From Candidatus Rokuibacteriota bacterium (GTDB lineage: Bacteria; Methylomirabilota; Methylomirabilia; Rokubacteriales; CSP1-6): DNA of 64,000 nt. Both the position numbers and the translations under genes were made by a program. The notes under the pieces were generated by a model that did no database searches, had not been told where the DNA came from, and saw nothing but the letters and a program-made list of their open reading frames with translations. The stretch is taken from positions 1 through 64,000 of the forward strand of contig QHRU01000032.1 in the NCBI GenBank assembly GCA_003220225.1, read 5' to 3'. This document shows, one piece after another, positions 1 through 64,000 of the stretch; the first letter of the stretch is position 1, and each line of letters begins with the position of its first letter.

Positions 1-1
1 T

Positions 2-436
2 GCGCTTCAGCACCGGGACCGAGGCTGCCGCTTCCCCGGCTGCGCACTACCGTTCGGTCAGGGCCATCACATTCGCCATTGGGCCCACGGAGGCCCCACC
101 ACGCTGTCGAATCTCGCGTTGCTGTGTCGCCGGCATCACCGCGCGGTGCACGAAGAGGGATATCAGGTGGAGCGACAGGCCGATGGAGACCTCCGCTTCC
201 GGCGACCGGACGGCCGGCCACTGCCGCAAGTTCCGCCGCCCGCCGCGGTGCCGAGCGATCCCGTCAACGCGCTGCGAGCGGCGCACGACGCCCAGGGGCT
301 CCACGTTCACGCGCGGACGGCGATGCCGGGCTGGCTGGGAGACCGCCTCGATGTCGTCTATGCGATCGACGTCTTGCACCCACTGGCGCGGCCCGGCATC
401 GAAGAAGCAGCCACGCAGCCGTGCACGGCAGGTTGA
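2..436 (+). CDS. HNH endonuclease, C-terminal part (5' end outside window)
   Basis: The frame is open from base 2 and ends at TGA 434-436. It shows the C-terminal HNH nuclease module: RDRGCRFPGC supplies two cysteines, followed by GHHIRHWAHGG, the asparagine of TTLSNLALL and the metal-binding CRRHHRAVHE. This order is typical of HNH endonucleases attached to a DUF222/13E12-repeat N-terminus, which would lie outside the window. Roughly 90 residues of low-complexity, Pro/Ala-rich tail follow the HNH core. The physiological substrate of such nucleases is generally unknown. The stop overlaps the putative GTG start of the next gene by 16 nt. Confidence 0.85.
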   Translation, partial: ALQHRDRGCRFPGCALPFGQGHHIRHWAHGGPTTLSNLALLCRRHHRAVHEEGYQVERQADGDLRFRRPDGRPLPQVPPPAAVPSDPVNALRAAHDAQGLHVHARTAMPGWLGDRLDVVYAIDVLHPLARPGIEEAATQPCTAG

Positions 437-1794
437 ACCAGCGCCGATGCGCCCGAGTCGCGCTTGGCGCGCGGCTCGTCGTCGTCGCCGCGTGGCTCGT
501 CGTTCTCGTCACGAGCGCGCCGGCCGATGCGCAGTCGTCTCGCTACACCTTCGTCGATCACCTCTCGAGCCCCGCGCCGCCCGGGGCGCTGGCGAGTGCG
601 GCAGCGACAGCCGTCCGCGACGGGCTTGTCGCCGGGACGCTCGAGCGTGACGTCCGCGTCCTCGCCGCCCCCGAGATGCGCGGACGCCTGCGCGGCACCG
701 AGGAGAATGCGCGCGCCCGCGCCCACATCGTCGAGCGCCTCAAACGCGCCGGGCTGGCGCCGCTCTTCGACGGCTCGTTCGAGCAACCGACGCGCGCCGA
801 CGGCGCCGCCGCCGCCGCCACGCCCTACGCGACGAACGTCGGCGCCGTGTTCCGCGCCGCGCAGGCGGACGCCGAATGGATCGTGCTGGTCGCGCACTAC
901 GATCATCTCGGCGTCGTCGACGGCGCGATCCACGCGGGCGCCGACGACAATGCGAGCTCGGTGGCCCTCCTGCTCGCGCTCGCCGACTCGCTCGGCCGGA
1001 GCCGGCCACGGCTGCGGCGTCACGTCGTCGTGCTGTTTCCCGACGCCGAAGAGCCGCCCGACATCCGGACCGAGCGGATGGGCTCGTCGTGGTTCTGGCG
1101 GCATCTCCCGCTGCCGGCCGAGCGCCTCCACCTCGCCATCGTGCTCGATCTCATGGGCGGTCGGGCCTCGCCGGAGATGGAGGCGGCGGGGCTCACCGGC
1201 GCCCTGTTCGTCCTGGGTGCCGAGGCCAGCCGCGGCCTCGCCGATTTCGCGCGCGCGCTGCCGCCCGCCGACGGCGTCGAGCCGGTGTTCCTCAGCCTGC
1301 CGATGATCGAGGCGGTGCCGTACGCGCCGGGCCGACGCTTCGCGCGCAGCGACTACCACGGACTGCGCGAGCACCTCGGTCGTCCCTTCGTGTTCCTGTC
1401 CACCGGCCGCACCGAGACGTACCACACCGAGCGCGACACGCCGGACACGCTGGACTACGCGAAGCTCGGCCGCGTGACGCGCTGGGTGGCCGTGCTCGCG
1501 ACGCACGCCGCCGAGACCGACGGGCCGCTCGAGTGGCGCGACTTCACCGCCGATCCGCTCGCCGATGCGCGCAGCCTGCTGCGGATGTCCGCGGGCCTCG
1601 GCAAGCACGGACGGTTTCCGTGGCCGCTCCGGCGGGCGCTGGCCGCCGATCGGCGCATGGTGGAGCAGCTGCTGCGTCGCTGGGACGCCGGAGAGGCGCC
1701 GACGCCAGAGAGCTATCGCGCGCTCGTCCTGGCGTCGACGCGTCTTCAGGCGGCGATGTGGCGGCCCGGTGGCTGGTACTTCGCGCTCTGGTAA
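421..1794 (+). CDS. M28-family zinc aminopeptidase, secreted
   Basis: A predicted exported metallopeptidase of about 457 residues. GTG 421 is chosen because it puts a short basic stretch and a hydrophobic segment (about residues 14-31, rich in V/A/L) ahead of an ADAQS-type signal-peptidase site; TTG 433 is an alternative. M28 metal-site motifs are present in order: HYDHLG (about residue 159), GADDNASS (about 172-179), the PDAEEP glutamates and a C-terminal YHTERDTPD histidine. The family removes N-terminal residues from peptides using two zinc ions. It overlaps the HNH gene, so translation may be coupled. The specific substrate is unknown. Confidence 0.85.
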   Translation: MHGRLNQRRCARVALGARLVVVAAWLVVLVTSAPADAQSSRYTFVDHLSSPAPPGALASAAATAVRDGLVAGTLERDVRVLAAPEMRGRLRGTEENARARAHIVERLKRAGLAPLFDGSFEQPTRADGAAAAATPYATNVGAVFRAAQADAEWIVLVAHYDHLGVVDGAIHAGADDNASSVALLLALADSLGRSRPRLRRHVVVLFPDAEEPPDIRTERMGSSWFWRHLPLPAERLHLAIVLDLMGGRASPEMEAAGLTGALFVLGAEASRGLADFARALPPADGVEPVFLSLPMIEAVPYAPGRRFARSDYHGLREHLGRPFVFLSTGRTETYHTERDTPDTLDYAKLGRVTRWVAVLATHAAETDGPLEWRDFTADPLADARSLLRMSAGLGKHGRFPWPLRRALAADRRMVEQLLRRWDAGEAPTPESYRALVLASTRLQAAMWRPGGWYFALW

Positions 1795-1801
1795 ACGGTC
1801 A

Positions 1802-2113
1802 TCACAGGTACTGACCGGCCCGCGGACGGGGATCGAGGTCGAGCGCCATCTCGACCATCTGACCGAGCGAGAGCGCGCGCGGATCGCTGTAGCGCGAGCA
1901 CTCGGAGATGTCGTCGGGCACCTCGCGGTCGAGCGCCGTGCAGACGATCGTGTAGTGCGGATAGCCACGACGCCGATAGATCATCGCGTGACTGCAGCGG
2001 CCGCAGAGACCGCCGACTCGGGACTCGACCCGGTTCTCGATGGTGTGGGCGCGGTTTTCCAGCGCCTCCGTCCGTTCGTACTGATCGAGCGACTTCCACT
2101 GGTAGGCGTCCAT
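1802..2113 (-). CDS. small Cys-containing hypothetical protein (103 aa)
   Basis: A conserved-looking small protein I cannot assign. It carries CGRC followed by further cysteines in TIVCTALD and DISECSRY, four cysteines that could make a small zinc site. The start is supported by a strong Shine-Dalgarno (AAAGGAGG) about 6 nt upstream of ATG 2113. The N-terminus is rich in charged residues with coiled-coil character (LDQYERTEALENRAH). It is convergent with the M28 peptidase (7 nt apart) and lies downstream of nudC on the same strand, so it may be co-transcribed with that operon. Function unknown. Confidence 0.7.
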   Translation of the reverse strand: MDAYQWKSLDQYERTEALENRAHTIENRVESRVGGLCGRCSHAMIYRRRGYPHYTIVCTALDREVPDDISECSRYSDPRALSLGQMVEMALDLDPRPRAGQYL

Positions 2114-2207
2114 CCGGAGCCTCCTTTCTATCGTGTCATCGGGACACCTCCCTTCCGGATGCCGTTGCCGGCGGTCGGTGAGACATGGGGAAAGTGTAGA
2201 GCGCGCG

Positions 2208-3074
2208 TCAAGGGCTCAGCGACGGCTGCGCGTAGTGGTCGATGATGAAGCGCGAGATCGAGTGACGCGTGGGCAGATTCGGCAGCGCATCGCACGGAAA
2301 CCAGCGCGCGTCCTCCAGCTCCTCGGTGTCGATCACGAGGTCGCCGCCGGCGTAGGTGGCGACGAAGCCGATCATCATCTGGCTCGGGAACGGCCAGTTC
2401 TGGCTGCCGACGTAGCGGATGTCCTTCACGTCGACGCCGACCTCCTCCTTGATCTCGCGCGCCACGCAGCCCTCCAGCGACTCGCCGTTGTCGACGAAGC
2501 CGGCCACGAGCGCGTAGCGGTTCGGCGCCCAGCCGGTCTTGCGCGTGAGGAGCACGCGGTTGCCGTCGCGCACGAGCACGATCGTCGCGGGATGCAGGTG
2601 CGGGTAGTGCTCGTAGCGGCAGCGCGGGCACTTCTTGCCCCACTCGCTCTCGATGCGCTCGGTGGCCTCGCCGCAGCGCGGGCAGTGGCCGCTCGTCGAC
2701 TCCCACCAGAGCGCCTGCATCGCCATGCCGCCGAGCGAGAGCAGGTCGTCGGGCAGCCGCGTGTTGCGCATCGGCACCACCGTCTCGCTCACCAGGCCCT
2801 TCGGGACCGGCGCGCCGGGCGCGACGGGCACCACCCAGCACGGTGTGTCGCGATACGTGCCGAGCCAGAAGGGCGCCGCCTCGACCGGCACCGGACAGTC
2901 GCCGTGCGGCAGCCGGAAGCCGCCGGCCTCGGGCACGACGAGCAGGCTCTGGTCCTGGACGAGGATCCAGTGGCCGTGCTCGCCGGATGGCTTGGTGCCG
3001 CGCTTGGCCGGCGTGAACGCGGCGCCGAGGATGTCGCGGTTGAACGGCAGATGGACGGTGAGCGGCGTCGTCAT
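2208..3074 (-). CDS. nudC: NADH pyrophosphatase / NAD-RNA decapping Nudix hydrolase
   Basis: A 288-residue protein with the full NudC architecture: a variable N-terminal domain, a four-cysteine zinc ribbon (CPRCGE then KKCPRC), and a C-terminal Nudix box following GX5EX7REUXEEXGU (GFVDNGES to REIKEEVGV). The SQNWPFPSQ motif after the Nudix box is the NudC family signature for NAD(H) pyrophosphatases. The family hydrolyses NADH to NMNH and AMP and in bacteria removes NAD caps from RNA. ATG 3074 overlaps the stop of the upstream crotonase gene in an ATGA arrangement, so the two are translationally coupled. Confidence 0.93.
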   Translation of the reverse strand: MTTPLTVHLPFNRDILGAAFTPAKRGTKPSGEHGHWILVQDQSLLVVPEAGGFRLPHGDCPVPVEAAPFWLGTYRDTPCWVVPVAPGAPVPKGLVSETVVPMRNTRLPDDLLSLGGMAMQALWWESTSGHCPRCGEATERIESEWGKKCPRCRYEHYPHLHPATIVLVRDGNRVLLTRKTGWAPNRYALVAGFVDNGESLEGCVAREIKEEVGVDVKDIRYVGSQNWPFPSQMMIGFVATYAGGDLVIDTEELEDARWFPCDALPNLPTRHSISRFIIDHYAQPSLSP

Positions 3075-3919
3075 TCGTGTTCGCCGGCGGTCCACCACGG
3101 ATAGAAGGGCGGCATGTCCTTGCTCGGGCGTCCGGTGAAGCGCGGCGGCCGCTTCTCGAGGAACGACGTGATCCCCTCCCGGGCGTCGGCGGAGCGGCCC
3201 GTGTGCCACATGCCGAGCGAGTCGAGGCGGTGCGCCTCGCGCGGATGATCGGCGCCCAGCATACGCCAGAGCATCTGGCGGATGAGGGCGACGGAGACGG
3301 CCGACGTGTTGTCGGCGATCTCGCGCGCGAGCGCGCGCGCCGCCGGCAGCAGCGCGTCGGGCTCCAGCACGCGGCTCACCAGGCCGCCCGCGCGCGCCTC
3401 CTCCGCCGAGAACACGCGCCCGGTGTACGTCCACTCCGCCGCCTGCGCGACGCCGACCAGCCGTGGCAGGAACCACGTGCTGGCAGCCTCGGGCACCACG
3501 CCGCGCCGCGCGAACACGAAGCCGATCTTCGCCGTGCTCGCGGCGAGGCGCACGTCCATCGGCAGCGTCAGCGTGATGCCGAAGCCGACGGCGGGGCCGT
3601 TGATGGCGGCGATCACCGGCTTCTTCATCTCGAAGATGCGCAGCGTGACGAGCCCGCCACCGTCGCGATGCTCCTCGGGTGTCTCGCCTCGGCCGTCGAA
3701 CGTCGTGCCGCCGCCTCCGAGATCCGCGCCCGCGCAGAACGCGCGGCCGGCGCCCGTGACGATCACCACGCGCACGCCGTCGTCGGCGTCGGCGCGGTCG
3801 AACGCGGCGACGAGCTCGCGGATGACGGTGGCGTTGACGGCGTTCAGCCGATCGGGGCGGTTGAGCGTGAGCGTCGCGATCCCGTCGGCGACGTCGTACA
3901 GCAGCGTCTCGAAGCTCAT
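3071..3919 (-). CDS. enoyl-CoA hydratase/isomerase (crotonase) family protein
   Basis: A 282-residue crotonase. Oxyanion-hole segments are visible at GRAFCAGADL and NGPAVGFGIT, and the catalytic-type glutamate is kept in RRGVVPEAASTW. The protein normally adds water to, or isomerises, 2-enoyl-CoA thioesters in the cytosol. The start is 7 nt after the LLM monooxygenase stop, and its own stop overlaps nudC, so these three form one operon. A glycine-rich insertion (LGGGGTTFDGRGE) follows the first oxyanion motif, as in long crotonases related to PaaG. The substrate cannot be deduced. Confidence 0.88.
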   Translation of the reverse strand: MSFETLLYDVADGIATLTLNRPDRLNAVNATVIRELVAAFDRADADDGVRVVIVTGAGRAFCAGADLGGGGTTFDGRGETPEEHRDGGGLVTLRIFEMKKPVIAAINGPAVGFGITLTLPMDVRLAASTAKIGFVFARRGVVPEAASTWFLPRLVGVAQAAEWTYTGRVFSAEEARAGGLVSRVLEPDALLPAARALAREIADNTSAVSVALIRQMLWRMLGADHPREAHRLDSLGMWHTGRSADAREGITSFLEKRPPRFTGRPSKDMPPFYPWWTAGEHE

Positions 3920-3926
3920 GCGCCGG

Positions 3927-5060
3927 TCAAAAGCCCAGCGCCCGGACGTCCTTGCCCGCGGTGGCGACGGCGGCCTCCGGCGCGGCGGGCGCCTTGACCT
4001 CGAGCCTCTTGAGCTGCGGCATGACTTCCTTCGCGAAGAGCCGCATGTTGCTCTCGGCCTCCTCGTACGGCATGCCGGCGTAGGAGAAGACGCCGACATA
4101 GTGGCTGTTGCCGGTGCGGCGATGGATGTCGAGGATCTTCTCGTAGCACTGCTCGGGCGTGCCCGAGACTTGAAGGTTCACGAAGTAGTCGATGACGGTG
4201 TCGGTGCCGTACTCCGCGATCTTCTCGCTCATCTTGCCGTAGTACTCGTAGCCCTTCGTCTTCGCGAGATGGTCGCGCTCGAAGTGGTAGTGATCGAGCA
4301 CCGTCTGGTAATAGCCGCCGATGTACCGGCGCGCCATCTCGCGCGCGCGCTCGGGGTTGCCGTCGCAGAAGGTCCACCCCGCCGAGACGGGCGGCGGCGC
4401 CTCCGCGCCGTTGACCTGGCGGTAGACGGTGCGGTACGTATCCAGCTCCTTGGCCACCTCGTGCCACGGCTTCTGCGGGATGATCAGGATCCCGATGCCC
4501 AGGCGCGCCATGATCGGCAGCGAGTCCGGCGAGACGGCCGCCGCGTAGGTGCGGCCGCGGAACGACTTGAACGGCGCGGGCCGGATGGCCGCGCGTGGCT
4601 GCTTCACGAACGTGCCGTCGTACTCGCAGTAGCCGTTCTCGAGTCCCTGCAGCAGCATCTCCGCGGATTCGACGAAGCGCTGGCGCGATTCCTCCATCGG
4701 CATGCGGAAGCCGTCGAACTCCACCTTGCCGGCACCGCGGCCGAGGCCGAGGATCAGCCGGCCGTCGGAGATGTTGTCGAGCATCGAGACTTCCTCGGCC
4801 ACGCGCATCGGGTCGTGCCACGGCAGCACGACCACCATCGAGCCGAGCTGGGCCTTCTGCGTGCGGCCGGCCACGTAGGTGAGAAACTGCAGCACGTCGG
4901 GGCACATCGTGTAGTCGGTGAAATGGTGCTCGACGCCCCACACCGACTCGTAGCCGAGCGGCTCCGCGAGATCGGCCAGCCGCAATTCGCTGCGATAGAC
5001 CTCACGATCCGTGCGGCCCTTCTTCGGATTCTGGAACACGGACGCCATTCCGACGTGCAT
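3927..5060 (-). CDS. LLM class flavin-dependent oxidoreductase (bacterial luciferase-like)
   Basis: A 377-residue luciferase-like monooxygenase. The N-terminus contains the YESVWGVEHHFTDY region and the DNISDGRLILGLGRG motif typical of this TIM-barrel family, which uses FMNH2 or F420 to oxidise substrates. ATG 5060 is preceded by an AAGGAG Shine-Dalgarno, and this start matches the family N-terminus. It heads the operon with the crotonase and nudC. An enzyme of this type beside a crotonase suggests degradation of an unusual organic acid or cofactor-linked substrate, but the exact substrate is unknown. Confidence 0.88.
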   Translation of the reverse strand: MHVGMASVFQNPKKGRTDREVYRSELRLADLAEPLGYESVWGVEHHFTDYTMCPDVLQFLTYVAGRTQKAQLGSMVVVLPWHDPMRVAEEVSMLDNISDGRLILGLGRGAGKVEFDGFRMPMEESRQRFVESAEMLLQGLENGYCEYDGTFVKQPRAAIRPAPFKSFRGRTYAAAVSPDSLPIMARLGIGILIIPQKPWHEVAKELDTYRTVYRQVNGAEAPPPVSAGWTFCDGNPERAREMARRYIGGYYQTVLDHYHFERDHLAKTKGYEYYGKMSEKIAEYGTDTVIDYFVNLQVSGTPEQCYEKILDIHRRTGNSHYVGVFSYAGMPYEEAESNMRLFAKEVMPQLKRLEVKAPAAPEAAVATAGKDVRALGF

Positions 5061-5150
5061 GCGAGTCTCCTTGCTGCGACTGAGCGCCTGCGACCGGTGC
5101 CGCCGAGCGTAGCGCCCGGCCACCCCGCGCGTCAATGCGCCGGCCGCGGG

Positions 5151-5156
5151 TACAAT
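5151..5156 (+). promoter_or_regulatory. -10 box TACAAT, seven bases before ATG 5164
   Basis: A TACAAT hexamer in a GC-rich background ends exactly 7 nt before ATG 5164, which would place the transcription start at the start codon. No Shine-Dalgarno and no clear -35 box are seen. It is one of several such arrangements in this window. Confidence 0.45.
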
Positions 5157-5163
5157 GGACCCG

Positions 5164-5436
5164 ATGACGCTCCGCGTGCTCGTCGTGCTCGTGGTGACGC
5201 TGCTCGTCGTGCTGCCTGTGGCGCAGCAGGCGTCGGCGCCGTGCGACGCCGGCCATGCCGCCGCCCTCAAGCACGCGCCGCGCACGGCGCCGTGGAGCGC
5301 GCGCATGGCGGTCGCCGCGCGGCCGATCACGGGTTCGCCGGCGGCGCCGCCCTTCGCCGGTCTCGCGGCGCCCGAGGCGCCGGACCGCGCCGGCGACGGT
5401 GCGCTGTCCGCTCCGTTCGTGCCCCCTCGCGTCTAG
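5164..5436 (+). CDS. small secreted hypothetical protein (90 aa)
   Basis: A 90-residue product with a clear signal peptide (about residues 5-20, all V/L/T/P) and a likely cleavage after AQQASA, leaving a Pro/Ala-rich mature peptide with one cysteine. I do not recognise the family. ATG 5164 is preferred over ATG 5155 because a TACAAT box ends 7 nt before it, while ATG 5155 overlaps that box. It precedes the 92-aa/TauE/DUF1634 genes on the same strand by 60 nt and could be the first gene of that unit. Confidence 0.5.
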   Translation: MTLRVLVVLVVTLLVVLPVAQQASAPCDAGHAAALKHAPRTAPWSARMAVAARPITGSPAAPPFAGLAAPEAPDRAGDGALSAPFVPPRV

Positions 5437-5496
5437 TTCTCCTCCCGCTTCAGCGTTCGTGCTTCGTCGATCGACCGTTCATCAAGGGAGGACTCC

Positions 5497-5775
5497 ATGT
5501 CAAAGACGACCAGCGATGCGTGCGTGTCGTGGATCGAGGGCCGCGTGCCCGACACCGAGGAGGCCGGCATCGTGCACGCGCTGATCACGGAGCGCGGTGT
5601 GCGGAGGCGTCACGCGCTGGCCCACGCGCTCGCGCAGGAGCTGTTCGAGCGCGACCGCCGTCGCGTCGGTTACCTGGCGGGCATCGGGATCTTCCGCGCG
5701 TGGTACCTGGCTGGCGCGGAACGGCTGCTCGATGAGATGAACGGACGGGCGATCCTCATCGACCCGCCGAGATGA
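5497..5775 (+). CDS. hypothetical protein (92 aa) in the TauE operon
   Basis: A 92-residue soluble, charged, probably all-helical protein with no domain I recognise (for example HALAHALAQELFERDRRR). It has a good Shine-Dalgarno (GGGAGGA) ahead of ATG 5497. Its stop overlaps the start of the TauE/SafE exporter gene by 4 nt (ATGA), so the two are translated together. It may be a cytosolic accessory or regulator of the exporter; that is inference from position only. Confidence 0.7.
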   Translation: MSKTTSDACVSWIEGRVPDTEEAGIVHALITERGVRRRHALAHALAQELFERDRRRVGYLAGIGIFRAWYLAGAERLLDEMNGRAILIDPPR

Positions 5776-6617
5776 GCGACCTCGCGTTTCTCTCGATGAT
5801 CCTCGGCACCTCCGCCGCGGCTGGGGTCCTCGGCGCCCTCCTCGGCCTCGGCGGCGGCATTCTGCTCGTGCCCCTGCTGACGCTCTTCTTCGGCGTGAGC
5901 CTGCCGTACGCGATGGGTGCCAGCATCCTGTCGGTCATCGCCACGTCCTGCGGCGCCGCCGCCGGGCACCTGGCCTCGGGCCTGGCCAACATGCGGCTCG
6001 GCCTCTTCCTGGCGACGGCGACCGTGGCCGGCGCGCTCCTCGGCGCGAGCCTCGTGGGCGTTGTCCCGGCCCGCGCGCTCCAGATCCTCTTCGGCCTGGC
6101 CCTCGCTTACTCGGCCCTCACGACGATCCGTCAGCTGCACGTCGAGGTGGCGGAGTCGCTGGAGGCCGACCCGCTGGCGCAGCGCTTCGGCCTCGAGGGC
6201 GTCTACCACGACCAAGCGCTCGGCCGCGACGTCGCCTATCACGCCATCCACGTGCGCCGTGGCGTCGCCGTGATGTTCGGCGCCGGCGTGCTCTCCGGTC
6301 TGCTCGGCATCGGCAGCGGCGCCTTCAAGGTGCTCGCGATGGACACGTTCATGCGGCTGCCGATGAAGGTCTCGACGGCCACCAGCAACTTCATGATCGG
6401 CCTCACGGCCGCGGCGAGCGCCGGCGTCTACTTCGGACGCGGCGACATCCATCCGGTGATCGCGACGCCGGTCGCGCTGGGCGTGCTGCTCGGCTCGTAC
6501 GTCGGCACGCGGCTCATCGGCCACCTGCGCAACACCACCGTGCGCAAGCTGTTCCTGCCGATCGTGCTCTACCTCGCCGTCTCGATGCTGCTGCGCGGCC
6601 TCGGGCTGCTCCGATGA
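5772..6617 (+). CDS. TauE/SafE family sulfite/organosulfonate exporter
   Basis: A 281-residue integral membrane protein with about eight hydrophobic segments. The N-terminal GALLGLGGGILLVPLL stretch and its internal echo (GLLGIGSGAFKVLAMD) are the two TauE repeats, each with the conserved glycine-rich motif. Members export sulfite, sulfoacetate or other anions. A hydrophilic loop of about 45 residues separates the halves. It overlaps the upstream 92-aa gene (ATGA) and the downstream DUF1634 gene (ATGA), giving a three-gene coupled operon. The substrate is not determinable. Confidence 0.88.
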   Translation: MSDLAFLSMILGTSAAAGVLGALLGLGGGILLVPLLTLFFGVSLPYAMGASILSVIATSCGAAAGHLASGLANMRLGLFLATATVAGALLGASLVGVVPARALQILFGLALAYSALTTIRQLHVEVAESLEADPLAQRFGLEGVYHDQALGRDVAYHAIHVRRGVAVMFGAGVLSGLLGIGSGAFKVLAMDTFMRLPMKVSTATSNFMIGLTAAASAGVYFGRGDIHPVIATPVALGVLLGSYVGTRLIGHLRNTTVRKLFLPIVLYLAVSMLLRGLGLLR

Positions 6618-7009
6618 ACGGGGCCGAGCGCATGGTCTCGGCCCTGCTGCTGATCGGCGGCTTCGTCGCGGTAGGGCTGATGCTCGTGGGGCTGGTGGCG
6701 CTGCAGGTCCGCGCCGCCCGCACGGCCCACCCGCTCGACGTCAGGCACGTGGTCGAGCATCGCGAGGCCGGCCGCTCAGTGGACGTGTTCGTCTCGATGC
6801 CTCAGATCGCCCACGCGCTGGCGCGGTGGCCGCCGCAGCCGGTGGCCATCATTACCGCCGGCATCGTCGTGCTCCTGGCCACGCCGGCGGCGGGGCTGCT
6901 CGCGGCCATGGCCGCCTTCGCCCGCGCCGGCGACCGGCCATACGTGATCATCTGCGCGGCGCTCCTCGTCATGCTGGTGTCGGGGTTCTTTCTCCGCGTG
7001 GGCGGCTGA
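6614..7009 (+). CDS. DUF1634 membrane protein, TauE partner
   Basis: A 131-residue protein with three predicted membrane helices (about 7-31, 75-97 and 107-129). Length and pattern match DUF1634, which is commonly encoded next to TauE/SafE exporters, as here with an ATGA overlap. It is probably a small accessory subunit of the exporter. The biochemical role of the family is not established. Confidence 0.75.
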   Translation: MNGAERMVSALLLIGGFVAVGLMLVGLVALQVRAARTAHPLDVRHVVEHREAGRSVDVFVSMPQIAHALARWPPQPVAIITAGIVVLLATPAAGLLAAMAAFARAGDRPYVIICAALLVMLVSGFFLRVGG

Positions 7010-7025
7010 TCAGGGCCGGACCTCG

Positions 7026-7053
7026 CGTCCCGGGGAAACCCGTGGCGCTCCTC
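7026..7053 (+). repeat. partial copy of the GC-rich intercistronic repeat
   Basis: This segment lies 16 nt past the DUF1634 stop. It matches only the distal half of the repeat found at 50973-51041: a run of about 24 nt centred on GAAACCCGTGGCGCTCCTC is nearly identical. The proximal ATGGGGG half is missing, so this is a fragment or a diverged relative. Confidence 0.5.
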
Positions 7054-7058
7054 GGCGC

Positions 7059-8744
7059 TCAGGCCGGGAAGTCGCGGAGCACGCGGCCCGGGCGGCCGCA
7101 ATCCGCGACGATGCCGCGCTCGTCGACGGTGCGCACGCCGTTCACCCACACGCCGTGCACGCCGACGGCCGGCGTGTCGAGCCGCTCGGCCCCCGTCGGC
7201 AGATCGTGGACGCGGCGCTTCTCGCCGCGCGCGACGGTGGCCGGATCGAACAGCAGCAGGTCGGCCCACGCGCCGGGCACGAGGCGGCCGCGATCCGCGA
7301 TGCGATACGCGGCCGCCACGTCGCTCGTCACGCGCTTGACGGCCTCGGGCAGCGTGAGATCGCCGCGCTCGCGCACCCAGTGGCCGAACAGGTGCAGCCC
7401 GAAGCCCGCGTCGCAGAGGAACGAGAGGTGCGCGCCGGCGTCGGACAGCGCGACCGCCGCGTGCGGGTGGCGCAGGAGCTTTCGCACCTCGTCCTCGTCG
7501 GTGTTGAAGAGACGACAGTCGAACATCGCGTCCAGCCCGGCGTCGAGGCCGAAGTCGAGAAAGACGTCGAAGGGATCGCGTCCCGACTCCGCCGCGAGGG
7601 CGCCGAGCGTCTTGCCGACGAGCGCCCGATGCTCGGAGCGCTCGACCGACATGATCGTGAGGTGCGGCCACGTCGTGTTCGAAAAACGGTTCGGCACGCC
7701 GGGAATGCCGGCCTCGTCCCTGAGCGCCTTGCGGAAGGACGGGTCGGCGAGCACGCGGCGGTACGCGGTCTCGTCCGCCGCCTCGATGGCCGGCCGCCAC
7801 GCGAGGAACGCCTCCAGGGGATACGGATGACGCAACGTGAACTCCATGCCGAGCGGGAAGCAGCCCACCTGCGCCCACAGCTCGCGCCCCCGTGCGCGCG
7901 CCGCCTCGATCTCCGCGATCTCGCGGAACACGCGCGTCGGGTCGCCGGGATCGACGAACATCGCGGCGATCATCACCGGCCGCCCGCTCTTCGCGGCGAC
8001 CTCCTCCAGCCACGGCACCGTCGTCGTGCTGCCCTTCGTGAGCATGAACACACCGCGCCCGGCCTCGCCCAGGGCGCCGGTCAGCGCCAGCAGCTCGCGC
8101 GCGTCGGCCAGGCGCGAGGGCATCGGGATGCCGTTCTCGCCGTTGTGCTGCTCGAGCGTGGAGGTGGCGAAGCCGATGGCGCCGGCGTGCACCGCCTCCA
8201 GCACGATCCGGCGCATCTCGGCGATCTCGGCGTCGGTGGCCGCGCGCTTCGTGGCCTCGGCGCCGAGGACGAACGTCCGGACCGACGAGTGCCCGACGAG
8301 CGAGCCGACGTTGGGCACCACGCCGCGCCGCTCCAGGGCGGCGAGGTACTCGGGATAGGTCTCGAAGTCCCAGCGCACGCCGGCGCGCAGCGCCTCCAGC
8401 GACATGCCCTCCACGTGGGTGAGCGCGCGCAGCGTGAGGTCGCGGTCGTCCGGCCGGCAGGGTGCGATGGTGAAGCCGCAGTTGCCGATGACGACCGTCG
8501 TCACGCCGAGCCGGGTGGACGGCGTCGCGAACGGGTCCCACGTCAGCTGCGCGTCGTAGTGCGTGTGGATGTCGACGATGCCGGGCGCCAGCGTCAGCCC
8601 GCGCGCGTCCACGCGCTGGCGCGCGGCGCCGAGGTCGCCGCCCACGGCGACGATGCGGCCGCCCCTCACGGCGACGCCGCCCGCGCGCGCCGGGCCGCCG
8701 AGCCCATCGATGACCCAGGCGCCGTCGATCACGAGGTCGTGCAC
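7059..8744 (-). CDS. D-aminoacylase / N-acyl-D-amino-acid deacylase family amidohydrolase
   Basis: A 561-residue amidohydrolase. The metal-binding DIHTHYDAQ motif near residue 60 and the GNCGFTIAP motif with its metal-ligand cysteine are the hallmarks of D-aminoacylases. The family hydrolyses N-acyl-D-amino acids, but many close relatives act on other amides. GTG 8744 is the natural start for the family. It is last in an operon with an SDR and a flavin reductase (gaps of 11 and 16 nt). The exact substrate is unknown. Confidence 0.85.
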   Translation of the reverse strand: MHDLVIDGAWVIDGLGGPARAGGVAVRGGRIVAVGGDLGAARQRVDARGLTLAPGIVDIHTHYDAQLTWDPFATPSTRLGVTTVVIGNCGFTIAPCRPDDRDLTLRALTHVEGMSLEALRAGVRWDFETYPEYLAALERRGVVPNVGSLVGHSSVRTFVLGAEATKRAATDAEIAEMRRIVLEAVHAGAIGFATSTLEQHNGENGIPMPSRLADARELLALTGALGEAGRGVFMLTKGSTTTVPWLEEVAAKSGRPVMIAAMFVDPGDPTRVFREIAEIEAARARGRELWAQVGCFPLGMEFTLRHPYPLEAFLAWRPAIEAADETAYRRVLADPSFRKALRDEAGIPGVPNRFSNTTWPHLTIMSVERSEHRALVGKTLGALAAESGRDPFDVFLDFGLDAGLDAMFDCRLFNTDEDEVRKLLRHPHAAVALSDAGAHLSFLCDAGFGLHLFGHWVRERGDLTLPEAVKRVTSDVAAAYRIADRGRLVPGAWADLLLFDPATVARGEKRRVHDLPTGAERLDTPAVGVHGVWVNGVRTVDERGIVADCGRPGRVLRDFPA

Positions 8745-8760
8745 GCGCGCTCCCTGGCCG

Positions 8761-9381
8761 TCAGCCGCGGTAGTCCGGGTTCGGACGCTTCATCTCGAAG
8801 ATGTCGTGGACGCGCGCGTAGAGGTTGCCGGCCAGGCGGCCGACCGGCCGCAGGCGGTGCATGTCGAGCCGCCCGGTGGCCGCGTCGTAGAGGCCGTCGC
8901 GCACGTGCAGGTACACGATCTGCCCGAGCACGAGGTTGGCGCGGCCGACGGGCACGATGCGGTCGAGGCGGCATTCCATCGCGATCGGCGCGTCCGCCAC
9001 GCGCGGCGGCTTCACGCGCGCGGCCGGCGCCACCGCGAGCCCGGCCACCTCGAACTCGTCCACCTCCGGCGGGTACTCGCCGGAGGTCAGGTTCATCTGC
9101 GCGGCGAGCGCGTCGTCCACGACGTTGACGACGAACTCGCGCGTGGCCTCAACGTTGCGCAGCGTGTCCTTCTTGCCGTCCCTGCCGGCGCCGCGGAACG
9201 AGGACGAAAACGCGATGGTCGGCGGATCGTCGGTGATCGCCATGAAGTAGCTGAAGGGCGCCAGGTTGCGCACGCCCTCGGCGTCGACGCTCGAGACCCA
9301 CGCGATGGGCCGGGGCACCACCGAGCTGATGAGCAGCTTGTACATCCCGTTCGGGGGCAGCGTGGTCGGATCGAATTCCAC
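8761..9381 (-). CDS. flavin reductase-like domain protein
   Basis: A 206-residue protein of the flavin reductase (FMN-binding split barrel) family. PRPIAWVSSVDAEG, NLAPFSYFMAI and DTLRN followed by EFVVNV are typical FMN-site segments. It may supply reduced flavin to a monooxygenase, or act on its own as in DIM6/NTAB-type proteins. GTG 9381 is selected because the family starts within a few residues of the PPxGMYKLL segment. It lies between the SDR (11 nt) and the D-aminoacylase (16 nt) in one operon. Confidence 0.85.
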   Translation of the reverse strand: MEFDPTTLPPNGMYKLLISSVVPRPIAWVSSVDAEGVRNLAPFSYFMAITDDPPTIAFSSSFRGAGRDGKKDTLRNVEATREFVVNVVDDALAAQMNLTSGEYPPEVDEFEVAGLAVAPAARVKPPRVADAPIAMECRLDRIVPVGRANLVLGQIVYLHVRDGLYDAATGRLDMHRLRPVGRLAGNLYARVHDIFEMKRPNPDYRG

Positions 9382-9392
9382 GCGGCGCCGTC

Positions 9393-10190
9393 TCAGCCGT
9401 GCATGACGAGGCCGCCGTCCACGCTGAGGGCCTGGCCCGTCATGTAGCCGGCGCGGTCGGAGGCGAGAAAGCCGATGACGGCGGCGACGTCCTCGGGCCG
9501 CTCCATGCGTCCGAGCGGCACCGTCTGCGCGCGCCGGCGCGTGAACTCCTCGGCCGAGATGCCCATGACGGCGCCCTGATCGCGCGCGACCCTGGTCCAC
9601 ATGTCGGTCTCGACGAAGCCCGGGCAGACGCAGTTGACGCGGATGCCCTCCTTGGCGTGGGCCAGGGCCAGGCTCTTGGTCAGGCTGACCACGGCGGCCT
9701 TGCTCACGTTGTAGGGGAGGTTGTTCGGGCTGCCGATCTTACCCGCCATCGACGCGAGGTTGACGATGGCGCCGCGGCGCTGCGAGATCATCACCGGCAG
9801 CACGGCCTGGCTGGCGAAGAACACCGCGCGCGCGTTGACGGTCATGATGGCGTCCCAGTGCTCCTCGGTGACGTCGAGCGGCAGCGCCGCGCGATAGATG
9901 CCGGCGTTGTTGACGAGCACGTCGATGCGGCCCAGCTCCGCGCGGACGCTGTCCACCATGCGCGTCAGGTCGGAGCGCTTCGTGACGTCGGTCGGCAGCG
10001 CGAGCGCCTTCCGCCCGAGGTTGCGCACCTCTTTCGCGGTGCGCTCGGCGCTCTCGGCATTCAGCTCGGCCACGACGACGTCGGCGCCGAGGCGCGCCAG
10101 CTCCAGCGCGGTGGCGCGGCCGATGCCCTGGCCCCCGCCCGTGACGATGGCGACGCGACCGCCGAGCTCGCTGCCTTCGAGACGACTCAC
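9393..10190 (-). CDS. SDR family oxidoreductase
   Basis: A 265-residue classical short-chain dehydrogenase: cofactor motif TGGGQGIG near the N-terminus, NNAG, catalytic serine in NLASMAG and YNVSK (Tyr/Lys pair), ending in the common SVDGGLVMHG. The family oxidises or reduces alcohols and ketones with NAD(P)(H). GTG 10190 is the start. Upstream on the same strand a TATACT box ends 8 nt before it and there is no Shine-Dalgarno, so a leaderless message is possible. It heads the operon with the flavin reductase and D-aminoacylase. Confidence 0.9.
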   Translation of the reverse strand: MSRLEGSELGGRVAIVTGGGQGIGRATALELARLGADVVVAELNAESAERTAKEVRNLGRKALALPTDVTKRSDLTRMVDSVRAELGRIDVLVNNAGIYRAALPLDVTEEHWDAIMTVNARAVFFASQAVLPVMISQRRGAIVNLASMAGKIGSPNNLPYNVSKAAVVSLTKSLALAHAKEGIRVNCVCPGFVETDMWTRVARDQGAVMGISAEEFTRRRAQTVPLGRMERPEDVAAVIGFLASDRAGYMTGQALSVDGGLVMHG

Positions 10191-10198
10191 GGTCCCGG

Positions 10199-10204
10199 AG
10201 TATA
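10199..10204 (-). promoter_or_regulatory. -10 box TATACT for the SDR operon
   Basis: Minus-strand TATACT ends 8 nt before GTG 10190. No -35 consensus is recognisable. It lies in the 62-nt divergent region shared with the phosphotransferase gene. Confidence 0.4.
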
Positions 10205-10237
10205 CCGCGGCCTGCGGCCCGGTCCCTCGCGCGATGG

Positions 10238-10243
10238 TATGCT
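10238..10243 (+). promoter_or_regulatory. -10 box TATGCT for the phosphotransferase gene
   Basis: Plus-strand TATGCT ends 9 nt before ATG 10253, with no Shine-Dalgarno in between. The same TATGCT-N9-ATG layout occurs in front of the CoA-transferase starting at 42842 on the minus strand. Confidence 0.4.
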
Positions 10244-10252
10244 CGACGCCCG

Positions 10253-11299
10253 ATGATCGAGGGCACCGCCGAGGTCCGCGACGTCCATCGCTTCGACGTC
10301 AGCGCGCTCGAGCGCTATCTCTCCGGGCGCATCGAGGGCTTTCGCGGCCCGCTCGGCGTGCGCCAGTTCCGCGGCGGGCAGTCCAATCCGACGTACTACC
10401 TCGAGGCCGGCGGCCGCGAGTACGTCCTGCGCCGCAAGCCGCCCGGCAAGCTGCTGCCGTCCGCGCACGCCGTCGACCGCGAGTACCGCGTGCTGGCCGC
10501 GCTCGCCGCGCACACGACGGTGCCGGTGCCGAAACCGTATCTGCTCTGCGAGGACGACGCGGTCATCGGCACGATGTTCTACGTGATGGACTGCGTGCAC
10601 GGCCGCATCTTCCGCGACGCCAACCTCGGCGGCGCGACGCCCGCCGAGCGCCGCGCGATCTACGACTCGATGAACGACGTGCTCGCGCGCCTGCACCTCG
10701 TCGATTGGAAGGCGGTCGGCCTCGCCGAGTTCGGACGCCCCGGCGACTACTACGCGCGGCAGATCCACCGCTGGAGCCAGCAGTACCGCGCCTCGGAGAC
10801 CGAGAAGATCGAGGCGATGGAGCGGCTCATGGAGTGGCTGCCGAAGAACATCCCGGCCAGCGCCGAGACGACGCTCGTGCACGGCGACTACCGCCCGGGC
10901 AACATGATCGTGCATCCGAGCGAGCCGCGCGTGGTGGCCGTGCTCGACTGGGAGCTGTCCACGCTGGGCCATCCCATGGCCGACCTCGCCTACAACTGCA
11001 TGCCCTACCACCTCGGCAACGAGTGGGAAGGCTTGCGCGACGCGCCGCTGGCCGAGCTCGGCATCCCGACCGAGGCGGAGTACCTCGCCGCGTACTGCCG
11101 CCGCACCAGGCGTCCCGCCATCGAGCACTGGGACTTCTACATCGCGTTCGCCGAGTTCCGGCTGGCCGCCATCGCGCAGGGGATCATGGGACGCGTCGTC
11201 GCCGGCACCGCCAACGATCCCAACGCGCGCGAGCGCGGGGAGCGCGCGCGCCCGCTGGCCGAAGCCGGCTGGCGCCTCGTGGAGTCGCGCCTGGGCTGA
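10253..11299 (+). CDS. phosphotransferase family protein (APH/ACAD10-11-like kinase)
   Basis: A 348-residue protein with the aminoglycoside-phosphotransferase/choline-kinase fold: the FRGGQSNPTYYLEAGG nucleotide loop, LVHGDYRPGNMI as catalytic loop (Asp and Asn) and VLDWELSTLGHPMADLAY as metal-binding Asp. This subtype is the one fused to acyl-CoA dehydrogenase in ACAD10/ACAD11, where it phosphorylates 4-hydroxyacyl-CoAs. Here it stands alone, next to a thiolase on the opposite strand, which fits hydroxy-fatty-acid breakdown. It is not likely an antibiotic-resistance gene. Confidence 0.85.
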   Translation: MIEGTAEVRDVHRFDVSALERYLSGRIEGFRGPLGVRQFRGGQSNPTYYLEAGGREYVLRRKPPGKLLPSAHAVDREYRVLAALAAHTTVPVPKPYLLCEDDAVIGTMFYVMDCVHGRIFRDANLGGATPAERRAIYDSMNDVLARLHLVDWKAVGLAEFGRPGDYYARQIHRWSQQYRASETEKIEAMERLMEWLPKNIPASAETTLVHGDYRPGNMIVHPSEPRVVAVLDWELSTLGHPMADLAYNCMPYHLGNEWEGLRDAPLAELGIPTEAEYLAAYCRRTRRPAIEHWDFYIAFAEFRLAAIAQGIMGRVVAGTANDPNARERGERARPLAEAGWRLVESRLG

Positions 11300-11321
11300 A
11301 CGGCGGTGCGCCCCGGGCCGC

Positions 11322-12506
11322 TCAGGCCACCTCGAACAGGCCCGCCGCGCCCATGCCGCCGCCGATGCACATGGTGCACACGACGTAGCGCGCGCCGCGG
11401 CGCTTGCCCTCGATGAGCGCGTGGCCGACCATGCGCGCGCCGCTCATGCCGTACGGATGGCCGATGGAGATGGCGCCGCCGTCGACGTTCAGCTTCTCCA
11501 TCGGGATTCCGAGCTTGTCGCGGCAGTAGATCACCTGCACGGCGAACGCCTCGTTCAGCTCCCAGAGATCGATCTGGCCCATCGTGATGCCGGTGCGCTC
11601 GAGAAGGCGCGGCACGGCGAAGACGGGCCCGATCCCCATCTCGTCCGGCTCGCAGGCGGCGACGGCGAGACCGCGGAAGATCCCGAGCGGGTGCAGCCCG
11701 CGGCGTTCGGCCAGCTTCGCATCCATGACGACGCACGCCGAGGCGCCGTCCGAGAGCTGGCTGGCGTTGCCCGCGGTGATGTGGCCCTTCTCGCCGGTGA
11801 CCGGCTTGAGCGCCGTGAGGCCCTCGAGCGTCGTGTCGGGCCGGTTGCCCTCGTCCTGCTTGAGCAGGGTGTCCTCGATGCGCGTCTCCCCGCTCGCCTT
11901 GTCGACCACGACCTTCTTCGTCGGCATCGGCACGATCTCGGCATCGAAGCGGCCCGCCTTCTGCCCAGCGGCCGTGCGCTGCTGGCTGCCCAGCGCGTAC
12001 TCGTCCTGCCGCTCGCGGGTGATGTAGTAGCGGTTGCTCACGACCTCCGCCGTCTCGATCATCGTCATGTAGATCTCGGGCTTGTGCTCCTCCAGCCACT
12101 CCTCGCGCAGGCGGTGCAGGTTCATGTGCTCGTTCTGCACGAGGCTGATCGACTCGAGTCCACCCGCGACCATGATCGGGACCTTGTCCACGATCACGCG
12201 CTGCGCGGCGATCGCGATCGCCTGCAGGCCCGACGAGCAGAAGCGGTTGACGGTCGTGCCCGCCGTCGTCACCGGCAGCCCGGCGCGCAGCGCCGCCTGG
12301 CGCGCGATGTTCTGGCCCGTGGCGCCCTCCGGCAGCGCGCAGCCCATCACGACGTCCTCGACCTCGCCGGGCTCGATTCCCGCGCGCTTCACCGCGTGGG
12401 CGATGACGTGGCCGCCGATGGCGGCGCCGTGCGTGTTGTTGAACGCTCCGCGGTACGCGCGGCCGATCGGCGTGCGGGCGGTGGAGACGATGACGGCGTC
12501 TGCCAT
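11322..12506 (-). CDS. acetyl-CoA acyltransferase (thiolase)
   Basis: A 394-residue thiolase with all catalytic elements: nucleophile Cys90 in NRFCSSG, the [13 protein letters not shown] histidine loop and the second cysteine in CTMCIGGG. It catalyses CoA-dependent cleavage of 3-ketoacyl-CoA, or the reverse condensation. ATG 12506 has an AAGGAGAG Shine-Dalgarno. A perfect TATAAT -10 box lies 34-39 nt upstream. It is closely related to the second thiolase in this window (18660-19847), suggesting paralogues for different chain lengths. Confidence 0.93.
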
Positions 12507-12540
12507 GGGTCTCTCCTTGTGCTCGTGGGGCGACGGGAAC

Positions 12541-12546
12541 ATTATA
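12541..12546 (-). promoter_or_regulatory. -10 box TATAAT for the thiolase gene
   Basis: A perfect minus-strand TATAAT in a GC-rich background, 34 nt before ATG 12506, with a Shine-Dalgarno in the leader. The same bases read on the plus strand give TATACC ending 7 nt before the livH ATG at 12556, so the two divergent promoters may overlap. No convincing -35 box is visible. Confidence 0.5.
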
Positions 12547-12555
12547 CCGGGCGCC

Positions 12556-13446
12556 ATGGGGGCCCACTTCTTCGCGGCGCTCGTCGTGGACGGCGCGCTG
12601 GCGGGCGCGCTCTACGCGCTCGTCGCGCTGTCCTTCGTCGTCGTCTACCGCGCCTCGCGCATGATCAACTTTGCCGTCGGCGAGTGGGTGATGCTCGCCT
12701 CCCGCTTCGTGACGTTCGGGCTCCACGCGCTGGGGCTGGGCCTGCTCGGCGCGCTGGCCGTCGGCTGCGCGGGCATGGCCGGCCTCGGCGTGGCCTTCAA
12801 CCGCGTGGTCCTGCGCCGCCTCGTCGGCCAGCCGCTGATCTCGGTGATCATGGTCACCCTCGGGCTCGGCGCGCTCGTGCGCGGCGCGGCCGCGCTCACC
12901 TTCGGCGGGGTGCCGGCGGCGATCCCGCTGCCCGTGCTCGCGAGCCCGATCGTGATCGGCGGCCTGCCGATCGCCGGCGACAAGCTCGCCGCCGCCGCCG
13001 TCGCCGCCGCGTGCACGGCCGTGGTGGCCTGGGTCTTTCACGGCAGCCGCACGGGCGTCGCGCTTCGGGCGATCGCCGACGATCAGCAGGCCGCGATGTC
13101 CGCCGGCATCGACCTGCATCGCTACTTCGCGATCACGTGGGCGCTGATGGGCGTGGTCTCGGTGCTCGCGGGCACGCTGTGGACGCTCGTGGCCGGCGGC
13201 GGGCTCGGCATCGTGCTCGTCGGGCTGAAGGTGTTCCCCATCGTCATCATCGGCGGGCTCGACAGCATCCCCGGCACGGTCGTCGGCGCCCTCGGGGTGG
13301 GCGTGCTCGAGAGCCTCGCGGCCGGTTATCTCGATCCGCTGCTCGGCGGCGGCTTCAGCAACATCGCGTCGTACCTGGTGCTGCTGGCGGCGCTGTTCGT
13401 GCGGCCCTATGGGCTGTTCGGACGGCCGGACGTGCGGCGCGTGTAG
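12556..13446 (+). CDS. branched-chain amino acid ABC transporter permease, LivH type
   Basis: A 296-residue membrane protein of the LivH family with about eight hydrophobic segments, including [18 protein letters not shown] and the signature [19 protein letters not shown]. In complete systems LivH works with LivM, the ATPases LivG/LivF and a periplasmic binding protein. None of these is adjacent: the next gene downstream is on the other strand and unrelated. It is therefore an orphan permease here. ATG 12556 is taken because the preceding bases are the divergent promoter region. Confidence 0.88.
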
Positions 13447-13449
13447 GCG

Positions 13450-14124
13450 TCACCAGAACCGTCCGACCCGGCTGCGAGCTTCGAACACACCGGCGGACTG
13501 CGCGTCGCCGCCGCCGAGCCGCAGCAGCAGGGCGAACCCGACGCCCTGTGCGACGGCGATTCGCAGCACCGACGCGAGCGCGTCGAGATCACGCGCGATG
13601 TCCGGGCCTGCCGACGGGCAGCCGCCGAGACCAGCGCGGAGGGCCTCGACCGTTCGCAGGCCTTCCGACGGCGGCGACCAGTGCACCGGCTGCTCATAGA
13701 GGTCGTCGCCGAAGCCGAACGTCGACAGCGGTCGCACGCCCAGCGTGGCGGCCAGACGGTCGAGGGCCGCGCTGCTCCGGTAGAGGTCGTGACCTCGCCC
13801 GAACGCGACGGCGCTCTCGCCGGGGTACGGTCCGAGCTCTCGAGCGAAGTACGGAACGATCCGGGCCTTCGCGCGGAACAGCCAGATCAGGCAGGCGCCC
13901 AGCACGACGCCGAAGGAGATGAACCCGAACGCGAGCAGGATGAGGGTCAGGGGCGAAGGCCGAACGCCTTCGCGCCACGAGGAGATCGACGCGAACAGAC
14001 CGAGGGCCGACAGGCCGAGGCCCAGGAGCGAAACCAGGAGGACCCAGCCGCGTCGCGTGAGCGCCGACCGGGTCTGGTGCCGGCGCTGCTCCAGGAGCGC
14101 GGGCAACACGCCGTCGGCGGTCAT
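13450..14124 (-). CDS. hypothetical membrane-anchored protein (224 aa)
   Basis: I do not recognise this protein. It has two hydrophobic segments (about residues 27-48 and 59-83) near the N-terminus, followed by a soluble domain of about 140 residues with a GRGHDLYRSSAALD stretch and a C-terminal hydrophobic VAQGVGFALLLRL stretch. ATG 14124 overlaps the stop of the deazaflavin nitroreductase gene (ATGA), so it is translated with that gene. It is convergent with livH (3 nt apart). Topology suggests an inner-membrane protein with a cytosolic domain; role unknown. Confidence 0.65.
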   Translation of the reverse strand: MTADGVLPALLEQRRHQTRSALTRRGWVLLVSLLGLGLSALGLFASISSWREGVRPSPLTLILLAFGFISFGVVLGACLIWLFRAKARIVPYFARELGPYPGESAVAFGRGHDLYRSSAALDRLAATLGVRPLSTFGFGDDLYEQPVHWSPPSEGLRTVEALRAGLGGCPSAGPDIARDLDALASVLRIAVAQGVGFALLLRLGGGDAQSAGVFEARSRVGRFW

Positions 14125-14567
14125 GGCAGCAGCTCGAACACCGGATATCGGTCGGCGATCTCGCGGAACGCTCGCGCGTCGGAGCCGGCCGGCACCGGGA
14201 AATAGCGCTGAACCGCGAGCTTGAAGCGGTCGAGGTACGTCTTCAGGATGTCCGACTCTTCTTCTTTGGGCACCGCGCGGAGCCGGAAACGCTGTCGGCT
14301 CGATCCTCTCCTGAGGACGACCTCTCCGGCGGCCTCGGCGTTGCGCACCCATTGCGTGCGTCCGCGGGGCGCCACGAGGAAGCGGCGGCTTCCGATCTCG
14401 AGGAGGTTGACCGGTGCCGTGTACACGCGCCCGGTCTTTCGGCCGCGCACCTCCACCAGATAGTTGTAGCCCGGGGCCAGGCCGAGCCCGACCAGCAGGC
14501 CGAAGAACTTGTTGAAGATCCGCTCGACGCGGCTCGGCTCGCGAAAATCGGGCACGCGCGCGCTCAT
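14121..14567 (-). CDS. nitroreductase family deazaflavin-dependent oxidoreductase (Ddn-like)
   Basis: A 148-residue split-barrel protein of the DUF385/Ddn family. The LVEVRGRKTGRVYTAPVNLL and FLVAPRGRTQWVRN segments are the cofactor-binding landmarks of F420H2-dependent Ddn proteins. If the host makes F420, this enzyme and the adjacent LLM protein could share it. The start overlaps the LLM stop by ATGA, and the stop overlaps the downstream membrane protein by ATGA, so all three are one coupled operon. The cofactor assignment is by family, not shown by the sequence. Confidence 0.8.
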   Translation of the reverse strand: MSARVPDFREPSRVERIFNKFFGLLVGLGLAPGYNYLVEVRGRKTGRVYTAPVNLLEIGSRRFLVAPRGRTQWVRNAEAAGEVVLRRGSSRQRFRLRAVPKEEESDILKTYLDRFKLAVQRYFPVPAGSDARAFREIADRYPVFELLP

Positions 14568-15571
14568 CGGGACCGGCGCGGCAAGCCGAACGCCTCCGCA
14601 AGCAGCTCGTAGGAGCGCCGCCGCGTCTCGGCCGTCTCCGTGATGGTCACCACCACGATCTCGTCCACGCCGTAGTCGCGCGCCAGCGCCTCCAGCCGCT
14701 CCCGGCACTCGTCGGGCGTTCCCGCCACGCGCCGGCCGCGCGCATGCTCGACGATCTGCCGCTCCCACGGCGTGTACTCGTGCGCCTCCGCCTCGGCCAC
14801 CGTGGGGTAACGCCCGCCGCGGCCCGTGTAGAGCCGCGCGATGAAGAGATCGCGGCTCTGCGCCAGCCGCTCGGCCACGTCGTGGCTCTCCGCACACACG
14901 ACGAAGACAGCGGCGCTGGCCTGCGGCGTGGCCAGCCAGGGCGAGGGCTTGAACTCGCGCGCGTAGGCGCGTGTGATCTCGGCGCCGCCGGCGGCGTTGA
15001 TGAAGTGCGCGAACGAGAACGCGGCGCCGAAGTGCGCGGCGAGCGCCGCCGACTGGTCGCTCGAGCCGAGCAGCCAGAGCTCTGGCGCCGTCGGGCCCGT
15101 CGGCATCGCGCGCACCGTGGCGAACGGGTGCTCGGGCGGCAGCTCGCCGTGCACGAAGGCGACGAGGTCCTCCACCTGTTTGGGAAAAAACTCGGGCATG
15201 CCGGGGCCGCCGAGCGCCCGGGCCGTGAGCTGGTCGCTGCCCGGCGCACGGCCGATGCCGAGGTCGATGCGGCCGGGATAGAGCGTCTCCAGCACGCGAA
15301 AGCTCTCGGCCACCTTCAGCGGGCTGTAGTGCTGGAGCATGACCCCGCCCGAGCCCACGCGGATGCCGGAGGTGACCGCGGCCACCTGGCCGATCAGCAC
15401 TTCGGGCGCCGAGCCCGCGAGCGCCGGCGTGGAATGGTGCTCCGCGAGCCAGTAGCGCGTGTACCCCAGCTCGTCGCAGCGGCGCGCGAGCGCCAGGGTC
15501 TCGCGGATCGCGTCGGCGGGGGTGGCGCCGCTCCGGACGGGCGATTGGTCGAGGACGCTGAGGCGGGCCAT
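14564..15571 (-). CDS. LLM class flavin-dependent oxidoreductase (MsnO8-like)
   Basis: A 335-residue luciferase-like monooxygenase beginning with MARLSVLDQSPVRSG, followed by YWLAEHHSTPALAGSAPEVL and LYPGRIDLGIGRAPGSDQ, the standard set for the single-chain alkanal-monooxygenase-like subgroup. It uses FMNH2 or F420H2. It heads the operon with the Ddn-like reductase and the membrane protein. It differs from the LLM enzyme at 3927-5060, so they are separate subfamilies. Substrate unknown. Confidence 0.88.
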   Translation of the reverse strand: MARLSVLDQSPVRSGATPADAIRETLALARRCDELGYTRYWLAEHHSTPALAGSAPEVLIGQVAAVTSGIRVGSGGVMLQHYSPLKVAESFRVLETLYPGRIDLGIGRAPGSDQLTARALGGPGMPEFFPKQVEDLVAFVHGELPPEHPFATVRAMPTGPTAPELWLLGSSDQSAALAAHFGAAFSFAHFINAAGGAEITRAYAREFKPSPWLATPQASAAVFVVCAESHDVAERLAQSRDLFIARLYTGRGGRYPTVAEAEAHEYTPWERQIVEHARGRRVAGTPDECRERLEALARDYGVDEIVVVTITETAETRRRSYELLAEAFGLPRRSR

Positions 15572-15600
15572 CGGGGCGGTCCTTATGGTATCAAGGGGGC

Positions 15601-17055
15601 ATGAGCCCGGACCTGGCGCCCTTCTTCGAGCGCCGCCAGCGCTTCACGGCCGCGATCGGGGATGCGCTGGCCGTGATTCCCGGCGGCGTGGAGAGTCTGC
15701 GCAACGGAGACGTGCACTACGAGTTCCGGCAGGCGAGCGATTTCTTCTTCCTCACCGGGTTCGACGAGCCTGACGCCGTCGCGGTGATCAACCCGGCCCA
15801 CGCGAAGGAGCGCTTCGTGCTCTTCGTGCGGCCGCGCGACCGGGAGATGGAGATCTGGAACGGCCGGCGCGCGGGCACCGAGGGCGCCATCGCGACGTAC
15901 GGCGCCGACGCCGCCTACACGATCGACCAGCTCGACGCCAAGCTCCGCGAGTACGCCGTCGAGCGCCCCGTCCTCTATTACCGCCTCGGCAACGCCACCT
16001 TCGACGGCCGCGTCACCCGGCTCGTCGCCGAGCTGCGCGGCGCGCGGACGCGTGGGTTCCCGTCACCGGTGCGGATCGAGGACCCGGGACCGCTGCTGCA
16101 TGATTTGAGATTGCGCAAGAGCGAGGCGGAGCTGGCGCGGCTGCGCCGCGCGTGTGCGATCAGCCGCGACGCCCACGCCGAGGCGATGCGCGCGGCGAGG
16201 CCGGGCATGCACGAGTACGAGGTGCAGGCGGTGCTCGAGTACGTCTTCCGCGTCAACGGCTCCGCGCGCAACGCCTATCCGTCGATCGTGGCCTCGGGAC
16301 CCAACGCGTGCGTCCTCCACTACGTCGAGAACACGCGGCGCATGCAGGACGGGGACCTCCTGCTGATCGACGCCGGCTGCGAGTACGGCTACATGGCCGC
16401 CGACATCACGCGCACGTTCCCGGTGAACGGGCGCTTCAGCGCGCCGCAGCGCGCGATCTACGAGATCGTGCTGCGCGCTCAGCTCGCCGGCATCGAGGCG
16501 GCGAAGACCGGCGCGAAGTACGAGGCCGTGCACGACGCCGCGCGCCGCGTGCTGACCGAGGGCCTGGTCGACCTCTCGCTGCTGCCGCGCAGCGTCGCCG
16601 ACTCGCTGGCCATGCACCACTATCGCGAGTTCTACATGCACGGCACCGGCCACTGGCTCGGCATGGACGTGCACGACGTCGGCGACTACCGGATGCAGGG
16701 CGCCTCGCGGGCGCTCGAGCCCGGCATGGTCTTCACCGTCGAGCCCGGGCTCTACGTCGACCCCGAGCGCGAGAGCGTGACCTACTCGCTGCGCGAGTAC
16801 AGCGAGGAGGAGCAGTGGGAGCGCCGCTATCGCCTGGGCATCGCGGCCGCCAAGAAGCTCGAAGAGGAAGAGAAGGCCAAGGCGCCCAAGATCACCCATC
16901 CGGTGCCGAAGGAGTTCCGCGGCATCGGCGTGCGCATCGAGGACGACGTGCTCATCACCGCCGCCGGCCGCGAGATCCTGACGGCCGGCACGCCCAAGAC
17001 CGTCGACGAGGTCGAGCGCGCGTGCGCCGAGACCTCGCGGCTGGCCCGTCCCTAG
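15601..17055 (+). CDS. pepP: Xaa-Pro aminopeptidase (aminopeptidase P, M24B)
   Basis: A 484-residue aminopeptidase P with an N-terminal AMP domain and a C-terminal pita-bread domain. The five metal ligands are Asp257, Asp268, His351 (HGTGHWLG), Glu381 (TVEPGLY) and Glu447 (GVRIEDD). It removes the first residue from peptides with proline in position two. A charged insertion of about 40 residues (about 397-440, EEEQWERRY and KKLEEEEKAK) sits between the last two ligands, where most family members have only a short loop. A GC-rich repeat follows 3 nt after the stop. Confidence 0.92.
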   Translation: MSPDLAPFFERRQRFTAAIGDALAVIPGGVESLRNGDVHYEFRQASDFFFLTGFDEPDAVAVINPAHAKERFVLFVRPRDREMEIWNGRRAGTEGAIATYGADAAYTIDQLDAKLREYAVERPVLYYRLGNATFDGRVTRLVAELRGARTRGFPSPVRIEDPGPLLHDLRLRKSEAELARLRRACAISRDAHAEAMRAARPGMHEYEVQAVLEYVFRVNGSARNAYPSIVASGPNACVLHYVENTRRMQDGDLLLIDAGCEYGYMAADITRTFPVNGRFSAPQRAIYEIVLRAQLAGIEAAKTGAKYEAVHDAARRVLTEGLVDLSLLPRSVADSLAMHHYREFYMHGTGHWLGMDVHDVGDYRMQGASRALEPGMVFTVEPGLYVDPERESVTYSLREYSEEEQWERRYRLGIAAAKKLEEEEKAKAPKITHPVPKEFRGIGVRIEDDVLITAAGREILTAGTPKTVDEVERACAETSRLARP

Positions 17056-17058
17056 AAC

Positions 17059-17132
17059 ATGGGGGGCCCCCGATATGGCCCCCCCAACCCCCCAACGCTC
17101 GGGGCGCCCCGGCGGAGCCGTGGCACCCCTCG
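17059..17132 (+). repeat. intercistronic GC-rich repeat, copy A
   Basis: A 74-bp element beginning ATGGGGGGCCCC, 3 nt after the pepP TAG. It aligns over its whole length with copies at 19852-19925 and, inverted, 50973-51041. Landmarks are a G6C5 palindrome, GATATGGC, two C-runs, CGCTCGGGGCGCCCC and GGAGCCGTGGC. Self-complementary G/C runs predict hairpins. An open frame of 25 codons runs from its ATG to TGA 17134-17136. It fills the junction up to the next gene. Confidence 0.7.
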
Positions 17133-17147
17133 ATGACCGAGGAGATC

Positions 17148-17936
17148 ATGAAGACACTCGAAGGTAAGGTCGCGCTCGTCACCGGCGCCGGCTCCGGCAT
17201 CGGCCGCGCCACCGCGCTCATGCTCGCCGCCGAGGGCGCGCGCGTGGCCATCGCCGGCCGCCGCAAGGAGCCCCTCGAGCAGGTCGTCGCCGAGATCCAG
17301 CGCGACAAGGGCACGGCCGTCAGCAAGACGTGCGATCTCACGAAGCCGCACGAGGCGCGCGAGCTGGGCGCGTGGGCGGTCACGACGTTCGGCGGCGTCG
17401 ACATCCTGATCAACAACGCCGGGCAGTCGAGCCACGCGCGGAGCATCCGCTGGGTCGGGCAGGACGAGTGGGACGCCGTGCTGGGCGTGAACACCACCGG
17501 CGTCTACGCGCTCACGCAGACGGTGCTGCCGTCCATGCTCGAGCGCGGCGCGGGCACGGTGGTGACGGTGGCGTCGCTGGCGGCGCTTCGGCCGGGCGGT
17601 CTCGCCGGCGTCGCCTATGGCGTGGCCAAGGCCGGCGCGCGCGCGATGATGCAGGCCCTGCACGCCGAGCTGCGCAATCGGGGCATCCGCGCCACCACCA
17701 TCATCCCGGCCGAGGTCGACACGCCGATCCTCGACAAGCGTCCGCTCGTGCCCGGTGAGAAGGAGCGCTCCACGATGATGCAGGCGGACGACGTCGCGCG
17801 GGCGATCCTCCTGTGCTGCACGATGCATCAACGTACCGTGCTCGAGGAGATCGTGATGTCGCCGACGTTCCAGCGCGACACCAGCAAGGATGTGGCGGCC
17901 GGCTACGCAGCCGGCGCGCCTCCCGGGGCGAAGTGA
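17148..17936 (+). CDS. SDR family oxidoreductase
   Basis: A 262-residue short-chain dehydrogenase: TGAGSGIG cofactor loop, NNAG, YGVAK Tyr/Lys pair, and a C-terminus that diverges from the usual DGG ending. ATG 17148 follows GAGGAG; ATG 17133, right at the end of the upstream repeat, is an alternative start. Located between pepP and a HAD hydrolase on the same strand. The reaction is an NAD(P)-linked alcohol/ketone conversion with unknown substrate. Confidence 0.87.
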   Translation: MKTLEGKVALVTGAGSGIGRATALMLAAEGARVAIAGRRKEPLEQVVAEIQRDKGTAVSKTCDLTKPHEARELGAWAVTTFGGVDILINNAGQSSHARSIRWVGQDEWDAVLGVNTTGVYALTQTVLPSMLERGAGTVVTVASLAALRPGGLAGVAYGVAKAGARAMMQALHAELRNRGIRATTIIPAEVDTPILDKRPLVPGEKERSTMMQADDVARAILLCCTMHQRTVLEEIVMSPTFQRDTSKDVAAGYAAGAPPGAK

Positions 17937-18612
17937 GCTGACGCCGTCGCTCCTGTCGTTCGATGTCTACGGCACGCTCGTGGACGTCCGCGGCGGCTCG
18001 CGCGAGGCGTTTGGGGCCATCCTGCGCGAGACGGGCGCGTCGCGGATCGACGCGCTGGAGTTCTGGGAGCACTGGGAAGCCGCGAACATCCGCGGCTACT
18101 GGCAGGCCTACCGCCCCTATCGCGAGATCTGTCGCGCGTCGCTGGACGAGACGTTCCGTCACTTCGGCCTCCACGGCGATCCCGGCCTCATCCGTCTCTA
18201 CTTCGACGCCTTCCCGGCATTCCCGCGCTTTCCCGACGTCGACGAGGTGCTCGATCGGCTGGCCAGGCGGTTTCGCCTGGCCGTGGTCTCGAACATCGAC
18301 GACGACCTGCTCGCCGTGACCGATCTCGGCCGGCGCTTCGACCTCGTGTGCACCGCCGAGCGCGCGCGGGGCTACAAGCCGGACGGAACGCTCTTCCGCT
18401 GCCTGCTCGAGCGTGGAGGCGTGGAAACGATGCGCCTGCTGCACTGCGGCCAGTCCCAGCGCACCGACATGGTCGGCGCCAAGCCGCTCGGCATCACGGT
18501 CGCCTGGATCAACCGCCGCCGCCTGCCGCTGGCCGCCGACGTCCCGAAGCCTGACCACGAATTCCGCGACCTGCGGCCGCTCCTCGAGCTCCTGCCGGAG
18601 AGGCCGGACTAG
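17890..18612 (+). CDS. HAD superfamily hydrolase (2-haloacid dehalogenase-like)
   Basis: A HAD-fold hydrolase of up to 240 residues. Motif I is SFDVYGTLVD (nucleophile Asp), motif II is in VVSNIDDD, motif III lysine in GYKPDG, and motif IV in LLHCGQSQRTDMVGA. The layout, with a helical cap, matches 2-haloacid dehalogenase/phosphatase-type members. The start is uncertain: ATG 17890 overlaps the SDR by 47 nt, whereas a CTG at 17938, just past the SDR stop, would give the usual short N-terminus. It ends 3 nt before a TACACT promoter element of the thiolase. Confidence 0.8.
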   Translation: MWRPATQPARLPGRSELTPSLLSFDVYGTLVDVRGGSREAFGAILRETGASRIDALEFWEHWEAANIRGYWQAYRPYREICRASLDETFRHFGLHGDPGLIRLYFDAFPAFPRFPDVDEVLDRLARRFRLAVVSNIDDDLLAVTDLGRRFDLVCTAERARGYKPDGTLFRCLLERGGVETMRLLHCGQSQRTDMVGAKPLGITVAWINRRRLPLAADVPKPDHEFRDLRPLLELLPERPD

Positions 18613-18615
18613 CGG

Positions 18616-18621
18616 TACACT
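18616..18621 (+). promoter_or_regulatory. -10 box TACACT for the second thiolase
   Basis: TACACT lies just after the HAD stop and 38 nt before ATG 18660, whose leader contains GAAAGGA as Shine-Dalgarno. No clear -35 box is seen. Confidence 0.35.
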
Positions 18622-18659
18622 TGCGCCACGTCGAGAACGCCCGGACGAAAGGAACCGCC

Positions 18660-19847
18660 ATGAGAGAAGCCGTCGTCGTCGCCAGCAGCCGCACCCCGCT
18701 CGCCAAGTCGCAGCGCGGCTCGTTCAACATGACGCTGCCGTCCGACTTCACGGCCCACTGCATCACGGACGTGCTCGGCAAGGTGCCGCAGCTCGACAAG
18801 AAGGAGGTCGAGGACGTGATCCTCGGCTGCGGCCAGCCGCACGGCGCGCAGGGCCACAACATCGCGCGTGTGGCCGCGATGCGGGCGGGGCTGCCCACGA
18901 GCGTGGCCGGCCTCACCATCAACCGCTTCTGCTCGTCCGGACTCAACGCGATCGCCATCGCGGCCAACTACATCGTCAACGAGGGCGCCGACGTGGTCTT
19001 CGGCGGCGGCGTCGAGTCGATCACGATGATGCAGCGGGACTCGAGCCCGAACCCCTGGGTGAAGGAGAAGCTGCCGGGAATCTACATGGTGATGGGCGAC
19101 ACGGCGGAAGTCGTGGCCAAGCGCTACAAGATCACGCGCCAGCAGCAGGACGAGTACGCGCTCTCGAGCCAGCAGCGCACGGCGCGCGCCCAGCAGGAGG
19201 GCCTCTACAAGGAGGAGCTGGCGCCGATGCACGTCACCCGTGCCGTCCTCGACAAGAAGACGGGCGAGAAGGCCGGCGAGGAGCCGTACTACGTCGAGAA
19301 GGACGAGTGCAACCGCGCGGACACCACGCTCGAAGGCCTGCTGTCGCTGCCGCCCGTCTTCGACAAGACGAGCGGCCAGGGGACCGTCACCGCCGGCAAT
19401 TCCTCGCAGCTCTCCGACGGCGCCTCGGCCACCCTGCTGATGTCGATGGAGCGCGCCAGGGCGCTCGGCATCAAGCCCAAGCTGATCTTCCGCGGCTTCG
19501 CGGTGGCCGGCTGCGAGCCCGACGAGATGGGCATCGGTCCCGTGTACGCGGTGCCGAAGCTGCTGAAGCGCCACGGGCTGTCGATCCAGGACGTCGATCT
19601 CTGGGAGCTGAACGAGGCCTTCGCCTCGCAGGTCGTCTACTGCCGCGACAAGCTCGGCCTCGATCCCGCGAAGCTGAACGTGAACGGCGGCTCGATCTCC
19701 ATCGGGCACCCGTTCGGCATGACGGGCTCGCGCATGGTCGGCACCATCGCCAACGAGATGCTGCGCCGCAAGGCGCGCTACGGCGTGGTGACGATGTGCA
19801 TCGGCGGCGGGCAGGGCGCGGCCGGGCTCTTCGAGGCGTGCAACTAG
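18660..19847 (+). CDS. acetyl-CoA acyltransferase (thiolase)
   Basis: A 395-residue thiolase, paralogous to the one at 11322-12506. Nucleophile Cys91 ([15 protein letters not shown]), SIGHPFGMTGSRM and CIGGGQGAAG are all intact. It degrades or builds 3-ketoacyl-CoA in fatty-acid-type metabolism. ATG 18660 is chosen for its GAAAGGA Shine-Dalgarno and for the canonical REAVVVASSRTP N-terminus. A copy of the GC-rich repeat begins 4 nt after its TAG stop. Confidence 0.93.
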   Translation: MREAVVVASSRTPLAKSQRGSFNMTLPSDFTAHCITDVLGKVPQLDKKEVEDVILGCGQPHGAQGHNIARVAAMRAGLPTSVAGLTINRFCSSGLNAIAIAANYIVNEGADVVFGGGVESITMMQRDSSPNPWVKEKLPGIYMVMGDTAEVVAKRYKITRQQQDEYALSSQQRTARAQQEGLYKEELAPMHVTRAVLDKKTGEKAGEEPYYVEKDECNRADTTLEGLLSLPPVFDKTSGQGTVTAGNSSQLSDGASATLLMSMERARALGIKPKLIFRGFAVAGCEPDEMGIGPVYAVPKLLKRHGLSIQDVDLWELNEAFASQVVYCRDKLGLDPAKLNVNGGSISIGHPFGMTGSRMVGTIANEMLRRKARYGVVTMCIGGGQGAAGLFEACN

Positions 19848-19851
19848 TGTG

Positions 19852-19925
19852 ATGGGGGGCCCCGACATGGCCCCCCAAACCCCCCAAGCGCTCGGGCCGC
19901 CCCGGCGCAGCCGTGACGGCCCTCG
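19852..19925 (+). repeat. intercistronic GC-rich repeat, copy B
   Basis: A 74-bp element beginning ATGGGGGGCCCC, 4 nt after the thiolase TAG, aligned end to end with copy A with a few indels and substitutions (GACATGGCCCCCCA, GCGCTCGGGCCGCCCC, GCAGCCGTGAC). Its ATG frame stays open into the following desaturase-family gene, so the repeat may supply that gene's start codon and first 25 or so codons. Confidence 0.7.
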
Positions 19926-21036
19926 TTATCCCGACAGGCAACCAGCCGAGCGCTCGCTCGGCTACGACACGCGCTTCGGCCGCGGCTTCATCAGCGGCGT
20001 CTTCGGCGTCGCGCTGTCCGCGCTCGGCTTCGGCGGCGTGCTGTGCCTGCGCTTTCCGTCGTTCCTCACCACGCCGGACGCGCGCGCGCTCTACCCGCTC
20101 GATCTCATCCGCTTCCTGATCCACCTGCACCTCGTCGCCGGCTTCGGGCTGGGGGTGCTGTCCATCGTGCTCAGCCGGCGCGCGCTGCTCGGACTGACGG
20201 GCATCGCGCTCGTGGTGACCGCCACGCTGCTCGGCGGCTCGCAGGCGCCGATCGGGACGCTCGGCGGCACGCGCGCGCTCGGCCTCGACTGGTTCCTGCT
20301 CAACATCCTCGTGCTCGCGATGCTCTTCGTGCCGCTCGAGCGGCTCTTCGCGCGCCTGCCCGCGCAGGGGATCTTTCGCCCCGGCTGGCTCACCGACCTG
20401 CTGCACTTCGGCGTCAGCCACCTGCTCGTGCAGCTCACGGTGCTCCTCACGCTCGTGCCCGCCGCGCTGTTCTTCAAGTGGGCGGTCCATCCCGCGATCC
20501 AGCACGCGGTCGCGTCGCAGCCCGCGCTGCTGCAGTTCGTCGAGATCGTGCTCGTCGCCGACCTCTCGGAGTACGCCGTGCACCGGCTCTTCCACGCGGT
20601 GCCGTGGCTCTGGCGCTTCCACGCCGTCCACCACTCGTCGGAGGCGATGGACTGGCTGGCCGCCTCGCGCATCCACCTCGTGGACGCGGTGGTGACGCGC
20701 GCGCTGGCCTTCGTGCCGCTCTACGTGCTCGGCTTCTCCACGGGGCCGGTCTACGCCTACCTCGTGTTCGTCTCGTTCCACGCGATCTTCGTCCACGCCA
20801 ACGTGCGCTTCCGCTTCGGGATGCTCGAGCGCATCCTCGGCACGCCCAAGTTCCACCACTGGCATCACGCGACGACGCCGGTGGACAAGAACTTCGCGAT
20901 TCACCTGCCGGTCATCGATCGCGTGTTCGGGACGTACCACGTGCCGGCGCATTTTCCGCCGGCGTACGGGATCGCGGAGAGCCCGGTGCCGCGCGGCTAC
21001 GCGGCACAACTCGTGTGGCCGTTCAGGCGGCCGTAG
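19852..21036 (+). CDS. sterol desaturase / fatty acid hydroxylase family membrane protein
   Basis: A membrane di-iron oxygenase-type protein of about 394 residues. Histidine boxes are HRLFH, HAVHH and HHWHH, embedded among about six hydrophobic segments. The family hydroxylates or desaturates lipids or sterols. No ATG or GTG occurs between the upstream repeat and the first membrane helix, so the start is most likely ATG 19852 or 19867, both inside the repeat. The first 25 or so residues would then be a repeat-derived Pro/Arg-rich extension with no family counterpart. The substrate is unknown. Confidence 0.83.
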   Translation: MGGPDMAPQTPQALGPPRRSRDGPRYPDRQPAERSLGYDTRFGRGFISGVFGVALSALGFGGVLCLRFPSFLTTPDARALYPLDLIRFLIHLHLVAGFGLGVLSIVLSRRALLGLTGIALVVTATLLGGSQAPIGTLGGTRALGLDWFLLNILVLAMLFVPLERLFARLPAQGIFRPGWLTDLLHFGVSHLLVQLTVLLTLVPAALFFKWAVHPAIQHAVASQPALLQFVEIVLVADLSEYAVHRLFHAVPWLWRFHAVHHSSEAMDWLAASRIHLVDAVVTRALAFVPLYVLGFSTGPVYAYLVFVSFHAIFVHANVRFRFGMLERILGTPKFHHWHHATTPVDKNFAIHLPVIDRVFGTYHVPAHFPPAYGIAESPVPRGYAAQLVWPFRRP

Positions 21037-21193
21037 GCGGGGAGGGCGGCGGCTCGGTCGCGGCTTCGTAACAGCGCGCGTGCACGCTCAGGCCGAGGCC
21101 CGGCAGGATGCGCGTGCGATCGTCACGCAGGATGCGTTCGTCGCAGTACCAGCAGCGCTCGAGGAGTGGGCTGGGTCGCTCGGGTGACATCAT
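21023..21193 (-). CDS. tiny zinc-ligand protein (56 aa)
   Basis: A 56-residue protein with CWYC near residue 13 and HARC about 22 residues later, a plausible treble-clef zinc site (C-x2-C ... H-x2-C). ATG 21193 overlaps the stop of the upstream 60-aa gene (ATGA), which supports both as real genes. The tail is Pro/Ala-rich. I do not recognise the family. It is convergent with the desaturase-family gene, which ends 14 nt into it on the other strand. Confidence 0.55.
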   Translation of the reverse strand: MMSPERPSPLLERCWYCDERILRDDRTRILPGLGLSVHARCYEAATEPPPSPPTAA

Positions 21194-21372
21194 CCGAACC
21201 CCTGCGAGGTCGCGCGGTCCGCGGCGCGCTCCAACGAGGTCAGCGTCGCGGCGAGATGCCGGCGCACGTCCTCGAGCACCGCCAGCGCGTGCTCGGGACA
21301 CAAGGCGAGGCTGGAGGTCGGCGCGCCGGTCGCCGGCTCCTGGGTCTCCAGACAGCGCGCGCACGTGCTCAT
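21190..21372 (-). CDS. tiny zinc-ligand protein (60 aa)
   Basis: A 60-residue protein: CARC at residues 4-7 and CPEH about 18 residues later give a second possible four-ligand zinc site, followed by a helical LEDVRRHLAATLTSLERAAD segment. It is coupled to the 56-aa gene by an ATGA overlap. Family unknown. Upstream (21373-21494) is a G/C-rich non-coding stretch with a CATGGC-CCTT-GCCATG inverted repeat. Confidence 0.5.
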   Translation of the reverse strand: MSTCARCLETQEPATGAPTSSLALCPEHALAVLEDVRRHLAATLTSLERAADRATSQGFG

Positions 21373-21494
21373 CGCCGGGCAGGACGGAGCATGGCCCTTG
21401 CCATGCGAAGACTCCCCATCATTTCAGCGTGTTGCGGGGGGGAGGGGCGCCCCCCGGCTGGGTACGCAGGTCCACGAACTAACGAAGTCTTTCC

Positions 21495-21839
21495 TCAGAT
21501 CGCCGCGACGACCGCGATCTCGACCAGGAACTTCTGCGCCGCGAGCTTCGCCTCGACGGTGGCGCGCGCCGGCGTGTTGACGGGATCGACCCACGCGTCC
21601 CACGCCGCGTTCATCTGATCGTACGTCTTCATGTCGGCGAGGTAGACGGTGGCCGCCAGCAGATTCGACTTGCTCGTGCCGGCGGCGGCCAGCAGCGCGT
21701 CGATCTTCTTCAAGACCGCTTCGGTCTGCGCCTTCGTCGTCGGCTCGTCGCCGGCGACCTGGCCCGCGAGGTAGACGGTGTTGCCGTGGACGACGGCCTG
21801 GCTCATGCGGGGTCCGACCTGATGGCGCTTGACGCTCAT
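21495..21839 (-). CDS. RidA family protein (enamine/imine deaminase)
   Basis: A 114-residue RidA/YjgF-fold protein. The YLAGQVAGDEPTTKAQTEAV segment and the PARATVEAKLAAQKFLVEI C-terminus, with the catalytic-type arginine in PAR, match the family, which hydrolyses reactive 2-aminoacrylate-type imines. ATG 21839 has an AAAGGA Shine-Dalgarno at good distance. A TATCGT box at 21879-21884 is a possible -10. It sits between the zinc-ligand genes and the second TauE gene, all on the minus strand. Confidence 0.88.
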   Translation of the reverse strand: MSVKRHQVGPRMSQAVVHGNTVYLAGQVAGDEPTTKAQTEAVLKKIDALLAAAGTSKSNLLAATVYLADMKTYDQMNAAWDAWVDPVNTPARATVEAKLAAQKFLVEIAVVAAI

Positions 21840-21889
21840 GACGGGGGTCCTTTCCGTGGGATCGTCCGGGTGCCGCCAACGATAGCACG

Positions 21890-22612
21890 CTAGCCGCGGA
21901 CGACGAGCAGCAGGCCGGAGGCGAACAGGATCGCGAAGACGATCCGTCGGAAGCGCGTGTGGTCCACGCGCGCGAAGAGCGCCATGCCGACGAGGAGACC
22001 GAGCGTGGCCGGCGCGAGGAACGCAGCCGCGTAGCGCCAGACCGCAGCCGTGAGGAGGCCCGCCCACCAGTAGCCGATCACGATCACCACCTGGTTCACG
22101 AGAAAGAACGCCTGGAGATTGGCCTTGATGGTCCGCGGCGACCACCCCTGGGACGCCGCGAACAACACGACCGGCGGTCCGGGCGTTCCCACCCCGGCGC
22201 CCAGCACTCCCGCCGCGACGCCGGCGCCGAGGGCCCAGCGGCGACCCGGCAGGCGCGCGGGATAGACCCCGAGCCACTCGAGCGCGACGACGGCGAGCAG
22301 GACGAGCCCGATCAATCGGGTCAGCGCGCTCGCGGGCAGCGCGGCGAGCACCCAGACGCCGAGCGGCGTGCCCAGCACCGAGCCGAGCAGCAGCGCGGGC
22401 ATCCCGCCGGGATCGAAGTCGGCACGCAGCGGGACGAAGATGACGATCGTCGCGAGCACGGTGTAGACGGTCAGCAGCACGATAGCGTCGGCCGGGGACA
22501 TGACGAGCGGCAGGAAGGCCAGCGCGACGAGGCCGTTGCCGAAGCCGGCGAGCCCGAGGACGAAGAACGCGCCGGCGATGACGGCGGCGCCGAGGGCCCA
22601 GTCGAGGCTCAC
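21890..22612 (-). CDS. TauE/SafE family exporter (second copy)
   Basis: A 240-residue membrane protein with about eight hydrophobic segments and the GLAGFGNGLVALAFLPL glycine-rich repeat, with its echo in AAGVLGAGVGTPGPPVVL. It belongs to a different TauE subgroup from the one at 5772-6617 and has no DUF1634 partner. It presumably exports a small anion. Transcribed with RidA or alone; 35 nt separate it from the upstream lipoprotein gene. Confidence 0.83.
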   Translation of the reverse strand: MSLDWALGAAVIAGAFFVLGLAGFGNGLVALAFLPLVMSPADAIVLLTVYTVLATIVIFVPLRADFDPGGMPALLLGSVLGTPLGVWVLAALPASALTRLIGLVLLAVVALEWLGVYPARLPGRRWALGAGVAAGVLGAGVGTPGPPVVLFAASQGWSPRTIKANLQAFFLVNQVVIVIGYWWAGLLTAAVWRYAAAFLAPATLGLLVGMALFARVDHTRFRRIVFAILFASGLLLVVRG

Positions 22613-22647
22613 GCCGGCGGCGGCTCAGCGACCGCGCGGCCTGAGAC

Positions 22648-22929
22648 TCAGCCCCGCGCGGGCTGATAGCCCTTGGCGCTCATGCAGCGGCCGAAGTCGC
22701 GGCTCATCTTGACGTCCTGAATCTTCGCCGCGACGATGTCGGCGAGCCCGCCGACGATCGTGTCCGGGAACGGACGCGCGTCCACCGCCGTGCGCGCGCA
22801 GTCCATCTCGTCCAGCGTGATCTCCGGGACCTGCGTGCCCGGCTTCGTCCACTCGCCGCCGCCGACGTCGAAGCGCGTCGTGCAGCCGGCGAGCAGCGCG
22901 GCCGTTGCGAGGATCACGATCGCTCTCAC
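22648..22929 (-). CDS. small predicted lipoprotein (93 aa)
   Basis: A 93-residue protein with a lipoprotein signal: VRAIVILATAALLAGC, with the lipobox LLAGC and lipidated Cys16. The mature part has two more cysteines (DCART, GRCMSAKGY) spaced as if disulfide-bonded. GTG 22929 overlaps the alcohol dehydrogenase stop (GTGA), so it is co-translated with it. I do not recognise the family; it resembles small outer-membrane-anchored proteins of unknown function. Confidence 0.7.
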   Translation of the reverse strand: MRAIVILATAALLAGCTTRFDVGGGEWTKPGTQVPEITLDEMDCARTAVDARPFPDTIVGGLADIVAAKIQDVKMSRDFGRCMSAKGYQPARG

Positions 22930-23948
22930 AGCTCCACCAGCACTTTCATGACGTTGGCGCCTCCCAGCGCCGCCTGCATGCCTTCGGTGAGCGCTTCGAG
23001 CGGGATCCGGCGGCTCACGAGCGGAGCCAGCGGCACCGCGCCGCTCGCCGCGAGCCGGATCGCCTCCTCCCATGCCGCGCGGGTGTACAGGCGGCTGCCG
23101 TGCATGGTCAGCTCGCGCGCGAACATCTGATAGAGGTTCACGGCCATCGGCTCGGCGTGGATGGCCACGATGCTGATCGTACCCCACACGCGCACGACGT
23201 CGGTGACCGCGCGCACCGCTTCCGGGCGCCCCGTCACCTCGAAGGCGACGTCCACGCCGACGCCGTCCGTCCACTCGTTGACGAACTTCACGGCGTCGCG
23301 CCCCCGTCCCAGCGTCTCGAGTCCGAGCGTGCCCAGCAGGCCGAGCCGGAACTCGTTGATCTCGGAGACGACGACCTCGGCGCCGCGCTGGCGGCACACG
23401 AGCCCGATGAGCGCGCCGATCGGCCCACCGCCGAAGACGAGCACGCGGTCGCCGCGCTTGACCCCCGCGCGCGTCACGTCGTGGGTGGCCACGGCCAGCG
23501 GCTCGATCACGGCCGCCGCGTCGTCGCCGAGCGCGTCGGGGACCTTCAGCAGGTGGTCGGTCGTCACCGGATAGTACTCGCGCATCCCGCCCGGCAGGTC
23601 CACGCCGAGCACCTTGAGCGAATAGCAGAGGTACGAGGCGCCCATGCGGCACGCGCGGCACGCCCCGCAGCACACGACGGGCTCGACGACGACACGGTCG
23701 CCGGCGACGAAACCGCTGTCCTTCGGCGCCTCCACGACCTCGGCGAACGTCTCGTGACCGATGACGCCGCCGCGCGGGACGCGGTGGTCGAGGTGGCCCT
23801 GGAAGATGTGGAGATCGGTGCCACAGATGCCCACGCGACGCACGCGCAGCAGCGCCTCGCCGCGTGTCGGCGCCGGCACGGGGACGGAGCCGGTCGCGAA
23901 CCGCCCCGGCCCGTCGTAAAAGGACGCGCGCATGGTCGTCGGAGTCAT
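22926..23948 (-). CDS. zinc-dependent medium-chain alcohol dehydrogenase
   Basis: A 340-residue MDR-family dehydrogenase. Catalytic zinc ligands are in GICGTDLH and GHE, the structural zinc cysteines in CCGACRACRMGASYLC, and the NAD fold in VFGGGPIGALIGL. The family includes sorbitol, threonine and xylitol dehydrogenases. ATG 23948 is 7 nt downstream of a TACCCT box, with no Shine-Dalgarno. Followed by the GTGA-coupled lipoprotein. Substrate unknown, likely a polyol or amino alcohol. Confidence 0.9.
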   Translation of the reverse strand: MTPTTMRASFYDGPGRFATGSVPVPAPTRGEALLRVRRVGICGTDLHIFQGHLDHRVPRGGVIGHETFAEVVEAPKDSGFVAGDRVVVEPVVCCGACRACRMGASYLCYSLKVLGVDLPGGMREYYPVTTDHLLKVPDALGDDAAAVIEPLAVATHDVTRAGVKRGDRVLVFGGGPIGALIGLVCRQRGAEVVVSEINEFRLGLLGTLGLETLGRGRDAVKFVNEWTDGVGVDVAFEVTGRPEAVRAVTDVVRVWGTISIVAIHAEPMAVNLYQMFARELTMHGSRLYTRAAWEEAIRLAASGAVPLAPLVSRRIPLEALTEGMQAALGGANVMKVLVEL

Positions 23949-23955
23949 CTCGCGA

Positions 23956-23961
23956 AGGGTA
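23956..23961 (-). promoter_or_regulatory. -10 box TACCCT, seven bases before ATG 23948
   Basis: Minus-strand TACCCT ends 7 nt before ATG 23948 and the spacer TCGCGAG has no ribosome-binding site. This is the leaderless layout also seen at 5164 and 44483. Confidence 0.35.
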
Positions 23962-24037
23962 GCACGACCGGGTCGTTGGGCACGTCGGAGTCTGACCGCC
24001 GCCCGCGTCCGCGCAAGACCGAGCACGCGCGACTGAG

Positions 24038-24043
24038 TACAAT
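24038..24043 (+). promoter_or_regulatory. -10 box TACAAT for the two-repeat protein gene
   Basis: TACAAT lies 24 nt before the proposed CTG start at 24068. The sequence GAGTACAATGGGCGC is identical to the minus-strand -10 region of the pyruvate dehydrogenase operon (53178-53183). Confidence 0.4.
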
Positions 24044-24067
24044 GGGCGCTCCCGGGGAGGGAGCGCC

Positions 24068-24901
24068 CTGCGTACGATCGATCACGGCCCGCGCGGCCGC
24101 ATCGTCATCCTCGACACGATCACGCGCTGCGACGGCAACGCCGGCGCCCGCGACGTCGTGGTGGCCGGCTCGTTCGCCGGGGCCCTTTCGCTCGGCTTCG
24201 CGCTCGAGGTCGGCGTCCGCGGCCTGATCGCCCACGACGCGGGCGTGGGCCGCGACGGCGCCGGCGTCTCCGGGCTGCCGCTGGCCGACCGGCTCGGCGT
24301 GCCGGCGGCGGCCGTGGCCGCGCGCTCGGCGCGCATCGGCGACGGCGAGAGCATCTACGGCGACGGCGTCGTGAGCCACGTCAACGCGCTCGCCGCCGCG
24401 TTGGGCGTTGTCCCCGGCCAGAAGGCGGCCGACGCCGCGCACGCGATGCTCGCCGCGCCGCCCGGCGCAGCCTCGCCCGAGCCCATCGTGGACCGCAGCC
24501 AGCGTGTGGTGCTCGACACCCCCGACGGCCGTATCGTGCTCGTCGACTCGATGCTCTTCGCGTCGCCGGCGAACCACAACGACGTGATGTGCTGCGGCTC
24601 GCACGGCGGCCGCGTGAACATGGCGCGCGCGCTCGAGATCCGGCCGCGCGGCGCGCTCTTCAGCGACGGCGGCGGCGCCCCCGAAGGCTCGGGCGTGAAC
24701 GGCCTGCCGCTGCTCGACGCGGCCGAGGTGGCGGCGGCGACGGTGGACGCGATGCGCGCGCGTATCGGCGACCCGGCCAGCACGTGGGCGGACGGCGTGA
24801 TCTCCGCGGTGAACGACACCGCGCGGCGCGCGCGTGTGGTGGTCGGCCAGCCGGCGGGCACGGCGGCGCGCGCGATGCTCGCGTACAAACGATCATGGTA
24901 G
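24068..24901 (+). CDS. protein of two tandem homologous halves, unknown function (277 aa)
   Basis: I do not recognise the family. Residues 8-128 and 152-271 are clearly related. Both halves run GRIV-L-D, a GS-x2-G segment, HDAG/SDGG, G-x-GV-x-GLPL-x-D, ARIGD-x2-S, GV-x-S-x-VN, and GQ-x-A-x2-AA-x-AML at the end. Coding sequence extends upstream of the first GTG (24158), and a GGAGG Shine-Dalgarno at 24055-24060 points to CTG 24068 as the start. No signal peptide or membrane segment is seen, so it is likely cytosolic. Two cysteines occur only in half two. Its TAG lies in the first tandem repeat. Confidence 0.7.
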   Translation: MRTIDHGPRGRIVILDTITRCDGNAGARDVVVAGSFAGALSLGFALEVGVRGLIAHDAGVGRDGAGVSGLPLADRLGVPAAAVAARSARIGDGESIYGDGVVSHVNALAAALGVVPGQKAADAAHAMLAAPPGAASPEPIVDRSQRVVLDTPDGRIVLVDSMLFASPANHNDVMCCGSHGGRVNMARALEIRPRGALFSDGGGAPEGSGVNGLPLLDAAEVAAATVDAMRARIGDPASTWADGVISAVNDTARRARVVVGQPAGTAARAMLAYKRSW

Positions 24902-25084
24902 TGCGAGTCGCAGGACGCCGTGGGGCTGGGGCCCCACCGTCCGAGACGAGTCTATGGAAAGGTAGTGCGAGTCGCAGGACGTCGTGGGGCTGGGGCCCCA
25001 CCGTCCGAGACGAGTCTATGGAAAGGTAGTGCGAGTCGCAGGACGTCGTGGGGCTGGGGCCCCACCGTCCGAGACGAGCCTATG
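24897..25084 (+). repeat. tandem repeat, 3 units of 64 bp
   Basis: Two full 64-bp units (24897-24960 and 24961-25024) and a 60-bp third unit (25025-25084), differing at only a few bases. Each unit contains the palindrome TGCGAGTCGCA and a hairpin GTGGGGC-TGGG-GCCCCAC with a perfect 7-bp stem. The array starts at the stop codon of the two-repeat protein gene and ends at the Shine-Dalgarno of the next gene. There are no unique spacers, so it is not CRISPR. Confidence 0.9.
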
Positions 25085-25101
25085 AACGGGGAGGCGTGAA
25101 C

Positions 25102-25986
25102 ATGCCGAAGGCGGCGGTCGGAGGCGTGAAGCTCCACTACGACGAGGTCGGGCACGGCACCCCGCTCGTGTTCGTCCACGAATTCGCCGGCGACGCGCAG
25201 AGCTGGCGCCTGCAGACGGCGTTCTTCGCGCGGCGCTACCGGACGATCGCGTTCAACGCGCGCGGCTATCCGCCGTCCGACGTGCCCGAGGATCCCGGGG
25301 CGTACTCGCAGCAGCAGGCGGCTGACGACATCAAGGGCGTGCTCGACGCGCTCGGCATCGCGAAGGCGCACGTCTGCGGCCTCTCGATGGGCGGCCTGGC
25401 CACGCTGCACTTCGGGCTCTGCTATCCCGACCGCGCGCGCTCGCTCGTCGTCGCCGGCGCGGGCTACGGCAGTGACGACCCCGAGAGCAACCGGAAGGAC
25501 GTCGAGCAGGTGGCCCGCCGGTTCGAGACGGAGGGCATGGAGAAGACCGGCGAGTTCTACGCCCACGGCCCCTCGCGCGTGCAGCTCCTCGAGAAGGATC
25601 CGGTCGGCTGGCAGGAGTTCCGCGATCGGCTCTGTGCCGGCTCGGCCAAGGGCCACGCGCTCACGATGCGCGGGGTGCAGATGCGGCGGCCGACCGTCTA
25701 CTCGCTCGAGGAACGCCTGAAAGCGCTCGAGGTGCCGACGCTGATCGTCACCGGCGACGAGGACGAGCCGTGCCTGGAGCCCGGGCTCTTCATGAAGCGC
25801 AAGATCCCGACCTCCGCGCTGGTCGTCCTGCCCAAGTCCGGCCACGCGGTGAATCTCGAGGAGCCCGAGGCGTTCAATCGCGCGGTGCTCGACTTCCTCA
25901 CCGCCGTGGACGCCGGCCGCTGGACGCGTCGCCGCGCCGACTCGCTGTCGAAGTCCGGGATCCTGCCCGCCGAGTCGCGGCGATGA
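25102..25986 (+). CDS. alpha/beta hydrolase
   Basis: A 294-residue alpha/beta hydrolase: oxyanion region VFVHEFAGD, nucleophile elbow GLSMGGLA, acidic residue in VTGDEDEPC and histidine in SGHAVNLEEPEAFN. The family hydrolyses esters, lactones or C-C bonds. ATG 25102 has a GGGGAGG Shine-Dalgarno created just after the tandem-repeat array. The upstream repeat separates it from the two-repeat protein gene, and no obvious promoter of its own is seen. Confidence 0.9.
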   Translation: MPKAAVGGVKLHYDEVGHGTPLVFVHEFAGDAQSWRLQTAFFARRYRTIAFNARGYPPSDVPEDPGAYSQQQAADDIKGVLDALGIAKAHVCGLSMGGLATLHFGLCYPDRARSLVVAGAGYGSDDPESNRKDVEQVARRFETEGMEKTGEFYAHGPSRVQLLEKDPVGWQEFRDRLCAGSAKGHALTMRGVQMRRPTVYSLEERLKALEVPTLIVTGDEDEPCLEPGLFMKRKIPTSALVVLPKSGHAVNLEEPEAFNRAVLDFLTAVDAGRWTRRRADSLSKSGILPAESRR

Positions 25987-26046
25987 CGTCGCTCTTCACC
26001 TAAAATATCACTATATCAGGTACTTACGATTAGCCCGGGCCCATTC

Positions 26047-26074
26047 TTGACAATTCCGATCAGGAATATATAGT
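26047..26074 (+). promoter_or_regulatory. sigma-70-type promoter TTGACA-N16-TATAGT
   Basis: A perfect -35 (TTGACA, 26047-26052) and -10 (TATAGT, 26069-26074) with 16-nt spacing, inside a local AT-rich patch (25987-26080) that is unique in this GC-rich window. The -10 ends 6 nt before ATG 26081 with no Shine-Dalgarno, so the mRNA would start at or next to the start codon. Confidence 0.8.
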
Positions 26075-26080
26075 TTCGGC

Positions 26081-26266
26081 ATGGTGGCGACGACGACCCA
26101 GGAGGGCCGGTGTCCCGTGTGCCGCGCGAAGGTCGTGGCCCGCGGCGCGGACGAGGTGATCATCCGCAACGCGATCCTGCGCGTGGAGTCCGCGACGGGC
26201 CGTGTCGTCGCGAAGTGCGCGCGCTGTAAATCGTGGGTGGAGGTTCCGCTGAAGTACGTGGAGTGA
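26081..26266 (+). CDS. small zinc-ribbon protein (61 aa), first gene of the nirA operon
   Basis: A 61-residue protein with CPVC at residues 11-14 and CARC about 32 residues later, a four-cysteine zinc ribbon around a short beta-rich core (KVVARGADEVIIRNAIL). It resembles Com-like or prokaryotic zinc-ribbon proteins. The start is set by the promoter that ends 6 nt upstream. Its TGA overlaps a possible GTG start of nirA (GTGA). It could act as a regulator or accessory of the reductase operon; that is inference. Confidence 0.75.
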   Translation: MVATTTQEGRCPVCRAKVVARGADEVIIRNAILRVESATGRVVAKCARCKSWVEVPLKYVE

Positions 26267-26313
26267 GCACCGGAACGACCCGTCCCCCGGCTTCGGTTTC
26301 TGCGGAGGCGAGC

Positions 26314-28005
26314 GTGAGCGACGTGAAGGAGAGCAAGGCGCAGCGCGCGGAGCGGCTCAAGCGCGAGCTGAATCCGTGGGAGGCGTACGCGGCCATCGAG
26401 CGCTTCGCGCGCGAGGGGCACGCGTCGATCCCGCCCGAGTGGGCCACGTACTTTCGCTGGTGGGGCATCTACTCGCAGGGCGATGGCGTCGGCGCCGTCG
26501 GCGGCGTCGGCGGCGAGGGCCGCGCGACGAAGTACTTCATGGTCCGCGTGCGGATCCCGAACGGCATCGTGAACGCCCCGCAGCTGCGCACGCTGGCCGA
26601 CCTCACCGAGCGCCACGCGCGCGGCATCGCCGACCTCACCGTGCGCCAGAACATGCAGCTCCACTGGGTGACCATCGAGGACCTGCCGACGCTGATGCAC
26701 GCGCTCTGGCGCGCGGGGCTCACGAGCCTCGGCGCCTGCGGCGACGTCACGCGCAACGTCACGGGGTGCCCGCTGGCCGGCGTGGATGCCGACGAGGTGC
26801 TCGACGCCTCGCCGCTGGTGCTCGAGGCGACGCACCTGCTCAACGGCAACCCGGAGTTCTACAACCTGCCGCGCAAGTACAAGGTGACGATCACGGGCTG
26901 CCGCACGTGGTGCTCGTATCCCGAGATCAACGACGTCGGTCTCACGGCGCTGCGCCACCCCGCCTCGGGTGAGCCGGGCTTCTCGCTGCGCGTGGGCGGC
27001 GGACTCTCGACCGATCCGCGGCTCGGCGCGCGGCTCGACGCCTTCGTGCGCTGGCACCAGGCGGTGCCGGTCGTGCGCGCCGTGACCGAGGTGTTCCGCG
27101 ACTCCGAGGTGCTGCGCCAGCACCGCGAGAAGGCGCGCCTCAAGTTCCTCTTCCTCCAGCACGGCTGGACCGCGGAGCGATTCCTCGGCGAGGTCGAGGC
27201 GCGGCTGGGGTATTCGCTCGACAGAGCGGCGAGAGAGACGCCGCCCGAGGACGTCTACCGCGACCATGTCGGTATTCACCCTCAGCGGCAGCCGGATCTC
27301 TGCTACGCGGGCGCCACCGTGCTGCGCGGGCGCCTCACGCCGGCGCAGCTGCGCGTGCTCGCCGACGCCGCCGACCGTCACGGCGATGGCCAGCTGCGCA
27401 CGACCACCATGCAGAACGTCGTCGTCGTCGACGTGCGCCGCGAGCGCGTCGCCGCGCTCGCGCACGAGCTGGCCGAGGCCGGCCTGCCGACCGGCGGCTC
27501 GCCGTTCCGCCGCGGCACCATCGCCTGCACGGGCACCGAGTTTTGCAAGCTCGCGCTGACGGAGACCAAGGGCTTCGCGAAGCGGCTCGTCGAGGATCTC
27601 GAGCGGCGGCTGCCGAGCTTTCAGGAGCACGTGAAGCTGCACGTCACCGGCTGCCCCAACTCGTGCGGCCAGCACTGGATCGCCGACATCGGCGTCGAGG
27701 GCAAGAAGCTGAAGATCGACGGCGCGCTCGTGGACGCCTACTACTTCTGCGTCGGCGGCGCGCTCGGCGCGCGACAGGCCGTGGCGCGGCCGATCGGGCT
27801 GCGGGTGCCGGCCACCGAGGTCGCGCCGGCGATCGAGCGGCTGCTCCGCGAGTACCTGGCGACCCGGCGCGACGGCGAGACGTTCCGCGCCTTCGCCGCA
27901 CGTCACGACGACGCGACGCTGCGCGCGCTGCTCGCGGGCAGCCCCGTCCCCGCCGTCGAGCGCGATCCCGCCGGCGGTCTCCTGCCGGCCGGGGTGGACG
28001 GCTAG
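26314..28005 (+). CDS. nirA: ferredoxin-dependent sulfite/nitrite reductase (siroheme, 4Fe-4S)
   Basis: A 563-residue assimilatory reductase. Two ferredoxin-like half-domains alternate with two catalytic halves. The cluster/siroheme cysteines are Cys405 and Cys411 (ACTGTEFCKLA) and Cys447 and Cys451 (TGCPNSC). It reduces nitrite to ammonia or sulfite to sulfide with six electrons. Sequence alone does not decide the substrate; the ACTG-x2-FC form favours NirA. GTG 26314 is chosen for GGAGG at 26303-26307; GTG 26263 (GTGA overlap with the zinc-ribbon gene) is an alternative. Siroheme genes follow. Confidence 0.88.
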   Translation: MSDVKESKAQRAERLKRELNPWEAYAAIERFAREGHASIPPEWATYFRWWGIYSQGDGVGAVGGVGGEGRATKYFMVRVRIPNGIVNAPQLRTLADLTERHARGIADLTVRQNMQLHWVTIEDLPTLMHALWRAGLTSLGACGDVTRNVTGCPLAGVDADEVLDASPLVLEATHLLNGNPEFYNLPRKYKVTITGCRTWCSYPEINDVGLTALRHPASGEPGFSLRVGGGLSTDPRLGARLDAFVRWHQAVPVVRAVTEVFRDSEVLRQHREKARLKFLFLQHGWTAERFLGEVEARLGYSLDRAARETPPEDVYRDHVGIHPQRQPDLCYAGATVLRGRLTPAQLRVLADAADRHGDGQLRTTTMQNVVVVDVRRERVAALAHELAEAGLPTGGSPFRRGTIACTGTEFCKLALTETKGFAKRLVEDLERRLPSFQEHVKLHVTGCPNSCGQHWIADIGVEGKKLKIDGALVDAYYFCVGGALGARQAVARPIGLRVPATEVAPAIERLLREYLATRRDGETFRAFAARHDDATLRALLAGSPVPAVERDPAGGLLPAGVDG

Positions 28006-28007
28006 CC

Positions 28008-28643
28008 ATGGCCCTGTTTCCGCTCTTCGTCGAGATGGAGGGCCGGCCGTGCGTCGTGCTCGGCGGCGGCGCGGTGGCCGAGCGCAAGGTCGAGGGCCTG
28101 CTCGCGGCCGGCGCCGTGGTGACGGTGGTGAGTCCCGCGCTGTCCCCCGGGCTGGCAACGCACGCGTCCGGGGGCCGCATCACCCACGTGGCGCGGCCGT
28201 ACGCCGAGGGCGACCTCGCGGGCGCGGCGCTGGCCTTCGCGGCCACCGACGACGGCGCCGTCAACGCCGATGTCGCGCGCGAGGGCCGCGCGCGCGGCGT
28301 CTGGGTCAACGCGGCTGACGATCCCGCGCACTGCGACGCCATCCTGCCCGCCGTGGTGCGGCGCGGCGCCGTCACCGTCGCCGTCTCCACGGGCGGCGCC
28401 AGTCCCGCGCTGGCGCGCGCGGTGCGCGAGCGGATCGAGGCCGCGCTGCCCGCCGCCTACGGCCCGCTCGCGGAGGTCGCCGCCGACGCGCGTCGCGAGC
28501 TGCGTGCCGCCGGCCGTCGCGCGAGCGCGGAGGACTGGCTGGCCGCGCTGGACGCCGGCCTGGGCGCGCTTCTCGAGGGCGCGCCGTTCAACGAGGCCGC
28601 GCGGCGGCTGCGCGCGCGGCTGGAGCGCGCGACGTGCGCCTAG
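28008..28643 (+). CDS. precorrin-2 dehydrogenase / sirohydrochlorin ferrochelatase (CysG N-terminal type)
   Basis: A 211-residue protein of the Met8/SirC type: CVVLGGGAVAERKVEGLL is the NAD-binding Rossmann start, with FAATDDGAVNADVA and ILPAVVRRGAVTVAVSTGGASPAL typical of the family. It turns precorrin-2 into sirohydrochlorin and may insert iron to make siroheme. ATG 28008 is 2 nt after the nirA stop, and its end overlaps the cobA gene. It supplies the reductase cofactor. Confidence 0.9.
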   Translation: MALFPLFVEMEGRPCVVLGGGAVAERKVEGLLAAGAVVTVVSPALSPGLATHASGGRITHVARPYAEGDLAGAALAFAATDDGAVNADVAREGRARGVWVNAADDPAHCDAILPAVVRRGAVTVAVSTGGASPALARAVRERIEAALPAAYGPLAEVAADARRELRAAGRRASAEDWLAALDAGLGALLEGAPFNEAARRLRARLERATCA

Positions 28644-29407
28644 GCTCGGTGGCGCTCGTCGGCGCGGGGCCGGGTGATCCCGGCCTCATGACCGTCCGCG
28701 GGCTCGCGCTGCTGCGCGACGCGGAGGTGGTCGTCTACGATCGGCTCGTGGACCCGCGGCTGCTCCGAGAGGCGCCGCGCGCGCGCCACGTCTTCGCGGG
28801 CAAGGCGAGCGGCGATCACGCGCTGCCGCAGGAGCGCATCAACGCGCTGCTCGTGATGCACGCCAAGCGCGGGCGCAGCGTGGTGCGCCTCAAGGGCGGT
28901 GACCCGTTCGTCTTCGGCCGCGGCGGCGAGGAGGCCGAGGCGCTCGCGGCCGCCGGCGTGCCGTTCGAGATCGTGCCGGGGGTGAGCTCGGCCGTGGCGG
29001 CGCCTGCCTACGCCGGCATCCCGTTGACCCACCGCGGCGTCGCGTCGTCGTTCGCCGTGGTCACCGGGCACGAGGGCTGCGGCAAGGCGCGCGCGGGCGT
29101 CGACTGGGCGCGGCTCGCCACCGCCGTGGACACGCTCGTCGTGCTCATGGGCGTGGCCGCACTGCCGCGCATCGCGCGCGAGCTGATCGCGCACGGCCGT
29201 GCCCCGCACACGCCCGTCGCGCTCGTGCGCTGGGGCACGACCGACTGGCAGACGGTCCTCACCGGACGCCTCGACGACGTCGCCGCGCGCGCCCGCGCCG
29301 CGCGGCTCGAGCCGCCGGTGGTGATCGTGATCGGCGAGGTCGTCGCGCTCGCCGAGCGGCTCGCGTGGTTCCGCCCGGAACGCGCAATGGAGCACGCGCT
29401 GGGCTGA
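28634..29407 (+). CDS. cobA: uroporphyrinogen-III C-methyltransferase (SUMT)
   Basis: A 257-residue tetrapyrrole methylase with GAGPGDPGLMTVRG at the N-terminus, VYDRLVDP, RLKGGDPFVFGRGGEE and VPGVSSAVAAPAYAGIPLTHR, all SUMT signatures. It adds two methyl groups from SAM to uroporphyrinogen III to give precorrin-2, the substrate of the preceding gene product. GTG 28634 overlaps that gene by 10 nt. Together nirA, the dehydrogenase and cobA make a complete reductase plus siroheme unit. Confidence 0.93.
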   Translation: MRLGSVALVGAGPGDPGLMTVRGLALLRDAEVVVYDRLVDPRLLREAPRARHVFAGKASGDHALPQERINALLVMHAKRGRSVVRLKGGDPFVFGRGGEEAEALAAAGVPFEIVPGVSSAVAAPAYAGIPLTHRGVASSFAVVTGHEGCGKARAGVDWARLATAVDTLVVLMGVAALPRIARELIAHGRAPHTPVALVRWGTTDWQTVLTGRLDDVAARARAARLEPPVVIVIGEVVALAERLAWFRPERAMEHALG

Positions 29408-29487
29408 GCCGCTCGAGTGACGCGCCCGCCGGCCGGACGTTACGCCGGCGGCTATCCGTCCCGGATGTCGGGGACCGTGCATCCCCA

Positions 29488-29580
29488 CCGAAGCGGAGGC
29501 GGAGCCGGAGCCCTACGACCGAAGCGGAGGCGGAGCCGGAGCCCTACGACCGAAGCGGAGGCGGAGCCGGAGCCCTACGA
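29488..29580 (+). repeat. tandem repeat, 3 perfect units of 31 bp
   Basis: Three identical 31-bp units (29488-29518, 29519-29549, 29550-29580) in the 275-nt gap between cobA and the ATP-grasp gene. The unit is rich in CGGAG and GGAGCCGGAGCC. As 31 is not a multiple of three, it would shift frame each time, so it is not a coding repeat. The rest of the gap (29408-29487, 29581-29682) shows no gene and no clear promoter. Confidence 0.92.
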
Positions 29581-29682
29581 CCGCTGTGGCCGGCCTGTCC
29601 GGTGCGGCTTCACCCGGAATCGCCCGCGGCGGGCGCGTCGCTCATGCTAGCGCCTCCGGCGGCCGGAGAGAAAGGGTCATTG

Positions 29683-30633
29683 TTGAAGATCGGCATTCTC
29701 GACGAGCATCCCGAGTGGTCGAAGCGGCTGATCGCGGAGCTCGAGGGGCGCGGCCTGGACGTCGAACGCATCGACCACGCGGAGCACGGCTACGATCCGC
29801 GCGATCGGCGGCGGCGCTGGGACGTCGTCGTCAACCGCACGAGCCCGTCGTCGCACCGGCGCGGTCACGGCCGCGTGCTCTTCTATGCCGAGCCGCTGCT
29901 CGCGCATCTCGAGGCCATCGGGGTGCCGGTGATCAACCCGGTCGCGGCGTGGCGCTTCGAGAAGTCCAAGGCGCTCCAGGTCGAGCTGTTCGAGCGCCTC
30001 GGCGTGCGCTATCCTCGCACCGTCGTCGTCAACGGCGTCGCCCCGCTGCGGCAGGCCGCTCGAGAGGTCCGCTTTCCCGCGCTGGTCAAGCCGAACGTCG
30101 GCGGCTCGGGCGCGCTGATCGAGCGCTTCGAGACGCCCGCCGACCTCGAGGCGCGCGCGGCCGCGCTGGACTTCGGCCCCGACGGCGTGGCGCTGCTGCA
30201 GGAGTACGTCGAGCCGCGTGACGGCGCCATCGTCCGCGTGGAGGTGCTCGACGGCCGCATGCTGTACGCGATCCGCATCGTCCGCCGCTCCGATCAGTTC
30301 AATCTGTGCCCGGCCGATCTCTGCCAGGTGCCCGCGCCCGACGCGCTCGCCGCGTGCCCGGTCGACGCCGCGCCCGTCCTCGACATCACGCGCCACGAGC
30401 CCCCGCGCGAGGCCGTCGAGCAGGCGATCGCGCTCACCCGCGCGGCCTCCATCGACGTCGGCGGCGTCGAGTACCTTCTCGGCGCCGGCGACGGCCGCAT
30501 CTACGCGTATGACGTCAACGCCACGTCCAACTTCGTCGCCGACGCGCCCCGGGTGCTGGGCTTCGACCCGTTCCCGGCGTTCGCCGACGTCATCGTCCGC
30601 GCCGCGGGCCGTGCCGCCCGCGCCGCGGCCTGA
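29683..30633 (+). CDS. RimK-like ATP-grasp ligase
   Basis: A 316-residue ATP-grasp protein. The C-terminal half has ALVKPNVGGSGALIERF (ATP-binding lysine and glycine loop), VALLQEYVEPRDGAIVRVEVLDG and the metal-binding YAYDVNATSNF. RimK-like enzymes form peptide or amide bonds using ATP, often adding glutamate to a protein or small molecule. TTG 29683 is chosen for an SD-like GGAGAGAAAGG at about 8 nt; ATG 29644 upstream is possible. It precedes the peroxiredoxin by 12 nt, so the two likely share a transcript. Confidence 0.82.
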   Translation: MKIGILDEHPEWSKRLIAELEGRGLDVERIDHAEHGYDPRDRRRRWDVVVNRTSPSSHRRGHGRVLFYAEPLLAHLEAIGVPVINPVAAWRFEKSKALQVELFERLGVRYPRTVVVNGVAPLRQAAREVRFPALVKPNVGGSGALIERFETPADLEARAAALDFGPDGVALLQEYVEPRDGAIVRVEVLDGRMLYAIRIVRRSDQFNLCPADLCQVPAPDALAACPVDAAPVLDITRHEPPREAVEQAIALTRAASIDVGGVEYLLGAGDGRIYAYDVNATSNFVADAPRVLGFDPFPAFADVIVRAAGRAARAAA

Positions 30634-30645
30634 AAGGAGACCCGC

Positions 30646-31278
30646 ATGTCGCTGAGGCTCGGAGACGTCGCTCCCGATTTCACCGCCGACACCACGCAGG
30701 GCAAGGTCAAGTTCCACGACTGGATCGGCTCCGGCTGGGCGATCCTGTTCTCGCACCCGCGCGACTTCACGCCCGTGTGCACGACCGAGCTGGGCTACGT
30801 TGCGCGGCTCAAGCCCGAGTTCGACAAGCGCAACGTGAAGACCATCGGGCTGTCGATCGACCCCGTCAACTCGCACGAGGGCTGGGCGAAGGACATCCAG
30901 GAGACGCAGGGCCAGGCGCCGAACTTCCCGATCATCGCCGATCCGGACAAGAAGGTGGCCAACCTGTACGGGATGATCCACCCGTCGCACGACGAGGTCT
31001 ACACGGTCCGCACGGTGTTCGTGATCGATCCGCAGAAGAAGGTCCGGCTGATGATCACGTATCCGCAGACGACCGGCCGCAACTTCGACGAGATCCTCCG
31101 CGTGATCGACTCGCTGCAGCTCACCGACAGGCACCGCGTGGCCACGCCGGTGAACTGGAAGCAGGGCGAGGACGTGATCATCGTTCCCGCCGTGACCGAC
31201 GAGGAGGCGAAGGCGAAGTTCCCGAACGGCTGGCGGGCGCTCAAGCCCTATCTGCGCCTGACACCGCAGCCGAAGTAA
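30646..31278 (+). CDS. 1-Cys peroxiredoxin (Prx6 type)
   Basis: A 210-residue peroxiredoxin with the catalytic Cys45 in DFTPVCTTE, the only cysteine in the protein, and the long C-terminal domain (LRVIDSLQLTDRHRVATPVNW) that defines the Prx6/AhpE-like 1-Cys class. It reduces peroxides using an external thiol donor. AAAGGAGA precedes ATG 30646. The gene is followed by a strong inverted repeat that may terminate its transcript. Confidence 0.93.
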   Translation: MSLRLGDVAPDFTADTTQGKVKFHDWIGSGWAILFSHPRDFTPVCTTELGYVARLKPEFDKRNVKTIGLSIDPVNSHEGWAKDIQETQGQAPNFPIIADPDKKVANLYGMIHPSHDEVYTVRTVFVIDPQKKVRLMITYPQTTGRNFDEILRVIDSLQLTDRHRVATPVNWKQGEDVIIVPAVTDEEAKAKFPNGWRALKPYLRLTPQPK

Positions 31279-31289
31279 CCACGCCGCAC

Positions 31290-31330
31290 CGGTCATCGCC
31301 CGCGGTATCCTGCCCCGCGGGCGATGACCG
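31290..31330 (+). promoter_or_regulatory. perfect 16-bp inverted repeat around the MFS promoter and start codon
   Basis: CGGTCATCGCCCGCGG (31290-31305) is followed after 9 nt by its exact reverse complement (31315-31330). The 9-nt loop begins with TATCCT, a possible -10 box, and the right arm contains the MFS start codon ATG 31324-31326. It could be an operator, a terminator of the peroxiredoxin gene without a U-tract, or an RNA hairpin that hides the start codon. Confidence 0.75.
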
Positions 31331-32535
31331 TTCCCTCCGGCCTGCGCGCGCTCCGCCACCGCGACTTCCGCGTGTTCTTCGCCGGCCAGGCCGTCGCGCT
31401 GGTCGGCGCCTGGATGCAGCAGGTGGCGCAGGCGTGGCTGGTCCTCTCGCTCACCAACTCGCCGCTCCGGCTCGGGCTCGTCGGCAGCCTGAACTTCCTG
31501 CCGATCCTGCTCTTCGCGCTCGTCGGCGGTGCGGTCGCCGACCGGCTGCCGAAGCGCCGGCTGCTCGTGCTCACCCAGTCGCTGCTGTTCTGCCAGACGC
31601 TGACGCTCGCGCTGCTCATCGTGACCGATCACGTCCGCTACTGGCACATCTGCGTGCTGGCGCTGGTGTGGGGGGTCGCCAACACGATCGACCTGCCGGT
31701 GCGCCAGGCCTTCGTCGTCGAGCTGGCCGGGCGCGCCGACGTCACCAGCGCGGTCGCCCTGAACTCGGCGGCGTTCAACGTGGCGCGCATCGTGGGGCCG
31801 GCGGCGGCCGGCCTGCTCATCGCGCGCGCGGGCGTGGCCCCGGCGTACTTCATCAACGCGGGCGCGTTCGTGATCGTGACCGTGGTGCTGTTGACCGTGC
31901 GCGCCCGCGGCGCGCCGCTGCCGCGGGAGATCGGCACGACGCTCGGCGAGGAGATCCGCGAGGGCCTCGCCTATGCGCTGCGGACGCCGCGCATCCTGAT
32001 CCTGTTAGCCGTGCTGTTCGTCGTCAGCCTCACCGTGTTCAATTTCTCGATCTACGTGCCGCTCTTCGCGCGCCAGGTCCTCGGGCTCGGGCCGGAGGGC
32101 TTCGGGCTCCTCATGGCCTCGGTGGGCGTCGGCGCTGTCGGCGGTGCGCTCACCCTCGGCGCACGGCAGGCGCCGTCGCTGGCGCTCCTGTTCGGGACCG
32201 GGTTTCTGTCGTGCGCCGGCCTCGTCGTCATGTCCACCATCGGCCGGTTCGGCGTGGCCGCCGCCGCGCTCTTCGTGCTCGGCTGGATCTCGGTGATGGT
32301 CGTCGCCGGCTGTCAGGCGGCGCTGCAGCTCGCGGCGCCCGACCGCCTGCGTGGCCGCATCATGAGCCTGCACACGTTCATCTACGGCGGCGTCTTTCCG
32401 TTCGGCGCTTTCACGGTCGGCTCCATCTCGGAGCACTGGGGCGTCTCCTGGGCCTTCCGCGTCGCGGGGTTGTTCGGGCTCGCCACCCTGACGCTCGTGC
32501 TCTTCTGGTGGCGGCGGCGCGCGCGAGAGGCGTGA
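31324..32535 (+). CDS. MFS transporter (EntS/MFS_3-like exporter)
   Basis: A 403-residue major facilitator with about twelve membrane segments. The N-terminus LRHRDFRVFFAGQAVALVGAWMQQVAQAW and the loop GGAVADRLPKRRLL are typical of the EntS/MFS_3 drug and siderophore exporter group. ATG 31324 lies in the right arm of a perfect inverted repeat. No Shine-Dalgarno is seen. The substrate is unknown. Confidence 0.88.
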   Translation: MTVPSGLRALRHRDFRVFFAGQAVALVGAWMQQVAQAWLVLSLTNSPLRLGLVGSLNFLPILLFALVGGAVADRLPKRRLLVLTQSLLFCQTLTLALLIVTDHVRYWHICVLALVWGVANTIDLPVRQAFVVELAGRADVTSAVALNSAAFNVARIVGPAAAGLLIARAGVAPAYFINAGAFVIVTVVLLTVRARGAPLPREIGTTLGEEIREGLAYALRTPRILILLAVLFVVSLTVFNFSIYVPLFARQVLGLGPEGFGLLMASVGVGAVGGALTLGARQAPSLALLFGTGFLSCAGLVVMSTIGRFGVAAAALFVLGWISVMVVAGCQAALQLAAPDRLRGRIMSLHTFIYGGVFPFGAFTVGSISEHWGVSWAFRVAGLFGLATLTLVLFWWRRRAREA

Positions 32536-32551
32536 GCGCCGGAGGACTTCG

Positions 32552-33112
32552 CTAGCAGTTCAGATATTTGTCGCTGACGAGCGGCTTCTCGGTGCCGTCG
32601 TCGTCCCAGCGGCGGCGCTTGAGCCCCGCGAGGTCTCTGCCGTAGACGTGGATCTCGATCGTGTCGCGCGACGTGGGATTGTACATGCCGTGCACCTCGT
32701 CGCCCGGCACGAGGCGCGAGACGGCGCCCGTGGGGTGGCGCGTCACGCTGGCGACCTCCAGCTTCGCCCGGCCGGCGCCCGTCTCGGTGACGCGGTAGCG
32801 CGTCTCCTCGATCTCGTTCTCGACCACGCCGATGACGCCCCACGTCTCATGGTTGTGCGCGGTCGCGCGATCGCCCGGCCGCCACACCACCGACGTGACG
32901 TTGAATTTCGGCGCGCGGTGGAGAATGTAACGCCCGCGCTGCCCCGCGGGCGACCTCAGATACTCGGCCGGGATCGAGCGCGGATTGCGCACGAGCCGCG
33001 CGAGCAGTGGCGCCACGCGTTCGGTCACACGCGTGGCGGACGTCTCCTCGCGCGTGATCCGATCGAGATCGCCGACGAAGTCGTTCAGGGTGTAGGTTTC
33101 GGTCGTCGCCAT
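32552..33112 (-). CDS. cysteine dioxygenase type I family protein
   Basis: A 186-residue cupin with the 3-His iron site His86, His88 (AHNHETWG) and His141 (DEVHGMYNP). The family oxidises L-cysteine (or 3-mercaptopropionate) to the sulfinate. ATG 33112 has a GAGGAGA Shine-Dalgarno. It is the last gene of a sulfur operon with a mercaptopyruvate sulfurtransferase and a four-domain rhodanese, which supports a thiol substrate. Confidence 0.88.
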   Translation of the reverse strand: MATTETYTLNDFVGDLDRITREETSATRVTERVAPLLARLVRNPRSIPAEYLRSPAGQRGRYILHRAPKFNVTSVVWRPGDRATAHNHETWGVIGVVENEIEETRYRVTETGAGRAKLEVASVTRHPTGAVSRLVPGDEVHGMYNPTSRDTIEIHVYGRDLAGLKRRRWDDDGTEKPLVSDKYLNC

Positions 33113-33123
33113 CGCGATCTCCT

Positions 33124-33957
33124 CTAGGGTTCCACCGGCGTGTCCGTGCGGCCGCCCCATTCCGTCCACGAGCCGTCGTAGACCGCGACGCGCGGATGGC
33201 CGAGCACGTGGAGCGCGAAGGCGAGCACCGAGGCGGTGATGCCGGAGCCGCACGTCGTCGCGACCGGCCGCGCGAAATCCACGCCCGCGGCCTCGAACTT
33301 CTTCCGCAGCTCGCCGGCCGGCAGCAGCGTCCCGTCTGGACGCACGAGCGTGTCCGAGGGCAGATTGAGGCTGCCGGGAATGTGACCGCCGCGCAGCCCG
33401 GCGCGCGGCTCCGGCTCGGCGGCGGCGAAGCGGCCGGCCGAGCGCGCGTCGAGGACCTGCTCGCGGCGCGTCGTGAGGTTGTCGCGCATCGCCGCGAGGT
33501 CGCGCACGAGCGCGGGCCGGAGCGTCGCCCTGAAGCCGCGCCGCACGGCTTTTGCCTCGCCCGACTCGATCGGCCGGCCCTCGGCCTTCCACTTCGGAAA
33601 GCCGCCGTCGAGCACGGCCACGGCGTCGTGGCCGAAGGCGCGGAAGGTCCACCACACGCGCGCGGCGCTCACGACGCCGCGGGTGTCGTAGACGACCACG
33701 CGGTCGCCGGCGCCGACGCCGAGGGCGCCGACCGCCTCGGCGAACGCGTCGGCCGTCGGCAGCATGTGCGGCAGGGGCGTCGTGCGGTCGGCGACGCCGT
33801 CGATGTCGAAGAACGCGGCGCCGGGGAGGTGTGCGGTGAGAAACTCCGCGCGCGCATCGCGCTTGGCCTGCGGCATGTGCCAGGAGCCGTCGAGCGCTTT
33901 CACGTGTGGATCGCGCAGGCGCGCGGCGAGCCAGTCGGTGGAGACGAGGTCGGTCAC
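33124..33957 (-). CDS. sseA: 3-mercaptopyruvate sulfurtransferase
   Basis: A 277-residue two-domain rhodanese. The catalytic Cys236 sits in CGSGITASV, the loop form specific for 3-mercaptopyruvate sulfurtransferase (CG[S/T]G-type) rather than thiosulfate sulfurtransferase. The N-terminal domain is the inactive rhodanese fold. It transfers sulfur from 3-mercaptopyruvate to thiols or cyanide. GTG 33957 overlaps the stop of the upstream quadruple-rhodanese gene (GTGA), so they are coupled; cysteine dioxygenase follows 11 nt after its stop. Confidence 0.9.
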   Translation of the reverse strand: MTDLVSTDWLAARLRDPHVKALDGSWHMPQAKRDARAEFLTAHLPGAAFFDIDGVADRTTPLPHMLPTADAFAEAVGALGVGAGDRVVVYDTRGVVSAARVWWTFRAFGHDAVAVLDGGFPKWKAEGRPIESGEAKAVRRGFRATLRPALVRDLAAMRDNLTTRREQVLDARSAGRFAAAEPEPRAGLRGGHIPGSLNLPSDTLVRPDGTLLPAGELRKKFEAAGVDFARPVATTCGSGITASVLAFALHVLGHPRVAVYDGSWTEWGGRTDTPVEP

Positions 33958-35534
33958 CGCGTGTCCTTCAGGAGCCGATGCGGGCTCGTGCCGTCGGGAT
34001 CGAGCGCCTCCTCCCACCTCAGGTACGCCTCCATCGCCTCGCGGCCGCGCTGGTAGGGTTTGAGCACGACGTCGTCGGCCTCGTCCCAGACGCGAGTCGT
34101 GCCCTCTTCGAGCGGACGGCCGGCGTCCGTCCACGCGCGCGTGCCGCCCTCGAGCACGCTGACCTCCTTGTAGCCGAGGCCCGCGAGCGTCGCCGCGGCG
34201 AGCGTGGAGGCGACGCCGTCCTCGCACGTGAGGACGATCGGCCGCGTGCGGTCCGGCCCCACGCCCGGGATCTTCGACTCGAGCCGGCTGCGGCAGATCC
34301 AGCCGGCGCCGGGCACGTGGCCGCGCGCGTACGCGTCGCTCATGCCGACGTCGACCACGAGCGCGGCGCCGAGGTCGCCGGGCTTGCGGTAGCGCGCCGC
34401 CGCGCGGGCCGCGTCCCAGCCGAACGGCGCCGGCGCGGGCTGGCCGCTCTCGATCAGGCCGCCGCCGTCGCGCCACGCGGAGACGCCGCCGGCGAGCACG
34501 GCGACGTCGGGGACGCCCATGCGCGTGAACCACGCCGCCGTCATGACCGAGCGCACGAAGCCGTCGCAGATGAACACGTACGACGCGCCGCGGACCGCGA
34601 AGTAGTCGTCGGTGGCCTGCACGGCCTGGCCGCCGGGCGCCCAGATCGAGCCGGCCACGTGGTCGGCCTCGTACTCGTCGGCGGTCCGGACGTCGACCAG
34701 GTAGACGTTGCGCTCGCGGCGCGCGTCCCAGAGCCGGCGGACGTCGTCGACTCCGAGCGACCTCACGCCGTCCTCCGCCGCCACGCGCTTGGCGGTGGCC
34801 GCCGCCTGCACGTGGCTCTTGCTGCCGGGCGCGGGCGCGGTGCGGTTGGCGCCGCGCTCGAGCGTGAGGCCCGCCAGCTCCCAGCCCATGGTGCCGTTCT
34901 CGAGCGCGACGATGGGGTTGGGCAGGCGCATGCGTCGCAGCGACTCGGCGCCGATGTAGGAGCGCGTGCGACCGCCGCAGTGGACGACGATCGTCGTCTC
35001 CGGGCGCTCGACCAGCTCGCCGATGCGCAGCACCAGCTCGCCACCGGGCACGCTGATCGAGCCGGGGATGCAGCCGCGGTGGTACTCCTCGAACGTGCGC
35101 GAGTCGACGATCACCAGGTCGTCACGCTTGTCGATGCGGCGCATCAGCTCGTGCGGCGCGATCTGCGGCGTGCCCCACTCGTGCAGCGCGCGCTCGCCGA
35201 AGACCTTGCTCGGCACGTTCAGCCCCTGCACGACGCGGCGGCCGGCCGCGCGCCACGCGGCCAGCCCACCGTCGAGCACGCGCACGTCGCGATAGCCCAT
35301 CGCGCCGAGCGTCGTGGCGGCCAGCGGCGCCAGCGCGCCGTCGGCGTCGATCAGCGCGATCGGCGTGGCCGGCGCCGTCACCAGCCCCGGCACGCGGAAT
35401 TCGAGCTGCCGGCGGGGGAGCGTCGTCGTCCGGAAGACGTGGCCGCGCTCGAAGGCGCCGCGCTCACGCACGTCGAGCACCGCGTGAGGCGTATCGGAGG
35501 CCATGAGACCGGCGAGGGCGTCGGGCTTCAGCAT
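33954..35534 (-). CDS. quadruple-rhodanese-domain protein (526 aa)
   Basis: Four rhodanese domains in tandem (about residues 1-105, 125-230, 258-365, 375-480) and a C-terminal extension. The putative persulfide cysteines are Cys186 (VVHCGGRTRS), Cys323 (FICDGFVRS) and Cys437 (VLTCEDGVAS). Domain 1 has no cysteine there (LIDADGALA), so it is probably structural. Multi-rhodanese proteins can relay sulfur between domains. It heads the operon rhodanese-sseA-cysteine dioxygenase. ATG 35534 follows a TACGAT box after 6 nt, with no Shine-Dalgarno. The partner acceptor is unknown. Confidence 0.85.
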   Translation of the reverse strand: MLKPDALAGLMASDTPHAVLDVRERGAFERGHVFRTTTLPRRQLEFRVPGLVTAPATPIALIDADGALAPLAATTLGAMGYRDVRVLDGGLAAWRAAGRRVVQGLNVPSKVFGERALHEWGTPQIAPHELMRRIDKRDDLVIVDSRTFEEYHRGCIPGSISVPGGELVLRIGELVERPETTIVVHCGGRTRSYIGAESLRRMRLPNPIVALENGTMGWELAGLTLERGANRTAPAPGSKSHVQAAATAKRVAAEDGVRSLGVDDVRRLWDARRERNVYLVDVRTADEYEADHVAGSIWAPGGQAVQATDDYFAVRGASYVFICDGFVRSVMTAAWFTRMGVPDVAVLAGGVSAWRDGGGLIESGQPAPAPFGWDAARAAARYRKPGDLGAALVVDVGMSDAYARGHVPGAGWICRSRLESKIPGVGPDRTRPIVLTCEDGVASTLAAATLAGLGYKEVSVLEGGTRAWTDAGRPLEEGTTRVWDEADDVVLKPYQRGREAMEAYLRWEEALDPDGTSPHRLLKDTR

Positions 35535-35540
35535 GGCGCT

Positions 35541-35546
35541 ATCGTA
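35541..35546 (-). promoter_or_regulatory. -10 box TACGAT, six bases before ATG 35534
   Basis: Minus-strand TACGAT ends 6 nt before the rhodanese start codon with no Shine-Dalgarno between them, suggesting a leaderless mRNA for the sulfur operon. Confidence 0.4.
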
Positions 35547-35621
35547 CTATGTCGCCGTCGGGGCCGCTTCGCAGGGCTCCGCCGCCCGACGGTCGGGCGG
35601 ACACTCGTTCAAGGAGAAACC

Positions 35622-36044
35622 ATGGGTATCGTCGGCGACTTCGCGAGGGCCTTCAACGCGCGCGACGTGAGCGGGCTGCTCGCGTGCTTCACCGAGCGCG
35701 CCAGCTATACGGACAACTTCTACGGCGAGCACACCGGGCGCGACGGCCTGCGCGCGATGTTCGAGCGCATGTTCGACGAGGGCCGCGACTACGTCTGGCG
35801 GATGGACCGCGTGGTGGAGACGCCGGCCACGGCGGCGGCCGAGTGGACGTTCTCCTACGTCGTGACCGACGTGGTGCCGCGGAGCGCCGGCCGCAAGGTA
35901 CGTTTCCGCGGCATGAGCGTCTTCGAGCTGGAGGGGGGGCGCATCGCGCGCTACCGCGAGTACTTCGACACGGGCGTGGCGCTGCTCCAGCTCGGTTTCG
36001 CGCCGGACTCGATCGCGAAGGTGCTCGGCCGCCGGGTCGGCTGA
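35622..36044 (+). CDS. SnoaL/NTF2-like domain protein
   Basis: A 140-residue protein with the SnoaL-like fold: helical start (FARAFNARDVSGLLACFTERA), the DNFYGEHTGRDGLRAMFERMF segment and a strand-rich second half ending RYREYFDTGVALLQLGF. Such proteins bind small molecules or act as isomerases/cyclases. ATG 35622 has AAGGAG. The stop overlaps the start of the next gene by 1 nt (TGATG), so it is coupled to the acyltransferase-like membrane protein. Confidence 0.83.
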   Translation: MGIVGDFARAFNARDVSGLLACFTERASYTDNFYGEHTGRDGLRAMFERMFDEGRDYVWRMDRVVETPATAAAEWTFSYVVTDVVPRSAGRKVRFRGMSVFELEGGRIARYREYFDTGVALLQLGFAPDSIAKVLGRRVG

Positions 36045-37108
36045 TGCCCCCGCGCCTGGCCTTCCTGGACGTCTTCCGGGGCTTCGCGCTGATCGTGATG
36101 GTGCTGAACCACACGGGGCGCTGGTGGATCGCGCGCGAGATGGGCTGGTGGCGCTACTGGATCGTGTACGGCACCGTCACGGTGGCCGCGCCGATCTTCC
36201 TCTTCCTCGTCGGCTTCGTGCTGCCCCTCTCGCTGCATCGCCACGCGGGCGACATCGTGACGCCGTCGCGGATCTGGAATTACTGGCGGCGCGGCGCCAC
36301 GATCGTCGCGGCCGGCCTCCTGCTCAACGTGATCGTGTTCGGCAGCATCCACCTGCGCTCGCTGTCTCCGGAGGACTCGCCGCTGGCGGGCGGAGTCTTA
36401 CAAACCATCGGGCTCTCGATCATCCTCATGACGCCGACAGCGGCGCTGCTGCGGTGGAGCGGTGGCCGGGCCGCGCTGCTCGGCGCCGCCCTGGTCGGCT
36501 ACCTGGTCTTTCTCGTCGCCTACGAGCCGCTCACGACCTGGCTGCCCAGCCACCCGCTCATCGCCCTCACCCTCTTCCTCGACTATCCGCCGTGGCCGTG
36601 GATCTGCCTCGTGCTCGTCGGCCTCGTGCTCGGCTGGTGGTGGCGCGACGTCGCCGCGCGCGGGCCCGACGCGCCGTTCTTCCGCAACCTCGCCGTCGTC
36701 GGCGGGATTCTCATGGCGCTCGCCGTGCTCGCCGAGCTCGTGTGGCCCTCGTCGCCTCACATCGGCTTCACGCGCGACCGCGTGCTGAACCACCACTGGA
36801 TTCCGGCGCCGATCACCTCGGTGTGGATCCTCGGCACCGTGTTCGTGATGCTCGCGTTGTTCTACTGGCTCTGCGAGGTGCGCGGCTGGCGCCCCAACTG
36901 GCTGGTCGTGCTGGGGCAGACGGCGCTCATGCTCTACTTCGTCCACCAGGTCATCGCGTACACGGTCCTCGGCGAGCGCGGCCTGCACGTGAGCTTCCAC
37001 CGCTGGTGGCAGTTCTGGCTCGCGAACCTCGGGATGATCGTCGCGTGCGTCGCGATGGGCTACGCCTGGCAGGCGATCAAGGCGCGCTCGAAGGGTTGGT
37101 TCTTTTAG
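36044..37108 (+). CDS. membrane protein, heparan-alpha-glucosaminide N-acetyltransferase/DUF1624-like
   Basis: A 354-residue integral membrane protein with about nine hydrophobic segments. The N-terminal RLAFLDVFRGFALIVMVLNH motif (Arg and the later histidine) is the signature shared by DUF1624, DUF418 and acyltransferase-3 proteins, which transfer acetyl groups across the membrane. No further catalytic assignment is possible. Translationally coupled to the SnoaL-like gene. Its 3' end overlaps the convergent unknown gene by 4 nt. Confidence 0.75.
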   Translation: MPPRLAFLDVFRGFALIVMVLNHTGRWWIAREMGWWRYWIVYGTVTVAAPIFLFLVGFVLPLSLHRHAGDIVTPSRIWNYWRRGATIVAAGLLLNVIVFGSIHLRSLSPEDSPLAGGVLQTIGLSIILMTPTAALLRWSGGRAALLGAALVGYLVFLVAYEPLTTWLPSHPLIALTLFLDYPPWPWICLVLVGLVLGWWWRDVAARGPDAPFFRNLAVVGGILMALAVLAELVWPSSPHIGFTRDRVLNHHWIPAPITSVWILGTVFVMLALFYWLCEVRGWRPNWLVVLGQTALMLYFVHQVIAYTVLGERGLHVSFHRWWQFWLANLGMIVACVAMGYAWQAIKARSKGWFF

Positions 37109-37698
37109 CGGTGCGCGCCTGTTCGGACCACCGACCGTGCTGCGTCAGTCGCGGCGAAGACGAGATCCTTGAATGCTCGAGCGCCGTACACCGTTCCATG
37201 GTCTGCCCTGATTCGGCGTGCTGCTCTGCGTACCGTCCGATGGACTGCGCGTAATTCTTTCATGTTCGGTTGCACGGCGATGCCGAGCAGCGCGTTGCTG
37301 AGCTCGGACAGGAGACGATTCACGCGTCCATGGTGACAATAGGGATCGGTCCCACTGAGATCCGAGATTGTTCGCTGAGCCCTATGAGGTCGCGCTTCCA
37401 GGATGATCCATCTGTGCTTCGCCGAGCCGTGGGCGCTCAGCGCAACCGCCAATCCCAGCTCGAGTGGCATGTTGAAGCGCGGCGCTCCATGGCTCAACTG
37501 CACGCGACTGAGGTCGTGGAACGAATAGCGGCAGCTCTTGAGCAGCCTGAGAATGCGACTCAGACGACGCTCCGGACCCGGCAGCTCGAGAGTCGCCCGC
37601 GGGTTCAGGCCAAATGCGACGAGTCCGGCCACAAGGGCGACATACAGGAGCTCGTACTCATCGTCGTACGGAACGTTGAGGAATGCGCCGGCCCGCAA
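37105..37698 (-). CDS. unassigned Rossmann-like protein (TIR/deoxyribosyltransferase-like pattern)
   Basis: About 197 residues from TTG 37698; an upstream extension in the same frame would overlap the preceding gene. The conserved-looking core (FLNVPYDDEYELLYVAL, LKSCRYSFHDLSRVQLS, PRFNMPLELGLAVAL) matches my recollection of a widespread family of roughly 180-200-residue bacterial proteins with no established function. The pattern of a short strand, acidic loop and C-terminal PLELG resembles TIR or nucleoside-deoxyribosyltransferase folds. The segment is less GC-rich than its surroundings. It is preceded, 10 nt upstream, by the 83-aa gene. Confidence 0.6.
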   Translation of the reverse strand: MRAGAFLNVPYDDEYELLYVALVAGLVAFGLNPRATLELPGPERRLSRILRLLKSCRYSFHDLSRVQLSHGAPRFNMPLELGLAVALSAHGSAKHRWIILEARPHRAQRTISDLSGTDPYCHHGRVNRLLSELSNALLGIAVQPNMKELRAVHRTVRRAARRIRADHGTVYGARAFKDLVFAATDAARSVVRTGAHR

Positions 37699-37708
37699 CC
37701 GAACGACG

Positions 37709-37960
37709 CTATAGGGAGCTGCTGCTCTTGCGGCGCGAGCGGACCAAGCGCGACCTCGGCACGCGCGCCGCACGGAGACGGAGAGCCTTCGGCCACTCCT
37801 TCCGAAGAATCTCATCGACGAGCTTCTTGAGCTCGAGTTGGCGCCATCGGGGGATGCGGAAGAGTCGAGCGACTTCCGCCGGGGTCATCGGGCGTTCGGT
37901 GATTCGGATCGGCGCCTGCTTCACGATGTCAGAGTAGTCCTTGCGTACGAGGTAAATCAA
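37709..37960 (-). CDS. small basic helical protein (83 aa), partner of the TIR-like gene
   Basis: An 83-residue protein from TTG 37960, or about 59 residues from ATG 37888. The middle part (MTPAEVARLFRIPRWRQLELKKLVDEIL) looks like a helix-turn-helix or a small DNA-binding helix bundle. The C-terminus is a lysine/arginine/serine tail. Family unknown. It lies directly upstream of the TIR-like gene on the same strand, consistent with a two-gene unit acquired together. Confidence 0.45.
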   Translation of the reverse strand: MIYLVRKDYSDIVKQAPIRITERPMTPAEVARLFRIPRWRQLELKKLVDEILRKEWPKALRLRAARVPRSRLVRSRRKSSSSL

Positions 37961-37983
37961 CGTCCTCGATGAGAGACGGTGGG

Positions 37984-39162
37984 CTAGACCACGCCGGCGT
38001 CGCGCAGGCGTTGGCGCGCGGCGGCATCGTAGCCGAGCTCGGCGAGGATCTCGTCGTTGTGCTGGCCGATGAGCGGCGCGGGGCGATCGACGGCGCCCGG
38101 AGTCTCCGACAGATGGACGGGCACGCCGAGCGCCTTGATGGGGCCGGCGCCGGGATGCACGAGGTCCACCACCATCCCGCGCGCGAGCGTGTGCGGGTCG
38201 CTCAGCGCCTCGGGGTAGGTGTTGATCGGGCCTGACGGCACGCCGGCCGACTCCAGCCGATCCAGCCAGTGAGCGCGCGACTCCTTCGCGGTCGTCTTCT
38301 CGATCTCGGCGGCGAGCGCGTGGCGGTGCTCCAGCCGCTGCGCGCGGCCGGCGAAGCGCGGGTCGTCGAGCAGGTCGGGACGGCCGATCGCGCGACAGAA
38401 TCCGTCGAACAGCTTGTCGTTGGCCGCGCCGACGGTGAACCGGCCATCCGAGGCGCGCAGCGCCTGGTAGGGCGCGCTCAGCCGATGGGCGGAGCCGAGC
38501 GCCTTCGGCGTGCGGCCGGTGGTCCAGTGCTCGGTGGACTCCCAGACGGTGAGCGCCATCGCCGCCTCGAGCAGCGACGTGTCGACGAACTGCCCTTCGC
38601 CCGTCGTCTCGCGATGCTCGAGCGCGCAGAGCACGCCGTAGGCGCCGAAGAGCCCGGCGGCAAGGTCGCTGACGGGAATCCCGGCCTTCGCAGGCGCGCC
38701 GTCCTCCTCGCCGGTGACGCTGATGATGCCACTCATGCCCTGCGCGATGAGGTCGTAGCCGCCGCGTGACGCGTACGGCCCCGTGCCGCCGAAGCCGGAG
38801 ACCGAGCAGTAGATCAGTCGCGGGTTGAGGCGCTTCAGCGTCTCGTAGTCGACGCCGAGCCGGCCGGCGGCCCCGGGTCGGTAGTTCTGCACGAACACGT
38901 CCGCCGTGCGAACCAGCCGATGCATGACCTCGACGCCCTCGGGCGTTTTGAGATCGAGCGTGATCCCGCGCTTGTTGCGGTTGATGGCCATGAACGAGCC
39001 GCTGTGGCCGTGGCGACTCGTGGCGCCGCGGCGCTGCTCTTCACCGCCGGGCGGCTCGACCTTGATGACGTCGGCGCCGAGGTCGGCGAGGTTCATCGTG
39101 CAGTAGGGCGCGGCCATCGCCTGCGTGAGATCGATGACGCGGAGGCCGTCGAGCGGCTTCAT
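37984..39162 (-). CDS. CaiB/BaiF family CoA-transferase (last gene of acyl-CoA operon)
   Basis: A 392-residue class III CoA-transferase: VIDLTQAMAAPYCTMNLADLGADVIKVEPPGG, NRNKRGITLDLK and YDLIAQGMSGI are family signatures. The enzyme moves CoA between carboxylates. ATG 39162 is 3 nt after the preceding crotonase stop. It is closely related to the copy at 41661-42842 and more distantly to 42858-44054. The presence of three in one gene row implies several acids activated in the same pathway. Confidence 0.92.
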   Translation of the reverse strand: MKPLDGLRVIDLTQAMAAPYCTMNLADLGADVIKVEPPGGEEQRRGATSRHGHSGSFMAINRNKRGITLDLKTPEGVEVMHRLVRTADVFVQNYRPGAAGRLGVDYETLKRLNPRLIYCSVSGFGGTGPYASRGGYDLIAQGMSGIISVTGEEDGAPAKAGIPVSDLAAGLFGAYGVLCALEHRETTGEGQFVDTSLLEAAMALTVWESTEHWTTGRTPKALGSAHRLSAPYQALRASDGRFTVGAANDKLFDGFCRAIGRPDLLDDPRFAGRAQRLEHRHALAAEIEKTTAKESRAHWLDRLESAGVPSGPINTYPEALSDPHTLARGMVVDLVHPGAGPIKALGVPVHLSETPGAVDRPAPLIGQHNDEILAELGYDAAARQRLRDAGVV

Positions 39163-39165
39163 GCG

Positions 39166-39915
39166 CTACTCTCCCGTGAATTCCGGCGCGCGCTTGGCGA
39201 AGAAGGCCTTGACCGCCTCACGGTGGTCGCGCGTGCGCTGCAGCCTCGCCCACTCGCCGCGCTCGTAGGTCACCGCCTCCGCCAGCGGCAGCCGCGCGCA
39301 GTGGCGCAGCCCGACCTTGTTGGCCTGGACCGAGAGTGGCGCGCGGGAGGCGACGACGTCGGCGACGCGTCGCGCCTCGGCCTGCACGTCGTCGGCGACG
39401 GCGGACACGAGCCCCAGCGCGAGCGCCTCGTCGGCGTCCACCGCGCGGCCGGTGAGCAGCAGGTCGAGCGCCACGCCTTCGCCCGCCAGCCGCGCGAGCC
39501 GCGCCGTCGACACGGTGAGCCCGAGCTTCACGCCGACGCCGGCGAAGCGCGCGGCCCGGCCGGCCACGCGGATGTCGCAGGCCAGCGCCAGCTCGAAGCC
39601 GCCGCCGTAGGCGTAGCCGTGGACGGCGGCGATGGTGGCGCCGGGAAACTCGGCGAGCGCCCCGAAGACGGCCTCGTCGGCGTCGAGGAACGCCTGGACC
39701 TGCTCGGCCGTCAGCTTCGCCTCGTCACGCAGGTCGGCGCCCGCGCAGAACGCGCGGCCGCGGCCGGTGAGAATCACCGCGCGCAGGCGCCGGGCTCGGA
39801 AGTCGGCGAGGGCGTCGAGCAGCGCGGCGCGCAGCGCGTCCGAGAGCAGATTGAGCGGCGGCGCGTCGAGCGTGAGCGTGCCGACGGCGCCGTCGGCGGA
39901 CACGTGGACGCTCAT
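39166..39915 (-). CDS. enoyl-CoA hydratase/isomerase family protein
   Basis: A 249-residue crotonase. Oxyanion-hole segments GRAFCAGADLRDEAK and HGYAYGGGFELALACDIRVAG are intact. The usual second glutamate is replaced in the VGVKLGLTVSTARL region, so an isomerase or hydrolase variant is possible. ATG 39915 overlaps the gamma-carbonic-anhydrase stop (ATGA). One of three crotonases in this operon. Confidence 0.88.
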   Translation of the reverse strand: MSVHVSADGAVGTLTLDAPPLNLLSDALRAALLDALADFRARRLRAVILTGRGRAFCAGADLRDEAKLTAEQVQAFLDADEAVFGALAEFPGATIAAVHGYAYGGGFELALACDIRVAGRAARFAGVGVKLGLTVSTARLARLAGEGVALDLLLTGRAVDADEALALGLVSAVADDVQAEARRVADVVASRAPLSVQANKVGLRHCARLPLAEAVTYERGEWARLQRTRDHREAVKAFFAKRAPEFTGE

Positions 39916-40490
39916 GTGGACGGCGCTCCCTGGCGCGGGCTGTTCGGCGCCCGCGGCACCGAGCCCGGCGCGCCCTGGGGGCCGAAGCGATAGTCGCGCT
40001 GCCACAGCTCCAGGTATTCGACGGCGTTGCGCTTGATGTCCTCGATTTCCTCCGGTCCCATCTGTCGGATCGGCTTCGCCGGCACGCCCATCACGAGCCA
40101 GCCCGCGGGCACCACCTTGCCCGGAGGCACCAGCGCGCCGGCCCCCACCTGCGCGCCGTCCTCGACGATCGCGCCCGTCAGCACCACGGCGCCGATGCCG
40201 ATGCGCACGTCGTTGCCGATGCGGCAGGCGTGGACGACGCAGCGGTGGCCGATGGTGACGCGGTCACCGACGATGCACGGCAGCTCGGGCGTGACGTGGA
40301 GCACCGAGTTGTCCTGCACGTTCGTGTTGCGTCCGACGTACACGTAGTTGTCCTGGTCGCCGCGCACCACCGTGCACGGCCAGATGGACGCGCCCTCTTC
40401 GATGACGACGTCGCCGATGACCTGGGCGGCCGGATCGACCCACGCGCCCGGATGAATGCGCGGCGTCCGGCCGGGCACCGAGCGGATCAT
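39912..40490 (-). CDS. gamma-carbonic-anhydrase fold protein (hexapeptide repeat; CaiE/PaaY-like)
   Basis: A 192-residue left-handed beta-helix protein: repeated V/I-x4 hexapeptides (VIGDVVIEEGASIWP, IGNDVRIGIGAVVLTGAIVEDG), with the histidines in VLHV and VGDRVTIGHRCVVHA where gamma-carbonic anhydrases bind metal. Within a CoA-transferase/crotonase operon the likely relatives are CaiE and the PaaY thioesterase, which hydrolyse or activate CoA intermediates, rather than a housekeeping carbonic anhydrase. Coupled by ATGA overlaps at both ends. Confidence 0.85.
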   Translation of the reverse strand: MIRSVPGRTPRIHPGAWVDPAAQVIGDVVIEEGASIWPCTVVRGDQDNYVYVGRNTNVQDNSVLHVTPELPCIVGDRVTIGHRCVVHACRIGNDVRIGIGAVVLTGAIVEDGAQVGAGALVPPGKVVPAGWLVMGVPAKPIRQMGPEEIEDIKRNAVEYLELWQRDYRFGPQGAPGSVPRAPNSPRQGAPST

Positions 40491-41158
40491 CGGCGGCTCG
40501 GCGCGGCGATGGGATCGAGGGCCGTGTTGACGGCGCGCTTGAGCGCGGCGACGAGGTCGGGAGGACGGGCGGCGATGTCGCGGGCCCAGGCCGTGGCCTC
40601 GCCCATCAGCGCCTCCGGCGCCACCACGGAGGAGAGCAGGCCGAGCCGGTGGGCTTCCTCCGCCTCCACCGTGCGGCCGGTCAGCAGCAGGTCGCGCGCG
40701 CGGCTCTCGAAGAGCAGCCGCGAGAGCTGGACGTTGGACGCCATGAGGCCGACCTTGACGCCGACGGCGCCGAGCTTGGCGCGCGTCGAGCCGACGCGCA
40801 CGTCGCACCAGAGCGCCAGCACGAGACCGCCGCCCATCGCCCAGCCGTTGACGGCGGCCACGATCGGCCGGTCGTACTCGCGAAGCGCGCGGAACGTCTC
40901 GTCGCCGGCCTTCAGAAATTTGCCGACCGTCTCCGCCGTCAGCTCCTCTTCTTCCTTGAGGTCGGCGCCGCCGCAGAACGCGCGCTCGCCGGCGCCCGTC
41001 AGCACCACCGCGCGCGCGCCAGCGTCGCGGAATTCGGCGAGCGCCTCGCGGATGCCGCGGCGATTCTCGTCGCTGAGCACGTTCATCGGCGGGTTGTCGA
41101 GCACGATGGTGCCCACGGGGCCGTCCGTCCACCAGCGCGTGTGCGCGTTGTCGCCCAT
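40487..41158 (-). CDS. enoyl-CoA hydratase/isomerase family protein
   Basis: A 223-residue crotonase, slightly short for the family. Oxyanion segments ERAFCGGADLKEEEE and NGWAMGGGLVLALWCDVRVG are intact. It is similar in layout to the crotonase at 39166-39915 (VGVKVGLMASNVQL). ATG 41158 overlaps the stop of the truncated crotonase by 1 nt (TGATG), and its stop overlaps the gamma-carbonic-anhydrase start (ATGA). Confidence 0.87.
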   Translation of the reverse strand: MGDNAHTRWWTDGPVGTIVLDNPPMNVLSDENRRGIREALAEFRDAGARAVVLTGAGERAFCGGADLKEEEELTAETVGKFLKAGDETFRALREYDRPIVAAVNGWAMGGGLVLALWCDVRVGSTRAKLGAVGVKVGLMASNVQLSRLLFESRARDLLLTGRTVEAEEAHRLGLLSSVVAPEALMGEATAWARDIAARPPDLVAALKRAVNTALDPIAAPSRR

Positions 41159-41658
41159 CACTTGCCCGTGAACGCGGTCTCGCGCCGCTCGAAGAACGCG
41201 GCCACGGCCGCCTTGTGGTCCTGGGTGGCGATGAGCCGGCGGAAGTGCGCGTGCTCGCGCCCCAGCGCCGCCTCGGGCGTGAGGTCGCGCACGGCGCGCA
41301 CGGCGTCGCGCACCGCGGCGAGCGCCAGCGGCGGCAGCGCGCGGAGCTGTTCGGTGAGCGCCCGGGCCGTGTCGCCCAGGGCCGACTCCGGCACCACGCG
41401 CGTGACCAGTCCCAGGCGCAGCGCGCCCGGCGCGTCGATCGCGCGGCCGGCGAGGATCAATTCCTTCGCGCGGGCCTCGCCGAGCAGCCGCGCCAGCCGC
41501 ACGCCGCAGGCGACGGGATCGGCGACGCCGGCGGTCGAGAAGCGCGCGCCGTCGCCGGCGATACGCAGGTCGACCTCGAGGGCGCGCTCGAAGTCGGGTC
41601 CGACACACGCGCCGGCGACGAGGGCGACACGGATCCCGGCCACTTCGACGATCTCCAT
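41158..41658 (-). CDS. N-terminally truncated crotonase (166 aa)
   Basis: Only 166 residues against about 250-260 in normal crotonases. The product begins at the second oxyanion strand (VALVAGACVGPDFERALEVDLRIAG) and lacks the whole first third with the CAGADL-type loop. The C-terminal helices (QDHKAAVAAFFERRETAFTGK) are complete. ATG 41658 is 2 nt downstream of the CoA-transferase stop and the gene is in frame, with no frameshift remnant upstream. It may be a regulatory or scaffold subunit paired with the full crotonases, or a decaying paralogue. Confidence 0.75.
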   Translation of the reverse strand: MEIVEVAGIRVALVAGACVGPDFERALEVDLRIAGDGARFSTAGVADPVACGVRLARLLGEARAKELILAGRAIDAPGALRLGLVTRVVPESALGDTARALTEQLRALPPLALAAVRDAVRAVRDLTPEAALGREHAHFRRLIATQDHKAAVAAFFERRETAFTGK

Positions 41659-41660
41659 CG

Positions 41661-42842
41661 CTACACGACCTTCGCCGCGCGCAGCGTCGCGATCTCGGCG
41701 CCGTCGTACCCGGCCGCCTGCAGAATGGCGTCGGTGTCGGCCCCGAGCATGGGCGCGGCCGTGCGCAGCCGCGGCGGCGTCGACGACATCTTCACGGGGT
41801 TGCCGAGCGTCTTCACGCGGCCGATCTGCGGATGCTCGAGCTCCTGCACCATGCCGCGCGCGCGGGCGTGCGGATCGGCGTGCGCCTCGGGCACCGTGTA
41901 GATCGGGCCCGCGGGGATGCCGGCCGCCTCGCACTTCGCCAGCCAGTGCGCGCGGGTCTGGGTGACGGTGACGGCCTCGACGAGCGGCTCGAGGGCGGCG
42001 CGGTTCTTCAGCCGATTGGGGACGGTGTCGAAGCGCGGGTCCTCGATCAGATGCGGCAGGCCGAGCAGCGTCGCGAAACGGGACCAGAGGTTGGCCTTGG
42101 CGGCGCCGACGGTGAAGTGGCCGTCGCTCGCGCGGAACGCCTGGTACGGGGCGTTCAGCCGATGCGCGGTCCCGAGCCCGCGCGGGACCTCCCCCGTGTA
42201 CCAGTACTGCGTCGCCTCCCACTGGCTCAGCGCCACGCCCGCCTCGAAGAGCGACGTGTCGATGAACTGGCCGCGCCCGGTGAGACGCCGGGCCCGCAGC
42301 GCGGCGAGGATCCCGACGACGGCGAAGAGCCCGGCGCCGAGGTCGGTGATCGGCACGCCGACCTTCACGGGCGCGCCGTCGTCGCTGCCGGTCGCGCTCA
42401 TGATGCCGCTCATGCCCTGCGCGATCAGGTCGTAGCCGCCGCGATCCGCGTACGGGCCCGTCCGACCGAAGCCCGAGATCGAGCAATAGATCAGCCGGGG
42501 ATTGATCGCGGAGAGCGTCTCGTGATCGATGCCGAGACGCCTGGCCACGCCGGGGCGATAGTTCTCGACGAGCACGTCCGCCGTCGCCACGAGGCGCTTC
42601 AGCACGGCGACGCCGTCCGGCTGTTTGAGATCGAGCACGAGCGAGCGCTTGTTGCGGTTGACGGCGAGGAACGACGCCGACACGCCGGGCGCGATCTCCT
42701 GCTCGCGCCGCGTGTGCTCGCCGCCCGGCGGCTCGATCTTCACGACGTCGGCGCCCATGTCGGCCAGCAGCATCGAGCAGAACGGCCCGGCCATCACCTG
42801 CGTCTGGTCGAGCACGCGGATTCCCCCGAGCGCCGTCGTCAT
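41661..42842 (-). CDS. CaiB/BaiF family CoA-transferase
   Basis: A 393-residue class III CoA-transferase, the closest paralogue of 37984-39162 (shared DLTQ/DQTQVMAGP-type start, NRNKRSLVLDLKQPDG, GYDLIAQGMSGIM). ATG 42842 is preceded by TATGCT 9 nt upstream, which overlaps the end of the upstream CoA-transferase gene, so it may start its own transcript. The stop is 2 nt from the truncated crotonase start. Confidence 0.92.
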   Translation of the reverse strand: MTTALGGIRVLDQTQVMAGPFCSMLLADMGADVVKIEPPGGEHTRREQEIAPGVSASFLAVNRNKRSLVLDLKQPDGVAVLKRLVATADVLVENYRPGVARRLGIDHETLSAINPRLIYCSISGFGRTGPYADRGGYDLIAQGMSGIMSATGSDDGAPVKVGVPITDLGAGLFAVVGILAALRARRLTGRGQFIDTSLFEAGVALSQWEATQYWYTGEVPRGLGTAHRLNAPYQAFRASDGHFTVGAAKANLWSRFATLLGLPHLIEDPRFDTVPNRLKNRAALEPLVEAVTVTQTRAHWLAKCEAAGIPAGPIYTVPEAHADPHARARGMVQELEHPQIGRVKTLGNPVKMSSTPPRLRTAAPMLGADTDAILQAAGYDGAEIATLRAAKVV

Positions 42843-42851
42843 GGTGGGCTC

Positions 42852-42857
42852 AGCATA
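42852..42857 (-). promoter_or_regulatory. -10 box TATGCT, nine bases before ATG 42842
   Basis: Minus-strand TATGCT between two CoA-transferase genes, right after the TAG of the upstream one, ending 9 nt before ATG 42842 with no Shine-Dalgarno. It may be an internal, leaderless promoter within the acyl-CoA operon. Confidence 0.35.
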
Positions 42858-44054
42858 CTAGACCGCACCATCCTTGCGGAGCCGCGCGATCGCGGCGTCG
42901 TCGTAGCCGAGCTCGCTCAGGATCGCGTCCGTGTGCTGCCCGGGACCCGGCGGCATGAGGCGCACGCCGGCGCGGCCCGTCGAGAACTCCAGCGGAAAGC
43001 GCAGGAGCTTCACCGGCCCCGCCACCGGATGCGAGATCTCCTCGACGGCGTCGGCGGCCTGCACGGCGGGATCGGCGAACGTCTCGGCGTAGTCGTTCAC
43101 GGCGGCCGCCCACACGCCCGCGGGCACGAGGCGCTCGATCCACGCCGCGGTCGCGCGCGTTCGGATCAGCGGCTCGACGAGCCGCGCCACCGCCTCGCGC
43201 GACTCGAAGTTCCAGCCGGGCTTGGCGAGGTCGCGCAGCGCCGGCAACTCGAGGGCCTCGGCCAGCTGCGCGAGCGGCGACATCGACAGGATGAGGTGGC
43301 CGTCGCGTGTCGGATAGATCCCGTACGGCGGCGGGTGAAACGTGCTGGCGAGCGGCGTCTCGGTCTTCTCGAGCCGAGCGCCGTTGAGGAAATACGTCGC
43401 CGACTCGATCTGGAGATCCAGCGCCGCGCGCAGCATGCTGACCTCCACGTGGACGCCGCTGCCGGTGCGCTGCCGCTCGAGCAGCGCGCCCAGCACGCCG
43501 AGCGCCAGCAGCGTCGCGCCGTGCTGGTCGATGACGGCGGTGCCGACGGCCGTCGGCGGCTGATCGGCGCGGCCCGAGATCGACGCGAGCCCGGAGAGGC
43601 CCTGCATCAACAGATCCTGGCCCGGCCGGTCGCGGTACGGGCTCGACTCGCCGTAGCCCGAGGCCGAGACGTAGATCAGCCGCGGGTTGATCGCCTTCGC
43701 CGTCTCCCAGTCGAGGCCGTGTCGCGCCATCACGCCCGGACGGAAGTTCTGGACCAGCACGTCGGCGCGCTCGACGAGTCGGCGCGCGACGGCGCGGCCT
43801 TCCGGGTGCTTGAGATCGAGGGTCAGGCTGCGCTGGTTGCGGTGCGCGAGCATGAAGAAGACGCTGACGCCGTTCTTGAACAGGTCGGCGCCCGACCAGT
43901 TGCGCTCCCACAGCCGGCCGCCGGGCGGCTCCACCTTGACGACGTCGGCGCCGAGGTCGGCGAGGAACTGCACGCCCGAGGGCCCGAGGAGGAACTGCGT
44001 GAAGGACACGACGCGGACGCCGGCGAGGATCGCCAGCGGCGGCCGGCCGTCCAT
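42858..44054 (-). CDS. CaiB/BaiF family CoA-transferase
   Basis: A 398-residue class III CoA-transferase of a different subgroup from the other two (VVSFTQFLLGPSGVQFLADLGADVVKVEPPGG, HRNQRSLTLDLKHPEG, GQDLLMQGLSGLASI). ATG 44054 begins immediately after the MaoC TAG (TAG-ATG). The family moves CoA onto organic acids such as carnitine, formate, oxalate or succinate. The specific acid cannot be read from the sequence. Confidence 0.92.
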   Translation of the reverse strand: MDGRPPLAILAGVRVVSFTQFLLGPSGVQFLADLGADVVKVEPPGGRLWERNWSGADLFKNGVSVFFMLAHRNQRSLTLDLKHPEGRAVARRLVERADVLVQNFRPGVMARHGLDWETAKAINPRLIYVSASGYGESSPYRDRPGQDLLMQGLSGLASISGRADQPPTAVGTAVIDQHGATLLALGVLGALLERQRTGSGVHVEVSMLRAALDLQIESATYFLNGARLEKTETPLASTFHPPPYGIYPTRDGHLILSMSPLAQLAEALELPALRDLAKPGWNFESREAVARLVEPLIRTRATAAWIERLVPAGVWAAAVNDYAETFADPAVQAADAVEEISHPVAGPVKLLRFPLEFSTGRAGVRLMPPGPGQHTDAILSELGYDDAAIARLRKDGAV

Positions 44055-44483
44055 CTAGACGTCCACGCGCTTGAGGATGTGGGTGGCGGCGGCGACCACG
44101 CTGCCGCGATCCGTCGTCACCGTCACGCGCGAGAAGACCTTGCGCTCGCTCTCGTTGCGCTCGGCCACTTCGTACTCGACGGTCACCGTGTCGCCGAAGA
44201 AGAGCGGCGCCGGAAAGCGCACGCGGTCGTAGCCGTACGAGACCCACGTGCCCTCGATGCCCTCGAGGATCTTCGTCGACGCGTTCGACATGAACCCGAC
44301 GGCGAGCGCGCCGTGGGCGATGCGCCGGCCGTAGCGCGTCGTGCGCATGTACGCCTCGTCGGTGTGATTCGGCGAGAGGTCGCCGGTGATCCCGGCGAAG
44401 AGATAGACGTCGGACTCCGACACCGTCTTGCTGACGGTGACCTTGCGGCCGAGGGGCAGCGCGGCGAGGGGATCGTTTGTCAT
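44055..44483 (-). CDS. MaoC family dehydratase ((R)-hydratase-like)
   Basis: A 142-residue hot-dog-fold protein. The YLFAGITGDLSPNHTDEAYMR segment holds the catalytic Asp/His pair of (R)-specific enoyl-CoA hydratases, followed by RIAHGALAVGFMSNA. It hydrates trans-2-enoyl-CoA to the (R)-3-hydroxy form. First gene of the acyl-CoA operon. ATG 44483 is 7 nt downstream of a TACCAT box, with no Shine-Dalgarno. Confidence 0.9.
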   Translation of the reverse strand: MTNDPLAALPLGRKVTVSKTVSESDVYLFAGITGDLSPNHTDEAYMRTTRYGRRIAHGALAVGFMSNASTKILEGIEGTWVSYGYDRVRFPAPLFFGDTVTVEYEVAERNESERKVFSRVTVTTDRGSVVAAATHILKRVDV

Positions 44484-44490
44484 GGGCGCG

Positions 44491-44496
44491 ATGGTA
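44491..44496 (-). promoter_or_regulatory. -10 box TACCAT, seven bases before ATG 44483
   Basis: Minus-strand TACCAT ends 7 nt before the maoC start codon, without a Shine-Dalgarno. On the plus strand TAAGGT (44501-44506) could serve the divergent ACT gene, whose ATG 44535 has GAGGAGG. Confidence 0.4.
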
Positions 44497-44534
44497 GTGG
44501 TAAGGTCCCGGCACCTGCAAGAGGAGGACCCGCC

Positions 44535-44948
44535 ATGGCCGACACCGTTCGAGTGGTCGAATACTTCTACGTCGAGACGCCGAACACCCCCGGCGTGGGC
44601 GCCGCCATGCTGTCGACGCTCCGCGACGCGCGCGTCAACCTGCTCGCGTTCTCGGGCTTTCCGAGCGGCCGGCGCGCGCAGATCGACTTCGTGCCCGAGG
44701 ACGCCGCCGCCTTCCGTGCCGCGGCCAAGGCGGCGAAGTGGAAGCTGGTCGGGCCCAAGAAGGCGTTCCTCGTCAGCGGATCCGACCGGCCGGGCGCCGT
44801 CGCCGAGCTGATGACGCGGCTGGCGCAGGCGAAGATCAACGTGACGGCGATCGACGCGGTCTGCGCGAGCGGCGGCACGTTCGGCGCCATCCTCTGGGTC
44901 GGGCAGCGCGACGTCGCGAAGGCGGCCAAGGCGCTGGGGGCCGCGTGA
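44535..44948 (+). CDS. ACT-domain-like protein (137 aa)
   Basis: A 137-residue protein with two ACT-like halves (VEYFYVETPNTPGVGAAMLS, then AFLVSGSDRPGAVAELMTRL and VTAIDAVCASGGTFGAILWV). Tandem ACT proteins bind amino acids and act as regulators. GAGGAGG precedes ATG 44535. The stop overlaps the following isomerase start (GTGA), so they are coupled. The ligand is unknown. Confidence 0.82.
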   Translation: MADTVRVVEYFYVETPNTPGVGAAMLSTLRDARVNLLAFSGFPSGRRAQIDFVPEDAAAFRAAAKAAKWKLVGPKKAFLVSGSDRPGAVAELMTRLAQAKINVTAIDAVCASGGTFGAILWVGQRDVAKAAKALGAA

Positions 44949-45754
44949 GCAGCGCGGCGCCGCGGCTGGCGCTCCACACCTGGACGCTCGACACGACGCC
45001 GCTGCCGGAGGCGGTGGCCGCGGCCAGGGCCGCCGGCTGGGACGCCGTCGAGCTGAGGCGCCTCGACTGGAACCGCGCCCGCGAGGCCGGCCGCGCGGCC
45101 ACCTGGGTCGAGGACGCGGTGCGGGCGAGCAGGCTTCCCGTCGCGTGCGTGGGTGTGGAGTTCGGCTGGATGTGGGCTGACGGCGCCGAGCGCACGCGCC
45201 TGCTCGGCGTGTTCGACGAGCAGTGCGCGCGGGCCAAGGCGCTCGGCGCCGAGACCGTGATGAGCCCGGTGGACAAGGGGCGCGGTGACGTCGCGCGCGC
45301 CGCCGCCTCGGTGCGCGAGGTGGGCGACATCGCCGCGCGCCACGGCGTGAGGCTCGCCGTCGAGTTCAACTCGCAGTGCGAGCAGCTCAACACGCTCGAG
45401 CGCCTGCGCGAGGTGCTCGCCAAGGCCGCGCACCCGCGCTGCGGCCTGCTCTTCGACGCCTATCACATGCAGCGCAGCGGCGGCTCCCCGCGCTCGCTCG
45501 ACGACGTGCGCGGCGACGAGATCGTCTACGTGCAGTTCAGCGACGTGCCGCGCGGCGAGGTCAAGCCGGGCGAGGTGTTGAACCGGCTGCCGCCGGGACA
45601 GGGCTGCGTGCCGTTCAAGGAGTTCTTCGCCGCCGTGCGCGCGAAGGGGTATGCCGGCTTCCTGAGCTACGAGGCGCCGAACCCTGCGGCGTGGTCGCGC
45701 CCCCCCGGCGAGGTCGCGCGCGAGGCGCTGGCCGCCACGCGCGCGGTGCTCTGA
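44945..45754 (+). CDS. sugar phosphate isomerase/epimerase family TIM-barrel protein
   Basis: A 269-residue AP-endonuclease-2-like TIM barrel (hexulose isomerase family). Metal ligand candidates are Glu in LAVEFNSQ, Asp in LLFDAYHMQ, Gln in VYVQFSD and Glu in LSYEAPNP. Such enzymes isomerise keto sugars or inosose-type substrates. GTG 44945 overlaps the ACT gene stop, so the ACT protein may regulate it. Substrate unknown. Confidence 0.85.
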   Translation: MSSAAPRLALHTWTLDTTPLPEAVAAARAAGWDAVELRRLDWNRAREAGRAATWVEDAVRASRLPVACVGVEFGWMWADGAERTRLLGVFDEQCARAKALGAETVMSPVDKGRGDVARAAASVREVGDIAARHGVRLAVEFNSQCEQLNTLERLREVLAKAAHPRCGLLFDAYHMQRSGGSPRSLDDVRGDEIVYVQFSDVPRGEVKPGEVLNRLPPGQGCVPFKEFFAAVRAKGYAGFLSYEAPNPAAWSRPPGEVAREALAATRAVL

Positions 45755-45909
45755 GCGGCGTCCGGGGTGCGTCCCCAGAAGAGCCACTTGTCGCCGTGGA
45801 GCGGCGTGAAGTCGAGCGGCACCGGGCTGAGCGCGTGCACCTCGTCGCGTCGCGGCCGGATGCCGATCCACTCGCGCCGATAGAGGCCGCGGCCACTGCA
45901 CGAAACTAC
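45752..45909 (-). pseudogene. possible remnant of a lost gene (protein-like reading frame)
   Basis: The 189-nt gap between the isomerase and GNAT genes contains a minus-strand stretch that reads as a coherent C-terminal protein segment (LYRREWIGIRPRRDEVHA, then LHGDKWLFWGRTPD) with high GC in third positions. It has no start codon: a TGA lies at 45910-45912, and past position 45752 it reads on into the antisense of the isomerase gene. I cannot name a family. The rest of the gap shows nothing. Confidence 0.35.
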
Positions 45910-45943
45910 TCAGGCTCGGAGGAGGGTTGCCCAGCGGCCGCCC

Positions 45944-46441
45944 TCAGCGCAGGAGCAGCTCCATGTGCTCCTCGTCGTAGTACCGGTCGCCGACCTTGAT
46001 CCGCCGCCGCTTGAGGCCGACGACCTCGAACCCACACGATTGGTACAGCGCGCGGGCCTCTGTCTGACCGGTGACGACGTCCAGGCAGAGCTGCTCCACG
46101 TCGGGCCATCGCCGGGCCTGCTCGATCGCCGCCGTGAACAAGCGCCGTCCGACCCCCGACCCCCGGCGCTCCGGGGGCACGTACATGCCCCAGATGAGCG
46201 CCACGTGCCGTTGCTTCACGCCGCGCTCGCGCACGCACCCGACGATGCCGACGAGCTCGGGGTCGAAGGCGCCCATCACGAAGCTCGAGGCCGTGTCCGC
46301 GCGAAACCGTTCGGCCACGACCTCGACCGGGCCCACCTCCTCGGGGGACATGCCGAAGGCCTCGGGATGCTCGCGGAGCGCGCGCTGTCGTAGTGAGTAG
46401 AACGCGGGCGCGTCGGCCTCGGCGAGGACGCGCGCGATCAT
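45944..46441 (-). CDS. GNAT family N-acetyltransferase
   Basis: A 165-residue GNAT. The acetyl-CoA loop is PERRGSGVGRRL, preceded by WGMYVPP and followed by LDVVTGQTEARALYQSCGFEVV. It transfers acetyl groups to an amine; substrate unknown. ATG 46441 directly follows the alanine dehydrogenase TAG, so it is the last gene of the lpd-ald-GNAT unit. Confidence 0.9.
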   Translation of the reverse strand: MIARVLAEADAPAFYSLRQRALREHPEAFGMSPEEVGPVEVVAERFRADTASSFVMGAFDPELVGIVGCVRERGVKQRHVALIWGMYVPPERRGSGVGRRLFTAAIEQARRWPDVEQLCLDVVTGQTEARALYQSCGFEVVGLKRRRIKVGDRYYDEEHMELLLR

Positions 46442-47554
46442 CTAGCCCAGCACGCTCTCGAGCGGCGCGGGCGCCTCGCCGAGCGAGGCGGCCACCGCCG
46501 GGTGCACGATGCGACCGCGCGCGACGTTGATACCCCTGGCCAGCGCGGCGTTGGCGCGCGCGGCGGCGGCCACGCCGCGCCCGGCCAGCTCGAGCGCGTA
46601 CGGCAGCGTCGCGTTGGTCAGGGCGAACGTGGACGTGCGCGGCACGAGGGCCGGCATGTTGGCCACGCCGTAGTGGACGACGCCGGAGACGACGTAGACG
46701 GGATCCAGGAGCGTCGTCGGATGCACGGTCTCGACGCAGCCGCCCTGGTCCACGGCGACGTCCACGATCACCGCGCCCTCCTTCATCGTCGCCACCATCG
46801 CCGCCGTCACGAGGACCGGCGCCCGCGCGCCGGTGATGAGGACGGCGCCGATCAGGAGGTCGGCGCGCCGGACCACGGCCTGGAGGTTGAACGCGTTCGA
46901 CATGATCGTCACCGCGCGGCCGGCGAACAGATCGTCCACCGCGCGCAGGCGATCGGGGTTCACGTCGAGGATCGACACGTCGGCGCCGAGACCCAGCGCG
47001 ATGCGTGCAGCGTTCACGCCGACGGTGCCCGCGCCGATGATCACGACGTTGCCCGGCGGCACGCCGGGGACACCCGACAGCAGGATGCCTCGACCGCCGT
47101 GAGCGCGGCCGAGGTAGAACGCGCCCTCCTGCACCGCCAGCCGGCCGGCCACCTCGCTCATCGGCGTCAGCAGCGGCAGGCTTCCGTCGGCGCGCTGCAC
47201 CGTCTCGTAGGCGATGGCGACCGTGCCCGCGGCGCGCAGCGCGCGCGTCAGCTCGGGGGCGGGGGCGAGGTGCAGGTACGTGAAGAGGACCTGGCCGGCG
47301 CGCAGCCGCGGATACTCCTCGGGCACCGGCTCCTTGACCTTCAGGATGAGCTCCGCGCGGCGCCAGACGTCCTCGACGCCGGTGAGCTCGGCGCCGACGT
47401 TCTTGTACTCGTCGTCGCGGATGCCGCTGCCGAGCCCCGCGCCCTTTTCCACCAGCACCGTGTGCCCTGCGTCGCGCAGGGCGTGGCCGCCAGCGGGAGT
47501 GAGGGCGACGCGCTGCTCGCCCGGCTTGATCTCGCGCGGAACGCCGACGATCAT
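46442..47554 (-). CDS. ald: alanine dehydrogenase
   Basis: A 370-residue protein with the family landmarks [60 protein letters not shown], and the NAD-binding [24 protein letters not shown]. It oxidatively deaminates L-alanine to pyruvate and ammonia. ATG 47554 overlaps the lpd stop (ATGA). Pyruvate made here could feed the dehydrogenase complex encoded nearby. Confidence 0.95.
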
Positions 47555-48942
47555 CCGCGCAGCAGCGTCTCGGCCGCCTCCATCAGCGTCTCGCTCAGGG
47601 TCGGGTGCGTGTGGATCGTGAGCGCGAGATCCTCGGCGAGCAGCGCGGCCTCCACGGCCAGCGCCGCCTCCGCGATCAGCTCGCCGGCGCCCGGGCCCGC
47701 GATGCCCGCGCCGAGCAGCCGCCCGGACTCCGGATCGACGACCAGCTTGGTGACGCCGTCGCTGCGGCCCAGCGTCGCCGCGCGGCCCGACGCCGCCCAC
47801 TGGAACTTCGCGACACGTACCGTGCGTCCCTCCGCCGCCGCCCGGGTCTCGGTGAGGCCACACCACGCGATCTCCGGATCGGTGAAGACGACGGCGGGCA
47901 CGACGGTGTTGTCGAACGCCGCGGGGCGCCCGGCGATGACCTCGGCGGCGACCTTGCCCTGGCGCATGGCGCGGTGGGCGAGCATCGGCTCGCCGGTGGC
48001 GTCGCCGACGGCGAAGATGCGGGGCTCCGCCGTCGCGCAGCGCGCGTCGACCTCGAGGAAGCCGCGCGCGTCCGTCTTCGCGCGCGTCGTCTCGAGCCCG
48101 AGGCCCTCGGTGAGCGGGCGGCGGCCGACGGCGAACAGCACGCGATCGAACGTCAGCGACGCGCCGCCGACGGTCGCCTCCACGCCGCCGGCCGTCTCGC
48201 GCAGCGCCTCGAGCCGCGCGTTGAGGCGCACGGCGGCGAACTGCTTCTCGACCCGGCGCGCCACCCACTGCACGAGGTCGCGGTCGGCGCCCGGCAGCAG
48301 CCCGTCGGTCATCTCCACGAGGGTCACCGCGCTGCCGAGCGCCGCGTAGACCTGGCCCAGCTCGAGGCCGATGTAGCCACCGCCCACGACGAGCAGGCGC
48401 TCGGGGACCTCGGGGACCTCGAGGGCGGCCGTGGAGTCCATGACGCGCTCGGAGGGCTCGACGCCGCGCAGGCGCGCAGGAGCCGAGCCGGTGGCGACGA
48501 TCACGTGGCGGAACTTCAGCGCCTGCGGCTCGTCGCCCTCCACCCGGACCGTGCGCGCGTCCTCGAAGACGCCGCGGCCGCCGACGACCTCGACGCCTTT
48601 CGACCTGGCCACTCCGACCAGACCGCGCGCAAGCCTGGCGATCACACGCTCCGATTTCCACTTGCGCAGCGGATCGAGCGACACGCGCGCGGGGCCGAAG
48701 TCCACGCCGAACTCCTTGGCGCGCTCGGCCTCGCCCAGCACGGCCGCCACGTGCAGGAGCGCCTTGGACGGGATGCAGCCCTCGAAGAGACAGGCGCCGC
48801 CGAGCCGCTTGCCCGCGTCCACGACGACCGTCTCGAGCCCGAGCTCGGCGCAGCGGAACGCCGCCGAGTAGCCGCCAGGGCCGCCGCCCACGACGACGAC
48901 GTCGACCTCGCGGACCAGGTCGCCCATCACCATGGGTGCCAT
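47551..48942 (-). CDS. lpd: dihydrolipoyl dehydrogenase (E3)
   Basis: A 463-residue FAD-dependent disulfide oxidoreductase. The FAD loop is VVGGGPGGYSAAFRCAELG, the redox pair Cys51/Cys56 is in GGACLFEGCIPSK, and the C-terminal His/Glu dyad is in HTHPTLSETLMEAAE. It re-oxidises the lipoyl arm of E2. ATG 48942 may be too long; ATG 48933 and 48927 are closer to the family start. It belongs with E1alpha/E1beta/E2 but is separated from them by the brnTA pair, whose operator lies just upstream. Confidence 0.93.
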   Translation of the reverse strand: MAPMVMGDLVREVDVVVVGGGPGGYSAAFRCAELGLETVVVDAGKRLGGACLFEGCIPSKALLHVAAVLGEAERAKEFGVDFGPARVSLDPLRKWKSERVIARLARGLVGVARSKGVEVVGGRGVFEDARTVRVEGDEPQALKFRHVIVATGSAPARLRGVEPSERVMDSTAALEVPEVPERLLVVGGGYIGLELGQVYAALGSAVTLVEMTDGLLPGADRDLVQWVARRVEKQFAAVRLNARLEALRETAGGVEATVGGASLTFDRVLFAVGRRPLTEGLGLETTRAKTDARGFLEVDARCATAEPRIFAVGDATGEPMLAHRAMRQGKVAAEVIAGRPAAFDNTVVPAVVFTDPEIAWCGLTETRAAAEGRTVRVAKFQWAASGRAATLGRSDGVTKLVVDPESGRLLGAGIAGPGAGELIAEAALAVEAALLAEDLALTIHTHPTLSETLMEAAETLLRG

Positions 48943-48953
48943 CCTCGAGGTCT

Positions 48954-48974
48954 GATATGTATACTATGCATATC
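48954..48974. promoter_or_regulatory. near-palindromic operator between lpd and brnT
   Basis: A 21-bp AT-rich near-palindrome with arms GATATG and CATATC and inner TATA/TATG, differing from perfect symmetry at one pair and the centre. It sits in the 42-nt gap between divergent lpd and brnT. BrnT-BrnA complexes autorepress through a site in their promoter, so this is the likely operator; TATACT and TATACA -10-like boxes lie within it on the two strands. Confidence 0.6.
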
Positions 48975-48984
48975 ATGGCCACCA

Positions 48985-49260
48985 GTGGCCAGCGAGTTCG
49001 AGTGGGACCCGAAGAAACCGGCCGCGAATCTCCGGAAACACCGCGTGTCGTTGGAGGAGGCGCAGAGCACGTTCTATGATCTGCGCGGTGCCCTCATCCG
49101 TGACGACGAGCATTCGACGGACGAGGAACGATTCGTTTTCATGGGGCGGTCGGATCGCGGCCGACTCTTGGTGACCGTCTTTACCGAGCGCACGGATCGA
49201 AGGCGGCTCATTTCGTCACGCCGAGCGAGTCGGCGGGAGGTGAAGGAATATGAAGCGTGA
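48985..49260 (+). CDS. brnT: BrnT-type ribonuclease toxin
   Basis: A 91-residue toxin starting at GTG 48985. EFEWDPKKPAANLRKHRVSL, the DDEHSTDEERFVFMG middle and RRRLISSRRASRREVKEYE end are the BrnT pattern. BrnT is a RelE-fold RNase that blocks translation and is neutralised by BrnA. Its TGA overlaps brnA by 11 nt. It lies on the plus strand inside a minus-strand metabolic locus. Confidence 0.9.
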   Translation: MASEFEWDPKKPAANLRKHRVSLEEAQSTFYDLRGALIRDDEHSTDEERFVFMGRSDRGRLLVTVFTERTDRRRLISSRRASRREVKEYEA

Positions 49261-49591
49261 ATACGATTTCTCGAAGGCCAAGCGGGGCCCTCTCCGGAAC
49301 CTGCCCCCGATGTCCGAGGTCGATCGGCACACGAAGGTCCGCATCACCATCATGCTCGATCTCGATCTTCTCAAGTTCTTCAAGTCTCGCGCGGCTTCGC
49401 GCGGGGCGCAGCCCTACCAGACACAGATCAATCAGGCCCTGCGCGAGTACGTCGCGGCCCACCGTCCGAATCCCGGAGGCGATGCCGATCATCACGAGGC
49501 CTTCATCTCGCGTCTGGCCGAACGAGTGGCCGAGTACACGGTCAAGCGATCGAAGCCACGGCGGCGCGCCACGCGAGCGTCGCGGGCGTGA
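49250..49591 (+). CDS. brnA: BrnA-type antitoxin (ribbon-helix-helix)
   Basis: A 113-residue antitoxin: the MKREYDFSKAKRG start is the BrnA signature; the KVRITIMLDLDLLKFFKSRA to YQTQINQALREYV part is the ribbon-helix-helix DNA-binding fold. It has a charged C-terminal tail of about 40 residues (AERVAEYTVKRSKPRRRATR). It overlaps brnT. It should bind the palindrome at 48954-48974. Confidence 0.9.
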   Translation: MKREYDFSKAKRGPLRNLPPMSEVDRHTKVRITIMLDLDLLKFFKSRAASRGAQPYQTQINQALREYVAAHRPNPGGDADHHEAFISRLAERVAEYTVKRSKPRRRATRASRA

Positions 49592-49645
49592 GCGGAGCGA
49601 CCTCGGGATCGATCGTCGGTGATCGGCGGCATGGTGCGCCGGCGC

Positions 49646-50953
49646 TCAGAGTCCCAGCAGCAGCTCGGGGCGTTCGAGGCGGCGGATGATCGCGGACGCG
49701 AAGCGCGCGCCGTCGGCGCCGTCGGCCACGCGGTGGTCGAACGTCAGCGACAGCGGCAGCAGCAGCCGCGCCTCGATCCGGCTCTCGCGCACGACGGGCT
49801 CCTGCCGGGCGCGGGCGATGCCGAGGATCGCGACCTCCGGATAGTTGATGATCGGGATGGCGCCGGTGCCGCCGAGGGCGCCAATGTTGGTGATCGTGAA
49901 GGTGCCGCCGCGCAGGTCGTCGAGCGCCGCCTTGCCCTCGCGCACGCGCTGGGCCAGCGCGCCCAGCTCGCGCGCCACGTCGAGCACCGACTTCTTGTCG
50001 ACGTCGCGCAGCACGGGCACGATCAGGCCGCGCTCGGTGGCGACGGCGACGCCGAGGTGGACGTAGCGCTTGACGATCAGCTGCCCGGCGGCGGTGTCGA
50101 GGGTCGCGTTGAACGTCGGGTGCTCGCCGAGCGCTTGCGCGGCCGCCTTCAGGAGAAAAGCCGTCAGCGTCAGGGTCACGCCGCGCGCCTTCACCGCCTC
50201 GAGATTGCGCTGGATGATCGCGTCGAGCTCCGTGATGTCCGCGCGGTCGAAGTGCGTGACGTGGGGGATCACCGTCGCCGACAGCGTCATCCGCTCGGCG
50301 ATCGTGCGGCGCAGGTGCGAGAGCGGCTGGCGCTCGACGGCGCCCCATTGCTCGAAGTTCGGCAGGGGCGGCTCGGTGACGTGCGTCGCGAGCGGCTTGC
50401 CCGGCGCGGCCGGCGCCGCCGGCTCGGCGCGCGCCGCGCGCGGCGCCTGAGCTTGCGTCGCCGCGGGCGCGCCGCCGCCGGCCCCGGCGCGCACGTCGTC
50501 ATCGGTGACGCGGCCGCCCGGGCCCGTGGCGGGGACCCGGTGTAGGTCCACCCCCAATTCGCGAGCGAGTCGCCGCGTGGCCGGCGTCGCCGGCACCGGA
50601 CCATTCCCTCGTGGCGGCGTCGCCGACCCTCGCGGCGACGGGCGGGCGGGGGCGGGCTGCCAGGCGAGCGTCGTATCGAGGCCCGGGGGCGCGCTCGCGC
50701 CGCCCGATGCGGACGAAGCGTCGGCGAACGTGACGAGCACCTGACCGACCTTGACCGTCTGATTGGGCTCGACGTGGACCTTCTCGACACGGCCGGCCAT
50801 GGGCGAGGGGATCTCGACCGTCGCCTTGTCGGTCTCGACCTCGAGCAGCGGCGCGTCCTCGGCGATGACGTCGCCTTCGCGGACGAGGACCTTGACGATC
50901 TCGGCCTCGGTCAGACCCTCGCCGAGGTCGGGCAACCTGAAGTCACGCGCCAT
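49646..50953 (-). CDS. pdhC: dihydrolipoamide acyltransferase (E2) of 2-oxo acid dehydrogenase
   Basis: A 435-residue E2: one lipoyl domain with Lys43 in EVETDKATVEI, a Pro/Ala linker, an E1/E3-binding domain (ATRRLARELGVDLHRVPATG), another linker and a catalytic domain ending FDHRVADGADGARF (catalytic His/Asp). ATG 50953 is used; GTG 50965 is an alternative. A GC-rich repeat separates it from the E1beta gene. The acyl group handled is probably acetyl, judged by the E1 subunits. Confidence 0.9.
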   Translation of the reverse strand: MARDFRLPDLGEGLTEAEIVKVLVREGDVIAEDAPLLEVETDKATVEIPSPMAGRVEKVHVEPNQTVKVGQVLVTFADASSASGGASAPPGLDTTLAWQPAPARPSPRGSATPPRGNGPVPATPATRRLARELGVDLHRVPATGPGGRVTDDDVRAGAGGGAPAATQAQAPRAARAEPAAPAAPGKPLATHVTEPPLPNFEQWGAVERQPLSHLRRTIAERMTLSATVIPHVTHFDRADITELDAIIQRNLEAVKARGVTLTLTAFLLKAAAQALGEHPTFNATLDTAAGQLIVKRYVHLGVAVATERGLIVPVLRDVDKKSVLDVARELGALAQRVREGKAALDDLRGGTFTITNIGALGGTGAIPIINYPEVAILGIARARQEPVVRESRIEARLLLPLSLTFDHRVADGADGARFASAIIRRLERPELLLGL

Positions 50954-50972
50954 GGGCACCTTCACGGAGCCA

Positions 50973-51041
50973 GAGGAGCGCCACGGGTTTCCCGGGGCGC
51001 TCCGAACGTTGGGGGTATGGGGGCCATTCCGGGGCCCCCAT
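50973..51041 (-). repeat. intercistronic GC-rich repeat, copy C (minus orientation)
   Basis: A 69-bp element directly abutting the E1beta TAG (the ATGGGGGCCCC start follows the stop with no gap). It aligns with copies A and B over the ATGGGGG, C-run, CGTTCGGAGCGCCCC and CCCGTGGC landmarks, and its distal half matches the 7026-7053 fragment. An open frame from its ATG runs on into the E2 leader. Confidence 0.7.
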
Positions 51042-52022
51042 CTAGTAGGCGAGCGTGTCGCGGGCGGCGGCGACCACGCGCGCGACGTCGGGCACGTTGG
51101 CCTTCTCGCGCGCGAAGCCGGGGAACGGCACGTCGTGGGCGGTGACGCGCGCGATCGGCGCCTCCAGCGACAGGAAGGCGCCGTCCATGATGGAGGCGGC
51201 GATCTCGGCGCCCGGACCGAACGAGCGCGGCGCCTCGTGCACGATCACGACGCGGCCCGTCTTGTTCACGGAGCGGACGATCGTCTCGCGGTCCAGCGGC
51301 GCCACTGTGAGCAGGTCGATGACGTCGCTGCCGACGCCGTCCTCCTGCTCGAGCGTCTCGGCGGCCTCGCGCGCGACGCGCAGCATCCCGCCCCACGCCA
51401 CCAGCGTGAGGTCGTCGCCCTCGCGCACGACCCGCGCGCGTCCGATCTCCATCGTCTCCGACTCGTCGGGCACGTCCTCCTTGTGCGCGTGGTAGAGGGC
51501 CTTGTGCTCGAAGAAGACGACGGGGTCGGGGTCGCGGATCGCCGCCGCGAGCAGCGCGCGCGCGTTGCGCGGCCCCGACGGGATCACCATCTTCAAGCCG
51601 GGGATGTGCGCGTAGAACTGCTCCTCCGACTCTGAGTGATGCTCCAGCGCGCGTACGCCGCCGCCGTAGGGCATGCGGATGACCATCGGCACGTGGAAGC
51701 GGCCCTGCGAGCGGTTGCGGTAGCGCGCGGCGTGGTTCTCGATCTGGTGGAAGCACTGGAAGGCGAAGCCGGAGAACTGGATCTCGCACACGGGCTTGAG
51801 CCCGTAGAGGGCCATCCCGATGGAGGCGCCGATGATGCCGGCCTCGGCGAGCGGGCTGTCGATCACGCGCTTGCTGCCGTAGGTGCGGTGCAGATCCTCG
51901 GTGACGCGGAAGACCCCGCCGTCGACGCCGACGTCCTCACCGATCACCAGCACGTCGGGGTCGCGCTCCATCTCCTGCATCAGGGCCAGGTTCAGCGCCT
52001 TGACCATGTTGAGCTTGGCCAT
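51042..52022 (-). CDS. pdhB: pyruvate dehydrogenase E1 component, beta subunit
   Basis: A 326-residue transketolase-like E1beta: MVKALNLALMQEMERDPDVLVIGEDVG, DSPLAEAGIIGASIGMALYG and EIQFSGFAFQCFHQI are conserved segments. With E1alpha it decarboxylates a 2-oxo acid and loads the lipoyl group. ATG 52022 overlaps the E1alpha stop by 1 nt (TGATG). Confidence 0.94.
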   Translation of the reverse strand: MAKLNMVKALNLALMQEMERDPDVLVIGEDVGVDGGVFRVTEDLHRTYGSKRVIDSPLAEAGIIGASIGMALYGLKPVCEIQFSGFAFQCFHQIENHAARYRNRSQGRFHVPMVIRMPYGGGVRALEHHSESEEQFYAHIPGLKMVIPSGPRNARALLAAAIRDPDPVVFFEHKALYHAHKEDVPDESETMEIGRARVVREGDDLTLVAWGGMLRVAREAAETLEQEDGVGSDVIDLLTVAPLDRETIVRSVNKTGRVVIVHEAPRSFGPGAEIAASIMDGAFLSLEAPIARVTAHDVPFPGFAREKANVPDVARVVAAARDTLAY

Positions 52023-53155
52023 CAGCGCTTGCCGCTCCGCTGGCCGCGCATCGGCGGCGACGGCTCGTGCTTCTCGCGCCGCCCCGGCTCGCCGCTGCGC
52101 AGCCCTTCGGCGAGCGCCTCGCGCTGCGCCTTGAGGTCCGGCGGCAGCTCGGCGTAGACGTGGTCGAACATCACGAGCGGGTCGGCGACCCCCGTCGCCT
52201 CGAAGCGCGCGACGGCGGCGGCGATCTCCTCGTCCACGGCCGCCTCCAGTCCCTCGTCGAGCAGGCGCTTCCTCTTCAGATAGGCGGCGAAGCGCGTGAG
52301 CGGATCCCGGCGCTCCCACTCCGCGACCTCCTCCGCCGAGCGGTACTTCGTCGGGTCGTCGGCGGTGGTGTGGACGCCGAGGCGATAGGTGACGCACTCG
52401 ATGAGCGTCGGGCCGTCACCCGCGCGCGCGCGCGCGACGGCCTCGCGACTCGCCGCGTAGACGGCGAGCACGTCGTTGCCGTCCACCTGGATGCCGGGCA
52501 GCCCGTAGGCGAGCGCCTTCTGCGCGATGGTCTTCGAGTTCGTCTGCTTCTTGAGCGGCACGGAGATCGCCCACTGGTTGTTCTGGCAGACGAAGACGAC
52601 GGGCACGTGCCACACGCCGGCGAAGTTCAGCGCCTCGTGGAAGTCGCCCTCCGACGTCGCACCGTCGCCGAAGTACGCCATCACGATCACGTCGTCCTCG
52701 CGGTACTGCGCGGCGTAGGCGAGGCCGACGGCGTGCGGCAGCTGCGTGGAGACGGGAATGGTGATGGGCAGGTCGCGCTGGTCGGGCGCCGGCTGTCCGC
52801 CCTCGAGGTGGCCGGCGAAGAACAGCAGCAGCTTCTCGATCGGCCAGCCGCGCCAGATCATCGCCGCCGTCTCGCGGAACGAGGGCACCATCCAGTCGGT
52901 CGGGCGCAGGACGGCGACGCTGCCGAGCTGCGAGGCCTCCTGGCCCTTGATGGGCGCGAAGGTGCCGATGCGCCCCTGGCGCTGCAGCCGCACCATGCGC
53001 TCGTCGAGCCGGCGGCCGAGCAGCATCGCGCGGTAGAGACGCTTGAGCTCGGCGGGGGGCAGCCCGGGGTCGAGCGCGCTGTCGAGACTGCCTTCGGCGT
53101 CGAGGACCGACAGGTACTCGACCTGGAACCGGGGCTCGAGGACGGTTCGCGGCAT
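52022..53155 (-). CDS. pdhA: pyruvate dehydrogenase E1 component, alpha subunit
   Basis: A 377-residue E1alpha of the Gram-positive-type heterotetrameric complex. The thiamine diphosphate motif GDGATSEGDFHEALNFA to CQNNQWAIS and the phosphorylation-loop-like YRLGVHTTADDPTKYR are clear. Overall pattern matches PdhA more than branched-chain E1. ATG 53155 has a CGGAGG Shine-Dalgarno. It heads the E1alpha-E1beta-E2 operon, with a TACAAT -10 upstream. Confidence 0.93.
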   Translation of the reverse strand: MPRTVLEPRFQVEYLSVLDAEGSLDSALDPGLPPAELKRLYRAMLLGRRLDERMVRLQRQGRIGTFAPIKGQEASQLGSVAVLRPTDWMVPSFRETAAMIWRGWPIEKLLLFFAGHLEGGQPAPDQRDLPITIPVSTQLPHAVGLAYAAQYREDDVIVMAYFGDGATSEGDFHEALNFAGVWHVPVVFVCQNNQWAISVPLKKQTNSKTIAQKALAYGLPGIQVDGNDVLAVYAASREAVARARAGDGPTLIECVTYRLGVHTTADDPTKYRSAEEVAEWERRDPLTRFAAYLKRKRLLDEGLEAAVDEEIAAAVARFEATGVADPLVMFDHVYAELPPDLKAQREALAEGLRSGEPGRREKHEPSPPMRGQRSGKR

Positions 53156-53177
53156 GGTACCTCCGGATGACGCGCCC

Positions 53178-53183
53178 ATTGTA
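53178..53183 (-). promoter_or_regulatory. -10 box TACAAT for the pdh operon
   Basis: Minus-strand TACAAT, 22 nt before ATG 53155, whose leader holds CGGAGG. The 15-nt context GAGTACAATGGGCGC is identical to that at 24038. Confidence 0.5.
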
Positions 53184-53210
53184 CTCGGTGGCGGCGCGGC
53201 GCGCGTAGGA

Positions 53211-53255
53211 TTGACAGGCGACGCGAATTGACAAGCGCCGGCCGCTGCGCATAAT
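53211..53255 (+). promoter_or_regulatory. promoter of the peptide ABC operon with doubled TTGACA
   Basis: TTGACA at 53228-53233 is followed after 16 nt by CATAAT (53250-53255), a strong sigma-70-type promoter. A second TTGACA lies exactly 17 nt upstream (53211-53216). The leader up to ATG 53325 is about 60 nt and carries GAAGGAGGA. Confidence 0.75.
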
Positions 53256-53324
53256 GTCCGCACACTTCCGGGCCTTCCTCGCTCCATCACGATCGAACGA
53301 GAGCGCCTCGTGAAGGAGGACGCC

Positions 53325-54944
53325 ATGGGTCGACGCTTCCGGCTCGCCGTGCACGCCGTGGCCCTGCTCGCCGCCTTGCCGCTGCTGCTGCCGCCGGCCC
53401 AGGCCTTCGGCCAGGCCCCCAAGCGAGGCGGCGTGCTGAGGATCTCCGACCGCGAGGCCCCGAACCTCGATCCGCACCTCAACATCAGCTTTCTCACCCA
53501 CTCCTGGGCCAACATGGTGTACAGCCAGCTCGTGCGTTACCCGCACGGCCTGGAGCAGAAGCACTCCGCCGACTTCTCGATCGTGGGCGACCTCGCCGAG
53601 AAGTGGGAGTACAAGAGCCCGACGGTCATCGAGTTCACGCTCCGCAAGGGCGTCAAATTCCACAACAAGCCGCCCGTCAACGGACGCGAGGTCACGGCCG
53701 AGGACGCGAAGTACTCGATGGAGCGATTCAAGGCCAAGTCGGCGTTCCGCTCCCGCTTCGACGTCGTCCGGTCGATCGACGTCGTCGACCGCTACATCCT
53801 GCGCGTCACGCTCAAAGAGCCGTCGACGCCATTCCTGAATCACCTCGCCGCCTCGGCGTACCTGGCGATCCTGCCCCGCGAAGTCGAGGAGAAGTTGAAG
53901 GACTTCAACCGGCCGGAGGCGATGATCGGCAGCGGACCGTTCGTGCTCAAGAGCTACCAGAAGGGCGTGCAGATCGCCTTCGAGCGCAACCCCGACTACT
54001 ACATGAAGGGACTGCCGTACCTCGACGGCGTCGTGATCGAGATCACCCCTGAATCCTCGGCCCGACTCTCGCTCCTGCGGGCGGGCAAGGTCGAGCTGGG
54101 ACACATGTGGGGCTACGCGATCCCGGAGGAGGCGAAGTCGCTCAAGCAGACGAATCCCGAGATGGTGATGAGCCCCACGTGGGTGCTTCCCAACGGGATC
54201 ATCTACTTCCGGACCGATCAGCCGCCGTTCAACGACGTGCGCGTTCGGCGGGCGATCTCGCTCGCCATCGATCGCAAGGCCTGGAACGACGCGATCCACT
54301 ACGGCGAGGCGTGCATCGAGGAGGGGCCGGTGCCCTGCGCGATGAAAGACTGGAAGCTGCCGATCGCGAAGATGGACCCGGCCAAGGCGAAATATCTCGC
54401 GGGCTACGACCCGGCCGAAGCGAAGCGGCTGCTGGCCGAGGCGGGCTACCCGAACGGCTTCACCACGCCCATGTACCACTGGCCCGGGTACGCGCCGCCC
54501 TGGCGGACGTATTACGACCTCGCGGCCGACAACCTCGCGAAAATCGGCGTCAAGGTCGAGTTCAAGCCGGAGGAATACGGCAAGTACACCACCACGACCG
54601 CCCTGGGCAAGTTCGATGGGATGGCGATCGGCCCGCAGCTTCCTGGCAACGAGGTCGACGACTGGCTCTTCGCGGCCTTCTACCCGGAGCAGCCTCAAAA
54701 CCGCAGCCACATCGCCGATGCCGAGCTGAACAAGATGCTGATCGCCCAGCGCCGGGAGCTGGACCCCAAGAAGCGGCTGGCCCTCGTGCACGAGATCCAG
54801 CGCTACCTGGCGGACAAGGCCTACTACGTGTACCTGCCGGGGCTGCCCCAGTACATCGTGCACGCCCCGCAGGTGAAGGGCTTCACGTACCACGACGGCT
54901 TCTCTCTCGGGTACCGGCTGATGTTCACCTGGCTGGACAAGTAA
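53325..54944 (+). CDS. ABC transporter substrate-binding protein, family 5 (peptide/nickel type)
   Basis: A 539-residue periplasmic binding protein. The signal peptide covers about residues 1-27 (AVALLAALPLLLPPAQA), followed by PKRGGVLRISDREAPNLDPHL, the family-5 start, and the VEFTLRKGVKFH-like segment (IEFTLRKGVKFHNKPPVNG). Members bind oligopeptides, nickel or glycosides. ATG 53325 has GAAGGAGGA. It is first of an SBP-permease-permease operon with no ATPase in the window. Confidence 0.92.
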   Translation: MGRRFRLAVHAVALLAALPLLLPPAQAFGQAPKRGGVLRISDREAPNLDPHLNISFLTHSWANMVYSQLVRYPHGLEQKHSADFSIVGDLAEKWEYKSPTVIEFTLRKGVKFHNKPPVNGREVTAEDAKYSMERFKAKSAFRSRFDVVRSIDVVDRYILRVTLKEPSTPFLNHLAASAYLAILPREVEEKLKDFNRPEAMIGSGPFVLKSYQKGVQIAFERNPDYYMKGLPYLDGVVIEITPESSARLSLLRAGKVELGHMWGYAIPEEAKSLKQTNPEMVMSPTWVLPNGIIYFRTDQPPFNDVRVRRAISLAIDRKAWNDAIHYGEACIEEGPVPCAMKDWKLPIAKMDPAKAKYLAGYDPAEAKRLLAEAGYPNGFTTPMYHWPGYAPPWRTYYDLAADNLAKIGVKVEFKPEEYGKYTTTTALGKFDGMAIGPQLPGNEVDDWLFAAFYPEQPQNRSHIADAELNKMLIAQRRELDPKKRLALVHEIQRYLADKAYYVYLPGLPQYIVHAPQVKGFTYHDGFSLGYRLMFTWLDK

Positions 54945-54950
54945 GCCTCC

Positions 54951-55898
54951 ATGAGGCAGTACGTCCTCCGCCGGCTCGCGCTGGCGGTGCCGACGCTCGT
55001 GCTGGTGAGCGTGATCGTCTTCTCGATCATGCGCCTGATGCCGGGCGACGTCGTCATCCGGATGGTCGAGGGGCACGCGTACGCGCCGACGGTCGAGGCC
55101 CTGCGCAAGGAGCTCGGTCTCGACCGGCCGGCCCACACGCAATACCTCGAGTGGATCGGCGGCATCGTGCTGCGCGGCGACTTCGGCAGCTCCTACTGGA
55201 CGCGCCAGCCGATCTGGGACGAGTTCATCCGGCGCTTCCCGATCACCCTGGAGCTCGCCGGGTTGACGATCCTGACGTCGGTCGTCATCGGTGTCCTGGT
55301 CGGGATCGTCTCCGCCGTGCGCCAGGACACGGCCTCCGATTACGTGGGGCGCATCCTGGCAATCCTGGCGCTGTCCGTGCCCTACTTCGGTCTGGCCGTG
55401 CTGGTCGTGGTGCTGCCGTCGATCTACTTCAAATGGACGCCGATCTGGACGTACGTGCCGTTCACGACCCACCCGCTGGAGAACCTCAAGATCATGATCG
55501 TGCCCGCGCTGGTGTTCGGCGTGACGCGCGCCGGGCCCATCATGCGGATCATGCGCTCGGCGCTGCTCGACGTGCTCCGCCAGGACTACATCCGCACCGC
55601 GTGGTCGAAGGGCCTGCCCGAGCGCGCGATCGTGCTCCGGCATGCGCTCAAGAACGCGCTGATCCCCGTGGTGAGCCTGATCGGCCTGCAGACGCCGCTC
55701 TACATCGGCGGCTCCGTCATCATCGAGGCGATCTTCCGCCTGCCCGGCATCGGGCTCTTCTTCTTCGAGGCGCTCACGCGTCTGGACTACCCGGTGGTGC
55801 AGTCGGTGAACCTGATCGTGGCCGCGATGGTCGTCGGGCTGAATCTGGCCATCGATCTCTCCTACGCGTTCCTCGACCCGCGGATCCGCTACCGGTAA
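54951..55898 (+). CDS. peptide-type ABC transporter permease (DppB-like)
   Basis: A 315-residue membrane protein with about six helices: MRQYVLRRLALAVPTLVLVS, FSIMRLMPGDVV, LGLDRPAHTQYLEWI and the permease loop EAIFRLPGIGLFFFEAL. It forms one half of the importer channel. It starts 6 nt after the SBP stop. Confidence 0.92.
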   Translation: MRQYVLRRLALAVPTLVLVSVIVFSIMRLMPGDVVIRMVEGHAYAPTVEALRKELGLDRPAHTQYLEWIGGIVLRGDFGSSYWTRQPIWDEFIRRFPITLELAGLTILTSVVIGVLVGIVSAVRQDTASDYVGRILAILALSVPYFGLAVLVVVLPSIYFKWTPIWTYVPFTTHPLENLKIMIVPALVFGVTRAGPIMRIMRSALLDVLRQDYIRTAWSKGLPERAIVLRHALKNALIPVVSLIGLQTPLYIGGSVIIEAIFRLPGIGLFFFEALTRLDYPVVQSVNLIVAAMVVGLNLAIDLSYAFLDPRIRYR

Positions 55899-55904
55899 CC
55901 GGCG

Positions 55905-56816
55905 ATGGCCGTGAATCGGGTCGAAGCTCCGCCGCTCGCCGTCGACATTCGGCGCTTGCCGCGCACGTTGCCGTGGTACGCCGAGGTCTGGGTCGACATG
56001 CTGCGGCGCAAGCCGCTCGGCACGATCGGGGGCGCGATCGTGCTGGTCATGCTCGCGGCCGCCGTCTTCGCCGGCGTGCTCACGCCCTACGGCTTCGCCG
56101 AGACGAACCTCCGCGAGCGATTCGTGATGACGAGCGGGATCCACTGGCTGGGGACGGACCAGATCGGGCGCGACGAGGCGACGCGGATCCTCTACGGCGC
56201 CCGCATCTCGCTCTACGTCGGGTTTGGCGCCGTCGCGCTCGGCAGCACGCTGGCGACCGCGCTCGGCATCTTCTCCGCCTACTGGGGCGGCCGGGTCGAC
56301 CTCTTCTTGCAGCGCGCCGTCGACGCCTGGATGGCCTTTCCGCCGCTGCTGATCCTCATGTCGATCATGTCGCTGCTCACTCCCGGCGTGCTGAACATCA
56401 CCCTCGTGCTCGGCGTCAACTTCGGCATTCAGAACTCTCGCATCGTGCGTGGCATGGCCCTCTCCATCCGGGAGAACACCTACATCGAGAGCGCGCGGGC
56501 GATGGGCTCGGGCCATGCGCGCGTCACGCTGGTGCACATCCTGCCCAACGTGCTGCCGACCATCATCGTCGTCGCGACCACCGGTCTGTCGACGGTGATC
56601 CTCACCGAGGCCAGCCTCTCCTTCCTCGGCCTCGGCGTGCCGCCGCCCTACCCGACGTGGGGCGGCATGCTCTCGCTGACGGGCCTCGACCACATGTACC
56701 GGGCGCCGTGGCTCGCGATCTGGCCGGCGGCGGCGCTGTCGCTCGCGGTCTTCGGCTTCAACATGCTGGGCGACGCGCTTCGCGACCTGCTCGATCCGCG
56801 GCTCAAGGGCGGCTGA
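55905..56816 (+). CDS. peptide-type ABC transporter permease (DppC-like)
   Basis: A 303-residue membrane protein: N-terminal helix, the WLGTDQIGRDEATRILYGARIS signature of DppC/OppC, an EAA-type loop (YIESARAMGSGHARVTLVHI) and TEASLSFLGLGVPPPYPTWG. It is the second half of the channel. The operon ends here; a methyltransferase follows 2 nt later, not the usual DppD/DppF ATPases. Confidence 0.92.
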   Translation: MAVNRVEAPPLAVDIRRLPRTLPWYAEVWVDMLRRKPLGTIGGAIVLVMLAAAVFAGVLTPYGFAETNLRERFVMTSGIHWLGTDQIGRDEATRILYGARISLYVGFGAVALGSTLATALGIFSAYWGGRVDLFLQRAVDAWMAFPPLLILMSIMSLLTPGVLNITLVLGVNFGIQNSRIVRGMALSIRENTYIESARAMGSGHARVTLVHILPNVLPTIIVVATTGLSTVILTEASLSFLGLGVPPPYPTWGGMLSLTGLDHMYRAPWLAIWPAAALSLAVFGFNMLGDALRDLLDPRLKGG

Positions 56817-56818
56817 GC

Positions 56819-57628
56819 GTGGCGGCCGGCGACGTCGCGCGCCACCGCGCGGAGATGCCGTCGGAGACGGCGGCGATCCTCGACCGCCGCTCGCTCGCGC
56901 GCGACCATCGGCGGCTGGCCGCGATGCTGCGGCTCGGCCAGCGCGTCCTCGACGTGGGATGCGGGACCGGCGCCATCACCCGCGGCATCGTGGAGGCCGT
57001 GGGCCCGGGCGGCCGCGTCCTCGGCGTCGACGCGAACCGTGAGCTGATCGACGCCGCTCGGCGCGCCCACGGCGCCGTCGCCGGCCTCGAGCTCGACGTC
57101 CAGGACGCGTACGCGCTGCCGTATCGCGAGCGCTTCGACGTCGTCAGCGCCGCGCGGCTGCTCCAGTGGCTCGCCGAGCCGGCGCGCGCCCTGGCCGCGA
57201 TGGCGCGCGCGACGCGGCCGGGCGGGCGCGTCGTCGTGCTCGACTACAACCACGAGCAGCTGCGCTTCGAGCCGTCGCCGCCGGCGCGCGCGCGCGACTT
57301 CCTTGCTGCGTTCTTGGACTGGCGAGCGGAGGCCGGCATGGACAACGCGATTGCGGATCATCTGGTCGAGCTGGTCGAGCGCGCGGGGCTGCGCGACGTC
57401 GTCGTCACGCCGCAGCACGAGACCCTCCGACGGGGCGAGCCCGATTTCACGGCGCGCGCGGGGATCTGGGCCGACGTGGCCGCCACGCGCGGGCGTCAGA
57501 TGGTGGCCGACGGGTTCGTCGACGAGGGCGCGCGGGCCGCGGCGGAGGCCCAGCTGCGCGCATGGTCGCGCGACGGCGAGACGATGACGATGTACCTGCT
57601 GGCGGTGGACGGCGCGCGAGCGGCCTGA
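56819..57628 (+). CDS. class I SAM-dependent methyltransferase
   Basis: A 269-residue methyltransferase with the SAM-binding RVLDVGCGTGAITRGIVEAV, VLGVDANRELID and the DLDVQDAYALPY-type acidic loop (LELDVQDAYALPYRERFD). The substrate may be a small molecule (UbiE/Coq5-like group). GTG 56819 follows the permease stop by 2 nt; ATG 56855 is an alternative. Convergent with the Ku gene. Confidence 0.87.
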   Translation: MAAGDVARHRAEMPSETAAILDRRSLARDHRRLAAMLRLGQRVLDVGCGTGAITRGIVEAVGPGGRVLGVDANRELIDAARRAHGAVAGLELDVQDAYALPYRERFDVVSAARLLQWLAEPARALAAMARATRPGGRVVVLDYNHEQLRFEPSPPARARDFLAAFLDWRAEAGMDNAIADHLVELVERAGLRDVVVTPQHETLRRGEPDFTARAGIWADVAATRGRQMVADGFVDEGARAAAEAQLRAWSRDGETMTMYLLAVDGARAA

Positions 57629-57635
57629 GCGGCGA

Positions 57636-58523
57636 CTACTTGCGGCCGCCCGACGCGCGCTTGGGGACGGCCTTGGCGGCGACCTTCGGAGCGGCGCCCT
57701 GCGCGGCCTTGCTCGGCGGCTTCTTCGCGGTCGCCGCCTCCGCGGGCAGACCCTTCTTGGCGAGGCTGGCCTTGAGCGCCTCCATCAGGTCGATCACGTG
57801 CGGCCGCTCCGCGGGCGCCGGCGCCGCGGTGACCTCGCGGCCCTCGACCTTGCGCTCGAGCATGTCGAGCACGCGCTTGCGATACTCGTCGGTGTACTGC
57901 TCGGGCTTGAACTCGTCGCGCGCGAGACCGCGGATGAGCTGCAGGGCCAGGTCCAGCTCGCCCTCGCGCACGTTCGCCGACTGGCCCTTGTCCACGTCCG
58001 CGAACGAGCGGACCTCGTCGGCGAAGAACATCGTGTGCAGGAGCAACCCCTCCTGCGCCGGCCGGATGAGCACGAGGCTCTCCTTGCCGCGCATGACGAA
58101 CTTCGCGACGGCGACCTGCTCGGCCTGGGCCATCGCGTCGGCGAGCAGGCGGTACGGCTTCTCGCCGCCCTTGTCGGCGCCGAGGTAGTACGCCTTCTCG
58201 AAGTAGACCGGATCCACCTGCGCGAGCGGCACGAACTCGAGGATGTCGATCATCTTCGAGGCCTCGCCCTCGAGGGCCTTCAGCTCGTCGTCGGCCACGC
58301 GCACGTACTGGTCCTTCGTGAACTCGTAGCCCTTCACGAGGCCGCTGCGCTCGACCGTCTCGTTGCACACCGGGCAGAAGGTCTGCTGCTTGATGCGCGA
58401 GCCGCACTTGGCGTGCAGCAGGTTGAACGAGACGTTGCCGGCCGAGGTCGCCGTGTAGAGCTTGACCGGGATCGAGACGAGGCCGAAGGAAATCGTCCCC
58501 GAGCCGAGCGCGTGTGGTGGCAT
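57636..58523 (-). CDS. ku: Ku protein, non-homologous end joining
   Basis: A 295-residue bacterial Ku: GTISFGLVSIPVKLYTA start, the CGSRIKQQTFCPVCNETV cysteine pair region, VKGYEFTKDQYV, and the conserved AVAKFVMRGKESLVLIRP. It homodimerises on double-strand DNA ends and recruits LigD. A lysine/alanine-rich tail of about 40 residues (KKPPSKAAQGAAPKVAAKAV) likely aids DNA binding. ATG 58523 lies in a small palindrome with the divergent lipoprotein gene; ATG 58538 is an alternative. No ligD is in the window. Confidence 0.95.
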   Translation of the reverse strand: MPPHALGSGTISFGLVSIPVKLYTATSAGNVSFNLLHAKCGSRIKQQTFCPVCNETVERSGLVKGYEFTKDQYVRVADDELKALEGEASKMIDILEFVPLAQVDPVYFEKAYYLGADKGGEKPYRLLADAMAQAEQVAVAKFVMRGKESLVLIRPAQEGLLLHTMFFADEVRSFADVDKGQSANVREGELDLALQLIRGLARDEFKPEQYTDEYRKRVLDMLERKVEGREVTAAPAPAERPHVIDLMEALKASLAKKGLPAEAATAKKPPSKAAQGAAPKVAAKAVPKRASGGRK

Positions 58524-58538
58524 GGTGTCTGGCACCAT
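58522..58538. promoter_or_regulatory. palindrome ATGGTG-N5-CACCAT at the ku start
   Basis: A 17-bp near-palindrome in the 64-nt divergent region between ku and the sugar-binding lipoprotein gene. It contains both candidate ku start codons on its minus strand. It might be an operator or just two overlapping starts. The rest of the gap shows no clear promoter. Confidence 0.35.
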
Positions 58539-58587
58539 AACACGCGTGAGCCCCTCGTTCCCCAACGTCCCGGCAGCCCAATATTTC

Positions 58588-59865
58588 GTGGTGCGACTCC
58601 GGCGTGCCGCCCTGCTGGTTGTGGTCGCGGCCCTCGCCGCCGGCTGCGCGGGCGGCCCGGCCGAGTCGGGCCCGGTCACGCTCGTCTTCAAGCACGCGAA
58701 GATCCTCGGGCCCTCCGATCCCGTGCCGGGCCTCCTGCGCGAGTTCGAAAAGCGGCACCCCGGCGTCCGCGTGCAGGCGGAGTCGCTCTCGTGGAACTCG
58801 GACGACCAGCACCAGTTCTTCGTGATCAACCTCGAGGGACGCGGCGCGGCCTTCGACGTGATGATGCTCGACGTCGTCTGGGTGGCGGAGTTCGCGCGCG
58901 CGGGTTGGCTGCTCGACCTCTCGCCCTGGGTGTCGCGCGCCGAGCTGGCGCCGCACTTCCCGTCCACGATCGAGCCCGCGACGTGGAACGGCCGCGTGTG
59001 GGCGATGCCGTGGCTGATGAACGTCGGCGTCCTCTATTACCGCACCGACCTGCTCGCGAAGTACCGGCTGGCCCCGCCGCGGACCTGGGAGGCGCTCGTC
59101 GACCAGGTCGTGCGCGTGCGCGGCGCCGAGCGAGATCCCAAATTGGACGGCGTCGTCTGGCAGGGCCGGCAGTACGAGGGGCTCACCGTCAACGCCCTGG
59201 AGGCGATCTGGGCCAACGGCGCGCGCGTGTTCGGCGCCGACGGCGCCGTCTTCCCGGAGGAAGAGCGCGCGGCCGGCGGGCTGTCGTTCCTGCGCGCGCT
59301 GATCGTCTCCGGCGTGAGCCCGTCGTGGGTGACCGCGGCCGACGAAGAGCTGAGCCGGCGCCACTTCGGCGACGGGCGCGCGATCTTCCTGCGCAACTGG
59401 CCCTACGCGATGGCCCTCTTCCAGGCGGCGGGGTCGCCCGTGCGCGGCCGTGTCGGCATCGCGCCGCTGCCGGGCCGGGTCGGCGGCGCCGCCAGCGCGG
59501 CCTCGAGCGGCGGGGCCCACCTGGGCGTGAACCGCCGTACGCGCCATCCCGCCCTGGCGGCGGAGCTGGTTCGCTTCATGGCGGGCGCCGACGCGCAGAA
59601 GGCGATGAGCGTCGGCGGCGCCCTGAACCCCACGCGCATGGCGCTCTACCGCGATCCCGACGTCGTGCGCGTCCATCCCGACTTTCCCGTGGTGCACGAC
59701 CTGATGCTGAAGGCGCGCCCGCGCCCGGTGACGCCCGCCTACCTGATGCTCTCGACCACGCTGCAGCCGGAGTTCTCCGCCGCGCTCGTCGGCGTGAAGC
59801 GGCCGCGCCAGGCCATCGAGCACGCGCGCCTGCGGCTGTCGTACCTGCTGGAGGGGTTGCGGTGA
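58588..59865 (+). CDS. extracellular solute-binding lipoprotein, carbohydrate type (family 1)
   Basis: A 425-residue lipoprotein with signal and lipobox LAAGC (lipidated Cys20). The mature part shows VTLVFKHAK, LLREFEKRHPGVRVQ, AFDVMMLDVVWVAEFARAGWL and NVGVLYYRTDLLAKY, the family-1 pattern for sugar importers. GTG 58588 is chosen because it starts a normal lipoprotein signal; GTG 58591 is equally possible. It is followed by two permeases in GTGA overlaps. Confidence 0.88.
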   Translation: MVRLRRAALLVVVAALAAGCAGGPAESGPVTLVFKHAKILGPSDPVPGLLREFEKRHPGVRVQAESLSWNSDDQHQFFVINLEGRGAAFDVMMLDVVWVAEFARAGWLLDLSPWVSRAELAPHFPSTIEPATWNGRVWAMPWLMNVGVLYYRTDLLAKYRLAPPRTWEALVDQVVRVRGAERDPKLDGVVWQGRQYEGLTVNALEAIWANGARVFGADGAVFPEEERAAGGLSFLRALIVSGVSPSWVTAADEELSRRHFGDGRAIFLRNWPYAMALFQAAGSPVRGRVGIAPLPGRVGGAASAASSGGAHLGVNRRTRHPALAAELVRFMAGADAQKAMSVGGALNPTRMALYRDPDVVRVHPDFPVVHDLMLKARPRPVTPAYLMLSTTLQPEFSAALVGVKRPRQAIEHARLRLSYLLEGLR

Positions 59866-60734
59866 CCGCGCGCGCGCGCGGCGCCGCGCGCGCCGGGCGG
59901 GTGATGCTCATGCCTGCACTCACGGCGCTCCTCGTGCTCGCGGCGTGGCCGGCGCTGTGGGTGCTGTGGCTGTCGCTCCAGCGCCGGATTCCCGTGTTCG
60001 GCATCGAGCGCTTCGTCGGGCCGTCGCACTACGTGTTCCTCGCGGGCGATCCGCGCTTCTGGAACGCGCTGGAGGTGACGCTGGTCTTCACGTTCGTCTC
60101 CGTCGCGCTCGAGTTCCTGCTCGGGCTCGCGGTGGCGCTGGCGCTCCAGGGCCAGCGGCGCGGCCGGCGCCTCGCGGTGGCGCTCTTGCTCCTGCCGTGG
60201 GCGCTGCCCTCGGTCGTGACGGGACGCACGTTCGAGTGGCTCTATCACCCGTCGGCGGGCCTGCTGAACTACGTGCTGGGCGGGCAGGCGATCAACTGGC
60301 TCGGCGAGCCGGCGCTCGCGCTGCCCGCGCTCATCGTCGCCGACGTCTGGCGCACGATGCCGTTCGTCGCGCTGCTGTGCTACGCGCGCTGTCTCACCAT
60401 CCCCGTCGAGATCTACGAGGCGGCGCGTGTCGACGGCGCGGGCGCGCTCGCCACCGTGCGCGACGTGACGCTGCCGCTGCTGCGCCGCGTGCTGCTGATC
60501 GCGCTCCTGTTCCGGACGCTCGACGCGCTGCGCGCGTTCGACCTGATGTTCGTTCTCACCGGCGGCGGCCCCGCCAACACCACCGAGACGCTGACCGTCT
60601 ACGCGTACCGGAGCCTCTTCCAGACGCTGCAGCTCGGGTTCGGCGCCGCCATCGGCGTCGTCGTCGGGGCCCTCGTCATGCTGGTCGCCTGGGCGTACCT
60701 GCGCGCGATGGCGAACGAGGAGGCGACGGCGTGA
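59862..60734 (+). CDS. carbohydrate ABC transporter permease (MalF/UgpA-like)
   Basis: A 290-residue membrane protein with six helices and the EAA loop YEAARVDGAGALATVRDVTLPLL. GTG 59862 overlaps the binding-protein stop (GTGA), with GGAGGGG as Shine-Dalgarno. Half of the sugar importer channel. Confidence 0.92.
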   Translation: MTARARGAARAGRVMLMPALTALLVLAAWPALWVLWLSLQRRIPVFGIERFVGPSHYVFLAGDPRFWNALEVTLVFTFVSVALEFLLGLAVALALQGQRRGRRLAVALLLLPWALPSVVTGRTFEWLYHPSAGLLNYVLGGQAINWLGEPALALPALIVADVWRTMPFVALLCYARCLTIPVEIYEAARVDGAGALATVRDVTLPLLRRVLLIALLFRTLDALRAFDLMFVLTGGGPANTTETLTVYAYRSLFQTLQLGFGAAIGVVVGALVMLVAWAYLRAMANEEATA

Positions 60735-61549
60735 AGCGCCGCGGCGCGCTCGGCGACGCGCTCGTGCTGACGGCGCTGGCCCTGTGGGCCGTGCCGTTCT
60801 TCTGGCAGGCGCTGACGTCGATCAAGCCGGACACGGCGCTGCTGGCCGTCGAGCGGCTGCTGGCGGCGCCGCCGACGCTCGTCCACTACCGCGCGGTGCT
60901 CGAGCGCAGCGTCATGCCGGCGGCGCTGGCCAACAGCCTCGGGGTGGCCGCGCTGACGACGCTGCTCGCGGTCGCCCTCGGCGCGCCCGGCGCCTACGCG
61001 CTGGCGCGGCTGCCCGTGCCCGGCAAGCACGTGCTGCTGCTCGCCGTCGTCGCGTGCACGGCGTTTCCCCAGGTGACGATCGTCGGGCCGCTCTTCGTGC
61101 TGCTGCGCGCGCTGGACCTGCGCGACACGTGGCTGGCGCTCGTGCTCGCCGACACGTCGTTCGCGCTGCCGCTCGTCCTCTGGCTGCTCGCCGGCTTCGT
61201 GCGCGAGGTGCCGATGGCGGTGGAGGAGGCCGCGCAGATCGACGGCGCGGGACGCCTGGCCACGCTCGGACGCGTCGTGCTGCCGCTGATCGCGCCGGGC
61301 ATCGCGTCGGCCGGGCTGCTCGTGTTCCTGATGTCCTGGAACGAGCTGCTCTTCGCCTACACCTTCACGGCCAGCGAGGCCAGCCGCACGGTGCCCGTGG
61401 CGCTCGCGCTGTTCCCGGGCGTCTACGAGGTGCCGTGGGGCGACATCGCCGCTGCCTCGATGCTCGCGAGCCTGCCGCCGATCCTCATCGTGGCCGGCCT
61501 GCAGCGCTGGCTCGTCCGCGGCCTCACCGCCGGCGCGCTGCGCGACTGA
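60731..61549 (+). CDS. carbohydrate ABC transporter permease (MalG/UgpE-like)
   Basis: A 272-residue membrane protein with six helices and EAA loop VEEAAQIDGAGRLATLGRVVLPL; the WNELLFAYTF segment is the typical last-but-one loop. GTG 60731 overlaps the previous gene (GTGA). No MalK/UgpC-type ATPase follows; a DUF3047 gene starts 1 nt later. Confidence 0.92.
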   Translation: MKRRGALGDALVLTALALWAVPFFWQALTSIKPDTALLAVERLLAAPPTLVHYRAVLERSVMPAALANSLGVAALTTLLAVALGAPGAYALARLPVPGKHVLLLAVVACTAFPQVTIVGPLFVLLRALDLRDTWLALVLADTSFALPLVLWLLAGFVREVPMAVEEAAQIDGAGRLATLGRVVLPLIAPGIASAGLLVFLMSWNELLFAYTFTASEASRTVPVALALFPGVYEVPWGDIAAASMLASLPPILIVAGLQRWLVRGLTAGALRD

Positions 61550-61550
61550 C

Positions 61551-62207
61551 GTGCGACGGCGCGTCGCGGTGACCGTCGCGGCTCTGCTCTGCGTGGCCGC
61601 GCGCCTGCACGCCCAGGCGCCGCGGGTCGTCGAGGACTGGAGCGAGCAGCCGGCCGCGGGCCGGCTGCCCGCGAAGTGGTCGTTCTACGCTCGAGAGCCG
61701 AACCTCACGTACCCGCCCGCGATCGTCGTGAACGACGGCCGCCGCGCGCTCTGGCTGAAGACCGAGCGCTACAGCGTGAGGCTGGCCCGGGCGATCGATC
61801 TCGACGTGCAGCACGCGCCGACGCTGACGTGGGAGTGGAAGGCGGTGACCCTGCCGGAGCAGGGCGACATTCGTGGCGAGATCAGCGACCAGGTCGCGCG
61901 GATCGTGCTGTTCTTCCCGCCGCGCTACCGTCCCCGGATGCTGGGCTACGTCTGGGACACACGCGCGCCGGTCGGCACCGAGACTCACACGCAGCAGATG
62001 ATGCTCGAGCGCTGGCTCGTCGTCGTCCGCTCGGGCCCCGCGGAGGTCGGCCAGTGGATCCGCGAGAGCCGCAACGTCGAGCGCGACTACGCGCGGCTCT
62101 TCGGCCAGGCGCCGCCCGCCCTCATGGGCGTCGGCGTCGAGAGCCATTCGGAAGACGCCCGGCACGCCAGCGAGGTCTTCATCGGGCCGATCACGCTGAG
62201 CCGCTGA
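61551..62207 (+). CDS. DUF3047 domain protein, exported
   Basis: A 218-residue protein with a signal peptide (VTVAALLCVAARLHAQA, cleavage near residue 22). The LTWEWKAVTLPEQGDIRGEISDQ and RIVLFFPPRYRPRMLGYVW segments match DUF3047, a periplasmic family of unknown function. GTG 61551 follows the permease stop by 1 nt, so it may belong to the sugar-import operon. Confidence 0.8.
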   Translation: MRRRVAVTVAALLCVAARLHAQAPRVVEDWSEQPAAGRLPAKWSFYAREPNLTYPPAIVVNDGRRALWLKTERYSVRLARAIDLDVQHAPTLTWEWKAVTLPEQGDIRGEISDQVARIVLFFPPRYRPRMLGYVWDTRAPVGTETHTQQMMLERWLVVVRSGPAEVGQWIRESRNVERDYARLFGQAPPALMGVGVESHSEDARHASEVFIGPITLSR

Positions 62208-62213
62208 CCGACC

Positions 62214-63641
62214 TCAGCACGCCGGCCGGCTCAGGACTGCGCCATCGATCTTGCGCTTCACCAGCTGGCCGTCGCGCGTGTCGCCGTGCAGCCGGCCGTT
62301 CTCCACGATGACCTTGCCGCGCAGGAGCGTCGTGACCGGCCAGCCGCGCACGTCCCAGCCCTCCCACGGGCTGTAGTCGCTGACGTGGAAGTCGTCCTTC
62401 GTCAACGTTCGACTGATGGCCGGGTCGATCAGCACGACGTCGGCGTCGCTGCCGGGCGCCAGCGCGCCCTTGCCCGGATAGAGACCGAGGATCCGCGCGG
62501 CGTTGGACGAGGTCACCTGCACGAAGCGCTCGAGCGACATCTTCCGCTTCACCACGCCCTCGGTGTAGACGATGCCCATGCGCGCCTCGGCGCCCAGGTT
62601 GCCGCCCGTCACGTCCTCGATCGTTTTGCCGCGCAGCTTGAGCGCGAGCGTGGTCGGGTACTCGTCGGTGGCCGTGGTCGACACCGCGTCGTTGAGCAGG
62701 CCGTCCCAGAGCGCGGCCTGGTCCTCCGGATACTTCAGCGACGGATAGGTGTGGTAGCAGAACCCGCGCGGCGAGCGGTAGTCGTCGGCCGTGAAACACG
62801 TGTAGTGGTGCAGCGTCTCGGCGTAGATCGGCCGGCCCAGCCCGCGCGCCTCGGCCACCGCCTCCACGCCCTCACGGGCGGAGGTGTGCACGAAGTAGAT
62901 GGCGGCGTCCATGATCGCCGCGAGATTGATCGCGCGCCGGAACGACAGCATCTCGGAGACCTTGTTGTGCACGAGCGGCAGGTTGGCGCCGTCCATGCGG
63001 CCTTCCTCGCGGAAGCGCTCGTACATGAACTGCACGACGTCGTGGTCCTCGGCGTGCACGACCATGATGCCGCCGCGCGGGGCGACCTTCTCCATCGCGT
63101 ACTGCAGGCGGCCGAAGTCCAGCCGGTTCGACGGCCGCTTCGGGTGCGGCGGCAGGACGTCCGTCGTGAACACCTTGAACGACGGGAAGCCCTGCTGGAT
63201 GGCCTCGGGGATCGCATCGAAGGTCTTGAGCGGCAGCGGGCCGGCCAGCGTGATGTGGAAGGTGTAGTCCGTGTACGAGTTGCCCTTCCAGCGGGCGGCG
63301 CGCCGCTCGACCACCGACGGCAGATCGTCGCCCGGCCGCACGAACGCGAAGTCGACGTGCGTCGTGGTGCCGCCGAAGGCCATCCCGCGCGAGTCCTCCT
63401 CGGGGCCGAGGGTGTGCAGGTCGTCGTCGGGATGCATCTGGATCCGGTGCGCCAGGTGCGTGTGCGGCTCGACGCCGCCGGGCACCACGATCTTGCCGGC
63501 CGCGTCGATCACGCGCGTGGCCTCGCGGAACGTCCCCGGCGCCGCGACGGCGGCGATCTTGCCGTCCTGCACCGCGATCTCCCACGCCCCCGCGCCCTGC
63601 GGCGTCACCACCTGGCCGTTCCGGATGAGCAGATCCAGCAT
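62214..63641 (-). CDS. dihydropyrimidinase / D-hydantoinase
   Basis: A 475-residue amidohydrolase: VEPHTHLAH (two metal histidines), FPSFKVFTTD (carboxylated lysine), VVHAEDHD, YFVHTSAREGVEAVAEA and STTATDEYPT (catalytic Asp). It opens dihydropyrimidine or hydantoin rings. ATG 63641 has AAGGAGA. The gene stands alone; its substrate specificity is not set by the motif set alone. Confidence 0.9.
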   Translation of the reverse strand: MLDLLIRNGQVVTPQGAGAWEIAVQDGKIAAVAAPGTFREATRVIDAAGKIVVPGGVEPHTHLAHRIQMHPDDDLHTLGPEEDSRGMAFGGTTTHVDFAFVRPGDDLPSVVERRAARWKGNSYTDYTFHITLAGPLPLKTFDAIPEAIQQGFPSFKVFTTDVLPPHPKRPSNRLDFGRLQYAMEKVAPRGGIMVVHAEDHDVVQFMYERFREEGRMDGANLPLVHNKVSEMLSFRRAINLAAIMDAAIYFVHTSAREGVEAVAEARGLGRPIYAETLHHYTCFTADDYRSPRGFCYHTYPSLKYPEDQAALWDGLLNDAVSTTATDEYPTTLALKLRGKTIEDVTGGNLGAEARMGIVYTEGVVKRKMSLERFVQVTSSNAARILGLYPGKGALAPGSDADVVLIDPAISRTLTKDDFHVSDYSPWEGWDVRGWPVTTLLRGKVIVENGRLHGDTRDGQLVKRKIDGAVLSRPAC

Positions 63642-63656
63642 GACTGATCTCCTTGA

Positions 63657-63682
63657 GCGCGGGGGGCTGACAGCCCCCGCGC
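63657..63682 (-). terminator. strong GC hairpin between DUF72 gene and hydantoinase gene
   Basis: GCGCGGGGGGCT and AGCCCCCGCGC pair with one bulged G and a 3-nt loop. It lies downstream of the DUF72 stop and about 16 nt upstream of the hydantoinase start, both minus strand. No U-tract follows, so termination is only one option. The rest of 63642-63710 holds nothing else recognisable. Confidence 0.4.
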
Positions 63683-63710
63683 ACCCCCGAGCTTGTGGGC
63701 TGCGAGCGTA

Positions 63711-64000
63711 TCAGGTCGCGAGCAGAGTTTCGAGCCGTTGGGCGAGCGCGGGCCCGGTCCCGCGATCCTCGTGCTTGAAGAAGACGAAGGCGTCGCGCCA
63801 GCCGGCGCCGACGCTGCGAATCGTCTTCACCCAGGCCTCGAGGCGCGTGTCCGTGTAGTCCACCGCGCGAAGCCGGAAGTACCCCCAGTCGGCGGTGGCC
63901 AGCGCGGGCGTGGTCTTGTCCTCGTCCTCGACGATGGCCAGGGCCGCGTTGCGCGCACGCAGCCGGTCGTAGACGTCGTCGGCGAACCAGGACTCGTGCC
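63711..64000 (-). CDS. DUF72 domain protein, C-terminal part (5' end outside window)
   Basis: The frame is open to base 64000 and ends at TGA 63711-63713. The visible 96 residues (SWFADDVYDRLRARNAALAI, PALATADWGYFRLRAVDY, WRDAFVFFKHEDRGTGPALA) match the C-terminal part of DUF72 proteins, a TIM-barrel-like family linked to nucleic-acid or sugar chemistry but without proven activity. The 5' end is cut by the window edge. Confidence 0.88.
   Translation of the reverse strand, partial: HESWFADDVYDRLRARNAALAIVEDEDKTTPALATADWGYFRLRAVDYTDTRLEAWVKTIRSVGAGWRDAFVFFKHEDRGTGPALAQRLETLLAT

Follow-up and report, generated by a model that had tools for sequence, protein, structure and literature searches.

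Ribose-binding-type proteins are two-lobed and have arisen by duplication. Other described families and systems serve for comparison with the protein studied here: DUF1805 (PF08827; YunC, TA1206, PDB 1qw2) is a domain of about 100 residues, IMS (PF00817) is the N-terminal domain of Y-family DNA polymerases, and the OiaX/OiaK pathway comprises a 3-oxo-isoapionate-4-phosphate decarboxylase and a kinase. We analysed a 64,000-nucleotide stretch of DNA from a Candidatus Rokuibacteriota bacterium (the window), in which an open frame at 24,068-24,901 codes for a two-domain protein of 277 amino acids, with an apparent CTG start and a TAG stop; the coordinates of the gene, its parts, its upstream elements and its downstream neighbour all refer to the forward strand. 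The gene is present in single copy in the host genome. Sequence comparison places it in a real, previously unnamed family that no Pfam or NCBIfam model covers: searches of Pfam, NCBIfam and PDB sequences with the whole protein and with its halves gave no acceptable match, and in the literature on DUF1805/YunC, 3-oxo-isoapionate and OiaX/OiaK no paper on the two-domain family was found.

The first-pass annotation of this DNA had described two tandem homologous halves sharing an ordered series of motifs. The motif series is present in both halves, and the duplication was borne out by BLAST, by shuffled controls and by profile-profile comparison. The N-terminal half (residues 2-132; 24,071-24,463) was delimited by aligning N against C with hhalign and by conservation of paired columns, and the C-terminal half (residues 145-275; 24,500-24,892) by the half alignment, conservation and the half-domain model; between them lies a linker of residues 133-144 (24,464-24,499). 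The halves are 45% identical over 128 positions (BLAST, E=2e-25) and reach a Smith-Waterman score of 229, whereas 1000 shuffles averaged 37 and never exceeded 67. When profiles of the two halves from 23 relatives were compared, they aligned over 131 columns with a probability of 100 and E=1.2e-42 (hhalign), and the halves are thus homologous at the profile level, as in a tandem two-domain family. When the N and C labels were mapped on a tree of 46 half-domains, 2 changes were required, versus 15.6 after shuffling, which indicates that the duplication is older than the split of the family across actinobacteria, proteobacteria, haloarchaea and the host's own family, in a tree whose deep branches are weakly supported and which leaves a single origin of the duplication unproved. 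Single-domain homologues, a check proposed with the first-pass annotation, were sought and none was found. The only short plasmid match that proved to be a relative, in Halomarina (L048:7013-7285), is a 91-residue remnant of the full gene, decayed and with an internal deletion, located where other haloarchaea carry an intact gene, and a Burkholderia match looks spurious.

An AlphaFold2 model of the half-domain (eight sequences; pLDDT 83, pTM 0.83) consists of alternating strands and helices followed by two terminal helices, and the order of these elements would make it a Rossmann-like alpha/beta domain. The full-length model was moderate (four sequences; pLDDT 73, pTM 0.63); its helix/strand order is identical in both halves with an offset of 142-143 residues, and the pseudo-dimer that had been proposed from the duplicated unit is supported. 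Foldseek searches of PDB with the half and full models returned nothing below E 0.27, and no match below this value was obtained with the half-domain against viral structures. The best match of the half-domain was a lobe of ribose-binding protein (PDB 7qsq; E 0.27, TM 0.32), likewise Rossmann-like alpha/beta but not significant as a match, and an isolated ribose-binding protein lobe was second for the full-length model (E 0.74, again not significant), so that no significant structural match to the type I periplasmic binding protein fold was obtained. The missing PDB match would not prove a new fold, since the model was built on few sequences.

The proposal that translation starts at CTG 24,068 (24,068-24,070), upstream of the first GTG, gained support from the elimination of other NTG codons and from the conserved position. 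Between the in-frame upstream TGA and the conserved core, the window contains no ATG, GTG or TTG, and its sole NTG codon is this CTG. In four orthologues (L005, L006, L007 and L008), the single NTG codon of the same interval is again a CTG located 10 codons before Arg11, and L010 has the CTG at the identical position together with in-frame ATG and GTG codons. Across six aligned orthologues the CTG is invariant, while the surrounding codons vary. Near the corresponding point, a GTG is found in L009 and an ATG in L011-L013, and no CTG start was seen in family members outside the host's family. Two other candidates were discarded. The first GTG (24,158) was excluded because it would cut residues 10-30, which are homologous family-wide and include the invariant Asp16. 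An ATG overlapping the -10-like hexamer TACAAT (24,038-24,043, recognised by inspection only) is, as judged by eye, out of frame in four orthologues, and in differing frames. Hence, from the alignments the two-domain gene appears to begin, in the host's family, at a very rare CTG, a conclusion that we consider well supported. CUG makes up 0.024% of bacterial initiation codons, which renders a conserved CTG start unusual in itself, and its output is 0.86% of that of AUG (PMC11497404). Since CUG is rare and inefficient, its conservation suggests deliberate low expression of the two-domain protein.

A Shine-Dalgarno-like sequence, GGGGAGGGAG, can be read in the window at 24,054-24,063. The GGAGG, 7 nt upstream of the CTG, lies within an inverted repeat with 10-bp perfect arms, GGGCGCTCCC-GGGGA-GGGAGCGCCC (24,044-24,068), which takes in the Shine-Dalgarno sequence and reaches the first base of the CTG. 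Shine-Dalgarno-like GGGAGGGAG or GAAAGGAG occurs in L005, L006, L007 and L010, whereas none is evident upstream of the CTG in L008. In the same four loci a repeat is found at the same place, with letters and loop changed and complementarity kept. The RNA of the repeat folds with -20 to -25 kcal/mol in five loci (z -0.6 to -3.0), two of the five being no better than shuffles, and Rfam gave nothing above a gathering score for the region. As a genome-wide element the repeat was rejected: GGCGCTC-N-GAGCGCC occurs 21 times versus 13 times for the reversed control, and the sequence itself is not special. The -10-like hexamer, at whose place TAAT or TGAT is found in L005, L006, L007 and L010 (inspection only), abuts the inverted repeat, and therefore the transcript may start in the 5' arm; the repeat itself may act as an RNA hairpin or as a DNA operator. 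Other repeats were observed in this part of the window. A palindrome-containing unit of 64 bp, present in 2.9 copies at 24,897-25,084, begins at the last codon of the two-domain gene and supplies its stop codon; BLAST located this unit at 26 places in the genome, which makes it a dispersed repeat family. Further along, an ATP-grasp-like open frame begins with a perfect 31-bp tandem repeat in 3.1 copies (ACCGAAGCGGAGGCGGAGCCGGAGCCCTACG; 29,487-29,583).

Orthologues of the two-domain gene were found in nine other genomes of the host's family, with 53-79% identity, and none in the genomes sampled elsewhere in the host's class. The class of Sinosporangium was sampled evenly, and of the roughly 394 other genomes drawn only 3 matched, one of them weakly. 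Among 72,556 plasmid records, 13 carry a family gene (Rhodococcus, Aminobacter, Rhizobium, Ponticoccus, Methylovirgula and five haloarchaea), which is always called 'hypothetical protein' where annotated, and no family member was found in viral contigs and phages. The distribution of the family is therefore sparse and covers both Bacteria and Archaea. Plasmid relatives such as WP_159928433.1, WP_067968799.1 and WP_012559743.1 share the architecture over most or all of their length, with 31-39% identity to the window protein, while the genes next to the plasmid members (Rhodococcus, Aminobacter, Rhizobium, Ponticoccus, haloarchaea) vary by lineage and are unlike one another. Streptomyces albipurpureus has two family copies accompanied by near-identical cupin genes (L002:13-555 and L003:13-543); both copies are at contig starts, and an assembly effect is possible.

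In the host's family, a PcaD/RutD-like alpha/beta hydrolase (25,102-25,986 in the window) is encoded directly downstream of the two-domain gene in 5 of 10 loci, its relatives being 74-90% identical, and a dienelactone hydrolase gene lies within about 4 kb in 5 of 10. Unlike these neighbours, the two-domain protein has no Pfam match to alpha/beta hydrolases or dienelactone hydrolases. In Sinosporangium and Aminobacter, the cluster contains an MhpA-like hydroxylase (recognised by eye in Sinosporangium), with a dienelactone hydrolase directly downstream, and the Streptomyces cluster combines a cupin, a dienelactone hydrolase, an EutA-like protein and an aldehyde dehydrogenase. Operons with dienelactone hydrolase and aldehyde dehydrogenase in which the EutA-like protein is full-length were seen in L004 (9608-11305) and L002, and in the parts of these two that were read, a gene for ethanolamine ammonia-lyase was not noticed. 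Rhodococcus and another actinobacterium show an AMP-ligase (CoA-ligase), a thiolase and an enoyl-CoA hydratase, and the neighbours in L088 are a thiamine-diphosphate enzyme, an SDR and an amidase (by eye). Haloarchaeal clusters comprise OiaX-like and OiaK-like proteins, an aldolase and a TRAP transporter, the family gene being directly upstream of the OiaX-like (504 bits) and OiaK-like (445 bits) genes; both scores are under the 700-bit equivalog cut-off, and therefore the substrate may differ from that of the OiaX/OiaK pathway. Unlike in the haloarchaea, no such genes adjoin the two-domain gene in the window. In Ponticoccus, no obvious pathway partner was found immediately beside the family gene. 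Thus, almost all loci belong to catabolic clusters, for aromatic ring cleavage, CoA-linked degradation or OiaX/OiaK-like pathways, and there is no one pathway common to all of them; their partner genes are so diverse that it is difficult to propose a substrate for the whole family.

The weighted conservation of paired positions differed between the halves. In the N-half, Asp16 (codon 24,113-24,115) and Ser35 (24,170-24,172) never vary, while the C-half positions paired with them do. The converse holds for His179 (24,602-24,604) and Asp200 (24,665-24,667), which are invariant in the C-half and have variable counterparts in the N-half. The pairs Asn106/Asn249, Ala109/Ala252, Gly66/Gly209 and Gly100/Gly243 do not vary on either side. 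The window protein carries Asp16, Ser35, His179, Asp200, Asn106 and Asn249, and every relative has the same residues wherever its sequence occupies these columns. HDAG/SDGG and ARIGD, put forward earlier as candidate functional sites, do lie in conserved loops, but Asp57 of HDAG varies (D/E/A/N), whereas Asp200, its C-half counterpart, does not. Since conservation is reciprocal and not symmetric, one composite site or two non-equivalent sites fit better than two equal ones, and the pattern of residues is most simply read as specialised halves with one composite site. The two-domain protein would be a soluble alpha/beta (Rossmann-like) protein acting as a pseudo-dimer, whose halves might once have been equivalent and later specialised, with Asp16 and Ser35 of the N-half, His179 and Asp200 of the C-half and the Asn106/Asn249 loops forming a single site. 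Given the catabolic neighbourhoods, its most likely role would be that of an accessory catabolic enzyme, presumably of the isomerase, lyase or hydrolase class, acting on a small intermediate that would be a carboxylic, enol or keto-acid, or a lactone; in the host's family it might work beside the alpha/beta and dienelactone-type hydrolases, at a level that CUG initiation probably holds low. Taken as a whole, this picture of a soluble, internally duplicated Rossmann-like pseudo-dimer with one composite site, a catabolic role and a CUG-limited level is our best explanation, which we hold tentatively. From the first-pass interpretation it retains the duplication, the pseudo-dimer and the CTG start, and it departs from it in not favouring one active site per half.

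An equivalent active site in each half would account for the GS-x-x-G, D-[AG]-G, SAR-[IL]-G-D and G-[VI]-[VI]-S-x-x-N loops retained on both sides, and for the asparagines and glycines that are invariant in both; yet the C-half has nothing conserved opposite Asp16 and Ser35, nor has the N-half opposite His179 and Asp200, and we regard this arrangement as quite unlikely. The main rival to a catabolic enzyme is a protein that binds or carries a small molecule but catalyses nothing, with two lobes in the manner of periplasmic binding proteins, and that is exported in some species. The ribose-binding protein lobe among the foremost, non-significant, Foldseek matches, and the transporters that are often among the neighbours, are consistent with it. 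So are the twin-arginine-like N-termini that can be read in Aminobacter (MNRRIFLGSSALL...AQA; L016:9875-10825) and in one of the two Streptomyces albipurpureus copies (MERRVLLRVAG...; L002:563-1567). Against this, an evident signal peptide is lacking in the protein of the host, in those of haloarchaea and in most of the remaining members, several clusters have TRAP binding proteins of their own, and strictly conserved Ser, His and Asp are more typical of catalysis, all of which makes a binding role unlikely. The two-domain protein probably works as an enzyme, and its halves would share a single site.

Kinship to known families through DUF1805 (YunC/TA1206) or Y-family polymerases is suggested by the Pfam scores of some members: among the 23 members scanned, hits to IMS were obtained for 17 (best E 7e-9) and hits to DUF1805 for 15 (best 1.8e-7), in some cases above gathering score, including the Aminobacter relative for DUF1805 and, through a motif of about 30 residues, L015, L016, L004, L011 and L013 for IMS. 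The best stretches, however, comprise 25-45 residues in all but one case and lie at the helix-G[VI]xxG[MQ]-helix end of the halves, the one terminal element in common with DUF1805, where matches fall mainly on the last 25-38 of the 64 positions of the model. Moreover, these two unrelated families both match one identical stretch. Compared with seven DUF1805 proteins, the profile aligned over 23-32 columns with probabilities of 36-77%, clearly above column-shuffled controls, and homology along the DUF1805 domain was not found; no Rossmann-like first part is shared by profile, and the conserved residues of DUF1805 are others (GYIMCG...). Relatives match about 30-45 residues of the 148-position IMS catalytic domain, of the SYEARxxGVxxGM type, and differ from it in everything else, so that this would be a false family assignment. 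The window protein itself has no DUF1805 match even at E<=10 (cut-off 29.5 bits); for IMS it reaches 11.1 bits, where 23.2 are required. Profile alignment and shuffled controls thus reduce the resemblance to a short shared local motif, and it is highly improbable that the two-domain protein is a divergent relative of either family. As for the start, one might prefer a codon outside the NTG set, for example ATC or ATT two to three positions downstream, or suppose that the gene is untranslated, given how rare CTG starts are (PMC11497404) and the unclear Shine-Dalgarno sequence of L008. Nevertheless, in the six aligned orthologues no codon of the start region other than the CTG is invariant, and the frame is intact in the nine genomes despite their divergence; both suppositions are very unlikely beside initiation at CTG 24,068.

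For the annotation of such genes, the consequences are practical. Standard gene callers, which use ATG, GTG and TTG, would start the gene at GTG 24,158 and lose the first strand together with Asp16, and the IMS and DUF1805 scores are a likely source of mislabelling of some members as Y-family polymerase or DUF1805. The reciprocal conservation singles out four exact residues to mutate. It is conceivable, although rather doubtful, that these proteins are enzymes of a family not yet described, with a fold of pseudo-dimeric alpha/beta type absent from PDB and a site split between Asp16/Ser35 and His179/Asp200, a family which would perform a step common to aromatic, CoA-linked and RuBisCO-like-protein catabolic pathways of bacteria and archaea, and which in the host's family would have a conserved CUG start in a conserved hairpin. 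The presence of the family in several unrelated degradation clusters points to a catabolic step that is so far unassigned.
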